Translations under genes and position numbers: made by a program | In this document: piece after piece, positions 1 through 64,000 of the stretch | Layout: every line of letters begins with the position of its first letter | How positions within the stretch are numbered: position 1 is the stretch's first letter | The notes under the pieces: generated by a model | Seen by the model: the letters and a program-made list of their open reading frames with translations, nothing else | Databases searched by the model: none | What the model was told of the DNA's origin: nothing | Assembly: GCF_904846035.1 (NCBI RefSeq) | Contig: NZ_CAJGYT010000001.1 | Location: 2,232,001-2,296,000, forward strand | Length of the DNA stretch: 64,000 nucleotides | From: Psychrobacter aestuarii | GTDB taxonomy: Bacteria > Pseudomonadota > Gammaproteobacteria > Pseudomonadales > Moraxellaceae | Direction: 5' to 3'

Positions 1-468
1 GCGGTTACCAACTTTTTCTGCCAAACCCAAATCACCAAGCAAACGCTCGGCACGTTCGCTGCGCGCTTCTTTATCCATGCCTGCATAGACCGCGGGCACC
101 GAGACATTGTCGCGGGCAGTGATGTCGCCGAGCAAATGATATCGCTGAAAAATAAAGCCAAAATGCTCACGGCGCAAGGTCGCCAGCTCATCGGCTTCGA
201 GTTGATTGACCGATTTGCCATAGATTTTATAATCGCCCGCGCTCGCCTTGTCTAAGCAGCCCAAAATATTCATCAAGGTCGATTTGCCTGAGCCTGATTG
301 CCCGATGATGGCGACCATCTCGCCTTGATAGATGGTCAGGTCAATATCGTGCAGCACCCGCATCATCTGCTCACCTGCGCGAAACTCCTTGATGACGCCT
401 GTCAGCTGCATCAAGGGCGGTGCGTCGTGAGACTCAAGGGGCGTGTGTTGGGTAGTTATATCAACCAT
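1..468 (-). CDS. macB: MacB ATP-binding/permease protein, N-terminal part (cut by left window edge)
   Basis: Reading the minus strand from an ATG at 466-468 gives 156 codons open to the window edge. This is the ABC ATPase domain of MacB. Walker A is GQSGSGKS, followed by MNILGCLD, and the Q-loop is [11 protein letters not shown], all typical of the MacB/LolD class. MacB normally follows this domain with a four-helix permease carrying a large periplasmic domain, and works with MacA and an outer-membrane channel to export macrolides, peptides or siderophores. An in-frame TGA lies just upstream, so the start cannot be earlier. No strong Shine-Dalgarno sequence is visible. macA lies 66 bp upstream on the same strand, so the two are probably co-transcribed and translationally linked. 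The ABC signature and Walker B are beyond the window. Confidence 0.93.
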
Positions 469-534
469 CTGTGGTCATCACTGTTCAGGTAGGTTTTGTC
501 GTTGGACACTGTGGTTTGCTGTAGCGGCTGCGTT

Positions 535-1839
535 TTAGAAGGGCGGACGACCGCCACCTTTTTTATCAGCGCCATTGTCTTCACTTAAAATAATCTCATC
601 GCCTGCTTGTAGCCCCGTTAAGATTTGCGCATCCACGCGGTTATTGATACCCACGGTGACAGGCTGTTCTTTTACTATGCCATCCGCTTGCAGCACGCGT
701 ACCGTAGCAGTGGTTTTGCCGCTGGCGTCGGTTTTGCTGTTTTTTAGGGCGGTTGCGGGTATCAATAGCGTGTCTTTGGCTTGGTCAATCACGACATACA
801 CCTGCGCGGTCATATCGATACGAAAGCGGCGCTCAGGATTGGGCACTTCAAGATAGCCAATATAATAAATGGCGGTGTCGGTCGAGCTGGTGTCGCTGAT
901 TTGCTCGGGCGCAGGCTCAATCGCCTTTAGCGTCGCGTCAAATTTTTGCTCAGGATTGCCAATGATATTAAAATATACGGGCATCCCTGCTTGGACATTA
1001 ATCACGTCGGCTTCGGAGATTTGCGCATTGATACGCACGGTGGATAAGTCAGCGAGGGTAACGATGGTCGGCGCGGTCTGATTGGCATTGACCGTGCTGC
1101 CTTGCTCGGTGGTGATAGAGACCACGGTGCCCGACATCGGCGCACGAATGGTGGTGTAGCCCAAGTCTTGCTGTGCGGTATTGACGTTGGTTTGTGACTT
1201 GCGCAGTTCGGCTTGCTGGCTGCGGATATTGGCAGTGGCGGTCACCAGTGCGGCTTTGGCATTGTCAATCGCAGCGCGGGCATTGGCGACAGCGGCTTTC
1301 GCGGTCTCGACAGCCGTGCCTTGGGTGTCGTACTCTTGCTGGCTGATGGCATCGATGGCGACCAACGACTTTAAGCGGCTAAAATCGGCTTGTGCTTGTT
1401 TTAGCTCCGATTGCCGACTTGCCAAATCAGCATAAGCGCTTTTCAGGCTGGCTTGTTTGCTCAGCACCTCGGCTTGTGCGCTTTGCAATGCTGCGGAACT
1501 CTGCTCAAGGCTGGCTTGCTGGTTGTCTAAGGTGTTTTTTTGCGTGACTTGGTCAATTTGAGCAATCAAATCGCCTTGCTGGACTTGGTCACCGACATCG
1601 ACGTACAGGCGTTTGACCTCGCCTGAGACCTGCGCGCCGACCTCAACGGTATTGAGCGCTTTGACCTTGCCCGATGCCATGACGCTGTTTTCAATGTCAC
1701 CCATTTCGGCTTTGGCGGTCAGATAATTGGGCTCAGGGGCTTTGGGTTTTAGTTTTTGATAAGCGAGGACACCCAGTACCAGCACGACAAGCGCGGCAAT
1801 CCCCCATTTGATTGCCGTTTTTTTGTTTAGCTTTCGCAT
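535..1839 (-). CDS. macA: MacA periplasmic adaptor subunit
   Basis: A 434-residue membrane-fusion protein of the HlyD/MacA family that bridges MacB in the inner membrane to an outer-membrane TolC-like channel. One N-terminal membrane anchor (about residues 10-30) is followed by a split biotinyl-lipoyl domain (first half near GQVSGEVKRL, second half near APMSGTVVSI), separated by a long Ala/Gln-rich coiled-coil hairpin (about residues 95-220), then beta-barrel and membrane-proximal domains. The frame can be opened six bases earlier at a GTG, but the ATG at 1837-1839 is preceded by GGGGCGG at good spacing and is preferred. It is the first gene of a macA-macB unit. A Fur-box-like sequence lies 60-78 bp upstream. 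Confidence 0.93.
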   Translation of the reverse strand: MRKLNKKTAIKWGIAALVVLVLGVLAYQKLKPKAPEPNYLTAKAEMGDIENSVMASGKVKALNTVEVGAQVSGEVKRLYVDVGDQVQQGDLIAQIDQVTQKNTLDNQQASLEQSSAALQSAQAEVLSKQASLKSAYADLASRQSELKQAQADFSRLKSLVAIDAISQQEYDTQGTAVETAKAAVANARAAIDNAKAALVTATANIRSQQAELRKSQTNVNTAQQDLGYTTIRAPMSGTVVSITTEQGSTVNANQTAPTIVTLADLSTVRINAQISEADVINVQAGMPVYFNIIGNPEQKFDATLKAIEPAPEQISDTSSTDTAIYYIGYLEVPNPERRFRIDMTAQVYVVIDQAKDTLLIPATALKNSKTDASGKTTATVRVLQADGIVKEQPVTVGINNRVDAQILTGLQAGDEIILSEDNGADKKGGGRPPF

Positions 1840-1898
1840 GACCACCGCCCCATAACCATAAATCTAAAGCCCTCATGGTAAAGGGTTGTTCGCTAAAA

Positions 1899-1917
1899 GG
1901 GAATGAGAATTAGTTTG
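1899..1917. promoter_or_regulatory. Possible Fur-box-like site upstream of macA
   Basis: The 19-mer centred on AATGAGAATTA matches the classical palindromic Fur consensus at 12 of 19 positions by my alignment. The left half fits well, the right half poorly. It sits 60-78 bp before the macA start, where a repressor site could act. This is a weak motif call; AT-rich intergenic DNA can give such matches by chance. Confidence 0.25.
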
Positions 1918-2027
1918 CGAAAAGTTAAGCGGCAGACATTGGCAGGGAAAATAAAGCAATTAAGGGCAGCGAGTGATGATAAAACATAGAGGCTCAAAGT
2001 AAGCCTTGCTGATCAGCACAATAACAA

Positions 2028-3092
2028 CTAGGTCGCATAAAAAAGTGTCGTACCCGTCAATGCCAGTGCGGCTTGTAATAGCAGCTCCCACGCAGGCTGA
2101 CGCAAAATGCCTTTGATAGCGGCGTCGCAACGATAAATCAGCGTTGACCACTCGGCAGTACTGGCGGGCGTATGGCGGCGCATGGCGTTCATATACAGCC
2201 CTTGTTTGCTGCGCCAAATGCCCAGCGCTTGTGGGTCTTTGCCGTCCTGCAGCGCCATGATATGGCGCATGTCTTTGCTAATCGCCCACAGTATTAAGGT
2301 CGGAGGCTCATCGACGGACTTTAATTGCAAAAAGATTTTGACGACTTGTTTGGCGTCGCCTGCGAGCATGGCATCAGACAAGTCAAAGACGCTAAACTGC
2401 GCGTCACTGACCAGCGCGGCCTGTAAGTCGTGAATATCTAGGGCAACTGCAGGCGGATGGGCGCTTGGCTGGTCGGCGGCAGCGGCCTTGTCCGCCAGTG
2501 CGGGCGCGAACAAGTAAGAGAGTCGCCAAAGGGTCTGATAAGCGCTCAGCAAATTTTGCTCAGTATGAGACATCAGCAGTTGCCACGCGTCCTGCGACAA
2601 ACGCAGCCCAAAGCGCTCGGCTTGCAGCTGCAAAATCTGCTGGCGGGCGCGCTCGTCATAGACTTGGCAATCAATCACTTGCCCATACTGAGTAAAAGGC
2701 GCAAACCAAGCGGCGCTTTGGGCGCGGCGGTCTTGCTTGGGCAGTAGCCAAAGTAAGCTGTGGCTTTGCTCACCGCTGGCGGCAGCTTGGGCAAAACGTA
2801 CCAGCTCGGCGATGGTCGCTTTATCAGGCTTGTGATTGCCCGTGACAATCAGCGCGCTGGCATCATCAAACAGCGACAGACTGCCAAGCTCGGAGAGCAC
2901 CTCTTGCCAGCTTTTGGATGAGGTCAGCTCAATGCGCGTGATGGTGTAGTTTTGCTGCTGCCAGTGGCGGCGTAGGGCGGCAATAATCCACTGCTGTAAC
3001 AGCGGCTCATCGCCATGCGCCAGCCACAGTCCTGCGACCTGTAAGTCAGGTTTTAGGAGCTGTGGATAGCTATGAATAAAGGTCTGTGCCAT
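2028..3092 (-). CDS. holA: DNA polymerase III subunit delta
   Basis: A 354-residue HolA. Delta is the subunit of the clamp loader that opens the beta sliding clamp. The protein starts MAQTFIHSYPQLL, and the stretch AGLWLAHGDEPLLQQW is the typical HolA segment corresponding to the clamp-loader nucleotide-binding fold, which in delta lacks a functional Walker A. The middle region (SLFDDASALIVTGNHKP) corresponds to the conserved sensor-like strand, and the C-terminal collar helices include LQLKSVDEPPTLILWAISKD. It lies 19 bp after lptE on the same strand. leuS-lptE-holA is the order found in many gammaproteobacteria, including Escherichia coli. Length fits the family (about 340). Confidence 0.93.
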   Translation of the reverse strand: MAQTFIHSYPQLLKPDLQVAGLWLAHGDEPLLQQWIIAALRRHWQQQNYTITRIELTSSKSWQEVLSELGSLSLFDDASALIVTGNHKPDKATIAELVRFAQAAASGEQSHSLLWLLPKQDRRAQSAAWFAPFTQYGQVIDCQVYDERARQQILQLQAERFGLRLSQDAWQLLMSHTEQNLLSAYQTLWRLSYLFAPALADKAAAADQPSAHPPAVALDIHDLQAALVSDAQFSVFDLSDAMLAGDAKQVVKIFLQLKSVDEPPTLILWAISKDMRHIMALQDGKDPQALGIWRSKQGLYMNAMRRHTPASTAEWSTLIYRCDAAIKGILRQPAWELLLQAALALTGTTLFYAT

Positions 3093-3111
3093 AAAAAAGG
3101 TAACAATCCGT

Positions 3112-3783
3112 CTATGGCGTGGGGGCGACTACCACAGGTGTGGCAGCCCCAGCGGCAGCGCGTGACTGCTGAACGGCAGGTAAGCCAATCGCCACGTACT
3201 GGTCGGTGATGCGCTGCGCTAGGCTGTCATAGAGCCAGTCGCGAATCTGCTCGCCTTGCTGGTCATCGGTACTGACGGACGCCTCATTATACTGATAGCT
3301 GCGTGTGACCTGAATCGGGTTGGTCAAAGTCACAGGCTTGCCGTTTTGGATGGTGTTGTAAGTCACATCCGCTGAGAGTACCAAGCGAATCTCAGTCAGT
3401 ACGCCGACCAACTCATAACGCTTAAAGCGCACGTTTTCTACCGTGATGGTCGCTCTATCTTTACTGCCCAAAAGGCGCGTGGCATCCTCGGTTGAGACGT
3501 TGTTCTCAACCAAAGGCAAGCTGTCTACCACATCGACGCCCAAAGACTCTAAGCGACGCGTTAAAGGCAACTTTAAGGGAAAAGAGGTGCGGTCATCATT
3601 AATGACAATCGCTGTCTGCTTCGCCTCAAAGTTCATGGGCGCTTGATAGCCTTGCAAATGAAAGCCGCAAGCGCTCAAGCTGCCCGCCGCCACCACAACA
3701 GCCCCTAAGGGCAGGGCGCTATAGAGCATAGCGCCGACCAGACGTAACACAGCGGCAGGCTGCGACTTACTTTGCTTTGACAT
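3112..3783 (-). CDS. lptE: LPS-assembly lipoprotein LptE
   Basis: A lipoprotein of 223 residues that plugs the LptD barrel and helps insert lipopolysaccharide into the outer leaflet. The start at 3783 gives MSKQSKSQPAAV, a hydrophobic signal segment and the lipobox LSAC, followed by GFHLQGY, which is the family's characteristic N-terminal strand after the acylated Cys. Candidate starts also exist at 3828 and 3792. The one at 3783 has AAGGA at suitable spacing, gives a normal signal peptide and avoids overlap with leuS (the 3828 start would overlap by 11 bases). The tail is rich in Ala and Pro. It lies between leuS and holA in a probable operon. Confidence 0.9.
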   Translation of the reverse strand: MSKQSKSQPAAVLRLVGAMLYSALPLGAVVVAAGSLSACGFHLQGYQAPMNFEAKQTAIVINDDRTSFPLKLPLTRRLESLGVDVVDSLPLVENNVSTEDATRLLGSKDRATITVENVRFKRYELVGVLTEIRLVLSADVTYNTIQNGKPVTLTNPIQVTRSYQYNEASVSTDDQQGEQIRDWLYDSLAQRITDQYVAIGLPAVQQSRAAAGAATPVVVAPTP

Positions 3784-3817
3784 ATTCGCCATCCTTGTTT
3801 GTGCATCCGTACAGGGC

Positions 3818-6496
3818 TTAGCCTGCAACCACGATGTTCACCAGCTTATTGGGCACGACGATTTCTTTTTTGATATCGCCTGTTATGAATTTTGCCACAC
3901 TCTCCAGACTGCGCGCCTGAACCTTGATGCTCTCGCTGTCGCTGTCAGGGGCGACTTCCATTTTTCCGCGCATCTTGCCATTGACCTGTACGACCATGGT
4001 GATGGTGTCTTGTACCAAAGCGCTGTCGTCAAGGGCAGGGTAGCTGAGGGCTTGGGTATCGAGACATAAACGCTCAAGCAAATGCTCGCCCACGTGCGGC
4101 GCATAAGCGGTCAGCATGGTCAATAGCGCGATAAGGGCTTCATGCTGGACGTGCAAGTCTTGTGCGCTTTGCTGTTTAAAGCCGCCAAGCTCGTTTGCCA
4201 ATTCCATGAGGCTCGATACGGGCGTGTTCAATGCCAAGCGCTCGCCCAAGTCATTGTCAATCTTCGCAATGGTCTCGTGCGTTTTGCGGCGCAAGTCTTT
4301 AGCCGCTTTGCTCAGACCATCCACACTTGGGGTCGCTGCGTTCAGGCTACTCACATCCGCGCCTGCATTATCCAGCGCTGCCAAATGGTCGGTCGCGATA
4401 CGCCAGACTTTTTTCACAAAGTTGTACGGTCCTTTTAGCGCGTCATCTGACCATTCTAGGGTTTGGTCAGCAGGGGCGGTAAATAGGGTGTACAGACGCA
4501 CGGTATCTGCGCCATATTGGTCGATGGTGGTTTGCGGGTCGACGCCGTTGTTCTTTGACTTTGACATTTTTTCGATTTTGCCGATGGTCACAGGCTGACC
4601 GTCTGCTTTTAGCGTGGCATTAATCGGCTGCCCGCGCTCGCTGTATTCGATGTCCACATCATTGGCAAAGTAATAGGTGGTGCTGCCATCGTCATTACGG
4701 CGGTAGAACGTGCCCGCCAAGACCATGCCTTGGGTCAATAGATTGGCAAACGGCTCATCGCCTGACACCAAGTTTTCATCACGCATCAGTTTGTGGAAGA
4801 AACGCGCATAGAGCAAATGCATGACCGCGTGCTCAACACCGCCGACGTATTGGTCGACAGGCAGCCATTTGTTGGCGGCAGACTTGTTGACCATGTGCTC
4901 GGTATCGTTCGGGCTGGCAAAGCGCGCATAGTACCAGCTTGACTCGACAAAGGTATCAAAGGTATCGATCTCGCGCTCGGCATCGTTGCCACATTTTGGA
5001 CAGGTGGTGTTCACAAAATCAGGGCGGTTTTTTAGCGGGTTGCCGCGTCCATCAGGAACGACGTCGGTTGGCAAGACGACAGGCAAGTCTTTTTCATCGA
5101 CAGGTACGGTGCCGCAGTGCTCACAGTTGACCATCGGGATGGGGCAGCCCCAGTAGCGCTGGCGCGATACGCCCCAGTCACGTAGGCGGAATTGGATTTT
5201 TTTACTGGCAAGACCTTGTGGCTCAAGCTTACCGAGCATCGCGTCAAAGGCTTGCTCAAAGTCCATGCCATCAAATTCGCCTGAATTGACCAAGGTATTG
5301 CGCTCGGTATAGGCTTTTGAGTCGCCATCTTCTGCACCGTCAAAATAACCATCAGGAATCTCAATGACTTGTTTGATAGGCAAGTTGTATTTGCTGGCGA
5401 ACTCATAGTCGCGCTCATCGTGCGCAGGCACTGCCATGACCGCGCCTGAGCCGTAGCTCATCAGCACGTAGTTGGCAATCCACACCGCAACCTTTTCGCC
5501 CGTCAATGGATGGGTGACGGTCAAGCCTGTGTCCATACCGATTTTTTCGGCTTTGGCAAGGTCAGCTTCCGCGACCGAGCCTTTTTTGCACAGGGCGCAG
5601 AACTGGGCAATCACGTCATCACGCTCGGCGGCGTACTGGGCAAGCGGATGCTCAGCGGCGACCGCGACGTAAGAGACGCCCATCAAAGTATCAGGACGGG
5701 TGGTGAACACGTCTAGGGTATTGCTTTCGCCCTCAAGCTCGTATGGAAAGTGCACTTCCATACCCGCGCTGCGTCCAATCCAGTTGCGCTGCATGGTGAT
5801 GACTTCTGGCGGCCAGTGACCTTCCAGCTGGTCTAAGTCGTCGAGTAACTCGTCCGCGTAGTCGGTGATGTTAAAGTAATACATCGGGATATCGCGCTTT
5901 TCGACAGGTGCGCCGCTGCGCCAGCCTTTACCATCGACGACTTGCTCGTTTGCAAGTACGGTATTGTCGACAGGGTCCCAGTTGACGGTCGAGAGCTTTT
6001 TATACACCAGACCTTTTTTGTACAGCTGCAAGAACAGCCATTGCTCCCACTGATAATACTCAGGGCTACAGGTGGCAAATTCGCGTGACCAGTCGATAGA
6101 CAGACCGAGCAGTTTTAATTGCGCGCGCATGTTGTCAATATTGGCAAACGTCCATTCGGCAGGCGGCGTTTGGTTGGCAATCGCGGCGTTTTCGGCAGGC
6201 AAGCCAAACGCATCCCAGCCCATTGGCTGCATGACCTCAAAACCCTTGAGGCGATAATAACGGCTTAACACATCTGAGATGGTGTAGTTACGCACGTGCC
6301 CCATGTGCAGCTTGCCGCTGGGGTACGGGAACATTGACAGCATATAGCGGGTCGGCTTGTCTGTTGGCGTGTTGTCCACTTCAAAACGCTTATCATCAGC
6401 CCACTTGGCTTGCTGCGCCGCTTCGATGTGCTGCGGCTGGTATTGTTCGTGATTGCTGCTTGCGGAATGGGGTACTTGGGTGCTTGAATTGCTCAT
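3818..6496 (-). CDS. leuS: Leucyl-tRNA synthetase
   Basis: Class I aminoacyl-tRNA synthetase that charges tRNA-Leu. From the ATG at 6494-6496 the protein has 892 residues. The HIGH motif is HMGH (residues 64-67, in PYPSGKLHMGHVRNY) and KMSKS is at about 643-647. The long editing domain (CP1) lies between them, with TTRPDTLMGVSYVAVAAEHPLA. A zinc-ribbon-like insert (VNCEHCGTVPV and TTCPKCGNDAE) is intact. The open frame extends 57 codons further upstream, to 6667, but that extension is low in conserved sequence and the family starts near MSNSS...HIEAAQQAKW. It heads the leuS-lptE-holA unit. Confidence 0.95.
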   Translation of the reverse strand: MSNSSTQVPHSASSNHEQYQPQHIEAAQQAKWADDKRFEVDNTPTDKPTRYMLSMFPYPSGKLHMGHVRNYTISDVLSRYYRLKGFEVMQPMGWDAFGLPAENAAIANQTPPAEWTFANIDNMRAQLKLLGLSIDWSREFATCSPEYYQWEQWLFLQLYKKGLVYKKLSTVNWDPVDNTVLANEQVVDGKGWRSGAPVEKRDIPMYYFNITDYADELLDDLDQLEGHWPPEVITMQRNWIGRSAGMEVHFPYELEGESNTLDVFTTRPDTLMGVSYVAVAAEHPLAQYAAERDDVIAQFCALCKKGSVAEADLAKAEKIGMDTGLTVTHPLTGEKVAVWIANYVLMSYGSGAVMAVPAHDERDYEFASKYNLPIKQVIEIPDGYFDGAEDGDSKAYTERNTLVNSGEFDGMDFEQAFDAMLGKLEPQGLASKKIQFRLRDWGVSRQRYWGCPIPMVNCEHCGTVPVDEKDLPVVLPTDVVPDGRGNPLKNRPDFVNTTCPKCGNDAEREIDTFDTFVESSWYYARFASPNDTEHMVNKSAANKWLPVDQYVGGVEHAVMHLLYARFFHKLMRDENLVSGDEPFANLLTQGMVLAGTFYRRNDDGSTTYYFANDVDIEYSERGQPINATLKADGQPVTIGKIEKMSKSKNNGVDPQTTIDQYGADTVRLYTLFTAPADQTLEWSDDALKGPYNFVKKVWRIATDHLAALDNAGADVSSLNAATPSVDGLSKAAKDLRRKTHETIAKIDNDLGERLALNTPVSSLMELANELGGFKQQSAQDLHVQHEALIALLTMLTAYAPHVGEHLLERLCLDTQALSYPALDDSALVQDTITMVVQVNGKMRGKMEVAPDSDSESIKVQARSLESVAKFITGDIKKEIVVPNKLVNIVVAG

Positions 6497-6651
6497 TGTC
6501 GGCTCAGAATAATTAACACAAAAAAAGGGTGAATTTGATAATGTCATAGGATAGCTTACTTTGCTAAAAATTGCGATGCTTTGCGGTGTATCCGCTGTGA
6601 GCCAAGCGCGGTATGTGACGGCGTTATTATCAGCGCGTTTGGGGCGCTTGA

Positions 6652-6680
6652 TTGGTTGCATCAGCATAATTGGGTATACT
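6652..6680 (+). promoter_or_regulatory. Sigma-70-type promoter for the YffB-family gene
   Basis: TTGGTT at 6652-6657 and TATACT at 6675-6680 are separated by exactly 17 bp. The predicted transcript would start near 6687 and leave a leader of about 60 nt before the ATG at 6747. It lies in the divergent gap between leuS and this gene. Confidence 0.55.
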
Positions 6681-6746
6681 CGTTGCCACTTTAATCAACA
6701 TTGAACCAACCCCCAAAACCTATTTTTGATAAAAAAAGGAATACTT

Positions 6747-7115
6747 ATGAGCATCACCATCTACGGCATCAAATCATGCAGCACCATGAAAAAAGCGTTT
6801 ACCAAGCTGGATGAGCTGGGCGTCAGTTATGACTTTCATGATTATAAAAAACAAGGCATTGATAAAGCTACTGTACAGCGCTGGGTCGCGGATTTGGGTA
6901 TCGATAAAGTGCTCAACAAACGCGGAACCACATGGCGCAAGTTAGAGGACGAACAAAAAGCGGCTGCTGATGCGAGCGAAGATGCCGCTATTGACTTATT
7001 GGTTGACAATACCAGCATGATTAAGCGTCCGATTTGTGAAGGCGCGTACCAAGGGCAGACAGTGCTATTGTGCGGCTATGATGAAGCGCAATATCAGGAT
7101 GTGTTTGGTCAATAA
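6747..7115 (+). CDS. ArsC/Spx-family protein (YffB-like)
   Basis: A 122-residue thioredoxin-fold protein of the ArsC/Spx superfamily. The N-terminus MSITIYGIKSCSTMKKAF carries the family's active-site Cys (residue 11) right after the first beta-strand. RPICEGAYQGQTVLLCGYD matches the C-terminal 'R-P-hydrophobic' strand typical of YffB-like members. True arsenate reductases and Spx have somewhat different contexts; the YffB branch has no settled physiological role. The frame is open back to a TTG at 6726, but the ATG at 6747 has AAAAGGA in front. It is the first gene of a short plus-strand stretch with its own promoter at 6652-6680 and is divergent from leuS. Confidence 0.85.
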   Translation: MSITIYGIKSCSTMKKAFTKLDELGVSYDFHDYKKQGIDKATVQRWVADLGIDKVLNKRGTTWRKLEDEQKAAADASEDAAIDLLVDNTSMIKRPICEGAYQGQTVLLCGYDEAQYQDVFGQ

Positions 7116-7165
7116 TTGCTGTGTGAAATAACGGTGTATTAATAGATATTTGTTTAATAGACGCC

Positions 7166-7171
7166 TATAAT
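7166..7171 (+). promoter_or_regulatory. Consensus -10 hexamer before the small secreted protein gene
   Basis: A perfect TATAAT at 7166-7171 lies 69 bp before the ATG at 7240. I see no good -35 hexamer at 17 bp, so this is a partial promoter call only. Confidence 0.35.
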
Positions 7172-7239
7172 AATGCTAAAAGTATGTTTGCTTTATGATA
7201 AAGGCAAGCCATCAGCATATCAGTACAGTAGAGGTATTT

Positions 7240-7608
7240 ATGACAACATTATCTATTAAAAGTATGGCAGCCGCTGCCTTAATCATGGCGTTTGGCAGCG
7301 TTAGCGCACACGCTGCCGAGAGCAGCACCAAAATCACCTTTCCTAAAGACAGCTACTGCGGTAGCTTTGCCGGTGATATACAAGACGGCAAAGTGTTCCG
7401 CTTGTGGCTCAGTCCACAACAAAATTTGGTGGTCAGTAATATCGGTGATGACCAAATCAGCGTAGCGTATGCCTCAGACGGCAAGCAGCGCTTGGAAGGC
7501 GACCGCTATGGGGCAGACACCAGCTTTTATACCAAACGTAAGGGCAATCATTACGTCAAGGTTTATGGCAACAGCCATCACAGCGCCGTTGATTTTTGTG
7601 TGTATTAA
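7240..7608 (+). CDS. Small secreted protein of unknown function
   Basis: A 122-residue protein with a clear Sec signal peptide: MTTLSIK, a hydrophobic core (AAAALIMAFGSV) and a cleavage motif AHA just before AESSTK. The mature part is about 98 residues with two cysteines (SYCGSF near its start and VDFCVY at the very end) that could form a disulfide in the periplasm. The rest looks like beta-strands (KVFRLWLSPQQNLVVSNI, FYTKRKGNHYVKVYG). I do not recognise the family. The start with GAGG at good spacing (7240) is preferred over one at 7195. The gene is followed by a bidirectional terminator and appears monocistronic. Confidence 0.75.
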   Translation: MTTLSIKSMAAAALIMAFGSVSAHAAESSTKITFPKDSYCGSFAGDIQDGKVFRLWLSPQQNLVVSNIGDDQISVAYASDGKQRLEGDRYGADTSFYTKRKGNHYVKVYGNSHHSAVDFCVY

Positions 7609-7623
7609 GCGATTTACATTAAT

Positions 7624-7664
7624 AAAAAAAGGTCGTTACCCATCATGGATAACGACCTTTTTTA
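7624..7664. terminator. Bidirectional intrinsic terminator
   Basis: The arms GGTCGTTACCC and GGATAACGACC (one mismatch) lie at 7631-7657, flanked by an A-tract on the left and a T-tract on the right. It sits between the convergent ends of the secreted-protein gene and the 77-residue membrane-protein gene, so it can stop transcription in both directions. Confidence 0.8.
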
Positions 7665-7700
7665 TGACGACAGTATTTAGCGCAGGCGTTTTCAGGTATT

Positions 7701-7934
7701 TTAATAGCCCCTTAGCGCAGGATAGATAAGCCCAAGTACAAACCAGACTGTGCCAAACAGCCAAATAATCAGCACGTACAAGCGGATTTGCTCTGCACTC
7801 CAGTCGAGGGCAAACCAGTCAATCAGAAAAAAAGACTTCCAGCCCTCTATCCATCTTGCACCGCCATAGCCGATAATCCACCAAGCGTAGAGGCTATATA
7901 CGGCAAACAGTACTGTCCAAAGCCAAGTTGCCAT
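7701..7934 (-). CDS. Small two-helix membrane protein, unknown function
   Basis: A 77-residue, very aromatic protein (MATWLWTVLFAVYSLYAWW at the start) with two predicted transmembrane helices at about residues 3-21 and 51-72, separated by a short loop GGARWIEGWKSFFLIDW. A strong ribosome binding site (GAGGAAATT directly before the ATG) supports it as a real gene although it is short. It follows argB by 37 bp on the same strand and is probably the last gene of the dut - phosphomannomutase - argB unit. I do not recognise a named family and infer only an inner-membrane location. Confidence 0.7.
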   Translation of the reverse strand: MATWLWTVLFAVYSLYAWWIIGYGGARWIEGWKSFFLIDWFALDWSAEQIRLYVLIIWLFGTVWFVLGLIYPALRGY

Positions 7935-7971
7935 AATTTCCTCATGATGGTGAAAAAGTTGTGTGCTGGGT

Positions 7972-8955
<984 letters not shown>

Positions 8956-10686
8956 TTAGGTGGCATCAATGGTGGCAATCTGCGCGGCCAGCTCAGCATT
9001 AAACGGCTGGCACAAACGCACAAAGCGCGCCTGAATTGAGTGCAAATCCGCCGCACTGTCGCCAGCAAAGCGCACGGTCAGGCTGTGGCTGGTATTTGAT
9101 TGGCGCAAAACACCAAAGCCACGGGCAAAGTCGAGGCGGATGCCATCAATACAGCAAATGCGTGTGTCTTTGGGCAATATCTCAGCCGCGCTGTCATCAA
9201 AAGCGGCCTTTGCCGAGGCAAGACAGCAGCAGGTATCGGCATGCTGCCCCGCTGAAGTCATGGTCGCGCACGCTGCATGGTCGTGCTGTAGATACTGGCA
9301 TAGGCTGGTGAGGTGCTCGACGATAGAGCAGCTGTCTTGGTGCATGGTCGGCATCGGTAAATAATGGTCAGCGGTACTGACCAGTCGCGGCAAATGCTCG
9401 GTAATGTCGGTCAACTGGCGCTGCGGGTTGGTACGCGGTGCGCCCCATACGTCTAATGTCTGGCGCGGCATATTGGCAATCGGGTCGTAGGCAGGCGCGT
9501 AAGCCAGCCAAAACAGCAAGCGCAAACTGGCATAGAGGGCGTCGTCATACACCATAAAATAGCCATCATTAAAAATAAAATGCCCTGACAGCTCCCCTGC
9601 GAATACGGCGCAGTCAGGGTCAGCTTGTAGATGTTGACGCATCAAGCTGCTGCCCGTGCGACTCATCACCGACTCTGCACCCTCAGCCAGCAGTAAAGTA
9701 GATAAATGATGGGCGCATTTGACATCGAACATGACCTTGGGGACATGCTGGCTTACGGGGCGATCGGTAATGGCAATGTGCGCGAGCAAATACAATAAGT
9801 GGTCTGGCGCGACCAGCTTGCCGCTATTGTCAATCACCATCAAACGGTCGGCATCACCATCGAACGCCAGACCCATATCGGCACGGTTTAAGATGACCGT
9901 TTGCTGTAGCTCGGCAAGGCGGTTGGGCTCAGTGGGGTCAGGGTTGCCTGTCGGAAAGTCGCCATCAGGCGTCTCATTGAGCAATAATACCTGCCGACAG
10001 TAGCGCTGAAACACCGCAGCTGCCACCCGTCCGCTGGCGCCATGCATACAGTCGACCACGACCGTCATGTCAAATAAGGATACAGGGTGTGTGGTTGCGG
10101 CTTTGCTGGACAGTATAGAAGGTATGCCCGATGGTGCGCTTGGGTAGCGCGCATCGGCTAAGTCTGCCAGCACTTGATGCAGGCTTTGGGTGTAGGTGTC
10201 GATGACCTGAGCAGGTGGTAGCGTGACGATATGCGCGGTAAGTTCAGTCAGCGGCGCTACGGGCAGCTGTGGCGTGACCATCAACGCATCACGCATTGCC
10301 AAAATAGCCTCACTGCTCGGTGAATGATGCGCGTGCATCCACTTGATGCCCAAAGTGTCTTTGTGCGAGTGGCTCGCCGTCACCATAATGCCGTGCCCCT
10401 CATAACGCGCCGCCCAAAACGCCATCATCGGTGTGGTAATCAGTCCAAGGCGAATCACCTGCACCGACGATGCCAGAACGCGGGTGAGCGCATCAGCAAT
10501 GTGCTGACTGCCGTGGCGGGTATCATAGCCGATGACCACACGCGCTCGAGGATTAGTAGGCTCAAGCTGATATAACGCGCAAAACGCACGCCCTAATGCA
10601 TCGATAAAATCGGAGGTAAAATACTGCCGCGCACCACGAATATCATAAGCACGAAATAAAGAATGCTGAGCGGCAAAGGCTGGCAT
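8956..10686 (-). CDS. Phosphomannomutase/phosphoglucomutase family protein, atypical
   Basis: A 576-residue alpha-D-phosphohexomutase related to AlgC/ManB (usually about 460 residues). The N-terminus FRAYDIRGARQYF is typical. The metal-binding loop FDGDADRLMVID and the sugar-binding loop GELSGHFIFND are intact, and the C-terminal phosphate-binding region reads RQSNTSHSL. The phosphoserine loop is TASHSHKDTLGIKW where most family members have TASHNP, so the catalytic Ser remains but the next two residues differ. Extra length comes from an Ala/Pro-rich stretch after domain 1 and a Cys/His-rich insertion (about residues 465-505, with a CCC triplet) before the final domain. The likely role is making sugar phosphates for LPS or exopolysaccharide. 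AAGGAGG precedes the ATG. It lies between dut (21 bp) and argB. Confidence 0.85.
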   Translation of the reverse strand: MPAFAAQHSLFRAYDIRGARQYFTSDFIDALGRAFCALYQLEPTNPRARVVIGYDTRHGSQHIADALTRVLASSVQVIRLGLITTPMMAFWAARYEGHGIMVTASHSHKDTLGIKWMHAHHSPSSEAILAMRDALMVTPQLPVAPLTELTAHIVTLPPAQVIDTYTQSLHQVLADLADARYPSAPSGIPSILSSKAATTHPVSLFDMTVVVDCMHGASGRVAAAVFQRYCRQVLLLNETPDGDFPTGNPDPTEPNRLAELQQTVILNRADMGLAFDGDADRLMVIDNSGKLVAPDHLLYLLAHIAITDRPVSQHVPKVMFDVKCAHHLSTLLLAEGAESVMSRTGSSLMRQHLQADPDCAVFAGELSGHFIFNDGYFMVYDDALYASLRLLFWLAYAPAYDPIANMPRQTLDVWGAPRTNPQRQLTDITEHLPRLVSTADHYLPMPTMHQDSCSIVEHLTSLCQYLQHDHAACATMTSAGQHADTCCCLASAKAAFDDSAAEILPKDTRICCIDGIRLDFARGFGVLRQSNTSHSLTVRFAGDSAADLHSIQARFVRLCQPFNAELAAQIATIDAT

Positions 10687-10707
10687 TACCCCCTCCTTAA
10701 TGGTTGG

Positions 10708-11172
10708 CTACTGGCGACCAGAATGCCCAAAGCCGCCTGCACCGCGTGCGCTCTGTTCGCTAAATTCTGTCACCACCTCAAATTCTGGACGCACCACAGG
10801 CACAATCACGTATTGCGCCATACGCTCGGCAGGCGCCAATACAAAGTCGGTATCGCTACGGTTCCAAATACTGACCATCAGCTCACCTTGATAATCGGCG
10901 TCAATCAGACCGACCAAGTTACCAAGGACAATACCGTGCTTGTGTCCAAGTCCTGAGCGCGGCAAAATCATGCCCGCATAATCAGGATTGTCGATATACA
11001 CCGCCAGACCCGTACCCACAAGGTGCGTACTGCCTGCTTTAATGGTCAAAGGTGCGTCAATACAGGCGCGCAAATCAATACCCGCCGAGCCATCGGTGGC
11101 ACGTGTGGGCAAAGAAAATGCCGCATCTTCCATGATTTTTGGATTTAATACTTTTACTTGTACAGTTTTCAT
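10708..11172 (-). CDS. dut: Deoxyuridine 5'-triphosphate nucleotidohydrolase (dUTPase)
   Basis: A 154-residue trimeric dUTPase that hydrolyses dUTP to dUMP, supplying thymidylate precursor and keeping uracil out of DNA. All five family motifs are present: SAGIDLRAC (motif 1), [10 protein letters not shown] (motif 2), [10 protein letters not shown] with the catalytic Asp (motif 3), RMAQYVIVP (motif 4) and [11 protein letters not shown] (flexible motif 5 at the C-terminus). The frame extends 17 codons further upstream, but the ATG at 11170-11172 gives the usual [13 protein letters not shown] start with TAGGTG in front. It is the first gene of the dut - phosphomannomutase - argB - membrane protein unit. 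Confidence 0.95.
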
Positions 11173-11297
11173 AATACACCTAGAAAATGGTAAAACGGAT
11201 GGAAATAAACAATTGATAAACACAAAAAAGACGCCGAATGACCGCTTGTCGGACGCATAAGCAAGTAATCCGTGTGTATCGAATCAGCGTCTGCGCT

Positions 11298-12698
11298 CTA
11301 TAGCAACAACACGCTGGCAAGTCCTAAAAAGGATAAGAAACCGACAATGTCGGTGACGGTGGTCAAGATGACCGACGCAGATAGGGCGGGGTCGATATTC
11401 ATGCGTTTTAGCATCAGCGGGATACCGATACCTGAGACATTTGCCGCCGTCATATTGATGGCGATGGCGCAGGCAATAACCAGACTGATTTTGATGTCTT
11501 GGAACCACAACTGCGCAATGACGCCCATAATCACCGCCCAAATAACGCCATTGATTGCGCCGACCCACATCTCTTTATTAAACAGCCACCAGCGGTTTGA
11601 ACCCCCGATTTGACCCATTGCCAAACCACGAATCACCACCGTGAGTGTCTGCGAGCCTGCAATTCCGCCCATGCTGGCGACCACGGGCATCAGTACTGCC
11701 AGCGCAACGACTTTTGCCAGCACCGCTTCAAACTGCCCAATCACCATCGCGGCGAGCAGCGCCGTCGCAAGGTTAATCCCCAGCCACACGCTACGGCTTT
11801 TGGCACTGGTCAAAATCGGCGCGAACAGCTCTTCATCTTGGCTGACACCCGCTAAGCTTTTCATGGTGCTGTCGACATCATCTTGGATAATCTCCATGAT
11901 GTCCTCGGCGTTTAGCTGTCCGACCAGCTCATTGTGCATATTAATGATAGGCGCAAAGCGAATGTCCTCAGAACGAAAAATCGATGCCGCTTCTTGAATA
12001 TCCATACGGTCATTAATGGCAATCGCAGGGTCAATAAAGCTTGAGACCATCTCATGTTGCTCATGTTTAATCAAATCGACCAAACTGAGCAAACCTAAAA
12101 GCTGCTGCGCATTGTCCACGACCAGCAGCTCTTGGCTTTGGTCATCGAGCAAGTCTTCATTACCGCGTAGCCAGTCTTGTACTTGACCTAAGCTGATGTT
12201 GTCATGCACCTGAATGATGTCAGGGTCCATGTAGCTGCCGACTTCCCAGTCTTCGTAGGTGTCGAGCTTATTGACCTGAATGCGCGTCTCTTCATCAAGC
12301 GTCGCCATCACCGAGCTGCGCACCGTATCGTCCACGGTATCTAGAATCTCGGAGATGTCTTGCGCGTCAAGGTCTTGGGTGAATAAGGAGATTTGCTTGG
12401 GCGTGATGTTTTCCATCAACGGCTGACGGATGTCATACTCAAGCTCAGCCAGCACTTCACCTTTGAGATGCTCAGGCACTTGCGCCCAAATCAGCTCACG
12501 GTCTTGGGCGGGGAACGACTCTAAAAGGTTGGCAATCTCATATTTGGACTGCGCCGCCAAAAACTCGGTAATGGCGGCGTATGCGTCATCTGCCACCAGC
12601 CCTTGTAGATATATCAGCTTATATTCGGCGCTATATTCTAAAGGGTTGTAATCGCCCTGTAGCGTGGTTGGGCGCTCAGGGGGTGTGGCAGTTGGCAT
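11298..12698 (-). CDS. mgtE: Magnesium transporter MgtE
   Basis: A 466-residue Mg2+ channel. The N-terminal superhelical MgtE domain (about residues 30-140, with repeated 'LLESFPAQDRELIWAQV'-like helices) is followed by two CBS domains (about 150-270; IQVHDNISLGQVQDWL and AINDRMDIQEAASIF), a connecting helix, and five transmembrane helices (about 295-460) with the conserved pore region VASMGGIAGSQTL. The cytosolic domains act as an Mg2+ sensor that closes the pore when Mg2+ is high. The ATG at 12696-12698 has GGAGTG in front and is preferred over an earlier start at 12719. It appears to be transcribed on its own; I saw no M-box type leader, but did not search exhaustively. Confidence 0.94.
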   Translation of the reverse strand: MPTATPPERPTTLQGDYNPLEYSAEYKLIYLQGLVADDAYAAITEFLAAQSKYEIANLLESFPAQDRELIWAQVPEHLKGEVLAELEYDIRQPLMENITPKQISLFTQDLDAQDISEILDTVDDTVRSSVMATLDEETRIQVNKLDTYEDWEVGSYMDPDIIQVHDNISLGQVQDWLRGNEDLLDDQSQELLVVDNAQQLLGLLSLVDLIKHEQHEMVSSFIDPAIAINDRMDIQEAASIFRSEDIRFAPIINMHNELVGQLNAEDIMEIIQDDVDSTMKSLAGVSQDEELFAPILTSAKSRSVWLGINLATALLAAMVIGQFEAVLAKVVALAVLMPVVASMGGIAGSQTLTVVIRGLAMGQIGGSNRWWLFNKEMWVGAINGVIWAVIMGVIAQLWFQDIKISLVIACAIAINMTAANVSGIGIPLMLKRMNIDPALSASVILTTVTDIVGFLSFLGLASVLLL

Positions 12699-12855
12699 AA
12701 TCACTCCAAAATTTATCAATAAAATCAGTAATCACATCAGATAAGCAATCACGTAAACAGTTCTTAAAAAATAGAGGCACTTAAAAAATAAAAGTACCCA
12801 AAAATCACATCAACAAGCAGCGCATTTACTTTAAATCAAAACGTTTCAACAGCGC

Positions 12856-14889
12856 TTAGCGATTGCCGAGCATGGCGCGGATGTTTGCTAGATACTCATC
12901 CGCGACCGCCGCAGGGTCTTTTTGTGCTTTGGCTTTTTTGGCTTTGGCAGGCCAATCGATATGGTCTTCGGGCAGCTCTTCTAAAAATCTTGATTCCGAG
13001 GTCACGCGCATCTGACCACCGCCGCGACGCTGAGAGGCGAGGGTCAAGGTCAGCTCGCGCCGCGCACGGGTAATGCCCACATACATCAGGCGGCGCTCTT
13101 CTTCAATGGTTTCGCTGAGTATCGAGTTGCGGTGCGGCAGCAGCTCTTCTTCTAAGCCCATGATATAGACAAAATCAAACTCTAAGCCTTTTGCCGCGTG
13201 CAAGGTCATCAGATTCACCTTGTTGGTGTTTTCTTCTTCTTGCTGCTGCTCGAGCATATCAAGGAGTACGAGCTTACGAATAATAGTATCAATGGTGCGC
13301 TCGTCATCCTCATCCGCGTGATTGATCAGCGCTTGAATACTGCTGTACAGCATTTCGATATTATCAAGGCGGTTTTTTTCTTGTTGCGGGGTTTTGGCAT
13401 CGCCGCGCACAAAGTCAATATAACCCGTCTCATCAATCATCTGCCGCACGATGGGCACAGGGTCGGGGTGCTGGTCAAGCTCGCGGGTATAATGCTCGAT
13501 AAATTCGCCAAATTCTTTAAGCGTACTGTACGCCTTAATCGGCAACACATGCCCCAAGCCGCCATGCGTACAGGCGGCAAGCAAAGACACGCTGTGCTCT
13601 TGCGCGAACAGCCCGAGCTTTTCAAGGGTCGCAGGTCCCATACCGCGCTTTGGCGTATTAATGATACGCAAAAAGGCACTGTCGTCTTCGGGGTTTAGAA
13701 TCAAGCGCAGATAGCCCATGATGTCTTTGATTTCACTACGCGCAAAAAACGACTGACCGCCTGAGAGCTTATACGGCACTTGCATTTGGCGCAGCTGCGC
13801 CTCTAACATACGCGCCTGAAAGTTACTGCGGTAAAGGACGGCGTATTGCTCCCATTCATTACCAAAGCGCAGTTTGTGAGTGACGATTTCTTTTGCCACG
13901 CGCTCGGCTTCGTCATCATCGTTACGGCAGTTGATGATACGGATTTTTTCGCCGTGTCCTTTGTCTGACCACAGCTTTTTTTCAAAGATGTGTTCGTTAT
14001 TGACAATCACCGCGTTGGCTGCGGTCAAAATGCGGCTGGTCGAGCGGTAGTTTTGCTCAAGCTTGACCACTTTTAACTTAGGAAAATCGTCTTTAAGCAG
14101 TGCCATGTTTTCAGGCTTTGCGCCGCGCCATGCGTAAATCGACTGGTCATCGTCACCGACCACGGTAAAGCGACCTTCTGGACCGACCAAATATTTAATC
14201 ATCTCGTACTGCGCGGTGTTGGTGTCTTGATACTCATCGACGAGCAGATAGCGGATACGGTTTTGCCACTTGTCGCGCAGCTCACGATTTTCACGCAAGA
14301 TTTTGGTCGGTAAGACAATCAAATCATCAAAATCCACCGCGTTATACGCGCGCAAATTACGCTCGTATAAAGCATACAGCGTAGCAAAAATCATGTCCTC
14401 AGGGTCTTCTAAGGTATCGGCGGCTTTTTCTGGCTCGACCAAGTCGTTTTTCCAATCGGAGATAAACTTGATGGCTTTGCCCACCAGCTCGCGACTCTCT
14501 GCGCCACTTAAATTGTCGCGCATCATCAGCTCCATCAAGAGGCGTTTGCTGTCGTCGCTGTCCATGATTGAAAAGTTGCCTTTTAGCGGTGTGTGTATCA
14601 GCTCATAGCGCAAAAACTGCAAGCCAAATTGGTGAAAGGTTGAGACCGTCAGCCCGCGTGTTTTTTCACTGGGCAATAGCTTACCGACACGCGCCTTCAT
14701 CTCGCGCGCCGCCTTATTGGTAAAGGTCACGGCGGTGATGCGCTCGGCGGGCATGTTGCAGTCTTCAATCAGATACGCAATTTTGCGGGTGATGACCGAC
14801 GTTTTACCTGAGCCTGCACCTGCCAGTACAAGCAGCGGTCCTGACACATAGAGCATGGCTTCTTGTTGTTTGGGATTGAGTTGACTCAT
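12856..14889 (-). CDS. rep: ATP-dependent DNA helicase Rep
   Basis: A 677-residue UvrD/Rep superfamily 1A helicase, a 3'-5' translocase that helps replication forks past protein blocks. Walker A is AGAGSGKT (residues 23-30). Motif Ia is AVTFTNKAAREMK, motif II is VDEYQDTN, motif III GDDDQSIYAWRG, motif IV EQNYRST, motif V LMTLHAAKGLEF and motif VI EERRLMYVGITRA. The sequence follows E. coli Rep more closely than UvrD (for example RYLLVDEYQDTNTAQYE and NTPKRGMGPATLEKLG). The annotated ATG has TAGG upstream; a longer frame from 14937 adds 16 non-conserved residues. It is flanked by mgtE and by the hemB terminator. Confidence 0.93.
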   Translation of the reverse strand: MSQLNPKQQEAMLYVSGPLLVLAGAGSGKTSVITRKIAYLIEDCNMPAERITAVTFTNKAAREMKARVGKLLPSEKTRGLTVSTFHQFGLQFLRYELIHTPLKGNFSIMDSDDSKRLLMELMMRDNLSGAESRELVGKAIKFISDWKNDLVEPEKAADTLEDPEDMIFATLYALYERNLRAYNAVDFDDLIVLPTKILRENRELRDKWQNRIRYLLVDEYQDTNTAQYEMIKYLVGPEGRFTVVGDDDQSIYAWRGAKPENMALLKDDFPKLKVVKLEQNYRSTSRILTAANAVIVNNEHIFEKKLWSDKGHGEKIRIINCRNDDDEAERVAKEIVTHKLRFGNEWEQYAVLYRSNFQARMLEAQLRQMQVPYKLSGGQSFFARSEIKDIMGYLRLILNPEDDSAFLRIINTPKRGMGPATLEKLGLFAQEHSVSLLAACTHGGLGHVLPIKAYSTLKEFGEFIEHYTRELDQHPDPVPIVRQMIDETGYIDFVRGDAKTPQQEKNRLDNIEMLYSSIQALINHADEDDERTIDTIIRKLVLLDMLEQQQEEENTNKVNLMTLHAAKGLEFDFVYIMGLEEELLPHRNSILSETIEEERRLMYVGITRARRELTLTLASQRRGGGQMRVTSESRFLEELPEDHIDWPAKAKKAKAQKDPAAVADEYLANIRAMLGNR

Positions 14890-15076
14890 AAGTAAACCTA
14901 CAGCATAAGCAAAAAAACGATGAGCGCACCGCAGCACGGGCAGCGCGTGAGCAATCAGTGGTATGGACAGTCATTAATCAAATGGGGTTGGTTCGGCGCA
15001 GCCATTATAAAGCAAAATCAAAGACTTTTGGGCGCGGATGCGGGGTTGTCGGCGGGGTTTATTGACGCGGTAGGCA

Positions 15077-15119
15077 CAAAAAAACGGCTGGGAAATCAAG
15101 CATTGATGTCCCAGCCGTT
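15077..15119 (-). terminator. Intrinsic terminator of hemB
   Basis: Perfect 10-bp arms at 15084-15093 and 15109-15118 (ACGGCTGGGA / TCCCAGCCGT) enclose a 15-nt loop. Read on the minus strand the stem is followed directly by a run of seven T, right after the hemB stop. Confidence 0.85.
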
Positions 15120-15144
15120 GACGCTTTTGTTGCTTAGCGTGTGC

Positions 15145-16155
<1,011 letters not shown>

Positions 16156-16250
16156 TCAATCCTTATAAAAGTTCTTATAAAAAAGACAAGCAGGCACATC
16201 ATAGACCCAATTGCTGAGCAAAGGCACTGTGATAACCAAAAATGCACAAA

Positions 16251-16276
16251 GCCCCACCCGTGGGTGAGGCTTTTTG
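16251..16276 (-). terminator. Terminator-like hairpin after the RND operon
   Basis: The arms GCCCCACCC and GGGTGAGGC at 16251-16270 pair best as minus-strand RNA, where the single imperfect position becomes a G-U wobble. It lies just after the stop of the outer-membrane factor gene. The T-rich run on the minus strand is broken (TTTGTGC...), so termination may be inefficient. Confidence 0.55.
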
Positions 16277-16299
16277 GGGTAGACAATCAGCCCATTTGC

Positions 16300-18045
16300 T
16301 TACGGCTGCGTGGTAGTTTTGGTCAATGTGCCGACCGCCGCATCAGCATTGCCATCGTTGTTGATATCGACCGCTTGTTCTGGGTCAAAGGACACTTCAG
16401 TCACAGGCGTGTCTGATTTAATAGCGATGGCTTCAGGTACGCTGACCACGCGCGCAGAGCTTGCCGCTTTGACAGCTTCGGCGGCTTTGGTTTCGCTACT
16501 GGTTGCCGCGGTGTGCAGATTTGCCAAGTTGGTGTACTGCGGCGTTGGGATAGCGGTTGGGATGTCAAGGTTGGCACCGCCGCCGAGCGCTTGGTACAGC
16601 TCGATTTGGCTGATGAGTTTTTGCAGTTCTAAATCCAAAATACCTTGCTGGGTCGCAAACAGCGAGCGCTGCGCGTCAAGCACGTCCAAGTAGTTGTCCA
16701 GACCCGCTTTAAAGCGCGCGTTGGCAATGTTAAAGGTCTGCTCGTAGTTGTCCTGCAAGCGGTACTGCGCCTTTAAGCGCTCATCGAGCGTACTGCGGGT
16801 GGCCAGCACATCAGAGACTTCTCTAAATGCCGATTGGATGGCTTTTTCATAGCTGCTGAGCGCTTGTTTTTGTTCAATCTGCGCCACTTCATAGTTGGCG
16901 TCCAAACGCCCTGCATCAAAAATCGGAATGCTCAGGTTCGGGCCAAACGACCAGCCGACCGCATTGCTGCTGACCAAATCACTCAAACTGCTGCTGCTGA
17001 TACCCACACTGCTGGCAAGACTGATGGTGGGGTAGTAGGCCGCGCGCGCCGCTTCGATATTCGCGCCCGCTGCTTTTAGGCTGTATTCCGCTTGCAAGAT
17101 ATCAGGACGATAGCGCAGCAGCTCACTTGGCAGACCGGCATTAAAGATGCTTTCGCTGGCGATGTTGCTGACTTGCGGCGCAGGCAACAGCTCATCTGGA
17201 ATCGGCGTACCTACAAGAAATTGCAAGGCGTTACGCGCGGTCAATACCGTGCTTTGGGCGCTCAGTACCGAAAGCTTGGCGTTATCAAGCGCTGCGCTGG
17301 CTTGTAGTGAAGGCAGCTTGGCATCGACGCCCGCTTTAAAGCGCTCATTGGCAATGAACAATGACTGCTCACGACTTTTGACGGTCGCTTGCGCCAGTTG
17401 CAGCTGGGCTGCGCCATAGCTGAGATTGGCGTAGCTTTGCGCGATATTACTGATAAGGCTGATTTGGGTCGCGTCTTTGGCTGCTGTGGTCGCCAAAAAG
17501 TTCTGTAGCGCTTGGTCTTTTAGACTGGCGATTCTGCCCCAAAAGTCCAGCTCATAGCTTGCCAGACCCAGATTGACATTATAGTTGCTGTTACTGCTTG
17601 AGTTTTGACCTTGACGTGTATAGCCTGCCGTACCGTTGATGGTCGGCAAGTCATTGATGTCCGTGATTTGATACTGCGCGCGCGCTTTTTGGATGGCGAG
17701 ACGGGCATTTTCAAAGTCTTTGTTGTTATCAAGACCCATGGCAATCAGCGCCTTGAGACGCTCATCGCTATAAAAGCTCTGCCAGCGGGTGGCGGCAATA
17801 CTCGGCTGCGCGCCTGTGCTGACGGTTTTGGCGTCATAGGCTTCATACGTCTGATTGATAGGCACGTTTGGCTGTGCCAATACAGGCGTATTATTGGCCT
17901 TTGGAATGGTGTTACAAGCACTGATACTGGCGGCAAGCGCGGTCAGTGCAAGGATGCGGCTTGGGCGTACCAAAGACGGACGTAGGCGAGCAACCGCAAC
18001 GCTTGACTGAACGGCGCGCGGCTGAAAAAAGGAACGAAAACTCAT
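16300..18045 (-). CDS. RND efflux outer-membrane channel (OprM/AdeK type)
   Basis: A 581-residue outer-membrane factor of the TolC/OprM lipoprotein class, the exit duct of the tripartite pump encoded here. The N-terminal signal ends in the lipobox ISAC, so the Cys (about residue 44) would be acylated. Two repeats of the OMF fold follow: TDINDLPTINGTAGYTRQGQ near the first beta-strand pair and AARAAYYPTISLASSVGISS in the second, with long alpha-helical stretches (LAIQKARAQYQ, LDAQRSLFATQQGILDLELQKLISQIELYQALGGG). The C-terminal ~95 residues after the last helix are low complexity and longer than usual. The start codon overlaps the stop of the RND transporter gene (ATGA), so the two are translationally coupled. 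Confidence 0.93.
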   Translation of the reverse strand: MSFRSFFQPRAVQSSVAVARLRPSLVRPSRILALTALAASISACNTIPKANNTPVLAQPNVPINQTYEAYDAKTVSTGAQPSIAATRWQSFYSDERLKALIAMGLDNNKDFENARLAIQKARAQYQITDINDLPTINGTAGYTRQGQNSSSNSNYNVNLGLASYELDFWGRIASLKDQALQNFLATTAAKDATQISLISNIAQSYANLSYGAAQLQLAQATVKSREQSLFIANERFKAGVDAKLPSLQASAALDNAKLSVLSAQSTVLTARNALQFLVGTPIPDELLPAPQVSNIASESIFNAGLPSELLRYRPDILQAEYSLKAAGANIEAARAAYYPTISLASSVGISSSSLSDLVSSNAVGWSFGPNLSIPIFDAGRLDANYEVAQIEQKQALSSYEKAIQSAFREVSDVLATRSTLDERLKAQYRLQDNYEQTFNIANARFKAGLDNYLDVLDAQRSLFATQQGILDLELQKLISQIELYQALGGGANLDIPTAIPTPQYTNLANLHTAATSSETKAAEAVKAASSARVVSVPEAIAIKSDTPVTEVSFDPEQAVDINNDGNADAAVGTLTKTTTQP

Positions 18046-21000
18046 CGTGTGTTGTCTCCAAAACTGGCTGGCTGATAAGCGTCGTCGTCTTTTGGCGGCT
18101 TATCATAATGATGCGGGAAGATGCCCCGCACCCAAACATAGAACATAGGAATAAAGAAAATACCCAGCAAGGTGGCACTAATCACCCCACCAAGGACACT
18201 GGTACCGATGGCGTTTTGGCTGCCTGAGCCTGCGCCGTTTGCCAAGAATAATGGCACAACCCCAATACCAAAGGCAAGCGAGGTCATGATGATGGGACGC
18301 AGGCGCTGGCGTGCGGCGGTCATCACAGCCTCTTTAAGACTGTAGCCTTCTTCTTGGTGGTCTTTGGCAAATTCGATAATCAAAATCGCGTTTTTGGCGG
18401 ACAGACCAACGACCGTCAATAGACCCACCTGCAAGTAGATGTCATTGGCAAAGTCGCGCAGCCACGTAAACACCGCAGCCCCCAAGACCCCAAGCGGAAC
18501 GACCAACAGTACCGAGAAGGGGATAGACCAGCTCTCGTACAGCGCGGCTAGGCATAAGAACACCACCAAAATCGAGATGGCGTACAGCATCGGCGCTTGT
18601 GCGCCTGACTTTTGCTCTTCTAATGACAGACCTGTCCACTCATAGCCGACGCCCTCAGGCAATTTGGCAATCATGTCTTCCATCGCGGTCATGGCATCGC
18701 CACTACTGAGACCAGGCGCGGCCTCACCTTGGATATTCATCGATGACAAGCTGTTATAACGGGTCAAGCGCGGTGACGCCATCTCCCACTCACTGCTTGA
18801 GAACGCATCGAACGAAATCATATTGCCAACATCGTTACGTACGTACCATTTGCCCAAGTCTTCTGGGTTGGTACGGCTGCTTGGCTCACCTTGCACGTAC
18901 ACGCGCTTGATGCGACCACGGTCGATAAAGTCATTGATATAGCCTGAACCCCACGCCGTTGAAATCACACTATTAATGGTCGATAAAGACAAGCCATAAG
19001 CGGCGGCTTGTTCTTGATTGACATTGACTTTGAGCTGCGGCGCGTCTTCTTGACCGTTTGGACGGACTTGGGTCACTTGGTCGCTTTGCGCCGCCATGCC
19101 TAAGAGCATGTTACGGGCTTCTAATAGACCATCGTGCCCGATATTGCCCACATCTTGGAGCATCAAATCAAAGCCGCTGGCATTACCCAGCTCCGTGATG
19201 GCGGGCGGTACTAGGGCAAAGACTTGCGCTTCATTCAGCTGCGTGACAAAGTAGCCCATCGCGCGTCCTGCAATCGCTTGCGCGGTGTTGTCATCGCCAG
19301 TACGCGCGTCCCAGTCTTTTAGACGGACGAAGGCAAGACCCATGTTTTGCCCTTGACCAGCAAAGCTAAAGCCTGCGATGGTAAAGACTGAGGCGACGTT
19401 GTCTTTTTCTTGCGTATGGTAATAAGTGTCGATTTTATCCAGCACTTCTTGCGTGTCGTTAATCGGCGCACCTGCGGGCAGCTGCACGATGGTCAGCATG
19501 ATGCCTTGGTCTTCTTCGGGTAAAAATGAGCCAGGAATGCGCAAAAATATCAGCGCCATGATACCAATGATGGCGGCATAGCCAATCAGGTAAAGCCACT
19601 TAAAGCGAAAGCTCTTGCCAACAAAGCGTTCGTACGAGCTGCTCGCCTTATAAAAACTGCGGTTAAACCAGCCAAAAAAGCCTTTTTGCGTGTCGATATT
19701 GCTCTTGTCATGGCTTTTGCTGCGTTTTAGCAAAGTGGCACAAAGCGCAGGGGTAAAGACAAGCGCCACCGCGGCTGAGAGCACCATACTGGTAATCAAG
19801 GTAACGGCAAACTGACGATAAATCACACCCGTCGAGCCACCAAAGAACGCCATCGGTACGAATACCGCCGATAGAATAAGCGCGATACCGATAACGACTT
19901 TACTAATCTCACCCATCGATTGAATGGTGGCGTCTTTGACTGAGATGGTCGAATCTTCTTCCAAGATACGCTCGACGTTTTCCACCACCACGATGGCATC
20001 ATCGACCAGTAGACCAATGGACAGTACCATCGCAAACATGGTCAACACGTTGATACTAAAGCCTGCGATATACAGTACCGCAAACGTACCGAGCAAGACC
20101 ACAGGAACGGCAAGGGTAGGGATGATGGTCGCGCGCCAGTTTTGCAAAAATATGAACATCACGATAAAGACCAGCACAATCGCTTCAATCAGGGTTTTCA
20201 CGACCTGCTCGATAGACAGCTTGACAAAGGGCGTGGTGTCATAAGGAACGACTGAGCTTAGACCTGCTGGGAAGTTTTGCTCCAGCTCCGCCATACGCGC
20301 TTCGACCGCTTCACGGGTTTCTAGCGCGTTGGCACCTGCGGCAAGGCTGATACCCATACCCGCGGCTTGTTTGCCGTTATATAGCGAGACCACGCTGTAG
20401 TTTTCACTGCCAATCTCGACATCAGCGACATCGCCCAAGCGTACCTGCGCGCCTGTACTGTCGGTTTTTAATAAAATATTTTCAAACTCTTCAGGCGTTT
20501 GCATATAGCTTTGTAGCGTTACTGTCGCACTGATGACCTGACGGTCGGTGTCGGCAGGCGCTTGCCCGAGCTGACCTGCTGAGACTTGCGCGTTTTGTGC
20601 CGATACCGCGCTGACCACGTCAGAGGGCATCAGGCTATAACCACGCAGGCGCTCAGGGTCGAGCCAGATACGCATGGCGTACGCTGAACCAAAGACCTGT
20701 ACGTTACCCACGCCTTCGACACGGCTGATTTGGTCCACCACGTTGGAGTTGATGTAATCGGCGATGTCGTTACGGTCCATGCTGCCATCAGAGATGAATG
20801 CTTGTACCATCAAAAAGCTGCTGGAGGACTTATTAACATTGACCCCTTGGCGCTGTACTGATTCTGGCAATGAGGTCATTGCCGCTTGCAATTTATTTTG
20901 CACCTGTACCTGCGCGGTATCAGGATCGGTACCGTTCTCAAAAGTCAGCGTCGTTGAGGCGCTGCCGTTTGAAGCACTCGAGGAGGACATATACATCAGA

Positions 21001-21221
21001 CCATCGAGCCCTTTCATGCGCTGCTCGATAATCTGTACCACCGAGTTTTCAACCGTTTGCGCATTGGCACCTGGATAGGCGGCGCTCACCGTGATGGTCG
21101 GCGGCGCGATGCGCGGGTACTGCTCAATCGGTAGGTTGAGTACCGATATCACCCCGATGAGCATGACCAAAATCGCCATGACCCATGCAAAAATAGGGCG
21201 ATGAATAAAAAAACGTGACAT
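18042..21221 (-). CDS. RND multidrug efflux transporter (MexB/AdeJ type)
   Basis: A 1059-residue hydrophobe/amphiphile efflux (HAE1) pump. It starts MSRFFIHRPIFAWVMAILVM, the classical first transmembrane helix, and has the expected 12 helices with two large periplasmic loops. The proton-relay pair is in LLVDDAIVVVENV (Asp407/Asp408 by count), and the partner Lys lies in GLSAKNAILIIEFAKD. The G-loop region is GQLGQAPADTDRQV. The family exports drugs, detergents, bile-salt-like amphiphiles and solvents. It sits between the adaptor (36 bp upstream) and the outer-membrane factor (4-bp overlap), forming a complete adaptor-pump-channel operon as in AdeIJK and MexAB-OprM. No local regulator gene is present. 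Confidence 0.95.
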   Translation of the reverse strand: MSRFFIHRPIFAWVMAILVMLIGVISVLNLPIEQYPRIAPPTITVSAAYPGANAQTVENSVVQIIEQRMKGLDGLMYMSSSSASNGSASTTLTFENGTDPDTAQVQVQNKLQAAMTSLPESVQRQGVNVNKSSSSFLMVQAFISDGSMDRNDIADYINSNVVDQISRVEGVGNVQVFGSAYAMRIWLDPERLRGYSLMPSDVVSAVSAQNAQVSAGQLGQAPADTDRQVISATVTLQSYMQTPEEFENILLKTDSTGAQVRLGDVADVEIGSENYSVVSLYNGKQAAGMGISLAAGANALETREAVEARMAELEQNFPAGLSSVVPYDTTPFVKLSIEQVVKTLIEAIVLVFIVMFIFLQNWRATIIPTLAVPVVLLGTFAVLYIAGFSINVLTMFAMVLSIGLLVDDAIVVVENVERILEEDSTISVKDATIQSMGEISKVVIGIALILSAVFVPMAFFGGSTGVIYRQFAVTLITSMVLSAAVALVFTPALCATLLKRSKSHDKSNIDTQKGFFGWFNRSFYKASSSYERFVGKSFRFKWLYLIGYAAIIGIMALIFLRIPGSFLPEEDQGIMLTIVQLPAGAPINDTQEVLDKIDTYYHTQEKDNVASVFTIAGFSFAGQGQNMGLAFVRLKDWDARTGDDNTAQAIAGRAMGYFVTQLNEAQVFALVPPAITELGNASGFDLMLQDVGNIGHDGLLEARNMLLGMAAQSDQVTQVRPNGQEDAPQLKVNVNQEQAAAYGLSLSTINSVISTAWGSGYINDFIDRGRIKRVYVQGEPSSRTNPEDLGKWYVRNDVGNMISFDAFSSSEWEMASPRLTRYNSLSSMNIQGEAAPGLSSGDAMTAMEDMIAKLPEGVGYEWTGLSLEEQKSGAQAPMLYAISILVVFLCLAALYESWSIPFSVLLVVPLGVLGAAVFTWLRDFANDIYLQVGLLTVVGLSAKNAILIIEFAKDHQEEGYSLKEAVMTAARQRLRPIIMTSLAFGIGVVPLFLANGAGSGSQNAIGTSVLGGVISATLLGIFFIPMFYVWVRGIFPHHYDKPPKDDDAYQPASFGDNTR

Positions 21222-21257
21222 GGTAAATCCCTAAGTCTTTACTGGCTTTAAATGAGG

Positions 21258-22652
21258 TTATTTCGCGCCTGCGGTGTCGTTATCGTCTTGTTGCATGGCC
21301 TTTTGCGCTTGCTGTGGCGTCTTGGCATTGGGCGCACCTGCACTTGCAGCACTGGCACTCGGCGCGCCTGCACTGCCGCTGTCCTCTTGATACGGCGCTA
21401 CTTTTACCTCTTGCTCAGGCTTGACCTTAGCGCCACCGATGATGACCACTTGCTCACCTGCTTTTAGACCGTCGGTGACAATCCATTTGCCCTCATAAGT
21501 GCCATTGACCGTGACGGGACGTATTTGGATTTTGTTGTTGCTGTCCACCACATACACTTGGGTTTCACCTTTTGGTGAGCGGATGATGCCGCTTTGCGGT
21601 ATCAAAGCGGCGTTGGTCAAGACGCTTTGGGTCAAGCGCGCGGTCACGTACATACCAGGCAGCAAGACGTTACCGTTATTGGGGAATACTGCGCGTAGGG
21701 TCACTGCGCCTGTAGACTCATCGACTCTGGCTTCAGAGAGCGCCAGCTGCCCACGAACGGGGTAGACGCTGCCGTCTTCGAGTACCAGCTCAACGCTATT
21801 CACACCTGCTTGGGCATCGCCTTTTGATATTTGCTCACGCAGCTTGAGCAAATCAGAGGACGATTGACTGATATCGACATAAATAGGGTCAAGACGAGAG
21901 ATGGTCACCAACGGGTCGGCTTGGCTTGCGCTGACCAGCGTGCCTGCGGTTACATCTGAGCGACCCGTACGCCCTGTCAATGGTGCGCGCACGATGGTGC
22001 GGTTTAAATCCAGAGAGCTGGCGCTCAAGGTCGATTGGGCGCTTTCGATACCTGCTTTGGCGCTCTCGATACCCGCTTGCGCTTGACCTGCAGCGGCGCG
22101 CGCACTGGCTATTGCTGCCTGTGCGGTGCGTACTGCGGTTTTTGCCTGCTCATACTGCTGGTCACTGATGGCATCAATGGCGACCAGTTTTTCCATACGT
22201 GCTAAGTCATCTTGTGCTTGTGCCAACTGCGCTTGCTGGCTTGCGATTTCAGCCTGTGCGTTGGCTCTGTTCGCCAGCGCCGTCTGATAGTTGGCACGCG
22301 CTTGCTGTACCGCCGCCTCACCATTGGCAATAGAGGCAGTGTAGTTGTCAGGGTTGATGCGGTATAGCGGCTGGTTTTTCTTCACCACGCTGCCTTCGCG
22401 GAACAACACCTCATCAATAATGCCACTGACCTGCGGACGCACATCGGCGGTTTGATAGGCGGCGGTGCGCCCAGAAAAAGTCTGTACTTGAGGCACAGTC
22501 TCAAAACTGACAGTCTGGACGTTGACCACCGCAGGCGGCATTTGCTGCGCGGCAGCGGCGGCCTCTGCGTCGTCGTCTTTACTGCTACAGCCGACCAATA
22601 CCGCGCCAGAAAGTACAGATGCTATTACAAGCGCAAGATAAGAGTGCTTCAT
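21258..22652 (-). CDS. RND efflux periplasmic adaptor (MexA/AdeI type)
   Basis: A 464-residue lipoprotein membrane-fusion protein. The ATG at 22650-22652 gives MKHSYLALVIASVLSGAVLVGC, a signal peptide with lipobox LVGC, and is preceded by GAGGACATTG. A much longer frame (to 22811) lacks conserved sequence and would run the signal peptide into the middle of the protein. Then follow the lipoyl half VRPQVSGIIDEVLFREGS, an Ala/Gln-rich helical hairpin (about 105-200), the second half IVRAPLTGRTGRSDVTAGTL and the beta-barrel (DPLVTISRLDPIYVDISQSS), all as in AdeI/MexA. The C-terminal 40 residues are low complexity. It is the first gene of the operon, with a leader of about 165 nt from the MerR-like promoter. 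Confidence 0.94.
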   Translation of the reverse strand: MKHSYLALVIASVLSGAVLVGCSSKDDDAEAAAAAQQMPPAVVNVQTVSFETVPQVQTFSGRTAAYQTADVRPQVSGIIDEVLFREGSVVKKNQPLYRINPDNYTASIANGEAAVQQARANYQTALANRANAQAEIASQQAQLAQAQDDLARMEKLVAIDAISDQQYEQAKTAVRTAQAAIASARAAAGQAQAGIESAKAGIESAQSTLSASSLDLNRTIVRAPLTGRTGRSDVTAGTLVSASQADPLVTISRLDPIYVDISQSSSDLLKLREQISKGDAQAGVNSVELVLEDGSVYPVRGQLALSEARVDESTGAVTLRAVFPNNGNVLLPGMYVTARLTQSVLTNAALIPQSGIIRSPKGETQVYVVDSNNKIQIRPVTVNGTYEGKWIVTDGLKAGEQVVIIGGAKVKPEQEVKVAPYQEDSGSAGAPSASAASAGAPNAKTPQQAQKAMQQDDNDTAGAK

Positions 22653-22823
22653 CAATGTCCTCGGTAATCTTATAAAATAAATAGTGATGGTCTGTTCAAT
22701 TTGTAGTTTGAGGTCACATCGCAGAGTGGGTGCAAAAAAATTGCTCGGCGTTGCCCAATACGGCAATCGACATAAAGCGTACGACACCCATGCCCAACAA
22801 AAATGCATCAAAGAAAAACGATT

Positions 22824-22855
22824 ATTATAAACTATAGGGTATACCCCACAGTCAA
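22824..22855 (-). promoter_or_regulatory. MerR-family-type promoter/operator of the RND operon
   Basis: On the minus strand a -35 TTGACT (22855-22850) and a perfect -10 TATAAT (22829-22824) are separated by 20 bp, longer than the normal 17. The spacer is filled by a 22-bp dyad at 22831-22852. Its halves on the plus strand are ACTATAGGGTA and TACCCCACAGT, matching at 18 of 22 positions, with a 10-bp perfect core GGGTATACCC. The dyad begins inside the -35 hexamer and ends one base before the -10. This is the layout MerR-family activators use to untwist overlong promoters. The predicted start is near 22817, about 165 nt before the adaptor ATG. Confidence 0.75.
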
Positions 22856-23354
22856 GCCGTTATAAAAAGGACTGGACGCCACGATATTGACAAGGATATA
22901 AGGAATAGTGTAGTCATCCCTGATAACAAAGGCGTTACACGAACAAACGAATGAGAAACTTTGCAATAACTTATGCGGCAAAAGATTGTTATTTTTTGTT
23001 ATAAGTGTCTGCTTGCCGCGTATTTCATAGGGGTAGGGAGCCAAAATGGCGTAAAAAAGTGCTTTGTACTCAAAATGAGACTTTTTGCAATGAAAAATTG
23101 CAAATAAATGCAAGTAGCGCGGTCACAGGTAATTTGTTCAACCTATTTACACGTTTAGATATGCTATAAGGCGCTGATGAAAGGTTTAGTTTTGTTTAAA
23201 AATGATTTAAAAATCGTTGCTTCTAAGGCAGCGGATAGGATGAAACAAACGTGAATATTTAGAGAGGCGGACAGCTAAATTTATGCGGTAACTGCGCATA
23301 GTAAATCAGAATAGTGAGTGCTTATGTACACTATAAATCATGGCGCTGCCTATA
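22856..23354. other. Non-coding stretch between the RND promoter and the ispB terminator
   Basis: About 500 bp without a convincing gene. A 93-codon frame on the minus strand (22832-23113) overlaps the promoter, has no ribosome binding site and no recognisable sequence. The DNA is AT-rich. I see no tRNA-like fold and no merR-like frame on either strand. Confidence 0.5.
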
Positions 23355-23391
23355 ACAAAAAGCGGCATCACCTTTACCGATGACACCGCTT
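23355..23391 (-). terminator. Intrinsic terminator of ispB
   Basis: On the minus strand a 13-bp stem (arms at 23379-23391 and 23360-23372, with three G-U wobbles) ends in CCGCTTTTTG. It lies about 35 bp after the ispB stop. Confidence 0.75.
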
Positions 23392-23424
23392 GTGGCGATA
23401 TAAATACGCGCAGTCTGGCGACGC

Positions 23425-24447
23425 TTATACCAAGCGCGCGCTGGCAAGCTCGGTCAGTTGATACAAGCCTTGGCGATACTGGTTGTCAGGCAGTGTCTCT
23501 AGCGCCTGTTGTGCCAGTGCCGTCTCTTCGAGTGCCCGCGTACGGCAATATTCTAGCGCGCCTGATTCACGTACCAAGGCAATCAGCGCCGCCGCGTCAT
23601 CGGTCTTGCCCGTTTGCACCGCGATACGCAGTTTATCAAAGCCTACTGTGTCATTATCTTTGAGCAGCGCTAACGCCTTAATCGTTGGCAAGGTAGGCTT
23701 GCCTTCTGCCAAATCATCGCCCAAGTTTTTGCCCATCACTTCGCTATCGCCGCTGTAGTCGAGCACGTCATCAATGATTTGAAAAGCATTGCCAAAATGC
23801 TGCCCAAAATCGGCAAGCGCATCCAAATGCTCAGTTTTGTCTTGCAAAATCGCCGCGCCTTGCGTCGCCATCATAAACAGACGCGAGGTCTTGCCATCAA
23901 TAATGGCAAGATAATCCGCCTCAGTCGCGCTGGGGTTGTGCTGATGCTGGAGCTGCAATACTTCGCCCTCAGCGATGTCACACGTACCGTCTGAAAACAG
24001 CTGCAACAGCGGCAGGCTTTGAAAGCCGACCAGCAAATTAAACGCCCGTGCAATCAGATAATCCCCGACCAGTACCGCGGTGGCATTGTCCCACGTGGCA
24101 TTGGCAGTTGGCTTACCGCGGCGTTGACCCGACTCATCAATCACATCATCATGCACCAAGGTCGCAGTGTGCAGCATCTCGGTGATGGCCGCCAGATGCA
24201 TCGCCTCTTTGGACGGCACATCGTTTAGCATACGCGAGCAGAGCAAGGTGATTAGTGGGCGCATGCGCTTGCCGCCTGCATTAATCACATGCTGCGAGAC
24301 ACTCATCACCAGTTGCACTTTTGAGTTTAGGCTGCCGAACACCTGCTTGTCCATAATCTCAAAATCATCAGCAACGATGCTTTGGATATCGGCATAGCTT
24401 AAAGACGTTGGCGCGGTCGATGGGCGAGATAATGGGGTACTGGTCAT
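23425..24447 (-). CDS. ispB: Octaprenyl (polyprenyl) diphosphate synthase
   Basis: A 340-residue trans-prenyltransferase that elongates farnesyl diphosphate into the side chain of ubiquinone. The two aspartate-rich motifs are LVHDDVIDESGQRRG (first) and IIDDVLDYSGD (second); the residues just before the first motif (EMLHTATL) are small and non-blocking, consistent with a long product. NAGGKRMRP near residue 60 binds the isopentenyl diphosphate. The ATG at 24445-24447 is chosen because the upstream 30 codons (to 24537) are hydrophobic and non-conserved, although the Shine-Dalgarno is weak. It is divergent from rplU, the same ispB/rplU/rpmA neighbourhood seen in E. coli. It feeds the quinone pool used by the Nuo complex encoded further on. 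Confidence 0.92.
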   Translation of the reverse strand: MTSTPLSRPSTAPTSLSYADIQSIVADDFEIMDKQVFGSLNSKVQLVMSVSQHVINAGGKRMRPLITLLCSRMLNDVPSKEAMHLAAITEMLHTATLVHDDVIDESGQRRGKPTANATWDNATAVLVGDYLIARAFNLLVGFQSLPLLQLFSDGTCDIAEGEVLQLQHQHNPSATEADYLAIIDGKTSRLFMMATQGAAILQDKTEHLDALADFGQHFGNAFQIIDDVLDYSGDSEVMGKNLGDDLAEGKPTLPTIKALALLKDNDTVGFDKLRIAVQTGKTDDAAALIALVRESGALEYCRTRALEETALAQQALETLPDNQYRQGLYQLTELASARLV

Positions 24448-24676
24448 AAATATATCGTCACAATCAAAAAAATGGCAAAAAGAGAAAAAGGAATACAATC
24501 GGTAGGGCGGCATACAGCCAAATAAAGGCAGCCCCAACAGGCGCTCATAATAGCATAGCCCTTATCCAAGCGCGGCGCGAATCTGGCATACGCACACAAA
24601 ATACCGATAAAGCTGAGCCCAAGCGCGGTAACGGGATGTTTTTACTGTTGTTTTCGGCAAAAAGCGGGCTGCTGGC

Positions 24677-24705
24677 TTGATTTTATCAGCAAAAAGACGT
24701 AAAAT
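24677..24705 (+). promoter_or_regulatory. Sigma-70 promoter of rplU-rpmA
   Basis: TTGATT at 24677-24682 and TAAAAT at 24700-24705 are 17 bp apart. The predicted start near 24712 gives a leader of about 80 nt before rplU. It lies in the divergent ispB/rplU gap. Confidence 0.65.
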
Positions 24706-24792
24706 TTTGCCTTTAATTTTTCCCTGTCGTGTTCGTTGATGAAGCGCTGGTATCATATCAGCCACGGCACACGGGTTAAGCGGAGTCATATC

Positions 24793-25104
24793 ATGTACGC
24801 AGTAATCAAAAGTGGTGGCAAACAGCATCGCGTTGTTGTTGATGAGCTATTGAAAGTTGAACTACTAAAAGCTGAAGCCGGCGATACCGTTAAAGTTGAA
24901 GACGTATTGATGATCGTTGACGGCGATGACGTAAAAATCGGTCAGCCAGTCGTTGCAGGCGCAAGCGTTGAAGCGGAAGTAGTGAAGCATGGTCGCGGCG
25001 AAAAAGTTCGCATCATCAAGCACAACCGTCGTAAGCATTACCACAAAGAGCAAGGTCACCGCCAATGGTACACCTTGTTAAAAATCAAAGCCATCAACGC
25101 TTAA
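24793..25104 (+). CDS. rplU: 50S ribosomal protein L21
   Basis: A 103-residue L21, a 23S rRNA-binding protein of the large subunit. [14 protein letters not shown] is the family's invariant start, [30 protein letters not shown] is typical of the RNA-binding end (given here only as a landmark region, residues about 67-96), and the length is the family norm. A frame open to 24736 is longer, but the ATG at 24793 has CGGAG in front. It is followed by rpmA, 103 bp downstream, as in most bacteria. Confidence 0.97.
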
Positions 25105-25207
25105 TATCTGACAATATCGTATTTTAAGAAATACTGTATTCTGGTATTGGCCATTAGGCTTTAACGATATCGCACCGCGATACTCACATTAACAAGGAGA
25201 TTTTCTC

Positions 25208-25465
25208 ATGGCACATAAAAAAGCTGCCGGTTCGACTCGTAACGGTCGTGATTCAAACCCAAAAATGCTTGGTGTAAAAGTATTCGGCGATCAAGCCGTT
25301 GTTGCTGGCAACATCATCGTACGTCAGCGCGGCACTGAGTTCCACGCAGGCGAAGGCGTTGGCATGGGTCGTGACCACACTTTATTCGCGCTAAATGACG
25401 GCGTTGTTAAATTTGCAACCAAAGGCAAATTCAACCGTCGCTACGTGAGCGTAGAGAGTGCATAA
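25208..25465 (+). CDS. rpmA: 50S ribosomal protein L27
   Basis: An 85-residue L27, whose N-terminal tail reaches the peptidyl-transferase centre. [19 protein letters not shown] is the canonical start with no cleaved extension of the kind seen in Firmicutes. [28 protein letters not shown] is the conserved core (two adjoining blocks, residues about 37-64). AAGGAGA precedes the ATG. It is the second gene of the rplU-rpmA operon and is followed by a strong terminator. Confidence 0.97.
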
Positions 25466-25509
25466 GCACCACTAATAAATGCCTGCTGATTAACGGCATT
25501 TATTGATAA

Positions 25510-25542
25510 AACCTTCATAACTTCGGTTGTGAAGGTTTTTTT
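25510..25542 (+). terminator. Intrinsic terminator of rplU-rpmA with UUCG tetraloop
   Basis: A 12-bp stem (25510-25521 with 25526-25537, one G-U pair) closes on a C(TTCG)G loop, the extra-stable tetraloop, and is followed by seven T. A weaker hairpin (AATAAATGCC / GGCATTTATT) lies just upstream. Confidence 0.9.
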
Positions 25543-25741
25543 ATACACCACCGTATATTAAGCAACAAAAGTCGATATGAATACCCAAGTCAGCGCCGAT
25601 AGGTTGCCGTTACAAGGCTGTATCAGGCGTGTAGTAATGATTGCAATTGAAGACTAGGCGCGTAATAAAAAAGCTGGCACACTGTGCTTATCGATTGGCA
25701 GGTGCCCTGTTTATTATCGATAGCTTTATTAAAAGTCTTTT

Positions 25742-25767
25742 TTTATCATAAACTTATTTATGATAAA
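25742..25767. repeat. Perfect 11-bp inverted repeat upstream of lolA
   Basis: The arms TTTATCATAAA (25742-25752) and TTTATGATAAA (25757-25767) are exact reverse complements around a 4-nt loop. No T-tract follows on either strand, so it is not a standard terminator. It lies about 125 bp before lolA, in a 350-bp gap (25543-25893) that otherwise holds nothing I can support. Confidence 0.6.
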
Positions 25768-25893
25768 CAAGATGTTAGTAAAGCAGATGACAAGACAATA
25801 GGCATCGCCAAAAAAAGCAAACCGCAGCCTAAATGCTGCCATCGACTATTGATGATTGTTGTATATTTATTTTTTTAAGATGAGAGGATTATC

Positions 25894-26577
25894 ATGACGG
25901 TATCAACCAACAGCACAGTAAAACAAAAACTAATGAGTGGCGCGCTTGCCGGTGTATTGATGACCACTATCGGTGTCGCAGCGCCTATGGCAGCGATGAC
26001 TCAGAGTGCCAATGCTGCTGCCGCTGACAATATGGTCGCAGCCAAGCGCTTGAACAGCCTATTGACCAATACTAAGAGCATGACCGCCAACTTTACCCAA
26101 ACCACCAAAGGCGCAAAAAACGGCACGTTTAAGGGCACCATGAATGTCCAGCGTCCAAACCGTTTTCGCTGGGAAACCAAGTCGCCATCAGAGCAGTTGA
26201 TTGTCGCCAACGGTAACGCGCTGTGGGTGTATGACAAAGATTTAGAGCAAGTCACCAAGCAAAAGGTAGACAACCAAGTGGGCAACACGCCAGCGCTATT
26301 GCTATCAGGTGACCCAAGCAAGATTGATAAAAACTTCAAAATCACGCAGCCGTACAACAGCAAAAACTATTATGTGTTGTATCCAAAATCAGGCGATGCC
26401 AGCTTTAAGAGCCTATCGGTCAGCTTTAGCGGCGGCAAACCTGTGATGATGGTGCTAAACGATTCATTGGGTCAAACCACCTCAATCAAGTTTAACAACA
26501 TTAAGCTGAACCCAAGCATCAGCAGCAGCCAGTTTAAATTCACCCCACCAAAAGGTGTGGACGTGATTAACCAGTAA
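25894..26577 (+). CDS. lolA: Outer-membrane lipoprotein carrier protein LolA
   Basis: A 227-residue periplasmic chaperone that takes lipoproteins from LolCDE at the inner membrane to LolB at the outer membrane. The signal peptide is long (to about residue 41, ending in QSANAAAA). The mature chain has the LolA hallmarks: SMTANFTQTTKGAKNGTFKG, then PNRFRWETKSPSEQLIVANG and LWVYDKDLEQVTKQ, and the end SSSQFKFTPPKGVDVI. GAGG is at good spacing before the ATG. It carries its own terminator and stands alone. Its lipoprotein clients in this window would include Pal, LptE and the RND adaptor and channel. Confidence 0.93.
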   Translation: MTVSTNSTVKQKLMSGALAGVLMTTIGVAAPMAAMTQSANAAAADNMVAAKRLNSLLTNTKSMTANFTQTTKGAKNGTFKGTMNVQRPNRFRWETKSPSEQLIVANGNALWVYDKDLEQVTKQKVDNQVGNTPALLLSGDPSKIDKNFKITQPYNSKNYYVLYPKSGDASFKSLSVSFSGGKPVMMVLNDSLGQTTSIKFNNIKLNPSISSSQFKFTPPKGVDVINQ

Positions 26578-26600
26578 GACGAGCACGACGACAGATGATA

Positions 26601-26629
26601 AAAAGCAGGCCTTTGGGTCTGCTTTTTTT
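26601..26629 (+). terminator. Intrinsic terminator of lolA
   Basis: AAGCAGGCC pairs with GGTCTGCTT (one wobble) around a short loop and is followed by a run of T. It begins about 24 bp after the lolA stop. Confidence 0.8.
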
Positions 26630-26751
26630 ATGCGTATCGTTTGTGGCAATATGGGGCGCTTGAGTAATGCGTGCTAAGATGTAACGCGGTCAAAAAAATT
26701 ATCCACCCATACAATAATTTTTTATTATCTGTTTTTTATAAGGACATCTTG

Positions 26752-27192
26752 ATGAGCGAACAAGCCCAATCCCCAAGCTACGATAATGACAACATCATCG
26801 CTAAAATCATTCGCGGTGAGATTCCATGCCACAAAGTCTATGAAGATGATAAGACGCTAGCCTTTATGGACATCATGCCGCAAGCGACAGGGCATGTGCT
26901 TATCGTACCGAAGACAGCGGCGGTTGAGTTGAGTGATTTGCCGATTGAGGATGCCGCTGCGGTGATGACCACTGCCAAAAAAGTCATGCAGGCGCAGCGC
27001 GAGGTATTCAACCGTACCGGCATCGTGCAGCTACAGCTCAACAGCGCAGAAGCAGGGCAGTCGATATTCCATTACCACATGCACTTGATTCCGACCAATG
27101 TACACGAGCTGGGCAAACACGCCAGCACCAGTGCTGACCATGGCGCGCTTAGCGATATCGCCGCTAAGCTCTCTGCCGCCATTCAAGCATAA
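26752..27192 (+). CDS. HIT-family (histidine triad) protein
   Basis: A 146-residue HIT protein of the HinT branch, a nucleotide phosphoramidase/hydrolase with a broad range of purine-nucleotide substrates. The histidine triad is HYHMHLIP near residue 112. The N-terminal NIIAKIIRGEIPCHKVYEDD and the segment LAFMDIMPQATGHVLIVPK are typical of the family. The start at 26752 has AAGGA in front; a frame open to 26671 is not conserved. The physiological role is not clear from context: lolA is upstream behind a terminator and an MFS gene follows after 170 bp. Confidence 0.93.
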   Translation: MSEQAQSPSYDNDNIIAKIIRGEIPCHKVYEDDKTLAFMDIMPQATGHVLIVPKTAAVELSDLPIEDAAAVMTTAKKVMQAQREVFNRTGIVQLQLNSAEAGQSIFHYHMHLIPTNVHELGKHASTSADHGALSDIAAKLSAAIQA

Positions 27193-27231
27193 AGGCAGGC
27201 ACGGCATAATGTACAAGCGTTAGATGACGCG

Positions 27232-27259
27232 CGCTGGGTGCAGGTATTTGCGCCCAGCG
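27232..27259 (+). terminator. Stem-loop after the HIT gene
   Basis: CGCTGGG (27232-27238) and CCCAGCG (27253-27259) form a GC-rich stem, with GCA/TGC able to extend it inside the loop. No T-tract follows, so this may be a processing or pausing hairpin and not a true terminator. Confidence 0.35.
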
Positions 27260-27367
27260 ACCACTGATTTTGTGCGATGCATTGTTGCGGCGCACGTTAC
27301 AGTCAGCACGCAAGCTACTGAAATCTGACAGATATGCTATGATGGCAAGCTGCTTTATCGGTCAGTG

Positions 27368-28651
27368 ATGCCTTGCATGACTGTTTTTTTTCACCCAAAC
27401 GTCGTCTTGACGTGCCATACAGTCAGTTGCCTTGTGAAACATTCTAATACCGCCGCGCACCCCTCGACCCCCCAAGACCAAGCCCCCAACCCTTCGTGGA
27501 TTGTCAAATTGACCATCGGCATGATTGGCATGTTTGCCTTTTTGCAGGTGTATTCTATTCAGGCGATTTTGCCCGTTTTGATGGTCGATTTTTTAGCCAC
27601 CGAAGTGCAGGTGGGGATGATGGTGGGTGCGACAGTGATGGCGATTGCGCTGATGTCGCCGTTTTTGGGCATGCTCTCAGATGCGATAGGGCGCAAGTCC
27701 TTTATCGTGGGTGCGCTCTTGTTCTTAGCCATTCCTACTGCGCTGATTGCCTTAAGTCCAAGTATTGGCTGGCTGGGTGTGCTGCGCTTTTTGCAGGGGC
27801 TGTCGGTTCCTGGCATTACGGTGGTGACCATCGCCTACGTGGGCGAGGAGTTTGAAGGGAAGGCGCTGACCAGCCTCATGTCCTTTTATGTCTCAGGGAC
27901 GGTGTTTGGCGGCTTTATGGGGCGCTTTTTGCTTGGGCACATGCATGAGCTGATTGGCTGGCGCAATGGCTATTATGTGATGGGCGTGATGACGCTGATT
28001 GGTGCTGCGTGGGCTGCCAAGGCTTTGCCGCAGTCGCGCCGCTTTGTGCCTAATGCCAACTTTGGCTCAGCCATACAGACCCTTGGCGCGCATTTGACCA
28101 GCCGCTATGTGGTGACTGCCTGCTTGCTTGGGGCGTGTGTGCTGTTTTCCTTGGTCGGCTGTTTTACCTTTATCAATTTGCATTTGGCAGAAGCACCCTA
28201 CAATCTCAGTACAGGCGCACTGGCCAATATCTTTGCGGTATATTTGATTGGGGTGATTATCACGCCGCTATCGACCCGCTTATTACAGCGCTTCGGCGCC
28301 GCGCGTACCGTCTGTGCTGCGGTCATCATGTCGATGTGTGGGGCGCTATTGACCCAAGTGACGCCGCTGTGGGGCATTGTCGTTGGCTTGACGATTATGT
28401 CCTCAGGGGTATTTATCACACAGTCTGCGACCATCAGCTACATCGCGGTCAATGTCAAAACAGGGCGCTCGCTGGCATCAGGGCTGTATTATATGGCGTA
28501 TTACGCAGGCGGTACGGTAGGCGCTTGGGCGTGTGGTTTGGCGTATGCGGCGGGCAGCTGGCGTGGAACGGTCATTTTGCTGTTAATCGTGCAGACACTG
28601 GCGCTGTTGATTGCAAGCTTTGGCATGATAAAAACCAAGCGCTCGACGTAG
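27368..28651 (+). CDS. MFS transporter (YnfM-like)
   Basis: A 427-residue major facilitator with 12 predicted transmembrane helices. The motif A loop between helices 2 and 3 is GMLSDAIGRKSF, matching G-x-x-x-D-x-x-G-R-x. The sequence resembles the YnfM/YdhP-like family of proton-coupled exporters, whose substrates are mostly unknown. The N-terminal ~45 residues before the first helix (WIVKLTIGMIGMFAFL) are hydrophilic and Pro/Thr-rich, and I see no clear ribosome binding site, so the start is uncertain: ATGs at 27368 and 27377 and a GTG near 27434 are alternatives. Upstream is the HIT gene (175 bp); downstream is a hairpin and the acyl-CoA synthetase gene. Confidence 0.85.
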   Translation: MPCMTVFFHPNVVLTCHTVSCLVKHSNTAAHPSTPQDQAPNPSWIVKLTIGMIGMFAFLQVYSIQAILPVLMVDFLATEVQVGMMVGATVMAIALMSPFLGMLSDAIGRKSFIVGALLFLAIPTALIALSPSIGWLGVLRFLQGLSVPGITVVTIAYVGEEFEGKALTSLMSFYVSGTVFGGFMGRFLLGHMHELIGWRNGYYVMGVMTLIGAAWAAKALPQSRRFVPNANFGSAIQTLGAHLTSRYVVTACLLGACVLFSLVGCFTFINLHLAEAPYNLSTGALANIFAVYLIGVIITPLSTRLLQRFGAARTVCAAVIMSMCGALLTQVTPLWGIVVGLTIMSSGVFITQSATISYIAVNVKTGRSLASGLYYMAYYAGGTVGAWACGLAYAAGSWRGTVILLLIVQTLALLIASFGMIKTKRST

Positions 28652-28672
28652 GATACATTCATTATAAACGCG

Positions 28673-28705
28673 CTGGCAGTGCACAAAAAATACAGACACT
28701 GCCAG
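28673..28705. repeat. Perfect 9-bp inverted repeat after the MFS gene
   Basis: CTGGCAGTG (28673-28681) and CACTGCCAG (28697-28705) are exact reverse complements around a 15-nt A-rich loop. There is no T-run on either strand. It may be a weak terminator or an mRNA-stabilising hairpin. Confidence 0.45.
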
Positions 28706-28887
28706 TAGCATCGCAAGCCAAGCAAATCTTCGCCTAAACAAAATGGCGAACGCCTCAGGGCACAGACGCCCCATATCTTCGCTTTACTTCACATTTGTTT
28801 TTCCCTACCATCAAGACATGACGGCTTTTTAGCAGATGACAATGATGTCGCGTTATTTTTATACTGCCCACACAAGGAAGTTGCCCC

Positions 28888-30564
28888 ATGTCCATCATGT
28901 ACGACAGTGCGCCTGACGCCTACGCTTATCCTTTATTAATCAAACAACTGCTCAACCGCGCCAAAGTCGCGTCTGCTGACCAAGAAATCGTTTATGCTGA
29001 CAAACAGCGCTTTCGCTATGCTGACTTTTTTGTGCGTATCGCAAAGCTGGCAAACGTGCTGGCAGGTCTGAATCTTGAGGCGGGTGATGTGGTGGCGGTG
29101 ATGGATTGGGACAGCCACCGCTATCTTGAATCCTACTTTGCGGTGCCGATGTCACAATATATTTTGCAGACTGTCAATATTCGCCTCTCGCCAGAAAAAG
29201 TCCTTTATACCATCAATCATGCCAAGCCCAAGGTGCTGATGCTCAATTCTGAATTTGCGCCGCTGGTCAAAGACTATCAGTTTGACAATTCGAGCATTGA
29301 GCACATCATTTGGCTTGATGACAATGGCGTGACGGCGGACAGCGTTTTTGATGCGTCACAAACCCGTCTGGTGGGTGAGTATGAGGCGCTGCTCGATGCC
29401 GCTAAGGACAGCTTTAAGTTTCCTGACTTTGATGAAAACACCATCGCCACCACGTTTTATACCTCAGGTACGACAGGCGACCCCAAAGGCGTGTTCTTTA
29501 GCCACCGCCAGCTGGTGCTACACACCATGGCAGAGGCCGCTTCGCTCGGTATGCTCCCCGACAAGCAAGGCGTGAGCTATGGTGATGTGTACATGCCGAT
29601 GACGCCTATGTTCCATGTACACGCGTGGGGCTTTCCTTATACCGCCACGATGATTGGTCTAAAACAAGTCTACCCTGGACGCTATGTTCCTGAGCGCTTG
29701 CTTGATTTGATTGTGAGTGAGCAGGTGACGATTACCCACTGTGTGCCGACCATTTTACAAATGCTGCTTGAAGCGGCAGGCGCGCGCGATACGCAGTTTG
29801 CGGGTTTAAAAATGATTATCGGCGGCTCAAGACTGACCGAAGGCTTAGCAACCACAGCGTTGGCACAAGGTATCGAAATTTACACAGGGTATGGCATGTC
29901 AGAGACCGCACCGCTTATCAGTCTGAGCGCCTTTTCTATCGATGAGCCTAAAAAAACAGCCGATGAAGATATCAGCCGCCGCTGCATGACGGGCGCGCCT
30001 GTGCTTATGGTTGAGGCGCAGGTGTGGGGTGAGGACAGCACGCAAGCGCGCGTGGGCGAGAGCAACACTGGGGAGCTGGTACTGCGCGCACCGTGGCTTA
30101 CGCAAAGCTATTTTAAAAACCCAGACAAAGGCGCTGAGCTGTGGCAAAACGGCTACATGCACACCCAAGATATTGCCTATATCACCGAAGATGGCGTGAT
30201 TAAAATCACTGACCGCCTAAAAGACGTTATTAAATCGGGCGGGGAATGGATATCGTCACTTGAGATTGAGACCATCTTATCCTTGCACCCTGCGGTGGCT
30301 GATGTCTCGGTGATCGGTGTGCGCGATAAAGAATGGGGCGAGCGCCCTTTAGCACTTGTCGTGCTCAAACCAACGCACCAAGACACCACAGCAGAGGACA
30401 TTATCGAAGTGGCCGAGCAAGCGGTCAGTCGCGGCATCATTCCTAAATACGGCATTCCGAGCCAATTTGAATTTGTGGATACCCTGCCCAAGACCTCCGT
30501 TGGCAAACACGACAAAAAAGTCATGCGCGAGATGTACGGCGATAGCGCGCCCAAACCGCAATAA
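28888..30564 (+). CDS. Fatty-acyl-CoA synthetase (AlkK-like, AMP-binding)
   Basis: A 558-residue ANL-superfamily enzyme that activates a carboxylic acid as an acyl-AMP and transfers it to CoA. The phosphate-binding loop is YTSGTTGDPKGV (about residues 191-202), the adenine-binding motif IYTGYGMSETAP, and the hinge/C-terminal Asp-Lys region TDRLKDVIKSGGEWIS with the late catalytic Lys in PKTSVGKHDKKV. The overall sequence is of the medium-chain, AlkK/FadD-like branch. The substrate cannot be told from sequence alone. AAGGAAG precedes the ATG. It stands alone, with the MFS gene upstream and 680 bp of apparently non-coding DNA downstream. Confidence 0.9.
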   Translation: MSIMYDSAPDAYAYPLLIKQLLNRAKVASADQEIVYADKQRFRYADFFVRIAKLANVLAGLNLEAGDVVAVMDWDSHRYLESYFAVPMSQYILQTVNIRLSPEKVLYTINHAKPKVLMLNSEFAPLVKDYQFDNSSIEHIIWLDDNGVTADSVFDASQTRLVGEYEALLDAAKDSFKFPDFDENTIATTFYTSGTTGDPKGVFFSHRQLVLHTMAEAASLGMLPDKQGVSYGDVYMPMTPMFHVHAWGFPYTATMIGLKQVYPGRYVPERLLDLIVSEQVTITHCVPTILQMLLEAAGARDTQFAGLKMIIGGSRLTEGLATTALAQGIEIYTGYGMSETAPLISLSAFSIDEPKKTADEDISRRCMTGAPVLMVEAQVWGEDSTQARVGESNTGELVLRAPWLTQSYFKNPDKGAELWQNGYMHTQDIAYITEDGVIKITDRLKDVIKSGGEWISSLEIETILSLHPAVADVSVIGVRDKEWGERPLALVVLKPTHQDTTAEDIIEVAEQAVSRGIIPKYGIPSQFEFVDTLPKTSVGKHDKKVMREMYGDSAPKPQ

Positions 30565-31245
30565 CTGCCATACAACAAGCCATGTAGTAACACCGCATAA
30601 AAAATGAGACGTATTACAGTGGTGTTGCTATGTAGAGCAGGGGACAGGGTATTTTATGCAGTTGGTAACATAGGCAAACTCTATACGAGTATGTCTTACA
30701 CCGACACCTTGCCCAGTTTGCCCAATGCTAATGACGCCCATCCTTTATTACTCGTATTAAAAAAGCGCCGCAGGGTACAATTAAAGGCTGCTGCTGTGTA
30801 CGTCTTTAGTAAACAACGTAACATAAGCGTATTTTGCAAAAAAAGTATGTCTAAATATTACGGCGCTGCCCGATTGGCGGTCATTTGCGCCTATTATGCG
30901 TATACCGCTTGTAACGCTTGACTGTAGGTAAGAATACAGACACATTTGCTCAAATCTTTGCCACAAAAAAGCAGACTATAAGTAAGTAACCCCATGATAT
31001 TACGTGCCTTATCGGTAAGAGAATAATGAGCAGTTAACAGCAAAGAGACATTGTTTTAGATTGTGCATTAATCCTTACAATATGCCTGCAATGGTTACAC
31101 AACGGCAAATAAAATCACCACTTAGATGCGTGACTTTCCACCGCAAACTTGGTTTAATCTGCTGCATAAGGTAATCGTTTAAAACTGAAGCGAAAAAGAC
31201 GTTACCGTTTTTGGACATATTGTTCTATATTTGAGGAGCACTACC
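30565..31245. other. Non-coding stretch upstream of the beta-barrel gene
   Basis: About 680 bp without a supportable gene. A 10-bp stem with a 26-nt loop (TAGTAACACC at about 30584-30593 against GGTGTTGCTA at about 30620-30629) lies soon after the acyl-CoA synthetase stop but has no T-tract. A plus-strand frame at 30604-30921 lacks a ribosome binding site and protein-like composition. The last 150 bp probably hold the promoter of the outer-membrane protein gene, but no pair of hexamers stands out. Confidence 0.45.
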
Positions 31246-32121
31246 ATGAAATTGATTAAATTGACCGCTGTATCGGCAGCTGTATTGGCATCAACTGCAG
31301 CACTGGCTGCTGAACCTGTAGTAATGGTTGATGATTCATATGACGCAGAGCCAATGGCATACACCACCACTAGCGCAAACACTGGCTATCAGTACAATGA
31401 AGATGCTGGCGTTGTTCGTAACACTACTGGCGCTGTTGTTGGTGGCACCAAGACTTTCTTTAACACAGTAACGCATCCAGCAGCCATCAGCGCTGAAGTG
31501 GGTACACTGGGTTACGGCGCTAACCTTGCTTGGGGCCTAAACGACAAAACTGAAATCCAAGCAGGTTGGGCAGGTGGCGACGTTGCTGACCTATTCGGCG
31601 GTGACTTTGATGCTAACGACGTAAACTACGAAGTAGACACTGACTTTAGCAACCCATACATGGGCGTACAGCTACGTCCAGCAGCCAACTGGTTCACTAT
31701 GGGTGCTGGTATCATCGTTCCTGATAACGACATCACTGCGACTGCAAATGCTCGTGACGCAGGCGACAACGGCTACTACCCAGTAGACGGCGCACGTTAC
31801 TACGTAGGTACGCCAGACGCTGACGCAGATCTTGACCCAACTCGTGGTGACTTGACCAACGTTGGCGGCGTAACTGCTGAACTAGAACACCGCAACAAGC
31901 TAGCACCTTATGCAACTATCGGCTTCCGTCCAAACATCACCAACAACTTCGGTGTATTCGGCGAGCTAGGTGCAGCATACCTAGGTAAAACTTCTGCTAA
32001 AGTAAATGCTAACGGCGCAAGCGGTGCATTGGCTGAGCAAAAAATCAAGCAAGAGCTAGAAGATGAAGATTACCTAGAGTGGATGCCAATCGTTAAACTA
32101 GGCGCGACTTACCGTTTCTAA
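31246..32121 (+). CDS. Outer-membrane beta-barrel protein, unknown function
   Basis: A 291-residue protein with a clean signal peptide (MKLIKLTAVSAAVLASTAALA, cut before AEPVV). The mature chain is rich in Asp, Asn, Gly and Tyr, alternates short amphipathic strands (AEVGTLGYGANLAWGL, TEIQAGWAGG, KLAPYATIGFRP, FGVFGELGAAYLG) and ends in LGATYRF, with the terminal Phe that BAM recognises in outer-membrane barrels. By length and pattern a barrel of about 8-12 strands is likely. Codons are biased (CGT, GGT, CTA/GTA, AAC), like rplU, suggesting high expression. The ATG at 31246 has GAGGAG in front. I do not recognise a named family; a porin or an adhesin-like barrel is possible. Terminated by a strong hairpin. 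Confidence 0.8.
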   Translation: MKLIKLTAVSAAVLASTAALAAEPVVMVDDSYDAEPMAYTTTSANTGYQYNEDAGVVRNTTGAVVGGTKTFFNTVTHPAAISAEVGTLGYGANLAWGLNDKTEIQAGWAGGDVADLFGGDFDANDVNYEVDTDFSNPYMGVQLRPAANWFTMGAGIIVPDNDITATANARDAGDNGYYPVDGARYYVGTPDADADLDPTRGDLTNVGGVTAELEHRNKLAPYATIGFRPNITNNFGVFGELGAAYLGKTSAKVNANGASGALAEQKIKQELEDEDYLEWMPIVKLGATYRF

Positions 32122-32151
32122 GTAACGACAGGTAACACCTTCTGGTGATAC

Positions 32152-32183
32152 AAAAAAGCGACCTTTTGGGTCGCTTTTTTTTT
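32152..32183 (+). terminator. Intrinsic terminator of the beta-barrel gene
   Basis: AAAAAAGCGACC and GGTCGCTTTTTT form a strong stem with a long T-run; a small extra hairpin (arms GTAACACC and GGTGATAC) lies just before it. It ends 40-60 bp after the stop, in the gap to the convergent PPTase gene. Confidence 0.9.
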
Positions 32184-32225
32184 GCGCGTTATTTTTGGCG
32201 TCGGGACGTTCGCTAAACAAATGAT

Positions 32226-32951
32226 TCAATGAGCGATCTTATAGACCACCGTAATACTTGGGGTATGTGCAAGGTGTACGGTATGGCTGTCTAGTGTAAT
32301 GCTGACAGGAGTGGTTGGTTCATCACTAATAGCAATCAATGCGGCAACCAAGTTAGCATAATGTACGCCCAAGCCTTGCGCGAGTGTGTATTGATGAATT
32401 TTAATAAAGCTTTCTTTGATTTGCCACAGCCACAGGCTGACCATAGCGCGCTTATCTATCGGCAGGCGTTGCAGCTGACGCACATCATCTGCGTGATAAA
32501 AGCGCTTTGCCACCCGCCAATCAATCGCTTGTGTCTCGACATCAATGCCAATAGGGTGCATGTCTGATAACGCCACAGCGACGCAGGTCTGGGAATGGCT
32601 AAAGCACACATACTTGCCTGTCTTTACCAAGCGATACGGAAAGCGCTGCTCGTCGAGCGCATCGACAATGCCGAGCGTACCCAGCAAATGATGCAGCAAG
32701 GCACGCACCCCTAGACGCTGTCGCTGCCGTATCTGGCGCGCCCGCGTTCGTGCGTCTTGTACTGCTGGCAGGTATTGCCATGTACTGCCCAATAGCGCTT
32801 GCTTAAGGAAGTGATAAATAAAGGGTATACGCCACTGCAAAAATATGCGCGGTGTTATGGGCGCAAGCTCGGCGCTGGCATAGAGGGTCTGGTCATCTAG
32901 GCGCGTGATCGCAATAGACGATAAAGAAAGAGGCGGGGTCTGGTCAGTCAT
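32226..32951 (-). CDS. 4'-phosphopantetheinyl transferase (Sfp/AcpT type)
   Basis: A 241-residue transferase that moves phosphopantetheine from CoA to a Ser of an acyl or peptidyl carrier protein. The three family motifs are visible: FSHSQTCVAVALSD (equivalent of the SHS... strand), PIGIDVET (metal-binding G-[IV]-D-x-E) and WLWQIKESFIKI (W-x-x-K-E-[AS]). The N-terminal third is less conserved and Arg/Gln-rich. No polyketide, nonribosomal-peptide or fatty-acid synthase gene is adjacent, so the client is unknown. The ATG at 32949-32951 has only a poor Shine-Dalgarno; the longer frame opens with TTG at 32981, inside the pal terminator. It lies 108 bp after pal on the same strand, behind that terminator. 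Confidence 0.85.
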   Translation of the reverse strand: MTDQTPPLSLSSIAITRLDDQTLYASAELAPITPRIFLQWRIPFIYHFLKQALLGSTWQYLPAVQDARTRARQIRQRQRLGVRALLHHLLGTLGIVDALDEQRFPYRLVKTGKYVCFSHSQTCVAVALSDMHPIGIDVETQAIDWRVAKRFYHADDVRQLQRLPIDKRAMVSLWLWQIKESFIKIHQYTLAQGLGVHYANLVAALIAISDEPTTPVSITLDSHTVHLAHTPSITVVYKIAH

Positions 32952-32979
32952 AGGTAGGCTGTAGCGTCGATGCGGCAAC

Positions 32980-33010
32980 AAAAAGCCCAGTCATGGTAGC
33001 ATGGCTGGGT
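32980..33010 (-). terminator. Intrinsic terminator of pal
   Basis: On the minus strand CCCAGCCAT and ATGACTGGG (one C-A mismatch) close on a 6-nt loop and are followed by GCTTTTTG. It lies about 50 bp after the pal stop. Confidence 0.65.
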
Positions 33011-33059
33011 CTGTTTGGGGCTTAAAACCGCGCGGTCTTATCGCCCATGCACGGGCTGA

Positions 33060-33578
33060 TTAGTAAGACAGTTCAGCGCGGCGGTTTTGTGCGTAGGCAG
33101 CTTCGGTCATGCCAGTTGCGACAGGACGCTCTTCACCGTAGCTGATGGTGCGAATATTGGCAGTTGATACGCCTTGGCTTGCCAAGTAGTTAGCAACTGA
33201 GCTGGCACGACGCTCGCCCAATGCCATGTTGTACTCACGGCTGCCGCGCTCATCGGTGTGACCTGCAATCATGACGCCAGCGGCTGGGTTGGTACGTAGC
33301 AAGTTGGCGTGTTGGCTCAAAATAGCGACCGCTTCGGCATCAAGTGCGCTGCTGTCAAAAGCAAAATGTACCACCGCTTGTAGATTGTCCGCGGCAGTGA
33401 CGATAGCGTTTGGATTGTTAACGACCACCGCACCAGTGTAGCCTACTTGACCTGCAGGTACGCCAAGCGGCGCAACCACAACTTCTGAGGTTGAGCGTTT
33501 GGTTGCACAGCCAGTGGTGATGGTGACGGCAGCAGACAAAGCCGCTAAGGCAGCAATTTTTGCAATACGTGTTGACAT
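33060..33578 (-). CDS. pal: Peptidoglycan-associated lipoprotein Pal
   Basis: A 172-residue OmpA-C-domain lipoprotein that ties the outer membrane to peptidoglycan and works with TolB in constriction. The signal peptide ends in the lipobox TTGC. The OmpA-like domain (about residues 65-170) carries VHFAFDSS, then IAGHTDERGSREYNMALGERRA, in which Asp and Arg bind meso-diaminopimelate, and the end RNRRAELSY-like AQNRRAELSY. TAGGAGAG precedes the ATG. In most gammaproteobacteria pal ends the tolQRAB-pal cluster; here no tol gene is beside it. Confidence 0.94.
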   Translation of the reverse strand: MSTRIAKIAALAALSAAVTITTGCATKRSTSEVVVAPLGVPAGQVGYTGAVVVNNPNAIVTAADNLQAVVHFAFDSSALDAEAVAILSQHANLLRTNPAAGVMIAGHTDERGSREYNMALGERRASSVANYLASQGVSTANIRTISYGEERPVATGMTEAAYAQNRRAELSY

Positions 33579-33611
33579 GGTTCTCTCCTAAATTTAAATA
33601 CAGTATGCTTT

Positions 33612-33641
33612 ATAATACGACTTATAATGAAAGCGATACAA
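33612..33641 (-). promoter_or_regulatory. Probable promoter of pal
   Basis: On the minus strand TATTAT (33617-33612) lies 18 bp from TTGTAT (33641-33636). The -10 is good and the -35 weak. The leader would be about 28 nt. A perfect TTGACA also occurs farther upstream, near 33700, without a good partner. Confidence 0.4.
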
Positions 33642-33918
33642 TGGCTACTCATATTAAAATTAGTGTTACGTTGTGTAAGTAGCATTACTGTAAATAATGT
33701 CAAAATTTGCTGAGTATTACAATAAGACTTTAGCAAACAAAAAAACCCAACCGTCAGTTTGCATGTACTTATTAACATAGCAAGCGGTGTATGAGATGTA
33801 CCATAAGCGGTTGCTGGCTTATCAAGGTGCTGACACCAAAAGGTAGCAATAAGTTATTGATGGCATATTGTATCTGGGCAATATCAGACCCATGATAGAG
33901 CACAGACCGTTCTTTTTT

Positions 33919-33941
33919 GGCAGTAACAAACTGCCTTTTTT
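33919..33941 (+). terminator. Intrinsic-terminator-like hairpin just upstream of pepN
   Basis: GGCAGT (33919-33924) and ACTGCC (33930-33935) pair perfectly around a 5-nt loop and are followed by six T. It is on the plus strand, 40 bp before the pepN ATG, and no plus-strand gene precedes it. It could be an attenuator of pepN or end a small RNA. Confidence 0.55.
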
Positions 33942-33980
33942 ATAGTACTTCTCTTTTTTATAATCATTATAGGAATGACT

Positions 33981-36611
33981 ATGTCCAATAACGACACACA
34001 AATTATTGATGCCGCGGTACCTGATGCGCCCGCACACCAGCCTGAACCACAAAAAATCTACCTGCGTGATTACGAAGCGCCAAAATACACGGTAGAGAGC
34101 GTCGCGCTCGATATTCGCTTGTTTGAAGAGGATGCGACGGTCGAAGGGCGTCTGCAAATCAGCCGTGATGCGGCAGGCGATGTGCTGCTTCATGCGGAAG
34201 ATATGGAGATTGAGGCGCTGTACATCGATGATACGCGCGTCGATGATACCGCGTACACGCACAGTGAGGGTCGCCTGATGCTGCATGATGCGCCAGCCAC
34301 ATTTGCGCTGCGTACAGAGGTGCGTATATGCCCGCAGACCAATACCATGCTAGAGGGCTTATATAAAGCGGGTACGGGTGACGAGACCATGTTCGTGACC
34401 CAATGTGAGCCTGAGGGTTTTCGTAGAATCACGCCGTATCCTGACCGCCCTGACGTGCTTTCAACCTTTACCACGCGCTTAGAGGCGGACAAGCGCTATC
34501 CGACCTTGCTTGCTAATGGCAACTTGATAGAAGCGGGTGAGGTTGCGGACGCGCCCGAGCGTCACTACGCCATCTGGCATGACCCGACGCACAAGCCCAG
34601 CTACCTGTTCGCGTGCGTGGTGGCAAATCTGGACGTGCTGAGCGACCATTACACCACGAGTGATGGGCGCAAGGTATTGCTCGAAGTGTATGCCAAGGCG
34701 GCGGACATTGATAAGTGTCATGTGGGTATGCAAGCGCTCAAAGATGCGATGGCATGGGATGAAGATAACTACGGCTGCATTTACGATCTCGACCGCTATA
34801 TGATTGTGGCGGTCAGCCAGTTTAATATGGGCGCGATGGAAAATAAGGGCTTAAATATCTTTAATACCGCGTGCGTGCTCTCCAGTCCCGAGACCACGAC
34901 CGATGCGCGCAGCTTTAATGTCAAAGCGGTCATAGCGCACGAGTATTTTCATAACTGGACGGGCAACCGCATTACCTGCCGTGATTGGTTTCAGCTGTGT
35001 TTAAAAGAAGGTTTTACCGTTTTTCGTGACCAGTCGTTCTCCGCCGATCAGCAGTCAGCAGCCGTGCAGCGTATTGACGATGTGGCGACCTTGCGCGCTT
35101 ATCAGTTTAATGAGGATGCAGGTCCGCTAGCGCACCCTGTACGCCCTGACAGCTTTGTTGAGATTAATAACTTCTATACCACGACGGTGTATGAAAAAGG
35201 CGCAGAAATCGTGCGCATGCTTGCCAATATGCTGGGCAAAGAAAAATTCCGCCAAGGTACAGATGAGTATTTTCGCCGTTACGATGGGCAAGCGGTGACT
35301 GTCGAGGACTTTTTATCAGCGCTGAGCGTTGCCGACGAGCGCGTATTGTCGTTTATCGATTGGTATCGTCAGCCAGGTACGCCTGTGGTGTCAGGGCATC
35401 AAAATTATGATGCCGAGACGCAAACGCTTGAGATTACCTTGACGCAAAAGACGCGCCATGTTGCAGGTTTTGACGCGCCAAAAGCCTTGCCGATTCCTGT
35501 AGCGACGGCTGTTTTTGATAAAGAATCAGGGCAAATCGTCGCCGAAGAGATGCTGCTGCTCGATAAAGAAACGCAGACTTATCGCTTTGACAATATCACA
35601 GGCGCGCCTGTGGTGTCGCTGCTGCGAGATTTTAGTGCGCCTGTACAGCTGAACTTCGATTATCAAGATGCCGATTTGGCGTTTTTATTGACGCATGAGA
35701 CCAATGGCTTTAACCGCTGGCAGGTCACGCAGATATTGGTCAATCGTATCTTGCTACAAAACCATGAGCCTGCGATTTATTTAGAGGCATTGGCAAAAAC
35801 ATTGCCAAACTTGGCTAAAGACGATGCGATGTTGGCCGCGCGCCTGCTCGATATCCCTTCAGCGCAAGAGTTGGCATCGGCGATTAGCACCGATTATGAC
35901 CCAGATGCGGTCAAAGCCAAGCGCGATGGCTTGTACCAGCAAGTGGCGGTGCATTTGGCGGATATGTGGCAGCCGCTCTATGAATCATTGCCTATCACAG
36001 AATATGACGACAGTGCTGAGGCGCGCGGCGTGCGTGCGCTACGCAACGTGGTGCTGGACATGGCATTGACGGCAGGCGTTGATAACGCGGCAGATTGGGC
36101 CGTGCAGCAGTACGAATCGGCGGCGTGTATGACGGAACGCTCTGGCGCGCTAAAAGCGCTAGTGAATCATCAGGTGGCAGGCTACGAGACGCAGCTCAAG
36201 AACTTTTATGAGCGCTTTAAAGCAGATGATTTGGTCATTGACTTATGGTTCAGCGCGCAGGCGGCGTCTGAGCAGGTGCGGGTTGCTGATATCGAAGCCT
36301 TGATTGCGCATACTGATTTTGATTGGAACACGCCCAACCGTGTGCGCTCGGTCATCAGTGCCTTTACCACGCAGCCTGCGGTCTTATGGACGCCTGAGGG
36401 TTTGGCGTTATATACCCAAGCGGTGGCAAAGCTGGACGACAGCAATCCTGTGATTGCCTCGCGTCTGGTGCAAGTGCTGGCACGTTGGTATACCTTAGTG
36501 CCGAGCAAGCGTGAGGTGGCGCACCGTTACCTGCAAGCGCTCAAAGAAAAAGTGCAGTCCAAGCACGTGCGTGAAAGTTTGGACAGTGTCTTGGGGGCGG
36601 CAGACGCCTAA
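33981..36611 (+). CDS. pepN: Aminopeptidase N (M1 family)
   Basis: An 876-residue zinc metallopeptidase of the M1 family that removes N-terminal residues from peptides in the cytoplasm. The exopeptidase motif is GAMEN (about 284-288), the zinc site HEYFHNWTG (HExxH, His320/His324) with the third ligand Glu in LKEGFTVFRDQ, and the Tyr transition-state residue in NFYTTTVYEKGAEIVRML. The length and the QPEPQKIYLRDYEAP start match gammaproteobacterial PepN. Two ATGs, 33975 and 33981, are possible; AGGA is too close to the first, so 33981 is used. It ends at a bidirectional terminator shared with the convergent DAHP synthase gene. Confidence 0.95.
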   Translation: MSNNDTQIIDAAVPDAPAHQPEPQKIYLRDYEAPKYTVESVALDIRLFEEDATVEGRLQISRDAAGDVLLHAEDMEIEALYIDDTRVDDTAYTHSEGRLMLHDAPATFALRTEVRICPQTNTMLEGLYKAGTGDETMFVTQCEPEGFRRITPYPDRPDVLSTFTTRLEADKRYPTLLANGNLIEAGEVADAPERHYAIWHDPTHKPSYLFACVVANLDVLSDHYTTSDGRKVLLEVYAKAADIDKCHVGMQALKDAMAWDEDNYGCIYDLDRYMIVAVSQFNMGAMENKGLNIFNTACVLSSPETTTDARSFNVKAVIAHEYFHNWTGNRITCRDWFQLCLKEGFTVFRDQSFSADQQSAAVQRIDDVATLRAYQFNEDAGPLAHPVRPDSFVEINNFYTTTVYEKGAEIVRMLANMLGKEKFRQGTDEYFRRYDGQAVTVEDFLSALSVADERVLSFIDWYRQPGTPVVSGHQNYDAETQTLEITLTQKTRHVAGFDAPKALPIPVATAVFDKESGQIVAEEMLLLDKETQTYRFDNITGAPVVSLLRDFSAPVQLNFDYQDADLAFLLTHETNGFNRWQVTQILVNRILLQNHEPAIYLEALAKTLPNLAKDDAMLAARLLDIPSAQELASAISTDYDPDAVKAKRDGLYQQVAVHLADMWQPLYESLPITEYDDSAEARGVRALRNVVLDMALTAGVDNAADWAVQQYESAACMTERSGALKALVNHQVAGYETQLKNFYERFKADDLVIDLWFSAQAASEQVRVADIEALIAHTDFDWNTPNRVRSVISAFTTQPAVLWTPEGLALYTQAVAKLDDSNPVIASRLVQVLARWYTLVPSKREVAHRYLQALKEKVQSKHVRESLDSVLGAADA

Positions 36612-36707
36612 ACATCACTGTGCTAGGACAGGATGCGTCTTTGTCGTTAACAACAGGCAAGGGCGCATGCATTCAAGCATAAGATGATAAGTGATAAAAA
36701 TAAAGTC

Positions 36708-36741
36708 AAAAAAAAGCCCATCATACGCGATGGGCTTTTTT
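36708..36741. terminator. Bidirectional intrinsic terminator between pepN and the DAHP synthase gene
   Basis: GCCCATC (36716-36722) and GATGGGC (36729-36735) with a 6-nt loop, flanked by eight A on the left and six T on the right. It serves both convergent genes. Confidence 0.9.
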
Positions 36742-36759
36742 ATGCTTATTCGTCAATCA

Positions 36760-37842
36760 TTAACGGTTTGGCAGTACGTCTTTGATGGTGTCGCGCAAGT
36801 TGTTTAGCGCAGCGACGGTGCTTTCCCAGTCAAGGCAGCCATCGGTGATTGACTTGCCGTATTCTAGCTTGCTGAGGTCAGCGGTTAAGTCTTGGCGACC
36901 GCCTTTTAGATGACTCTCAATCATCAGACCGATGATAGATTTGTTGCCATTGGCGATTTGTTCAGCGACGTTTTGGATGACCATCGGCTGCAAGTAGGGG
37001 TCTTTGCCTGAGTTGGCATGACTTGAGTCAATCATGATTTTGGTGCTGGTCTTGCCTTTTTCTAGTTCGTTTTCTGCTTGGGCAACCGCCGTTTCATCAT
37101 AGTTTGGCTTGCCGTTACCGCCGCGCAGCACCACGTGCGCGTAAGGGTTGCCTTTTGATTTGATGATAGACACTTGACCGTCTGATGACAGACCTAGGAA
37201 GCTGTGACCTGCTTTGACCGCTTGCATGGCATTGACCGCAACCGTCATGCCGCCATCGGTACCGTTTTTAAAGCCAACTGGGCAAGACAAGCCTGAGCTC
37301 ATTTCGCGGTGCGTTTGGCTCTCGGTGGTACGCGCGCCAATCGCTGACCAGCTGATGAGGTCTTGGATGTACTGCGGCGTATTCGGGTCAAGCGCTTCGG
37401 TAGCACACGGCAGACCTTTTTCGTTCAAGTCAATCAATAGCTTACGCGCGGTACGCAGACCTTTTTCGATATCGAAGCTGTCGTTCATGTCAGGGTCATT
37501 AATCAGACCTTTCCAGCCGACGGTGGTACGCGGTTTTTCAAAATAAACACGCATCACGACAAAGATAGAGTCTTCAATCTCTTTTGCCAAGGTGGCAAGG
37601 CGGTCGGCATATTCGTGCGCTGCCTTGAGGTCATGAATAGAGCAAGGACCGATGACCACAAAGATACGCTTGTCTTTACCGTCCAAGATGTTTTGGATGG
37701 TTTGGCGACCTTGTAGCACGGTGTTATAAGCGGCATCAGTGAGGGGCAGCTCTTTTTTAAGCTCGCTTGGGGTAATCAAAGGAATGAATTGTTCAATATT
37801 CACGTCATCAATATCTGCATTATGAGTAGCTGGTGTTGTCAT
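36760..37842 (-). CDS. aroG: 3-deoxy-7-phosphoheptulonate (DAHP) synthase, class I
   Basis: A 360-residue class I-alpha DAHP synthase of the AroF/G/H type. It condenses phosphoenolpyruvate and erythrose 4-phosphate in the first step of aromatic amino-acid synthesis. Key stretches are VVIGPCSIHD (metal Cys), MRVYFEKPRTTVGWKGLINDP (a contiguous landmark near residues 95-115), GARTTESQTHRE, VGFKNGTDGG, LRGGNGKPNY and MIDSSHANSGK. Which of the Phe-, Tyr- or Trp-sensitive isozymes it is cannot be told reliably, so the symbol is a family-level choice. The ATG at 37840-37842 gives the usual start MTTPATHNADIDDVNIEQF; Shine-Dalgarno is weak. The gene is divergent from lpxB. Confidence 0.9.
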   Translation of the reverse strand: MTTPATHNADIDDVNIEQFIPLITPSELKKELPLTDAAYNTVLQGRQTIQNILDGKDKRIFVVIGPCSIHDLKAAHEYADRLATLAKEIEDSIFVVMRVYFEKPRTTVGWKGLINDPDMNDSFDIEKGLRTARKLLIDLNEKGLPCATEALDPNTPQYIQDLISWSAIGARTTESQTHREMSSGLSCPVGFKNGTDGGMTVAVNAMQAVKAGHSFLGLSSDGQVSIIKSKGNPYAHVVLRGGNGKPNYDETAVAQAENELEKGKTSTKIMIDSSHANSGKDPYLQPMVIQNVAEQIANGNKSIIGLMIESHLKGGRQDLTADLSKLEYGKSITDGCLDWESTVAALNNLRDTIKDVLPNR

Positions 37843-37959
37843 GATTATGTATCGTCTAGCTAATGAATAGGAGTAATCCATTATGCGGACAAAACCTGAG
37901 GTTGACAAGGGTTGTCGTGAGTTAATTCCCTGATAACTGGAATGTGAAAAACAAAACTT

Positions 37960-37968
37960 TGTTATACT
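37960..37968 (+). promoter_or_regulatory. Extended -10 promoter element before lpxB
   Basis: TGTTATACT combines a TATACT hexamer with the TG of an extended -10. No good -35 is seen. The leader to the lpxB ATG would be about 45 nt. Confidence 0.4.
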
Positions 37969-38019
37969 TGCTTGTTATTTACCCTCTATCTTGAGTGCAT
38001 CAGACATTAAGAGCCAGCT

Positions 38020-39315
38020 ATGAGCGATTCGACATCATTAACCGTTATGCCTTCATCTGCGCCTGCATCGAATAAGCCTTTGGTCATTGGTATTGTGGCA
38101 GGCGAGGTGTCAGGGGACAGTTTGGGTGCTGATTTTATGCAGCAAATGAATGCGCTGCGTGATGATATTGTGTGGGTGGGCGTTGGCGGCGAGCGTATGC
38201 GCGCTGAGGGGTTGCAGCCTATTTTTCCGTTAGAGCGTCTTGCGGTCATGGGTCTGGTTGAGGTGCTCTCTCAGCTGCCCGATTTGCTGCAAGCAAGGCG
38301 TGAGCTGTTAGAGGCATTCGCACAAGCAAAGATTGATTGGTTCGTCGGTATCGATGCGCCTGATTTTAACCTGCGCGTGGCAAAAAAGCTCAAACCCAAA
38401 GGCGTGTTCTGCGTGCAGTACGTCAGCCCGTCCATTTGGGCGTGGCGTGAGTCGCGTATCCACGGCATTATGGCGGCGACGCATCTGGTCTTGTGTCTGT
38501 TTCCCTTTGAGCTGCCTGTGTATGAGCGCTACGGTCATCCTGCGGTGTGTGTGGGGCATCCGCTACTGCACACGATAGACAAGACGCTGACCACCACGCC
38601 GATTATGCAGCTGCGTAGTGAGCTGGTGTGGCATCACGATGGCTTGCAGCAGTTTTTTACCCAGCGTTTTGATGAGGTCAGTCACTTGATTTGTGTGATG
38701 CCTGGCTCGCGGCGCAGCGAAATCACGGCAATATTGCCGCCGATGCTCGATGGTATTCAAAAGCTGTTGCTGCTCGATGATAAGCTGTGCTTTATTATCC
38801 CGACTGTCGACCAAAACCATCAGTATATCGTGCAGGATATTTTGGATAGCTACCCAGAGTCGGTACAGCGCGCCATCGCGGTGGTCTATGATGCCGCGCA
38901 GCCGACGTTCAGTCAGCAGGCGATGGCGGCGGCAGATTTGATACTATTGGCATCGGGTACAGCCACGCTTGAGGCGCTGCTTTTAGAGCGTCCGATGGTG
39001 GTGATGTATCAGCTGAACAATTTGACCTATCAAATCGCCAAGCGCTTGGTTAAAGTGCCTTATGTGGCGCTGCCCAATATTTTGGCAAAAGAAATGATTG
39101 TCCCTGAGCTGATTCAAGAGCAGGCGAGTGGGGCAAATATCAGCCGCACGGTCAAGCAGCAGCTACAGCCGCGCGCGTATAATGAGCAGTTAGAGGCACT
39201 GGTAGCCACCAAAACGATGCTCGAGCAGCAAAGCAATCATAGCCCAGCGGACAGTGTGGTCGAGGCGTGGTATATGCATAAGCAGCGCAAACAGCGTTCA
39301 GTCGCTAAGCAGTAG
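38020..39315 (+). CDS. lpxB: Lipid-A-disaccharide synthase
   Basis: A 431-residue GT19 glycosyltransferase. It joins UDP-2,3-diacylglucosamine to lipid X to form the lipid A disaccharide at the cytoplasmic face of the inner membrane. Family signatures: IVAGEVSGDSLGADFM at residues 25-40, WVGVGGERM, GIDAPDFNLRVAKKLK, YVSPSIWAWRESRIH, CVGHPLL, MPGSRRSEI, LASGTATLEAL and PYVALPNILA. It is about 45 residues longer than most, from an N-terminal tail and an insert around WHHDGLQQFFTQRF. The start is supported only by a weak AAGAG. rnhB follows 93 bp later; lpxB-rnhB is a common pair, and the two are probably co-transcribed. Confidence 0.94.
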   Translation: MSDSTSLTVMPSSAPASNKPLVIGIVAGEVSGDSLGADFMQQMNALRDDIVWVGVGGERMRAEGLQPIFPLERLAVMGLVEVLSQLPDLLQARRELLEAFAQAKIDWFVGIDAPDFNLRVAKKLKPKGVFCVQYVSPSIWAWRESRIHGIMAATHLVLCLFPFELPVYERYGHPAVCVGHPLLHTIDKTLTTTPIMQLRSELVWHHDGLQQFFTQRFDEVSHLICVMPGSRRSEITAILPPMLDGIQKLLLLDDKLCFIIPTVDQNHQYIVQDILDSYPESVQRAIAVVYDAAQPTFSQQAMAAADLILLASGTATLEALLLERPMVVMYQLNNLTYQIAKRLVKVPYVALPNILAKEMIVPELIQEQASGANISRTVKQQLQPRAYNEQLEALVATKTMLEQQSNHSPADSVVEAWYMHKQRKQRSVAKQ

Positions 39316-39408
39316 TCATCAGCGTACCTGTTTGGTGCCTGTGTGCGGCGCGCTTTTAAGGGTCTCATTATTTTTAATTTTTATCTTATATAGGTGTAGG
39401 GCGTTATT

Positions 39409-40251
39409 GTGTCAGAGTTTTTTACGATAGATATTGATGAAAAAATCACCCATACCACGCATCAAGGCGTGCCCATTGCGCTTGCTGCGCCTGTGACGCT
39501 GACAGGGCGAATGCAGCCTGAGGCAATACAAGATTTTTTTGTGCAAACGCCCAAAGCGCTGCTGCCGATGGGTATCGATGAGGCAGGGCGTGGACCATTG
39601 CTCGGCAGTGTGACCGTAGCCGCTGCGATATTGCCTGCCGCGTGGTCGGGGCTGATTGAAGAGTCGGTATTAAACGGTACGCCGCTGAGTATCTTGACCG
39701 ACTCTAAAAAATTAAGCGAAAAAAAGCGCGATATGCTCTACCCACTGGTGCAGCAGCATGCGCTCGGCTATGTGGTGGCGGACGTGCCTGCGGCAGTCAT
39801 TGACCAAATCAATATCTTGCAGGCGACGATGCTCGGTATGCGCTTGGTGGTTGAGACCTTGATTCAACAGATGGCGAGCAATAACGCCCTCACTAGTGCG
39901 GTGCGCCTGCCGATACTGCAAGCGCTGTTCGATGGCAACCGCTGTCCTGATTTGGACGCACAGCCGCTTACTGCCGTTGGTGTGCCAAGTGAGGCGATTG
40001 TGTCTGAAGCATGGGTCAAAGGCGATGCGCGGCACAGCAGTATCGCCGCCGCCAGTATCTTGGCAAAAGTAAGTCGTGACGCGCAGATGTATGCCTTGGC
40101 AAAACAGCATCCAGAATATGCGATTGACAAGCACAAAGGCTATCCGACCCGTGCGCATCTCGATGCCATTGATACCCATGGCGTCTTGGACGCACATCGG
40201 CGCAGCTTTGGTCCGATTAAGCGCTTATTAACGGATATTAAACCCCAATAA
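39409..40251 (+). CDS. rnhB: Ribonuclease HII
   Basis: A 280-residue RNase HII that cuts the RNA strand of RNA-DNA hybrids, including single ribonucleotides in DNA. The catalytic carboxylates are in [12 protein letters not shown] (Asp57, Glu58), with the following [10 protein letters not shown], the third Asp in [10 protein letters not shown] region and [13 protein letters not shown] at the end. The first ~50 residues are an extension not found in the usual ~200-residue enzyme. The frame begins with GTG at 39409, with AGGG upstream; an internal ATG at 39508 has only a poorly spaced AGGG, so the long form is listed but the start is uncertain. It is downstream of lpxB. Confidence 0.9.
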
Positions 40252-40327
40252 TTTGTCAGTAACAATCAACCATAAATCCATAAAAAACAGCACTTTATCA
40301 TAAATCAGGCGACAGTCTTTTTTTGTC

Positions 40328-40355
40328 TTTACATTAAGACATATTGTAGTAATAT
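40328..40355 (+). promoter_or_regulatory. Possible promoter of the CAP-domain lipoprotein gene
   Basis: TTTACA (40328-40333) and TAATAT (40350-40355) are 16 bp apart. Each hexamer has one or two mismatches to consensus. The leader would be about 80 nt. Confidence 0.4.
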
Positions 40356-40444
40356 AGCAAAAATATAGCTACAAGATGTGTAAGCAATAAGGATTGTTGC
40401 CCGCCTCAGTCGCGGTATCTCGCTACCAGATTAAGGAAAGACTT

Positions 40445-41683
40445 ATGATGAATCATCGCTCAGCAATGCAGTACCTCAGTATTATGATTGCCGCTGTATC
40501 ATTGACCGCATGTGGTGGTGGCGGTGGCTCAGACGGTGGCAGCACCGCAAACAAAACCGCGCCGCCGCCTGCTGCGCCAACCCAACCTGCCCCTACCGAC
40601 AGTATCGACTCAGACACCCTCGACCAAGCAAAAAACCTTCCAGACACCACCAGCACCCATATCGCCATCAGCAGTATTGAAAAAGACAACCATCTCAGTG
40701 CAGGTCTGGCAGGTGCTAATGTCATCAGTCTGGCACGCCAAAGCTGCGGGCTGAGTGGGCTAAGCTACGACGACGATTTGGCTGCGATTGCGGTGGGACA
40801 TGCCAACTATATCAAGCACGTGTTTAGCAACAGCCAGCCGAGCAGTTTTAATGCGCACTCGCAGGCGAGTCTGCGCGAAGTGGCGGCCTATACGGGGAGC
40901 AATAACCCGTTTTTTACGGGCATTAATTTTAAAGAGCGCCTGCTGGCAGCGGCGTATCCCAACATGCGCTACGGTGCTGTCGAAAATATTGTCCAGACGA
41001 CCACCAGAAACAGCGCGGGCACAGCGCTTGCACCGCAGTACGCGGCTGCCGATATGGCAACCTCATTGCTGGCAGCGCCTTATCATCTAAAATCGCTGAT
41101 GGGTTTGACGCTTGGGCAAACAGGCTCAGCGATGGTGGCCTACACGCCATACAATACAGACCGCGCGACCAATATCGGCTATGTGTTCGTCAATCTCTCG
41201 GCAGGCAATGCGCAAAGCAGTCAGCAGCCTGCGCCTGATATGGTGACCTATCCTTGTGACGGCGTGACCAACACCACGACCGCCTTATATCACGAAAGCC
41301 CAAGCCCTGTGGCGGGCACAGGACGCGACCTTAGTACCGACCCCATTGGGCAGCCCGTCTATATCCGCCTGCCAGCTGCTACCAGTATCAAGGTCAGCAA
41401 TGTGCGCTTGCATGATGCCAAGCGCAATATTGATGTGCCGACCACGCTACTGGACACGCTGAGCGACCCGCATCCAAACACAGGCTATGCACTAAAACCA
41501 AATGAAGCGTTTATCTTGCCCATCACAGACAACATAAACAGCTGTGAAGGCAAACGCGGCCGCGCAACCAATTGCGGATTGCATGGCAATACCACCTATA
41601 CGGTGAGCTTTGATGTGCTTGTCGATAATACAGCACTCAAACAGCAACGCTTTAACTTCACCACAGGTGCAGTCAGCTACTAA
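40445..41683 (+). CDS. Lipoprotein with CAP/SCP domain
   Basis: A 412-residue lipoprotein. The signal peptide ends in the lipobox LTAC, followed by a Gly/Ser run and a Pro-Thr linker (to about residue 70). The next ~190 residues match a CAP (cysteine-rich secretory, SCP/PR-1) fold: SYDDDLAAIAVGHANYIKH is the helix with the conserved His, SFNAHSQ is the H-x-x-x region, and AVENIVQTTTRN and GYVFVNLS are later strands. The final ~150 residues (IKVSNVRLHDAKRNIDVPT, and Cys pair SCEGKRGRATNCGLH) look like an Ig-like beta-sandwich end domain. Bacterial CAP proteins are mostly of unknown role. The ATG at 40445 has AAGGAAAG in front; a second ATG directly follows. Confidence 0.82.
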   Translation: MMNHRSAMQYLSIMIAAVSLTACGGGGGSDGGSTANKTAPPPAAPTQPAPTDSIDSDTLDQAKNLPDTTSTHIAISSIEKDNHLSAGLAGANVISLARQSCGLSGLSYDDDLAAIAVGHANYIKHVFSNSQPSSFNAHSQASLREVAAYTGSNNPFFTGINFKERLLAAAYPNMRYGAVENIVQTTTRNSAGTALAPQYAAADMATSLLAAPYHLKSLMGLTLGQTGSAMVAYTPYNTDRATNIGYVFVNLSAGNAQSSQQPAPDMVTYPCDGVTNTTTALYHESPSPVAGTGRDLSTDPIGQPVYIRLPAATSIKVSNVRLHDAKRNIDVPTTLLDTLSDPHPNTGYALKPNEAFILPITDNINSCEGKRGRATNCGLHGNTTYTVSFDVLVDNTALKQQRFNFTTGAVSY

Positions 41684-42173
41684 TCAGCGCTGCCATAACG
41701 TGCTATAAAAGTCCTCTATGCGCTCCGTCACCGAGCTGATAATGACCAAGCAGTCATAACCAGCATCGGTGATGGGGCGCTTGTTTTTGCGCGGTTTGGT
41801 CAAAGTGCTGCCACTTACGGCAGCAGGCAGAAAACAGCAGGTAAAATCAAGGGGGCAGTAACGTTCTGACACATTATTTAAATGCCCTCAAACCAAGCTG
41901 ACGGGTTGCATTTAGGTATATTTGGTTTACAATATCCACCCAGATACATAAGTAAATCATGCTTTGTTATTGCCATGCAGTGATTGCGTTAATAATAGGG
42001 GTATATCAGCCCCACGCACACGTTATCAACTGCTAGCCCTGAGCCGAAAATGACCCATTGTCACTATAAGTTTCGGACTATGAGCATGGTATGTAAGGCG
42101 ATGATGCTTGGTATGGGTATATGAACCGATAGATGCCAGTTGTCATGCTATGATGAACCGTTTGTGATGAATT

Positions 42174-42213
42174 ATTAAATCAGTGACATGAGAAAGTATG
42201 ATATTGATTTAAT
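42174..42213. repeat. Inverted repeat upstream of nuoA
   Basis: ATTAAATCA (42174-42182) and TGATTTAAT (42205-42213) are exact reverse complements, 22 bp apart, and extend to 12 bp with one mismatch. Spacing fits two sites on nearby faces of the helix. It is about 200-240 bp before nuoA and may be a regulator binding site. Confidence 0.4.
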
Positions 42214-42317
42214 GATTTGACCTTGCGACACCACCAATCGCTCATCGACGTTGCGATATCAGACGTATTGTCATGATTTATCGCCGCGCCAATAAGCAAT
42301 GATAATTGGCCAACACC

Positions 42318-42337
42318 AACACAGTAAGCTGTGTTTT
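42318..42337 (+). terminator. Attenuator-like hairpin before nuoA
   Basis: AACACAG (42318-42324) and CTGTGTT (42329-42335) with a 4-nt loop, ending in four T. It lies about 75 bp before the nuoA ATG and could act as an attenuator or end an upstream small transcript. The T-run is short. Confidence 0.35.
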
Positions 42338-42411
42338 GTCTGCGTCAAGCACATTATGTGCTCAATGATGATGGCTTATGACACTCGAATGGGTGAGGAG
42401 CGCGTATTATC

Positions 42412-43038
42412 ATGTCTGCCTTTAATTGGTCAGCCGTTGCTTTTATTCTAGCCGCTGTCGGCTTGGTCGTCTTTATGCTTACCGTCCCACGTCTGTTGGG
42501 CGGACGTTCTAAAGGGTCACAAAAAGAAGAAATCTTTGAAGCGGGTGTTGCCGGAGCTGGTAACGCCCGTATTCGTTTGTCTGCCAAATTCTACTTGGTA
42601 GCCATCTTTTTTGTCATCTTTGATTTAGAAGCGTTATATCTCTACGCCTATTCTGTCTCAGTCCTTGAGTCAGGTTGGGCAGGCTATATTGCGGCTGCCA
42701 CCTTTATCATTGATTTGCTCATCGGTCTTATTTATGCCTTAAGTCTGGGCGCGCTCAACTGGGCGCCTGCGGACAAAAGGCGCAAAAAACCCCGTCTGTC
42801 TGCTGCCCCTGCTGGATTTAATCTGGCGGACATCACCCGCTTTGATGGGGTGGACGAGCTGGTCACGGACCCAACAGGGAAAGTACCTGCCCAATCCTCA
42901 GGGCAAATCAATGTCTCAAACAACATCGAAGCCAATCGACGTCACTTAGAAAATATTGATCATATCAATACCACAGGCAACATTACGTCTGTAGATTTTG
43001 CGCAACCTGCTGGCCTATCAGGCAACAAGCTGCGCTAA
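42412..43038 (+). CDS. nuoA: NADH-quinone oxidoreductase subunit A
   Basis: A 208-residue NuoA, a membrane subunit near the quinone site of complex I. It has three transmembrane helices (about residues 8-28, 60-82 and 88-112) and the conserved loop region EIFEAGVAGAGNARIR and the acid-rich FFVIFDLEALYLY. About 90 hydrophilic residues follow the last helix, unlike E. coli NuoA (147 residues). A shorter form of this tail is, as I recall, found in other Moraxellaceae. GGAG lies slightly far from the ATG. It is the first gene of the nuo operon. Confidence 0.92.
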   Translation: MSAFNWSAVAFILAAVGLVVFMLTVPRLLGGRSKGSQKEEIFEAGVAGAGNARIRLSAKFYLVAIFFVIFDLEALYLYAYSVSVLESGWAGYIAAATFIIDLLIGLIYALSLGALNWAPADKRRKKPRLSAAPAGFNLADITRFDGVDELVTDPTGKVPAQSSGQINVSNNIEANRRHLENIDHINTTGNITSVDFAQPAGLSGNKLR

Positions 43039-43126
43039 CGCCCAAAATAAAGCACGATGTACAACGACGATATCGACACGTGGTGATATGGTTGTGGCGT
43101 TGTGCTGAATATAAAGGTTGTATGTT

Positions 43127-43798
43127 ATGAAATACACATTGACCAAAGCCGATCCCGATGCGGACACCTATCCTGCACAGACCCGCCAAACCGTGAATGA
43201 CCCTATCGAAGATGAGGTCAATAAAAACGTGTTTATGGGGCGTCTGGAAGAGATGGTGAACGCCAGTGCCAACTGGGGACGCAAGCATTCGCTATGGCCC
43301 TTTAACTTCGGTACCTCTTGCTGCTATGTGGAATATGCCACCACCTTAACAGCGGTACATGATTTATCACGCTTTGGCGCAGAGGTTATCCGTGCTTCCC
43401 CGCGTCAGGCGGACGTGATGATTGTCGCAGGTACCTGCTTTATTAAAATGGCGCCCGTGATTCAACGTCTGTACGAGCAAATGCTGGAGCCAAAGTGGGT
43501 TATCTCCATGGGCGCGTGTGCCAATTCAGGCGGTATGTACGATATCTATTCGGTCGTGCAGGGCGTGGATAAAATCATTCCTGTCGATGTGTATGTGCCA
43601 GGCTGTCCGCCGCGTCCTGAAGCCTTGATCCAAGCGCTGATGCTGCTGCAAGACTCCATCACCAAAGAGCGCCGCCCACTGGGTATTCATGTCAATGACC
43701 AAGGCATCTATCAGCCGCAGATGACGCCTGAGCGCGACCGCAAACAAGCCGATAGAATCGCGGTCAAAAACTTGCGCAGCCCTGACAGTATCGATTAA
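43127..43798 (+). CDS. nuoB: NADH-quinone oxidoreductase subunit B
   Basis: A 223-residue NuoB that holds iron-sulfur cluster N2, the last electron carrier before ubiquinone. The four ligands are in GTSCCYVEY (two adjacent Cys), [12 protein letters not shown] and [18 protein letters not shown] precedes the ATG at 43127; nine bases upstream the frame opens with TTG. The N-terminal ~45 residues are longer than in E. coli. It follows nuoA by 88 bp. Confidence 0.95.
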
Positions 43799-43849
43799 TA
43801 CCGCGCTTAACCACAGTATCCCTAGGATTAATGAAGGAAGACATCATTC

Positions 43850-45625
43850 ATGGTCACGGTCGTTGAAAATACAGATCCTAAGATCAAATCCGTACCAGCG
43901 GTCATCACGGAGCTGGAGCAAAAGTACGCAGGCAAGTTTGTGGTGCAGCAGACAGTCGATGAGATTCCTACCGTTTGGGTAGCGCGCAATGACGTGCTCG
44001 ATATACTGATGTATCTGCGCACCCTGCCCAAACCTTATGTGACCTTGTTTGACCTATCCGCCATTGATGAGCGTTTGCGCCAGCACCGCCAAGGTCTACC
44101 TGACAGTGACTTTACGGTGTTTTATCACTTGATGTCGCTTGAGCGTAACAGCGATGTGCGTATCAAGGTGGCATTAAGTGAAGAGTCACTGAGCCTGCCA
44201 AGCGCGACCAAAATTTGGCCAAACGCCAACTGGTATGAGCGCGAAGTGTGGGACATGTTCGGCATTGTGTTTGACGGTCATCCGCATTTGACGCGTATTT
44301 TGCTGCCCAAGTATTGGGAAGGGCATCCGCTGCGTAAAGAATATCACGCGCGTGCAACCGAATTTACGCCGTACTTTTTGAACACTGCCAAGCAGCAATA
44401 CGAGCAAGAAAACCTGCGCTTTGTGCCTGAAGAATGGGGCATGAAACGCTCAGGACGCGATGAGGACTTTATGTTCCTAAACATCGGTCCTAACCACCCT
44501 TCAGCGCACGGCGCATTTCGCTTGGTGCTGCAGTTGGACGGTGAAGAAGTGGTCGATTGTATCCCCGATATTGGCTATCACCATCGCGGCGCAGAAAAGA
44601 TGGCAGAACGTCAGACGTGGCACTCATACATTCCCTATACCGACCGTATTGATTACTTAGGCGGGGTGATGAACGAGCTGCCGTATGTGATGGCGGTCGA
44701 AAAGCTGGCAGGCATTACCGTGCCTGACCGCGCCCAAACCATCCGCGTGATGATGAGTGAGTTTTTCCGTATCACCAATAACCTCTTGTACGTTGGTACG
44801 TTCATTCAGGATGCAGGCGGTATGACGCCTGTATTCTATATGTTTACCGACCGCCAAAAAGCCTATGACGTGATTGAGGCGGTGACGGGCTATCGCATGC
44901 ACCCTGCATGGTTCCGCATTGGCGGCACGGCAGCGGATTTGCCACGCGGTTGGCAGCGCTTGGTGCGTGAGTTCCTCGACTGGATGCCCAAGCGTTTGGA
45001 TGAGTATGTCAAAGCGGCGCTACAAAACAGTGTGCTAAAAGGACGTACCCAAAACGTGGCGCAGTACGATGCCAAGCAGGCCCTCGCGTGGGGCGTGACT
45101 GGCGCAGGTCTGCGCGCCACAGGCATTGATTTTGACTTGCGTAAAGCGCGTCCGTACATGGGCTATGAAAACTTTGATTTTGAAGTGCCGATTGGCTACA
45201 ACGGCGATGCCTACGACCGCTGTATGATTAAGGTCGAAGAGATGCGCCAGTCACTGCGTATCATCCGTCAATGTCTTGACCACATGCCGCAAGGTCCGTA
45301 CAAGGCTGACCATCCGCTCGCTGTACCGCCACCAAAAGACCGCACGCTAAACGACATTGAGACCTTGATTAACCACTTCTTGTCGGTATCGTGGGGTCCT
45401 GTGATGCCTGCGGGTGAGTGCTCGATGATGGTTGAGGCGACCAAAGGCATCAACAGCTATTATATAACCTCAGACCGTGCGACCATGAGCTATCGCACGC
45501 GCATTCGCACCCCGACATTCGCGCATTTGCAGCAGATGCCGTCGGTGATTAATGGCTCATTGGTGTCCGATGCGATTATGTATTTGGCATCGATTGATAT
45601 CGTTATGGCAGATTGTGACCGCTGA
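43850..45625 (+). CDS. nuoCD: NADH-quinone oxidoreductase fused subunit C/D
   Basis: A 591-residue fusion of NuoC (about residues 1-180) and NuoD (about 195-591), the two peripheral-arm subunits around the quinone chamber. The NuoC part ends near [22 protein letters not shown], read as a landmark around residues 123-144. The NuoD part starts at [18 protein letters not shown] and has the quinone-site His in that loop, then [27 protein letters not shown] and the end [15 protein letters not shown]. The C-D fusion is standard in E. coli and in Moraxellaceae. GAAGGA lies ahead of the ATG. Confidence 0.95.
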
Positions 45626-45754
45626 GCCATAAATACGGCGACGCGTCGCTATTGTGGCGCGTGATTGCCTCCATTTATCATACAGTTATCGCCGATAGGC
45701 ACACCAAACGCACTCAGGGCACTGATTGCGTGATGAGTGAGGATAAAAAAGAAT

Positions 45755-46264
45755 ATGAAAATAGTTTCTGACAAAGCGCCCAAAGTCGATGTCGAGAGCA
45801 TCTTAACCGCGAGCGAGATTGCGGCGATTCATGAGTATATGCATCACTACCCGCACGCACGTGCCGCCTCATTAGACGCGCTAAAAATCGTACAAAAACG
45901 TAACGGCTGGGTCAATGATGCCCAAGTCAATGCCGTCGCCAACATGCTTGACGTTCCTGTGACAGACATTGAAGGCGTAGCAACGTTTTTTAACCGCATT
46001 TACCGTCAGCCCGTCGGTCGCCATGTGATTTTGATTTGTGATTCGGTCGCCTGTTACTTGACAGGCTATGAAGCCTTATCCATGCGCCTGCGTTCTGAGT
46101 TGGGCATTGAGTATGGACAGACGACCGCGGATGGTCGTTTTACCTTATTGCCCATATGCTGCCTTGGCAACTGTGACAAAGGTCCTGCGGTATTGATTGA
46201 CGAGGACACGTACGGTCCTGTACAGCCTGACGATGTCGCACAACTACTGGAGCTATACGCATGA
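45755..46264 (+). CDS. nuoE: NADH-quinone oxidoreductase subunit E
   Basis: A 169-residue NuoE (24-kDa subunit) with the thioredoxin-like fold that binds the [2Fe-2S] cluster N1a. Ligands: CDSVAC (C-x4-C) and [10 protein letters not shown] (C-x3-C, second and third). The annotated ATG is 45755; a GTG at 45737 would add six residues. The 129-bp gap after nuoCD contains a perfect 12-bp palindrome GCGACGCGTCGC (45638-45649). The stop overlaps the nuoF start by four bases (ATGA). Confidence 0.94.
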
Positions 46265-47682
46265 GATTAACGATTGCTGAGCAAATTGCCAAACGTGGTC
46301 AGGGTAAAGCCCCAAGCCAGCTGAACAAGCAGCGCATCCCTATCTATGGCGATAAAGAAACCGCCAACAGTAAGACCAAGCCATTAACGTGGCGCTTGGC
46401 ACATCATGACGCGGTGCTTGATTTGGCAACTTATGAATCCTTACAAGGCTTTGAAGCGCTAAAAACGGCACTGTCTAAGCCGCCTGAAGAGATTTTAAAA
46501 ACCATCAAAGATGCGGTGGTCAAAGGGCGCGGCGGTGCAGGCTTCCCAGCGGGTATCAAATGGTCACTGATGGCACCGCCCGATGGCGGTCCGCGTTACC
46601 TCGTTTGTAATGCTGACGAGATGGAGCCAGGCACCTTTAAAGACCGTCTGTTGATGGAACGTCTGCCGATGCAGCTTATCGAAGGCATGCTGATTTCAGC
46701 ATACGTCATCGGTGCGACCGCAGGCTATATCTTTATTCGCGGTGAATACATTTTAGCCGCTGAGCGCTTGATGGCGGCGATTGATGAGCTAAAGGCGAAC
46801 AATCTGGTCGGCGACAATATCTTAGGCTCAGATTTTAGCTTTGATTTACACGTCCACACAGGCGCTGGACGTTATATCTGCGGTGAAGAGACGGCATTGA
46901 TTAACTGCCTAGAAGGTCGCCGCGCAAACCCACGTACCAAGCCGCCATTTCCACAAGTGGCAGGGGCATGGGGTCGCCCAACCGTGGTCAACAACGTCGA
47001 AACGCTCAACAACGTCCCTGCCATTGTATTAAACGGCAGCGAGTGGTATCAGAGCTTGCCTAAAGACAAAGGCGCGAGTGAAACCCCAGGCACCAAGCTG
47101 TTTGGTTGCTCAGGTCTGGTCAATGACCCCGGTCTTTGGGAGCTGCCTTTTGGCTATACCGCACGCGAGATTATCGAAGACTTTGCAGGCGGCATGCAAG
47201 AGGGGCGCAAGCTCAAAGCATGGCTACCTGGCGGCGCATCGACCGACTTTTTGACCGCTGAGCATTTGGATGTGGTGATGGATTTTGACCCCATTCAAAA
47301 GGCGGGCAGCCGTATGGGTACAGGTCTTATCATGGTCGTCGATGAAGCACAAGATATGGTGCCGTTGGTACGCAATTTAGAGATTTTCTTTCAGCGTGAG
47401 TCGTGCGGTTGGTGTACGCCGTGCCGTGACGGTCTGCCGTGGGGCGTCAAGATTTTGACCGCCATCAACGACGGCGAAGGGCAGGTTGGCGATGTGGAAA
47501 AGCTTGAGGGCTTGACCCGCGACTTGTGGATTGGCAAGACCTTTTGTGCGCACGCCCCAGGTGCGATGGAGCCACTCATGAGTGCGATTAAATATTTCCG
47601 CCCTGAGTTTGACCAAAAAATCGCTCAAGGGGTTGGTGAAGATGTCATAGACGCTGCCAGCCAGCAGCCAGCAGCGAAATAA
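46261..47682 (+). CDS. nuoF: NADH-quinone oxidoreductase subunit F
   Basis: A 473-residue NuoF, the flavoprotein that takes electrons from NADH. The FMN/NADH site is [13 protein letters not shown] and [13 protein letters not shown], a Gly-rich binding region recurs in [14 protein letters not shown], and the cluster N3 ligands lie in [12 protein letters not shown] with a further Cys in [11 protein letters not shown]. The length is slightly longer than E. coli (445). It overlaps nuoE by four bases and is followed by nuoG after 10 bp. Confidence 0.95.
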
Positions 47683-47692
47683 GGAGAGCGGC

Positions 47693-50600
47693 ATGGCAGT
47701 CATTCATATTGACGGAACGACCGTTGAAGTCGATGGCGCAGACAACCTCTTGCAGGCGTGTCTGTCCCTTGGCATTGATGTGCCGTATTTTTGTTATCAT
47801 CCTGCACTTGGCTCGGTCGGCTCTTGCCGTCAGTGCGCGGTCAAGCAGTATCAGTCCAAAGAAGATTTAGAAGCAGGTCGCGGACGCTTGGTCATGTCGT
47901 GTATGGTCGCGCCGAGCGATGACATGTACATCTCAGTGACCGATGACGAAGCCAAAGCGTTTCGTAAGTCGATGGTTGAGCTGCTCATGACCAACCACCC
48001 GCACGATTGCCCAACTTGTGAAGAGGGCGGACATTGCCACTTGCAAGACATGACCTATATGTCAGGGCACAGCCGCCGCCGCTACCGCTTTACCAAGCGC
48101 ACGCACCACAACCAAGAGCTTGGACCTTTTATCGCGCATGAGATGAACCGCTGCATCGCGTGCTATCGCTGTGTGCGTTTTTATAAAGACTATGCAGGCG
48201 GCGAAGATTTGGGCGTGTATGCGTCAAACAACCGCGTGTACTTTGGTCGTGACAAAGACGGACAGTTTGAAAGTGAGTTTTCGGGCAACTTAACCGAAGT
48301 CTGCCCAACAGGGGTATTCACCGATAAGACGCATTCTGAGCGCTACAACCGCAAATGGGACATGCAGTATGCGCCGAGCATCTGTCATGGCTGCTCGGTC
48401 GGCTGTAACATCTCGGCAGGGGAGCGCTATGGCGAGCTGCGCCGTATCGAAAACCGCTATCATGGCGACGTGAACCGCTACTTCTTATGTGACCGTGGTC
48501 GCTTTGGTTACGGCTACGTCAACCGCGCTGACCGCCCGTCACAAGCGCTTGAGCGTATCAATGACAAGCACGCCAAAATCAATGTCGACTACGCACTTGA
48601 TGAAACCATCAAACGCCTCAAAGACAAAAAAGTCATCGGTATTGGCTCGCCACGTGCCAGCCTTGAGACCAACTTTGCCCTAAAAAATCTGGTCGGCTTT
48701 GATAACTACTCAACAGGTCTGAACCACCAGCAGCAAACCTTGGTCAATAAATGTATCGAAGTGCTCAGCACGGACGGCATTTACAACCCCACCTTGACCG
48801 ATATCGAAAAACACGATGCGGTATTGGTCTTGGGTGAGGACATCACACAAACGGCGGCACGTGTGGCGCTGTCTATCCGCCAATCTGCCAAAAACGAAGC
48901 GGTAAAAATGGCAGCGGCGGTCAAAACCCAGCCGTGGCTCGCTGAGCCTGTGCAGCGCATCAGCCAAGGCGCAAAAAGCCCTGTGTATATCATCGATGTG
49001 GCACAAACCAAGCTCGATGACATCAGCAAGGTCAGCTGTGTGGCGACGCCTGAAGACATCGCGCAATTGGGCTTTAAGGTTGCCGAAGCGATTGACAGCT
49101 TGCCTGAAGTACGCGCCGAGCTGAACGCGCCAAATGATGACCACGACGACCCCATGCAAGCGCTTGCGCAGCAAATCGCTTATGACTTGATGATGGCAGA
49201 CAAGCCGCTGGTGGTCTCAGGCAGCAGTCTGTATTCGGTCGCAGTGATTGAAGCGGCGGCGCAAATCACCCAAGCACTAAGCGCTAAGCGCACCGCACTG
49301 CAAGACCACGAGCATGAGCGTATCGAAGCGCACAATGCGCGTGTCCGTGCAGCGCAAGCAGCAGCCGATGAGCAAGCAGGGGATACGCTTGAGGACGACC
49401 AAGAGCTGGCGGCAAAACCTGACAAACCGGAAACAGGCACCAATAAAGACGCGCAAGATGATGTCGAGCGTAAGCCTGCGGACGCCCTAGAGTTGTTAGA
49501 AGAAAACACCGACTACGCACGAGTGGCAGGTATTTACCTCGCTGTCCCTGATGCCAACAGCATCGGCGTGTGTCTGCTCGGCGGCAAATCGGTAGAAGAG
49601 CTGCTGGCGAATGAGTATGACGTCGTCGTGGTCGCTGAAAACCAGCTGACCGATATCATGACCGAAGACAAGCTTGCGCAGCTGCTCAGTGAAAAAACGG
49701 TCATTGCCCTTGACCATCAGCTGCTCGATTGGCACAGCCATGCCGATATCGTATTGCCAGCGGCAAGCTTTGCCGAAGCAGACGGTACGCTCGTCTCTGC
49801 TGAAGGTCGCGCCCAGCGCTTTTTCCAAGTGTATGACAACCGCTACTATCACCCAATGAGCAGTATCAAAGAAGGCTGGCGCTGGCTACACGCGGTACAC
49901 AGTAACCTTGAAGGCAAGCCTGTGGACTGGACGCAGCTCGATGATGTGATTAATGCCTTAGTCGCCACGCATCCAAAACTTGGGGGTATCAAAGGCGCTG
50001 CGCCCGATGCTGACTACCGCATCACAGGACTAAAAATCGCCCGTGAGCCGCGCCGTTATTCAGGTCGTACCGCGATGCGTGCACCGATTTCGGTACATGA
50101 GCCGATGCAGCCCAAAGATTTAGACACGGGTCTGACTTTTTCAATGGAAGGCTACAGCGGTGACAAAACCCCAAGCGCGATGATTCCGTTTGCCCAATCG
50201 GCAGGCTGGAACTCACCACAAGCGTGGAACAAGTACCAAGACAAAGTCGGCGGTCATCTCAAAAATGGCGATGCAGGCGTGCGTCTGTTCGATGAGCTGC
50301 CACGTCTTGCGCCGCGTCAGTATGTCGCGCCTGAGGAGCGCCCTACGCCAAGTACCGATATGGCGAGTAGCCAAGCCAAGCTCGTACCGTTATACAACCT
50401 ATACGCGAGCTCAGCGATGGCCTCACGCAGCCCATTGGTTGCAGCGCAAATGATTGCGCCGATGTGGTATGTCGGTCAAGACGATGCGCGCGCGTGGGAT
50501 ATAACGGCGGGGGATTATCTGATGATTAGCGTTGACGATACGCAGGTGACGTTGCCTGTCAGCGTCGTGCCGTATTTGGCGGAAGGTTGTATTGGTTATC

Positions 50601-50749
50601 TGGCAGGACAAGTGCCGATTGTACACAGTCAGCTGCCTGCGTCTGTTCAAAAAGTTGCTGCCCCTGTCAAGACCACAGGGCTGATGCATGATGATGCGGA
50701 TGCGCTGGCGGCTGAGTCGCGTGCTAACAGCACTGCACAGGAGATGTGA
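47693..50749 (+). CDS. nuoG: NADH-quinone oxidoreductase subunit G
   Basis: A 1018-residue NuoG, the large iron-sulfur subunit (E. coli about 908). The N-terminal [2Fe-2S] domain has [15 protein letters not shown], the His-Cys cluster has [16 protein letters not shown], and two ferredoxin-type groups are [17 protein letters not shown] and CPTGVF. The molybdopterin-oxidoreductase-like domain follows, with the [10 protein letters not shown] group for cluster N7. At about residues 525-605 there is a highly charged, low-complexity insertion ([20 protein letters not shown], then Asp/Glu/Lys-rich) that accounts for part of the extra length. A Shine-Dalgarno AAGGAGAG precedes the ATG. Confidence 0.94.
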
Positions 50750-50750
50750 T

Positions 50751-51785
50751 ATGCAAGTCACCCGTATTGTCCCTGAGGTGCCAAACTTTTTGGCAGGTAC
50801 GTTGAGCCAAGACACGTGGTCGATTTTATTTATGGTCGGTCAGTCGATTGTCATCTTTTTGGCGGTGGTGATTGTCGCCGCCTTAATGATTGTCTATGAG
50901 CGCCGTATGCTGGCGCTGTGGCAAGACCGCTACGGTCCAAACCGCGTTGGTCCATTCGGCTCGCTACAGCTGGTCGCCGATATGCTCAAAATCTTCTTTA
51001 AAGAAGACTGGACGCCCAACTTTACTGATAAGTTTATTTTTACCCTAGCGCCTGCGGTGGCGATGTTTACCGCGCTTGCGTCATTCATCATCATTCCTGT
51101 ATCGCCGACCCTTGGCGTGGCAGATTGGGACATTGGTATTTTGTTCTTCTTTGCGATGGCAGGTATTGCGGTATACGCGGTGATGTTTGGCGGCTGGGCG
51201 TCGGCGAATAAGTTTTCACTGCTTGGCGGCTTACGTTCTGCGGCGCAAACCATCAGTTATGAGGTCTTTTTGGGCCTATCCTTGATGGGTGTGGTGGCAC
51301 TGACAGGCTCGTTTAACCTACGCGCGATTGTCGAAGCGCAAGCGGATGGCTGGTACATCATTCCGCAGTTTTTGGGCTTTTTGACCTTTGTGGTGGCAGG
51401 CGTTGCGGTGACGCACCGTCATCCTTTCGACCAACCTGAAGCTGAGCAAGAGCTTGCCGAGGGTTACCACGTCGAATATTCAGGCATGAAGTTCGGTATG
51501 TTCTTTATCGGCGAGTATGTCAACGTGGTACTGATTTCGGCACTGATGACCTGTCTCTTCTTTGGTGGCTGGCTGGCGCCATTTAACCTTAATATTCCGT
51601 TCATTCCACCTGCGTTTTGGTTCATGATAAAGACCTTGTTCTTTATGACCATGTTTGTGCTGGCGCGTGGCTCCCTCATGCGCCCACGCTATGATCAGGT
51701 GATGAATTTTGGCTGGAAAGTGTGCTTGCCTGTGACCTTAATCAATCTGCTGGCGACAGCGGCGGTAATGTTAATGATGGCCTAG
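50751..51785 (+). CDS. nuoH: NADH-quinone oxidoreductase subunit H
   Basis: A 344-residue, eight-helix membrane subunit that forms much of the quinone-binding tunnel. Conserved loops: [21 protein letters not shown], read as a landmark near residues 45-65, [15 protein letters not shown] and [24 protein letters not shown]-type loop (residues about 222-245) rich in acidic residues at the quinone entry. The ATG at 50751 follows the nuoG stop at once, with GGAG in front; a longer frame from 50688 lies inside nuoG. Confidence 0.95.
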
Positions 51786-51897
51786 TGCACAGCGCATGAG
51801 ACCTAAAAATAAAAAACGGCTCATTGGCGAGCGCGTTTGTTGTGATAAAAGCGAACTTCATTGAGTGAGCATTGCAAAATACGCAAAGGAAAGTTCC

Positions 51898-52458
51898 ATG
51901 TTAGCACCTTTTTTTACGAGCATAAAAAAGACCATTGTTGGTATTTTTACCATTGTCCGTAGCATGTGGATGGTCAACAGTCATGCGCTCAGGCCGCGTG
52001 ATACCATTTTGTATCCTGAGCAGCCTGTGCCTGTGCCGCCGCGCTTTCGTGGACGCATCGTGCTGACGCGCGACCCTGATGGGGATGAGCGCTGCGTGGC
52101 GTGTAACCTCTGCGCAGTCGCCTGTCCTGTCGGCTGCATCTCGCTGCAAAAGGCGGAGCGTGAAGACGGGCGCTGGTATCCTGAGTTTTTCCGTATCAAC
52201 TTTTCGCGCTGCATCTTTTGCGGGATGTGTGAAGAGGCGTGTCCGACGACTGCCATTCAGATGACCCCTGATTTTGAGCTGGGCGAGTATGTGCGCCAAA
52301 ACTTGGTCTATGAAAAAGAGCATCTGCTCATCTCAGGTCCTGGCAAGTACCCCAACTATAACTACTATCGCGTGACGGGTATGGCGGTGACAGACAAGCC
52401 AAAAGGCGCTGCGCAAAACGAAGCTGCCCCTGTGGATTTACGGAGCTTACTGCCATGA
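51898..52458 (+). CDS. nuoI: NADH-quinone oxidoreductase subunit I
   Basis: A 186-residue ferredoxin-like subunit carrying clusters N6a and N6b between NuoG and NuoB. The two 4Fe-4S motifs are [15 protein letters not shown] and [16 protein letters not shown]. An N-terminal amphipathic helix (residues 1-25) packs on the membrane arm. The ATG at 51898 has AAAGGAAAG; a GTG at 51865 is possible but unsupported. The stop overlaps nuoJ (ATGATG). Confidence 0.95.
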
Positions 52459-53090
52459 TGGAGTTTTTTAACAATCCCGATTTGGTTGGGTTTTATTCAC
52501 TCGCGGCGGTGGCGATTTTTGCCAGCTTGCGCGTGGTGATTCATGCCAATCCTGTACACGCTATCTTGTCGATGATTGTGTCGTTGCTTGCCGTCGCGGG
52601 TATCTTTTTTATTCTAGGTGCGCCGTTTGCGGGTGCGCTTGAGATTGTGGTGTACGCAGGCGCGATTTTGGTGCTGTTCGTCTTTGTGATTATGATGCTA
52701 AACCTTGGTATGGACAGCGATGCGCGCGAAGAGCGCTGGCTGGACGCCAAGACATGGGCGGTGCCGACAGGACTTACCCTTATCATTGCCATCGTACTGT
52801 ATGCCATGATTGGGCTACAGCCGAACGAATCGGCGATGATTGGCGGTGCTACTGTACCTGCAAAAGCCGTCGGTGTAGCGCTGTTTGGTCAATATGTGAT
52901 GATTGTTGAGGTGGCGGCGCTGTTGTTGCTTGCGGCACTGGTTGCAGCGTATCACTTGGGCAAAAAGTCCTTGGATGATGCCAATGATTATGATGAGCCT
53001 GCCAAAGCGCCAACGCCGTATGAGTACGAGTTGGTCGACCCCAAAGATTATGTGGGCAAGTCGCGTAAGGCACAAAAGGAGTCTGAGTGA
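52455..53090 (+). CDS. nuoJ: NADH-quinone oxidoreductase subunit J
   Basis: A 211-residue, five-helix membrane subunit whose third helix undergoes a change during proton pumping in complex [21 protein letters not shown] is the conserved helix 3 block (residues about 67-86). The C-terminal ~40 residues are hydrophilic. Two ATGs in a row (52455, 52458) are possible. It overlaps nuoI by four bases and nuoK by one. Confidence 0.94.
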
Positions 53091-53482
53091 TGGTACAAGC
53101 AGTAAATGCAGTAGAGCCTTTTGCGCATGAAGTGGCAGGCTATGTGCCACCGATGGCGGATACGGCAACGGTACTGGGGTCGATTCCGATGACGCACGGT
53201 CTGATACTGGCAGGGATTTTGTTTGCTATCGGGCTGTGCGGCGTGATGGTACGCCGCAATTTTTTATTCATGCTGATGAGCCTTGAGATTATGATGAATG
53301 CGGCAGCGCTGGCATTCGTGGTCGCAGGCAGTCGCTGGGTCAATCCTGATGGACAGATTATGTTCATCTTTATTTTGACCTTAGCCGCGGCTGAGGCCTC
53401 GATTGGTCTTGCCATATTGTTGCAGTTTTATCATAAGCGCGGGCATTTAGATGTCGATAGCGCCAATGAGATGAAAGGATGA
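53090..53482 (+). CDS. nuoK: NADH-quinone oxidoreductase subunit K
   Basis: A 130-residue, three-helix MrpC-like subunit in the proton path. The two conserved membrane Glu are in [14 protein letters not shown] and in [14 protein letters not shown]. The first ~30 residues are extra compared with the usual ~100-residue NuoK. The frame opens with GTG at 53087, but the ATG at 53090, which overlaps the nuoJ stop by one base and has AAGGAG in front, is preferred. Confidence 0.93.
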
Positions 53483-53486
53483 TGTC

Positions 53487-55361
53487 ATGAGTCTATTACC
53501 ATTCACCTTTATATTTCCGCTCATTGGCTTTTTGATTTTAGCCTTTATGCGTGACCGCTTGTCACAGATGGCAGCGACCGTGGTCGGGGTGGGCAGTATG
53601 CTGCTCTCGGCACTCACGGCGGCGTTTGTTGGCTTTACTTTTTTAACCACTTATCCTGCAGGCGAGGTGGTACAGCTGCCGCTATGGACATGGTTTCAGG
53701 TCGGCGATTTTGCCCCTGGTTTTAGCCTCAGCTTTGATGGTCTGGCATTGACCATGACAGGCGTGATTACGGGCGTGGGCTTTTTGATTCATCTGTTCGC
53801 GTCATGGTATATGGATGGCGAGACGGGCTTTGCGCGCTTTTTTAGCTACATGAACCTGTTCGTTGCCAGTATGCTTTTGCTGGTCTTGGGCGACAACTTA
53901 TTGCTGCTTTATCTTGGCTGGGAAGGCGTGGGTATTTGTTCTTATTTGCTGATTGGTTTTTATTACCATGAGCGTGCCAATGGCCGTGCGGCAATCAAAG
54001 CATTTACGGTCACGCGTGTGGGCGATGTGTTTTTAGCGTTCGGCTTGTTCTTATTGTTCCGCGAGTTTGGCACATTAAATATCCAAGACATTATTACCCG
54101 TGCGCCAGAGGTGTTTACGGTCAATAATCCAACGATGATTTTGACCACCATGATGCTGGTCGGCGGTGCGATGGGTAAATCGGCGCAGATTCCGCTACAT
54201 ACGTGGCTGGCAGATGCGATGGCAGGTCCAACGCCTGTATCGGCATTGATTCACGCGGCGACGATGGTCACGGCGGGTGTGTACTTGATTGCGCGTATGC
54301 ATCCTCTATTCTTATTAACGCCTGGCGTGCTGCTGTATTGGGTGGGCGCTGTGGGCGCGATTACGCTGGTGGTGGCGGGTTTCTGTGCGCTCGCGCAAAC
54401 CGATATCAAGCGTATCTTGGCGTACTCGACCATGAGTCAGATTGGCTATATGTTTTTAGCTTTAGGCGTTGGCGCATGGCAAGGGGCGGTGTTTCATTTG
54501 ATGAGTCACGCGTTCTTTAAGGCGCTGCTGTTCTTAGCGTCAGGTGCGGTGATTCTGTCGGTTCATCATGAGCAAAACATCTTTAAGATGGGCGGCTTAC
54601 GTCACAAGATTCCGCTGGTCTTTTGGTGCTTTGTCATCGGTGGCGGGGCGCTTGCGGCGATTCCTTGGGTGACGGTCGGCTTTTATTCTAAAGAAGCCAT
54701 CTTGTGGGAAGTCTACGCCACAGGGCATCAGTATTTATTCTATATGGGCGTGTTCGGGGCGTTTTTAACCGCGCTATACACTTTCCGTATGATTTGGATT
54801 GTGTTCTTTGGCGAAGAAAAGACGCATGCGCACAAATTGTCAGGCGTGTCGTACTGGTTGCCACTGAGCGTGCTGCTCGTGCTATCAACGGCGGTGGGCG
54901 CGTGGATTACGCCGCCACTACAAGGCGTCTTGCCTGAAAGCGTGGGGCACATAATGGAGCTGGCAGGCGAGGCACATGGCAAGCACACGGCGGAGATTAT
55001 CGCGATGTCGGCGATGGGTATCGGTCTGCTGATTGCGGTCGTGCTGTATGTGCTGGACAAAGGTCGTATGCTGACGCGCTTTAAAGCGTCACGTGTTGGC
55101 GGCGCTCTGTATCACTGGTGCTATCACGGCATGGGCTTTGATGCCTTGTACGATGTGGTTTTTGTGAAGCCCTTTTTGCTCATCGGTCGCTTGCTCAAGT
55201 CTGACCCTGTTGATAAGACGTGGAACATTTTGCCCATGCTGGTATCGGCAGGGAACAAGGCATTGTCTGCAACGCAGACAGGGTCGCTTCGAGGTTATGC
55301 GACAAGCTTTGGCTTGGGTATGGCTGTGCTGTTGGTGCTGGTAATGATGACGGTGGTATAA
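53487..55361 (+). CDS. nuoL: NADH-quinone oxidoreductase subunit L
   Basis: A 624-residue antiporter-like subunit at the tip of the membrane arm, with about 16 transmembrane helices including the long lateral amphipathic helix near the C-terminus. Key charged residues for proton translocation lie in LYLGWEGVGICSYLLIGF (Glu), AMGKSAQIPLHTWLADAMAGP (Lys, residues about 229-249) and MSHAFFKALLFLASGA (Lys). AAAGGAT precedes the ATG. Confidence 0.95.
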   Translation: MSLLPFTFIFPLIGFLILAFMRDRLSQMAATVVGVGSMLLSALTAAFVGFTFLTTYPAGEVVQLPLWTWFQVGDFAPGFSLSFDGLALTMTGVITGVGFLIHLFASWYMDGETGFARFFSYMNLFVASMLLLVLGDNLLLLYLGWEGVGICSYLLIGFYYHERANGRAAIKAFTVTRVGDVFLAFGLFLLFREFGTLNIQDIITRAPEVFTVNNPTMILTTMMLVGGAMGKSAQIPLHTWLADAMAGPTPVSALIHAATMVTAGVYLIARMHPLFLLTPGVLLYWVGAVGAITLVVAGFCALAQTDIKRILAYSTMSQIGYMFLALGVGAWQGAVFHLMSHAFFKALLFLASGAVILSVHHEQNIFKMGGLRHKIPLVFWCFVIGGGALAAIPWVTVGFYSKEAILWEVYATGHQYLFYMGVFGAFLTALYTFRMIWIVFFGEEKTHAHKLSGVSYWLPLSVLLVLSTAVGAWITPPLQGVLPESVGHIMELAGEAHGKHTAEIIAMSAMGIGLLIAVVLYVLDKGRMLTRFKASRVGGALYHWCYHGMGFDALYDVVFVKPFLLIGRLLKSDPVDKTWNILPMLVSAGNKALSATQTGSLRGYATSFGLGMAVLLVLVMMTVV

Positions 55362-55362
55362 C

Positions 55363-56991
55363 ATGATGGAGTTTCAACAAAATTGGATGCTGCCAGCATT
55401 GATTGCAATACCTTTTATTGCCGGATTGCTGTGTTGGCTGGTCGAGCGATTCAATAAGCGCTTGCCGCGCTGGATTGCGCTGCTCGGTATGATGCTCACC
55501 TTTGCATTGTCATTGGTGTTGTGGCAACAAGGGCAGTTCGCTGGCATGAGTCAGCAGATGATTACCCCGCAAGCACCGACACCATGGATGGCGCAGTTTA
55601 GTGTGCCGTGGATACCTGATTTTGGTATCAGCTTTCACTTGGCGATGGATGGTATGTCGCTATTGATGATTGCGCTGACAGGACTGCTTGGTGTCGCTGC
55701 GGTCGCGTGTTCGTGGAATGAGATTCAGCGCCGCGTTGGCTTTTTTCACTTAAACTTGCTGTGGAGCTTGGGCGGCGTTATCGGGGTATTTCTTGCCATC
55801 GATATGTTCTTATTCTTCTTCTTTTGGGAGATGATGCTGGTTCCGATTTACTTCTTGATTGCCCTTTGGGGTCATGATGTGGTGGGTGGCAAGACCAAAG
55901 AGTACGCGGCGACTAAATTCTTTATTTATACCCAAGCCTCAGGTTTGATTATGCTCGTTGGCATCTTGATGCTGGTGCTGGTCAATTACAGCTTTAAAGG
56001 CGTGGTCAGCTTTAACTACAATGACTTGCTCGGCACGCCGCTTGGTGGCTGGGAATATCCCATCATGCTGTGTTTCTTTATCGGTTTTGCCGTCAAGCTG
56101 CCTGTGATGCCGTTTCATGGCTGGCTGCCTGACGCGCACGCGCAAGCACCAACCGCAGGCTCTGTCGATTTGGCAGGGGTGCTGATTAAGACAGCCGCTT
56201 ATGGCTTGATTCGCTTTGTGTTGCCGCTGTTTCCTACCGCGTCACAAGAATTTGCACCGATTGCGATTACTTTAGGTACGATTGGTATCTTCTATGGCGC
56301 GTGGCTCGCCTTTATGCAGACCGATATGAAACGTCTGCTGGCGTATACCAGTATCTCGCACATGGGCTTTGTGGTACTCGCCATCTATGTCGGCTCATTG
56401 CTCAGCTTGCAAGGTTTGATGATTCAGATGCTGGCGCATGGCTTAAGCTCGGCGGCACTGTTCATTATGGCAGGTCAGATTTATGAGCGTTTGCATACCC
56501 GCGATTTGACGTTGATGGGCGGTATGTGGGGACAGTTCCGCTATTACGCGCCTGTGCTGATGTTCTTTTGCGCCGCGCTGCTTGGCATTCCAGGTACGGG
56601 TAACTTTATCGGCGAGTTTATGATTTTGCTTGGCTCGTTTGCCGATTACCCTGTGTTTGTGGTGCTTGCGACCATCAGCCTTGTATTGGCAGGCTTGTAT
56701 TCGCTGATTTTGATTTACCGTGCGCTGTTTGGTCGCAATACGACTGAAGCGGTGGCGCTACAGACGATTGATTCGCATGGGCTGCCACATCGCCGCTTAA
56801 AAGATTTGGGTAAACGTGAGCTGTCACTGCTCTTGCTGCTCGCAGCAGGGCTTGTGTGGCTCGGTTTGTACCCACAACCGATATTGGACACATCCAGCCA
56901 TGCGATGCAGTGGATCAGTAATGCCTATGTTTATAGTGATGTCAGCTCAGTCAATACATCACAACTGCTTGATGCAATGGAGGCTCGTTAG
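55363..56991 (+). CDS. nuoM: NADH-quinone oxidoreductase subunit M
   Basis: A 542-residue antiporter-like proton-pumping subunit with about 14 helices. The conserved Glu in FFFWEMMLVPIYFLIALWG, the Lys in GFAVKLPVMPFHGWLPDAHAQ (residues about 242-262) and the Lys in QTDMKRLLAYTSISHMG mark the half-channels. It begins directly after nuoL; a second ATG follows at 55366. Confidence 0.95.
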   Translation: MMEFQQNWMLPALIAIPFIAGLLCWLVERFNKRLPRWIALLGMMLTFALSLVLWQQGQFAGMSQQMITPQAPTPWMAQFSVPWIPDFGISFHLAMDGMSLLMIALTGLLGVAAVACSWNEIQRRVGFFHLNLLWSLGGVIGVFLAIDMFLFFFFWEMMLVPIYFLIALWGHDVVGGKTKEYAATKFFIYTQASGLIMLVGILMLVLVNYSFKGVVSFNYNDLLGTPLGGWEYPIMLCFFIGFAVKLPVMPFHGWLPDAHAQAPTAGSVDLAGVLIKTAAYGLIRFVLPLFPTASQEFAPIAITLGTIGIFYGAWLAFMQTDMKRLLAYTSISHMGFVVLAIYVGSLLSLQGLMIQMLAHGLSSAALFIMAGQIYERLHTRDLTLMGGMWGQFRYYAPVLMFFCAALLGIPGTGNFIGEFMILLGSFADYPVFVVLATISLVLAGLYSLILIYRALFGRNTTEAVALQTIDSHGLPHRRLKDLGKRELSLLLLLAAGLVWLGLYPQPILDTSSHAMQWISNAYVYSDVSSVNTSQLLDAMEAR

Positions 56992-56994
56992 GTC

Positions 56995-58473
56995 ATGAAT
57001 GAATTTGTAATGAGTGATTTGATGGGGCTGATGCCTTATGCGCCAATCATTGCGGTGGTGCTGACGATACTGGTGGTGATGATTGCCATTACCGTGAAGC
57101 GCTCGCACATCGTGACAGCCGCGCTGACCATGATAGGTCTGAACGTCAGCCTAGTGCTGTTGTTGCTACAGATATTCGGTCTGGTCGATATGGGCAGCAC
57201 GTTGCCGACGGCCGATCAGCTGTTTGTGGTGGACAACTTTGCCCGCTTTAATATGCTGATTGTGCTGGTGTGCGCGCTGGCGTGCTCCACGCTGTCTTAT
57301 GCGTATCTAAGTACGCTGCGAGACAACAAAGACGAGCTGTATCTGTTGATGCTGTTGTCTACGGCAGGGGCGCTACTGATGGTGTGCGCGCAGCATATGG
57401 CATCGTTCTTTATGAGTCTTGAGCTGCTCTCCGTGCCGCTATATGGCATGCTCGCGTACACCTATTTGCGTGAGCGCTCGCTGGAGTCGGGGCTAAAGTA
57501 TCTGGTGCTGTCCGCCACAGCGTCCGCCACGCTCTTGATGGGTATGGCATTTATTTATGCGGAAGTGGGCTCGCTGGCGTTTCGTCCTATCAGTGCGGTG
57601 TTGCCACAGCTCTTTGGCTCACCGATACTGATTTTAGGGGCGGCAATGATGCTGTTTGGGGTGGCGTTTAAGCTCTCAGCCGCGCCATTTCATGCGTGGA
57701 CGCCAGATGTGTACGAGGGCGCACCCGCGCCTGTGGCGACTTATCTGGCGTCGGTATCTAAGGTGGCGATTGTTGCTTTGGCGATACGCTTTTTGCTCGA
57801 TACGTCGCTATTGGCCTTGCCAAGCGTACAGCTGCTATTGACCGTGATGGCGTGTCTGTCTATCTTGGCGGGTAACCTGCTGGCCGTGCGCCAAAACAAC
57901 GTCAAGCGCCTGCTTGGTTACTCCTCGATTGCGCATATGGGCTATGTGCTGATTATTATCGTCAGTGCTGCAGGCGCGGCAACGAGCATCGGCAGCATGT
58001 ATATGGCGGTGTATGCCTTTACCTCTATCGGTGCCTTTGGCGTGGTGACCTTGATGTCTAGCCCCTATCGTCCTACAGGGGAGGCGGATGACTTGGTACA
58101 TTATCAGGGACTGTTTTGGCGTCGTCCTATCTTGACCGCTGTCATGACCATCATGATGCTGTCACTGGCTGGCGTGCCCTTGACCGCAGGCTTGATTACC
58201 AAGCTGTTTGCTATCTTAACCGTGGTGCAGTTCGGTCATTGGTTCTTGGCAGCGATGATTATTTTGGGTAGCGCCATCGGTCTGTTCTATTACCTGCGCG
58301 TGATGCTGACCTTGTTTAAGCGTCCCAAGGCGTTTATTGAATTTGATGTCAATAAAGCGTGGGCAGGTCGTCTTGGCGGTATCATGATACTGACCGTGAC
58401 CGCGATGATTTTGGTGTTCGGTGTTTGGCCTGCCAAGCTGATTGAATGGTCGGCGCTGGCATCTATTTGGTAA
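56995..58473 (+). CDS. nuoN: NADH-quinone oxidoreductase subunit N
   Basis: A 492-residue third antiporter-like subunit and the last gene of the operon. Key regions: FFMSLELLSVPLYGMLAYTY (Glu), LFGVAFKLSAAPFHAWTPDVYEGAP (Lys, residues about 218-242) and NNVKRLLGYSSIAHMGY (Lys). The ATG lies three bases after the nuoM stop, with GGAGG a little far upstream. A strong terminator follows at 58521. Confidence 0.95.
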   Translation: MNEFVMSDLMGLMPYAPIIAVVLTILVVMIAITVKRSHIVTAALTMIGLNVSLVLLLLQIFGLVDMGSTLPTADQLFVVDNFARFNMLIVLVCALACSTLSYAYLSTLRDNKDELYLLMLLSTAGALLMVCAQHMASFFMSLELLSVPLYGMLAYTYLRERSLESGLKYLVLSATASATLLMGMAFIYAEVGSLAFRPISAVLPQLFGSPILILGAAMMLFGVAFKLSAAPFHAWTPDVYEGAPAPVATYLASVSKVAIVALAIRFLLDTSLLALPSVQLLLTVMACLSILAGNLLAVRQNNVKRLLGYSSIAHMGYVLIIIVSAAGAATSIGSMYMAVYAFTSIGAFGVVTLMSSPYRPTGEADDLVHYQGLFWRRPILTAVMTIMMLSLAGVPLTAGLITKLFAILTVVQFGHWFLAAMIILGSAIGLFYYLRVMLTLFKRPKAFIEFDVNKAWAGRLGGIMILTVTAMILVFGVWPAKLIEWSALASIW

Positions 58474-58520
58474 CGCTGCGCTAGTAAAGCGACTGTCCAT
58501 GCAGACGCGTGCGACACCCC

Positions 58521-58561
58521 AAGATGCGCCAGTTTATGATAAGCTTGGCGCATCTTTTTTA
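58521..58561 (+). terminator. Intrinsic terminator of the nuo operon
   Basis: Perfect 11-bp arms AAGATGCGCCA (58521-58531) and TGGCGCATCTT (58546-58556) around a 14-nt loop, followed by six T. Confidence 0.92.
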
Positions 58562-58603
58562 TGGTGTTTCCTTTTTTCGATTGATAACCTAAGACGATAT
58601 GCT

Positions 58604-59416
58604 ATGAGTGAAAACAATATTCAGACCGTAAAAGTGCTGAGCAAAACCACATGGACGCCCAACTTATTCAGTTTTACCGTCAGCCGTCCTGACAGTTTTA
58701 AATTTACCGCAGGGCAGTTTGTGCGTTTGGGCGTCAATCCGACCCAGCTTCGCTATCATCAAGACAGCGGCGAGCACGTCGAGAACGAAGCGGTGTTTCG
58801 CGCCTATTCGATTGTCTCATCCCCTTTTGATGAGGTACTGGAGTTTTTCTCAATTGTTATTCCTGATGGGGCGTTTACCTCACAGCTGCAGCATTTAGAA
58901 GTTGGCGATACGCTGTTGTTAAACACCACGCCGTTTGGCTTTTTGACCCTCGCGCGCTATCAAGCGCCATTGCCCAAAGACTTGTGGCTTTTAGCGACAG
59001 GCACAGGGATTGCGCCGTTTTTGTCGATGCTCCAAGACCTAAAAACGTGGGAAGATTACGAGCATATCGTACTGGCGTACAGCGCGCGTAATGAGGCTGA
59101 GCTGGCGTATGTGGACAAAATCAAAACCCTGCAAGATGACTTTGGCAGTTTGGTGGAGAATCCTGCCAAGCTGATATTTGCGCCCATCATCACCCGCGAG
59201 GCGCACGAGGGTGTACTCAATGAGCGCCTGCCTAAGCTGTTATTGGACGGTACATTGCAAGCGCACGTGGGGCTGCCACTCGCCACTGAGCACAGTCATG
59301 TGATGCTGTGCGGCAACCCTGAGATGGTCGATGACACCAAAGAAGCCCTAAAGACATTGGGATTGGTGATGAACCGCCGCGGCGAAGGCAACATCGCAGT
59401 TGAAAACTACTGGTAA
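58604..59416 (+). CDS. fpr: Ferredoxin/flavodoxin-NADP+ reductase
   Basis: A 270-residue FAD protein of the bacterial FprA type that passes electrons between NADPH and ferredoxin or flavodoxin. The FAD site is RAYSIVSSP, the pyridine-nucleotide loop ATGTGIAPFLSML, the later segment HVMLCGNPEMVDDTKEAL and the C-terminal VENYW with an aromatic end. The ATG at 58604 is chosen on family length; the frame runs 54 codons further upstream through the nuo terminator, which cannot be coding in practice. Shine-Dalgarno is weak (AAGACGA). It lies behind its own terminator and is not part of the nuo unit. Confidence 0.92.
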   Translation: MSENNIQTVKVLSKTTWTPNLFSFTVSRPDSFKFTAGQFVRLGVNPTQLRYHQDSGEHVENEAVFRAYSIVSSPFDEVLEFFSIVIPDGAFTSQLQHLEVGDTLLLNTTPFGFLTLARYQAPLPKDLWLLATGTGIAPFLSMLQDLKTWEDYEHIVLAYSARNEAELAYVDKIKTLQDDFGSLVENPAKLIFAPIITREAHEGVLNERLPKLLLDGTLQAHVGLPLATEHSHVMLCGNPEMVDDTKEALKTLGLVMNRRGEGNIAVENYW

Positions 59417-59447
59417 GCGCTTAATAAAACTGTTTGCGTTAATACAT

Positions 59448-59487
59448 AAAAAAGCCCTCAAGCATCGCGGTTTGAGGGCTTTTTTTA
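59448..59487. terminator. Bidirectional intrinsic terminator after the reductase gene
   Basis: GCCCTCAA (59454-59461) and TTGAGGGC (59472-59479) with a 10-nt loop, flanked by A on the left and T on the right. It serves the plus-strand reductase gene and the convergent hypothetical gene. Confidence 0.9.
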
Positions 59488-59540
59488 TACTGATTTTATG
59501 GTTAATACGTTTTTGTGGTCAGTGCTTTATTGCCTTGCGC

Positions 59541-60311
59541 TTAGGGCATTTGGCTCGGTTCGGTGGCGTCATCTATAGGATTGATCGGTCCTTTCATCAG
59601 CTCTGGCTCGTCATCATCGCCCAAGATGTCTTCACCGCGCCCGCTGCCGAGCAGGTCGCGGTAGTTGACTTGGGTTTTTAGTATCAGCTGCTCTTCTTCG
59701 ACTTCGCCATAGTTGACTTGTACTTTGTGCAGCGAGCTCATGATTTTTTTGTTGTTTTTGAGCCAGCGGTGAATGTCTAAGTAAATGATGTCGTCTTTGG
59801 CGCGCGCAATATTGATATAGGTCAAAATCACACCCAAGGGGTCTTTTTTGAGCACGCTGTGATAAAACCATACCGCAAGCTTGATGCCTTGACGCTTAAC
59901 AAACGACTCACAGCGCAAATTTAACACGTCGGTATAGGTCAGCTGCCCAAAGACAAAGCGCTGCACGTTGCGGTCAAGCTGAGCGTGGACAAGGCGAAAA
60001 TTACTGGCAACCTCGACATAGATGCCCGCGACATTGATGGTACAAAACAGGCGAAACCACGCGTCATGCAGCTCAACGCGCAGCTCTAGAATCGAGGCGA
60101 CATTGTCGGTTACGAATTTTTGTAAGGCGTCATTGACGTACTTTTGCGCGACAGGCAGGCGCATCTCGTCATCGAGTTTGTCGGTGGTTTTGCCATACAG
60201 TTTTTTTACGTTTTGAGCGACGTTCCTCCAGATATCAGCAAAAGAATCGTTCAGACGATTGCTAAAATTTTCTGAGAAGTCATCACGATTATCAAAGTCA
60301 CTCAAGTGCAT
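59541..60311 (-). CDS. Conserved-looking hypothetical cytoplasmic protein
   Basis: A 256-residue protein with no signal peptide or membrane segment. The N-terminal half is helical and charged (FSNRLNDSFADIWRNVAQN, VNDALQKFVTDNVASILELR). The middle reads like alternating strands (WFRLFCTINVAGIYVEVASN). The C-terminal third is acidic (DILGDDDEPELMKG) and ends in a Pro/Asp-rich tail. The ATG at 60309-60311 has AAGG, with a second ATG at 60326. I do not recognise the family. It is flanked by the reductase terminator and, 400 bp away, by divergent mscS. Even composition and codon pattern suggest a real gene. Confidence 0.7.
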   Translation of the reverse strand: MHLSDFDNRDDFSENFSNRLNDSFADIWRNVAQNVKKLYGKTTDKLDDEMRLPVAQKYVNDALQKFVTDNVASILELRVELHDAWFRLFCTINVAGIYVEVASNFRLVHAQLDRNVQRFVFGQLTYTDVLNLRCESFVKRQGIKLAVWFYHSVLKKDPLGVILTYINIARAKDDIIYLDIHRWLKNNKKIMSSLHKVQVNYGEVEEEQLILKTQVNYRDLLGSGRGEDILGDDDEPELMKGPINPIDDATEPSQMP

Positions 60312-60709
60312 TATCCTTATGATCATGGTACGGGTTGTGCGGGCAATACCTGACAGCAGAAAAGAGGTCTGTCACAGCGCCATAACCGTCAACGCGCGCG
60401 TGTACTGCGCAAACCAGTATATAGCAAAATAATAGCGTAACAAACCGATGCACCGATTCGGTAGCAAATATCCTAAACAATACAAATTGCCCTACCAAAC
60501 ACACACGCGAATCCTTATGATGATAAGCCAACTGATGCCATCAATCGTGCCACTGGTCAAGAGCGTGGCTCTACAATTGCCAAGCATGTTATGATGTGGC
60601 GCAAGTAAAAGCCGACAAGCGGTCGCTGGTCGCAATACGACAAACGATGACATATCATGCGCTCGGCGTATGGTATCTACAATGATATAAAAGACAACAA
60701 AGAGTGGCT

Positions 60710-61690
60710 ATGGAATTTTTAGGATACACCATTGATATTGGGTCGCTGGCGGACAATGCGTTGGTACTGCTTACCAAGGTATTGCTGGCTATCGTTATTT
60801 TTGTGGTCGGGCAGTGGCTCGCCAAACGCGTCATTGCCATCGCTGACCGTTTGATGACACGCAGTCGGCTTGATGCGACCGTTGCCAGCTTTTTAGGTCG
60901 TATTTTATACGGGTTGCTCATGGTGGTTGTGGTGCTCGCCGCGCTAAACAATGTCGGCGTACAGACCACGTCGGTCGTTGCTATCTTGGGTGGTGCTGCG
61001 GTAGCGATTGGTCTGTCATTAAAAGACCAGCTGTCGAACTTTGCCGCAGGCATTATGATTGTGACCTTCCGTCCGTTTGTGCGTGGTGATTACGTGCAGA
61101 TTCAGGGCTACACGGGCACAGTGACCGAGATTACCTTGGTCAATACGCACATCACCACGACCAACAATCACGCCATCATTATTCCAAATGGTGACATCAC
61201 CACCTCAGCGACCACCAACTATACGATGCTGCCCAACCGCCGTGTGGACATCACTATTGGTATCGGCTATGACGCGGATATCAAAGCAGCCAAAGCCTTG
61301 ATGCTTAAATTGGCAGATGACAACCCCGTCGCTTTTAAAGACCCAGCGCCGATTGTGCGCGTGACCAACTTGGGTGACAACTCGGTCGATTTAACCTTAA
61401 ACGTCTGGACGACCAATGACGACTGGTGGTCGATGCAGTGCGCGCTGTTAGAAGAGTTTAAATACGCGCTCGATAGCGAAAAAATTGAGATTCCATTCCC
61501 GCAGCGTAGCTTGCACGTTAAGGGGCTCGATACCTTGGTCAGCAGCATGAGCGCCGCAAATAAATTTCCGTCGCCAATGCCTGAGGACAGCGCGGTCAGT
61601 CAAGCGACCAGTGAGACGCCAAATCTTGCAAAAGGCAATGATGCTGCCATCAACGCCGCTTCTGCCAGTGAAGGCAAGCAAGATAAGTAA
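60710..61690 (+). CDS. mscS: Small-conductance mechanosensitive channel MscS
   Basis: A 326-residue MscS that opens under membrane tension to relieve osmotic shock. Helices 1-3 lie at about residues 12-35, 60-80 and 88-115. The pore-lining helix is the Gly/Ala-rich VVAILGGAAVAIGLSLKDQL, then the beta domain begins with FRPFVRGDYVQIQG and IIPNGDITTSATTNYT. The C-terminal ~50 residues are low complexity. AAAGAG precedes the ATG at 60710; a GTG at 60704 is also possible. It is divergent from the hypothetical gene and is followed by a bidirectional terminator. Confidence 0.92.
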   Translation: MEFLGYTIDIGSLADNALVLLTKVLLAIVIFVVGQWLAKRVIAIADRLMTRSRLDATVASFLGRILYGLLMVVVVLAALNNVGVQTTSVVAILGGAAVAIGLSLKDQLSNFAAGIMIVTFRPFVRGDYVQIQGYTGTVTEITLVNTHITTTNNHAIIIPNGDITTSATTNYTMLPNRRVDITIGIGYDADIKAAKALMLKLADDNPVAFKDPAPIVRVTNLGDNSVDLTLNVWTTNDDWWSMQCALLEEFKYALDSEKIEIPFPQRSLHVKGLDTLVSSMSAANKFPSPMPEDSAVSQATSETPNLAKGNDAAINAASASEGKQDK

Positions 61691-61727
61691 AGACGCTGGT
61701 TAAAATAAAAATATGACCCAGTGATAT

Positions 61728-61766
61728 AAAAAAGGACGCGCTAAGTACATGAGCGCGTCCTTTTTT
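61728..61766. terminator. Bidirectional intrinsic terminator between mscS and ybeY
   Basis: GGACGCGCT (61734-61742) and AGCGCGTCC (61752-61760) with a 9-nt loop, flanked by A and T runs. It serves convergent mscS and ybeY. Confidence 0.92.
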
Positions 61767-61796
61767 ATGCTTCGTTATTGTGGCTTTGCTTGATAC

Positions 61797-62387
61797 TTAT
61801 TCTTCGTCAGCAAGATAGGGATTGGGCAAGCCATGTTGCGCCAAAATCGCAATCTCAAAGCTTTCCATCTCGGCTTGCTCAGACTCGCCCAGCTCGTGGT
61901 CAAAGCCGAAGAGATGCAAGAGACCATGCACAAACAAATGACTGATATGCTGATCCACAGTTTTGTGTTGCTCTTTGGCTTGCTGGACGACCACCTCATG
62001 ACAGACGATAAGTTCGCCAAGCGGAATCTCAGGCATCATGGGCAAGACATCGGCGGGCAAGTCGCTTGGGTAAGATAAAATATTGGTCGCGTAGTCTTTG
62101 CCGCGCGCCTCAAGGTTAATGGCGCGTCCCTCGGTCGGGTCGGTCACATACACATCGACCGTTTTGTCCGTATCCTGCCACGTGTCCGCGTTTATCTGCG
62201 CAAAGTAGGGCAGTATCAGACCTTGCTGCATCTGCGCGCTGATATAGTTTAATGTGCTGTCAAATAACGGCTGCAAGCGCTCGGGCGCATAATGGCTGGC
62301 AAGCGCCTCGTCCATACCCTCAGCAAGGCTGGTATAGACACCTAAACCTGCGCTATCTTCTGTGTAATCTTGGGCATTGTCATTCAT
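61797..62387 (-). CDS. ybeY: Endoribonuclease YbeY
   Basis: A 196-residue metal-dependent RNase that acts in maturation of 16S rRNA 3' ends and in ribosome quality control. The zinc site is HGLLHLFGFDHE (H-x3-H-x5-H), preceded by LGELIVCHEVV. The N-terminal ~40 residues (MNDNAQDYTEDSAGLG...) are longer than in E. coli YbeY (155). AAGGACACGAT precedes the ATG. It follows phoH on the same strand, as in the widespread ybeZ-ybeY pair, but a strong hairpin lies in the 106-bp gap. Confidence 0.93.
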   Translation of the reverse strand: MNDNAQDYTEDSAGLGVYTSLAEGMDEALASHYAPERLQPLFDSTLNYISAQMQQGLILPYFAQINADTWQDTDKTVDVYVTDPTEGRAINLEARGKDYATNILSYPSDLPADVLPMMPEIPLGELIVCHEVVVQQAKEQHKTVDQHISHLFVHGLLHLFGFDHELGESEQAEMESFEIAILAQHGLPNPYLADEE

Positions 62388-62417
62388 ATCGTGTCCTTAT
62401 GATTGCTGGTATTGCCA

Positions 62418-62452
62418 TAAAAAAGACCAGATACGCTATCTGGTCTTTTTTT
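62418..62452. terminator. Terminator between phoH and ybeY
   Basis: AGACCAGAT (62424-62432) and ATCTGGTCT (62438-62446) pair perfectly around a 5-nt loop, with A-tract on the left and T-tract on the right, so it can act on both strands. It sits between two tandem minus-strand genes, 40 bp after phoH. Confidence 0.88.
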
Positions 62453-62493
62453 TGCTATCTTAATTGTGTTGCCGTTATACAGCCAATACCGAT

Positions 62494-63567
62494 TTATTCA
62501 GCATCGCTTTTGACGCGGGCGGCTTCTTGTTCTCTTAAGCGCTCTTGCTTGCGGCGCTCTTTGAGGATTTCTTGCTCTTCATCAAACACATCATAGGCTT
62601 CGACGATTTTTTGTACCAGCTGGTGACGTACCACGTCTTTTGAGTCAAATTTGGTGATGTGAATCTCTTCAATACCACTCAAAATGTCTAAAGCTTGCGC
62701 CAAGCCTGATTTGTGCCCGCGTGGTAAATCGACCTGCGTGATGTCACCTGTGATGACCGCACGTGAGCCAAAGCCCAAACGGGTTAGGAACATTTTCATC
62801 TGTTCAGGCGTGGTGTTTTGCGCTTCATCCAAAATCACAAACGAGTTGTTCAGCGTACGTCCGCGCATATAGGCAAGCGGCGCAACTTCGATGATTTGGC
62901 GCTCAATCATTTTGCCGACCTTTTCAAAGCCGAGCATTTCATATAGCGCGTCATACAATGGGCGTAAGTACGGGTCGATTTTTTGGGTCAAATCACCGGG
63001 TAAGAAGCCCAATTTTTCGCCCGCTTCAACCGCAGGACGTACCAGCAAGATACGCTCAATCTCGTTGCGCTCCATCATATCGACCGCGCACGCCACGGCA
63101 AGGTAGGTCTTACCTGTACCCGCAGGACCAATGCCGAATGACACATCTGAGGTCAAGACGTTTTTGACATAGCGCTGCTGATTGCCGCCGCGCGGAATGA
63201 TACGCCCTTTGCGCGTTCGCAAGCTAATCGGCGTAAAGTCATTGGGCGCGTCGTCATCGTGAGGGGTGTCGTCAGTCTCGTCTTCTTCGTCCTCGTCACG
63301 GGCGATGCTCGATTGGATGATAAGGTGCAGCTCTTCGGGGCTGATGTCTTTGGTTTTTTGGTTTTGGGCTTCGTCTGCCATCTTATATAAGATGCGCTCG
63401 GCGTGCTCGACAGCGGTAATGTCCCCCGTCAGCAAAAAGTCGCCTTGGCGCTGATTTATTTTAATGTCTAAACGGTCTTGTAAGTATTTGATGTGATTAT
63501 TATATTCCCCAAGCACGGTCTTGAGCTGTGCTGGCGTGAGTGATTCAAACGTTACATGGCGGCTCAT
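62494..63567 (-). CDS. phoH: PhoH-family ATPase (YbeZ)
   Basis: A 357-residue PhoH/YbeZ ATPase, a partner of YbeY in RNA metabolism. An N-terminal KH-like domain (residues 1-70) is followed by an acidic insert (about 91-110, Asp/Glu-rich), Walker A GPAGTGKT (147-154) and Walker B VILDEAQN (about 244-251), with RPAVEAGEKLGFLPGDL, EVAPLAYMRGRTLN and the C-terminal Lys/Arg/Glu coiled tail. The ATG at 63565-63567 aligns with the E. coli YbeZ start; longer starts exist at 63606 and 63648. Shine-Dalgarno is poor for all. No miaB is visible upstream. Confidence 0.92.
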   Translation of the reverse strand: MSRHVTFESLTPAQLKTVLGEYNNHIKYLQDRLDIKINQRQGDFLLTGDITAVEHAERILYKMADEAQNQKTKDISPEELHLIIQSSIARDEDEEDETDDTPHDDDAPNDFTPISLRTRKGRIIPRGGNQQRYVKNVLTSDVSFGIGPAGTGKTYLAVACAVDMMERNEIERILLVRPAVEAGEKLGFLPGDLTQKIDPYLRPLYDALYEMLGFEKVGKMIERQIIEVAPLAYMRGRTLNNSFVILDEAQNTTPEQMKMFLTRLGFGSRAVITGDITQVDLPRGHKSGLAQALDILSGIEEIHITKFDSKDVVRHQLVQKIVEAYDVFDEEQEILKERRKQERLREQEAARVKSDAE

Positions 63568-63648
63568 GGAGTCAGTCAAGCGAATATCCTTGTATTGGTT
63601 GCCCATATGCAGCGCATATCGGACGATATATAAAAAACATATCAGCAA

Positions 63649-64000
63649 TACGTATTGTCAATACGGTAGCACGGGACGGTAGCACGCGGCTGCGATTTGC
63701 TGATGCGGGCAGCGGGTCTACGTCTTTCATTATGGTTGATAGTTTTTAAAATTCAAGCCATAAGCACGCATTCACGCGCGCGTTTTTGTATGCCGATTGC
63801 AACCGCTGTCTGTGTAGACGGTAGCGGTGTGGGTCGATGCCACTTGCGCATGACGGCGTAGATACTGCGCGGCGCAGGCATATAAAATAACAGACGATGG
63901 CACAGCTTTTTGGGCGATTTGTGATACTCTATTTGCTGCAAAAACAACACGCGGACGCTATCGCCGCTTAATAATAAAATCATTGCGTTGGTACTTAGCA
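63649..64000. other. Right-edge stretch with no confident gene
   Basis: About 350 bp. A minus-strand frame (63753 to the edge) is open to the window end: it starts MILLLSGDSVRVL at 63983 but has no stop upstream before the edge, so it could be the tail of a gene outside the window or chance. It is not recognisable. The phoH promoter probably also lies here. Confidence 0.35.

Follow-up and report, generated by a model that had tools for sequence, protein, structure and literature searches.

A 64,000-nucleotide stretch of the Psychrobacter aestuarii genome (the window) contains the operon of an AdeIJK/AcrAB-type efflux pump that, with high probability, is transcribed from a MerR-family activator promoter bound by an orphan MerR protein of 143 amino acids encoded outside the window. 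From the observed sequence, geometry and conservation of the promoter element, and from its co-occurrence with the merR gene, we infer binding, DNA distortion, activation and inducibility along the following lines. With a 20-bp spacer, sigma-70 RNA polymerase would face two promoter hexamers that are too distant from each other and wrongly phased, and basal transcription would be low. A dimer of the orphan MerR protein would occupy the 22-bp dyad in the spacer, probably keeping the promoter silent or weak until a signal is received, whereupon the DNA would be kinked and untwisted, both hexamers could be engaged, and the three pump genes would be switched on. MerR-family activators are known to render such promoters usable through kinking and untwisting of the spacer (PMC9909328).

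Pump operon and promoter architecture

The operon lies on the minus strand and begins with the gene for an RND periplasmic adaptor, a lipoprotein of the AdeI/MexA/AcrA type (21258..22652), whose ATG start at 22652 was chosen by its ribosome-binding site, GAGGA, and its lipoprotein signal. The second and third genes, on the same strand, encode an RND permease of the AdeJ/AcrB type and the HAE-1 multidrug class (18042..21221; TIGR00915 at 1615 bits and NF000282 at 1540 bits, both above cut-off) and an outer membrane factor of the NodT family (16300..18045; TIGR01845 above cut-off), for which AdeK is the top model at 471 bits, a score under the equivalog cut-off. An AcrB/AdeJ-type permease, an adaptor and an outer membrane factor are thus combined in a single operon, as is required of HAE-1 multidrug RND systems, and, judged from its sequence, the pump is a chromosomal AdeIJK/AcrAB-type multidrug transporter and not one of the CusA/CzcA metal type. 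The conserved upstream neighbour, an ispB-like polyprenyl diphosphate synthase gene (23425..24537, minus strand), served for synteny and for the tree described below.

The minus strand from 22855 to 22824 reads TTGACT GTGGGGTATACCCTATAGTT TATAAT, a 32-bp element in which the -35 hexamer (22850..22855) and the -10 hexamer (22824..22829) are separated by exactly 20 bp. The proposed MerR-family operator is a 22-bp dyad with the halves ACTGTGGGGTA and TACCCTATAGT (22831..22852, minus strand), which begins at the fourth base of the -35 hexamer, stops one base short of the -10 hexamer, pairs at 9 of 11 positions (18 of 22 bases) and has its centre 8 bp from the -35 hexamer. The initial annotation had described this gap and this dyad correctly in all details, and had recognized in them the architecture of a MerR-type promoter. 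That reading agrees with the published rule for MerR-family sites, in which the centre lies 8 bp from the -35 hexamer for 22-bp sites and 7 bp for 21-bp sites (PMC5045206), and with the ZntR site, ACTCTGGAGTCGACTCCAGAGT, which is placed within a 20-bp spacer (PMC1526738) and whose consensus matches the dyad at 15 of 22 bases. With both a spacer in the 19- to 20-bp range and a spacer palindrome at the required centre, as expected of MerR-regulated promoters, the element at 22855-22824 is real and has the architecture of a MerR-type promoter, a known mechanism that would here serve a new regulator-target pair.

No other -35/-10 pair in the 64-kb window combines a 19- to 20-bp spacer with a dyad of at least 9 of 11 pairs at the MerR-type centre, and the same promoter-plus-dyad search returned a mean of 0.017 matches in shuffled windows. 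A plain sigma-70 scan, which covered spacings of 16 to 18 bp, did not pick up the promoter at 22855-22824. With the usual distance of about 7 bp from the -10 hexamer, transcription would be expected to start at 22816..22818 (minus strand), and a start near 22817 would give the adaptor mRNA a 5' untranslated region of about 165 nt.

Conservation of the element within the genus

Our survey covered 348 Moraxellaceae genomes, 105 from Psychrobacter and 243 from other genera. The element is present in 94 of the 105 Psychrobacter genomes, in a single copy in each, and a control search with the reversed pattern had no match among the same 105. The refutation test laid down in the initial annotation, namely, whether close relatives keep the dyad and its spacing, was passed, as the spacing is 20 bp in all 94 site-bearing genomes. 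Conservation over the Moraxellaceae at large, which had also been envisaged, was not borne out: the site is limited to Psychrobacter and was found in none of the 243 other genomes, even when 3 mismatches were allowed. An exact-pattern search through 84,980 species genomes, a set from which close kin of the window's genome are perhaps omitted, likewise gave no match outside Psychrobacter, and every one of the 69 named records that contain the exact site pattern belongs to this genus. As a phylogenetic footprint, the 32-bp element is confined to Psychrobacter.

Among 55 non-redundant genus sequences, the site carries 1.75 bits per base, compared with 0.36 and 0.43 in the two 60-bp flanks. The -35 hexamer is invariant, each position of the -10 hexamer is conserved at a frequency of at least 0.98, and there is little or no variation in the inner GGGT and CCC or in the outer TAGT, while conservation within the site is lowest at the dyad centre and at a few arm positions. 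The symmetry of the frequency matrix is maximal at the dyad centre given above (0.75, compared with a mean of 0.27); across species, 6 to 11 of the 11 pairs are symmetric, and the dyad is imperfect in many, which counts against the model. The imperfect symmetry of 9 of 11 pairs in the window might suggest a chance dyad on an ordinary weak promoter, an explanation that we consider extremely improbable in view of the rarity of such matches in shuffled windows and of the contrast in information content with the flanks. Because promoter and dyad are conserved across the genus, they are not a product of chance.

Palindromes between -35 and -10 hexamers are also common as repressor sites. The dyad might accordingly be the operator of a TetR, MarR or similar repressor that overlaps the promoter by happenstance, and a TetR-type protein, AdeN, does control adeIJK in Acinetobacter (PMC8678518). 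Yet a repressor needs no 20-bp spacer, which is nevertheless kept in every site-bearing genome; the dyad centre follows the MerR rule; and the presence of the site follows that of a MerR gene, also in a pair of sister genomes, G077 and G078, described below. We therefore regard a repressor operator as quite unlikely and the dyad as a probable MerR-family operator. The genome of the window holds no second copy of the dyad at up to 3 mismatches, the merR gene being included in that search. A loose promoter pattern was also run against this genome and was discarded, as its matches were about as numerous as those of the reversed control.

An orphan MerR gene outside the window

Searching the whole 2.8-Mb genome with the Pfam models MerR_1 and MerR revealed a sole MerR-family gene, located at C1:980330-980761 and encoding 143 amino acids. 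The only MerR helix-turn-helix matches in the genome are at C1:980357, outside the window, in keeping with the earlier statements that the window contains no merR and that the regulator would be encoded elsewhere. The gene is 1.27 Mb away from the pump, in the order ftsK-trxB-aat-merR-rimI-tuf, where ftsK, trxB and tuf were named from sequence and aat and the GNAT acetyltransferase gene (rimI) by a separate annotation search. Its product scores above the cut-offs of PF13411, PF00376 and PF09278. The AlphaFold model (pLDDT 86) has a long helix at residues 86-127 and a disordered tail, and its top structure matches are MerR-family folds; the modeled fold is the one usual for short MerR proteins, with an N-terminal winged helix-turn-helix and a dimerisation helix. 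The initial annotation had proposed a search for MerR genes with a similar dyad in their own promoter, but inspection by eye of the 47-bp gap between aat and merR revealed none, which is a further point against the model. The same situation is published for zntR, which is not autoregulated and lies unlinked to its target (PMC1526738).

It also weighs against the model that some genomes encode additional MerR paralogues whose DNA-binding domains are similar. Second copies of the subfamily (58-61% identity) are found at unrelated loci in eight genomes (L193, L194, L195, L196, L197, L198, L199, L200, L201), and these paralogues have no tail cysteine at position 136/137. Convincing MerR-type promoters were not found beside them in the eight genomes, where the search yielded one weak dyad, in L199. 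At the aat locus, genomes without merR (L223-L232, L234) show aat followed by a gene for arginyl-tRNA-protein transferase (ATE/bpt) and then, where the stretch extends far enough, by rimI. In merR-bearing genomes, merR occupies the place of bpt after aat (compare L207:4471-6310), and G078, which carries merR elsewhere, also has no bpt beside aat.

Co-occurrence of the MerR gene and the site

Orthologues of the orphan MerR protein, at 54-82% identity, occur in exactly the 94 site-bearing genomes. The 11 site-less Psychrobacter genomes returned either no match or unrelated MerR proteins at E values of about 1e-9 or weaker, and the 243 other Moraxellaceae genomes have neither orthologue nor site, save for one 34% hit in another genus. 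The pump itself is kept in the rplU-ispB-pump context, as far as contigs reach, in 10 of the 11 site-less genomes, where its promoter region is unrelated; in the remaining one (G074), the search recovered no more than a distant adaptor. The site-less clade has another conserved element upstream of the pump, consisting of the inverted arms TTTACAAAT...ATTTGTAAA with a span of 58-59 bp (L208:8287-8345, L209:4216-4274, L210:4081-4139, L211:8890-8948, L212:7966-8024 and L214:7413-7470). In L214, both arms are altered together, to GTTACAAAT...ATTTGTAAC. A different regulator may use this element as its operator.

We built a tree from the ispB, adaptor and permease sequences, using 48 site-bearing rows and those 8 site-less genomes that had enough sequence. 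It requires two state changes, one between the main clade and the site-less clade and one for G078, which falls inside the site-less clade. Since only these two changes are needed, the agreement in 94 of 94 and 11 of 11 genomes represents two independent co-changes and not 105. G078 has both the site and merR, the latter not at aat. In its sister G077, the flanks of the gene align at 92% and 87%, and about 120 bp stand in place of the roughly 680 bp that include merR; G077 has kept the pump, with no merR between the flanking genes and no site in the promoter. Gene and site have thus changed together twice, which is good but not large evidence.

The promoter could also be of the MerR type and yet be activated by another protein, with the orphan MerR merely sharing its phyletic distribution. 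The distribution does reduce to two co-changes, merR is unlinked to the pump, and other genes gained on those two branches would share the same 94/11 profile. On the other hand, the orphan is the single detectable MerR-family gene in the window's genome, and its orthologue is the sole match to the query in many sister genomes, so that we consider another activator very unlikely. By its sequence and distribution, the orphan MerR protein is the likely cognate regulator of the pump promoter.

Candidate signals

The regulator scores below the cut-offs of all of the characterized subfamilies compared: MerR, 67 of 151 bits; ZntR, 55 of 168; CueR, 46 of 147; SoxR, 36 of 117, with no C-terminal CxxCxC...C iron-sulphur motif; and NF041849 (NmlR/AdhR), 31 of 175. 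Membership in the ZntR, CueR or SoxR group was rejected, as the scores are far under the cut-offs and the ligand or Fe-S cysteines are missing. His49 and Cys52 are invariant in all 45 orthologues and paralogues, and no other cysteine is conserved in all 45. These residues form a His49-Pro-x-Cys52 motif in a three-residue insertion in the wing. None of the aligned MerR-family proteins of solved structure has the insertion (L001:1600-1640, residues 47-52). All 30 aat-locus orthologues aligned carry a cysteine in the tail, in most cases at 136/137.

A metal sensor, with the pump induced by zinc, cadmium, copper or mercury, would fit the promoter model and bears on the signal alone. The best family scores are those for mercury MerR and ZntR, well below the cut-offs as they are; the site resembles that of ZntR; and the protein's tail reads HPCHPICP, in the window's genome only. 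Against this, nothing in the orphan protein corresponds to the helix cysteine of Tn501 MerR, two cysteines after residue 120 are found in 2 of the 30 aat-locus orthologues, some distant members (G087, G078) have none there, and the pump belongs to the HAE-1 multidrug class rather than to CusA/CzcA. Induction by one of these metals is thus improbable, and a soft-metal sensor is unlikely because the metal-ligand cysteines are absent and the tail pair is restricted to those two orthologues. The metal inducer suggested in the initial annotation has accordingly become less likely, the ligand cysteines of MerR, ZntR and CueR all being missing.

A thiol or small-molecule signal appears at least as likely as a soft metal. 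Candidates are a small hydrophobic ligand and a signal of the thiol-reactive or redox type that would act on Cys52 and perhaps also on Cys136/137 in the tail; a thiol switch would be the most specific alternative to a soft metal, with a non-covalent ligand as the other. More tentatively, we raise the possibility that the protein represents a distinct, genus-restricted MerR subfamily that serves the AdeIJK-type pump alone and responds to thiols or electrophiles. The switch would rely on Cys52, which might pair with Cys136/137 from the other subunit, and the subfamily would have been gained or lost together with its operator.

Comparison with known systems

MerR-family control of RND pumps is already known from BrlR, GolS and SoxR. 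The novelty appears to lie in the combination of this pump type with a MerR protein that is genus-specific and unlinked to it, and our literature searches found no report of this regulator or promoter in Psychrobacter. The model predicts an inducible pump in Psychrobacter, for which the promoter would be a ready reporter in the hunt for the signal, and an unlinked orphan regulator would offer a testable one-regulator, one-target system.

The closest parallel in promoter layout is ZntR/zntA of Escherichia coli, in which a 22-bp dyad with ACT...AGT ends, starting within the -35 hexamer, lies in a 20-bp spacer and the regulator is unlinked and not autoregulated (PMC1526738). However, zntA encodes a P-type ATPase instead of a multidrug RND operon, the inner half-site differs, with 15 of 22 bases in common, and the orphan protein has no metal-ligand cysteines. 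BrlR of Pseudomonas aeruginosa is, like the putative regulator described here, a MerR-family activator of a multidrug RND pump, MexAB-OprM (PMC9909328), but it has about 270 amino acids and a ligand domain and senses c-di-GMP, while the 143-residue orphan has no such domain. In Salmonella, the RND operon gesABC (mdsABC) is under the control of the MerR-family protein GolS (PMC10333786), a gold sensor, in contrast to the orphan protein with its missing ligand cysteines. SoxR, another MerR-family regulator, acts on mexGHI-opmD in response to a redox signal (PMC10333786); the orphan protein lacks its Fe-S cysteine cluster and has its invariant cysteine in the DNA-binding domain.

NmlR and AdhR are, like the orphan, short MerR proteins with one absolutely conserved cysteine (PMC4776306), and chains of HiNmlR give the top TM-scores by query length among the matches listed, up to 0.66. 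From the match ranges, the orphan's cysteine appears to be at a position other than that of NmlR Cys54 or AdhR Cys52, and the target differs. Finally, the adeIJK operon of Acinetobacter encodes a pump of the orthologous type in the same family, but AdeN, its regulator, is of the TetR type (PMC8678518), and the Psychrobacter promoter type is confined to its own genus. If our model is correct, control of this pump has been rewired within the Moraxellaceae, with the TetR-type AdeN in Acinetobacter and a MerR-type activator in Psychrobacter.
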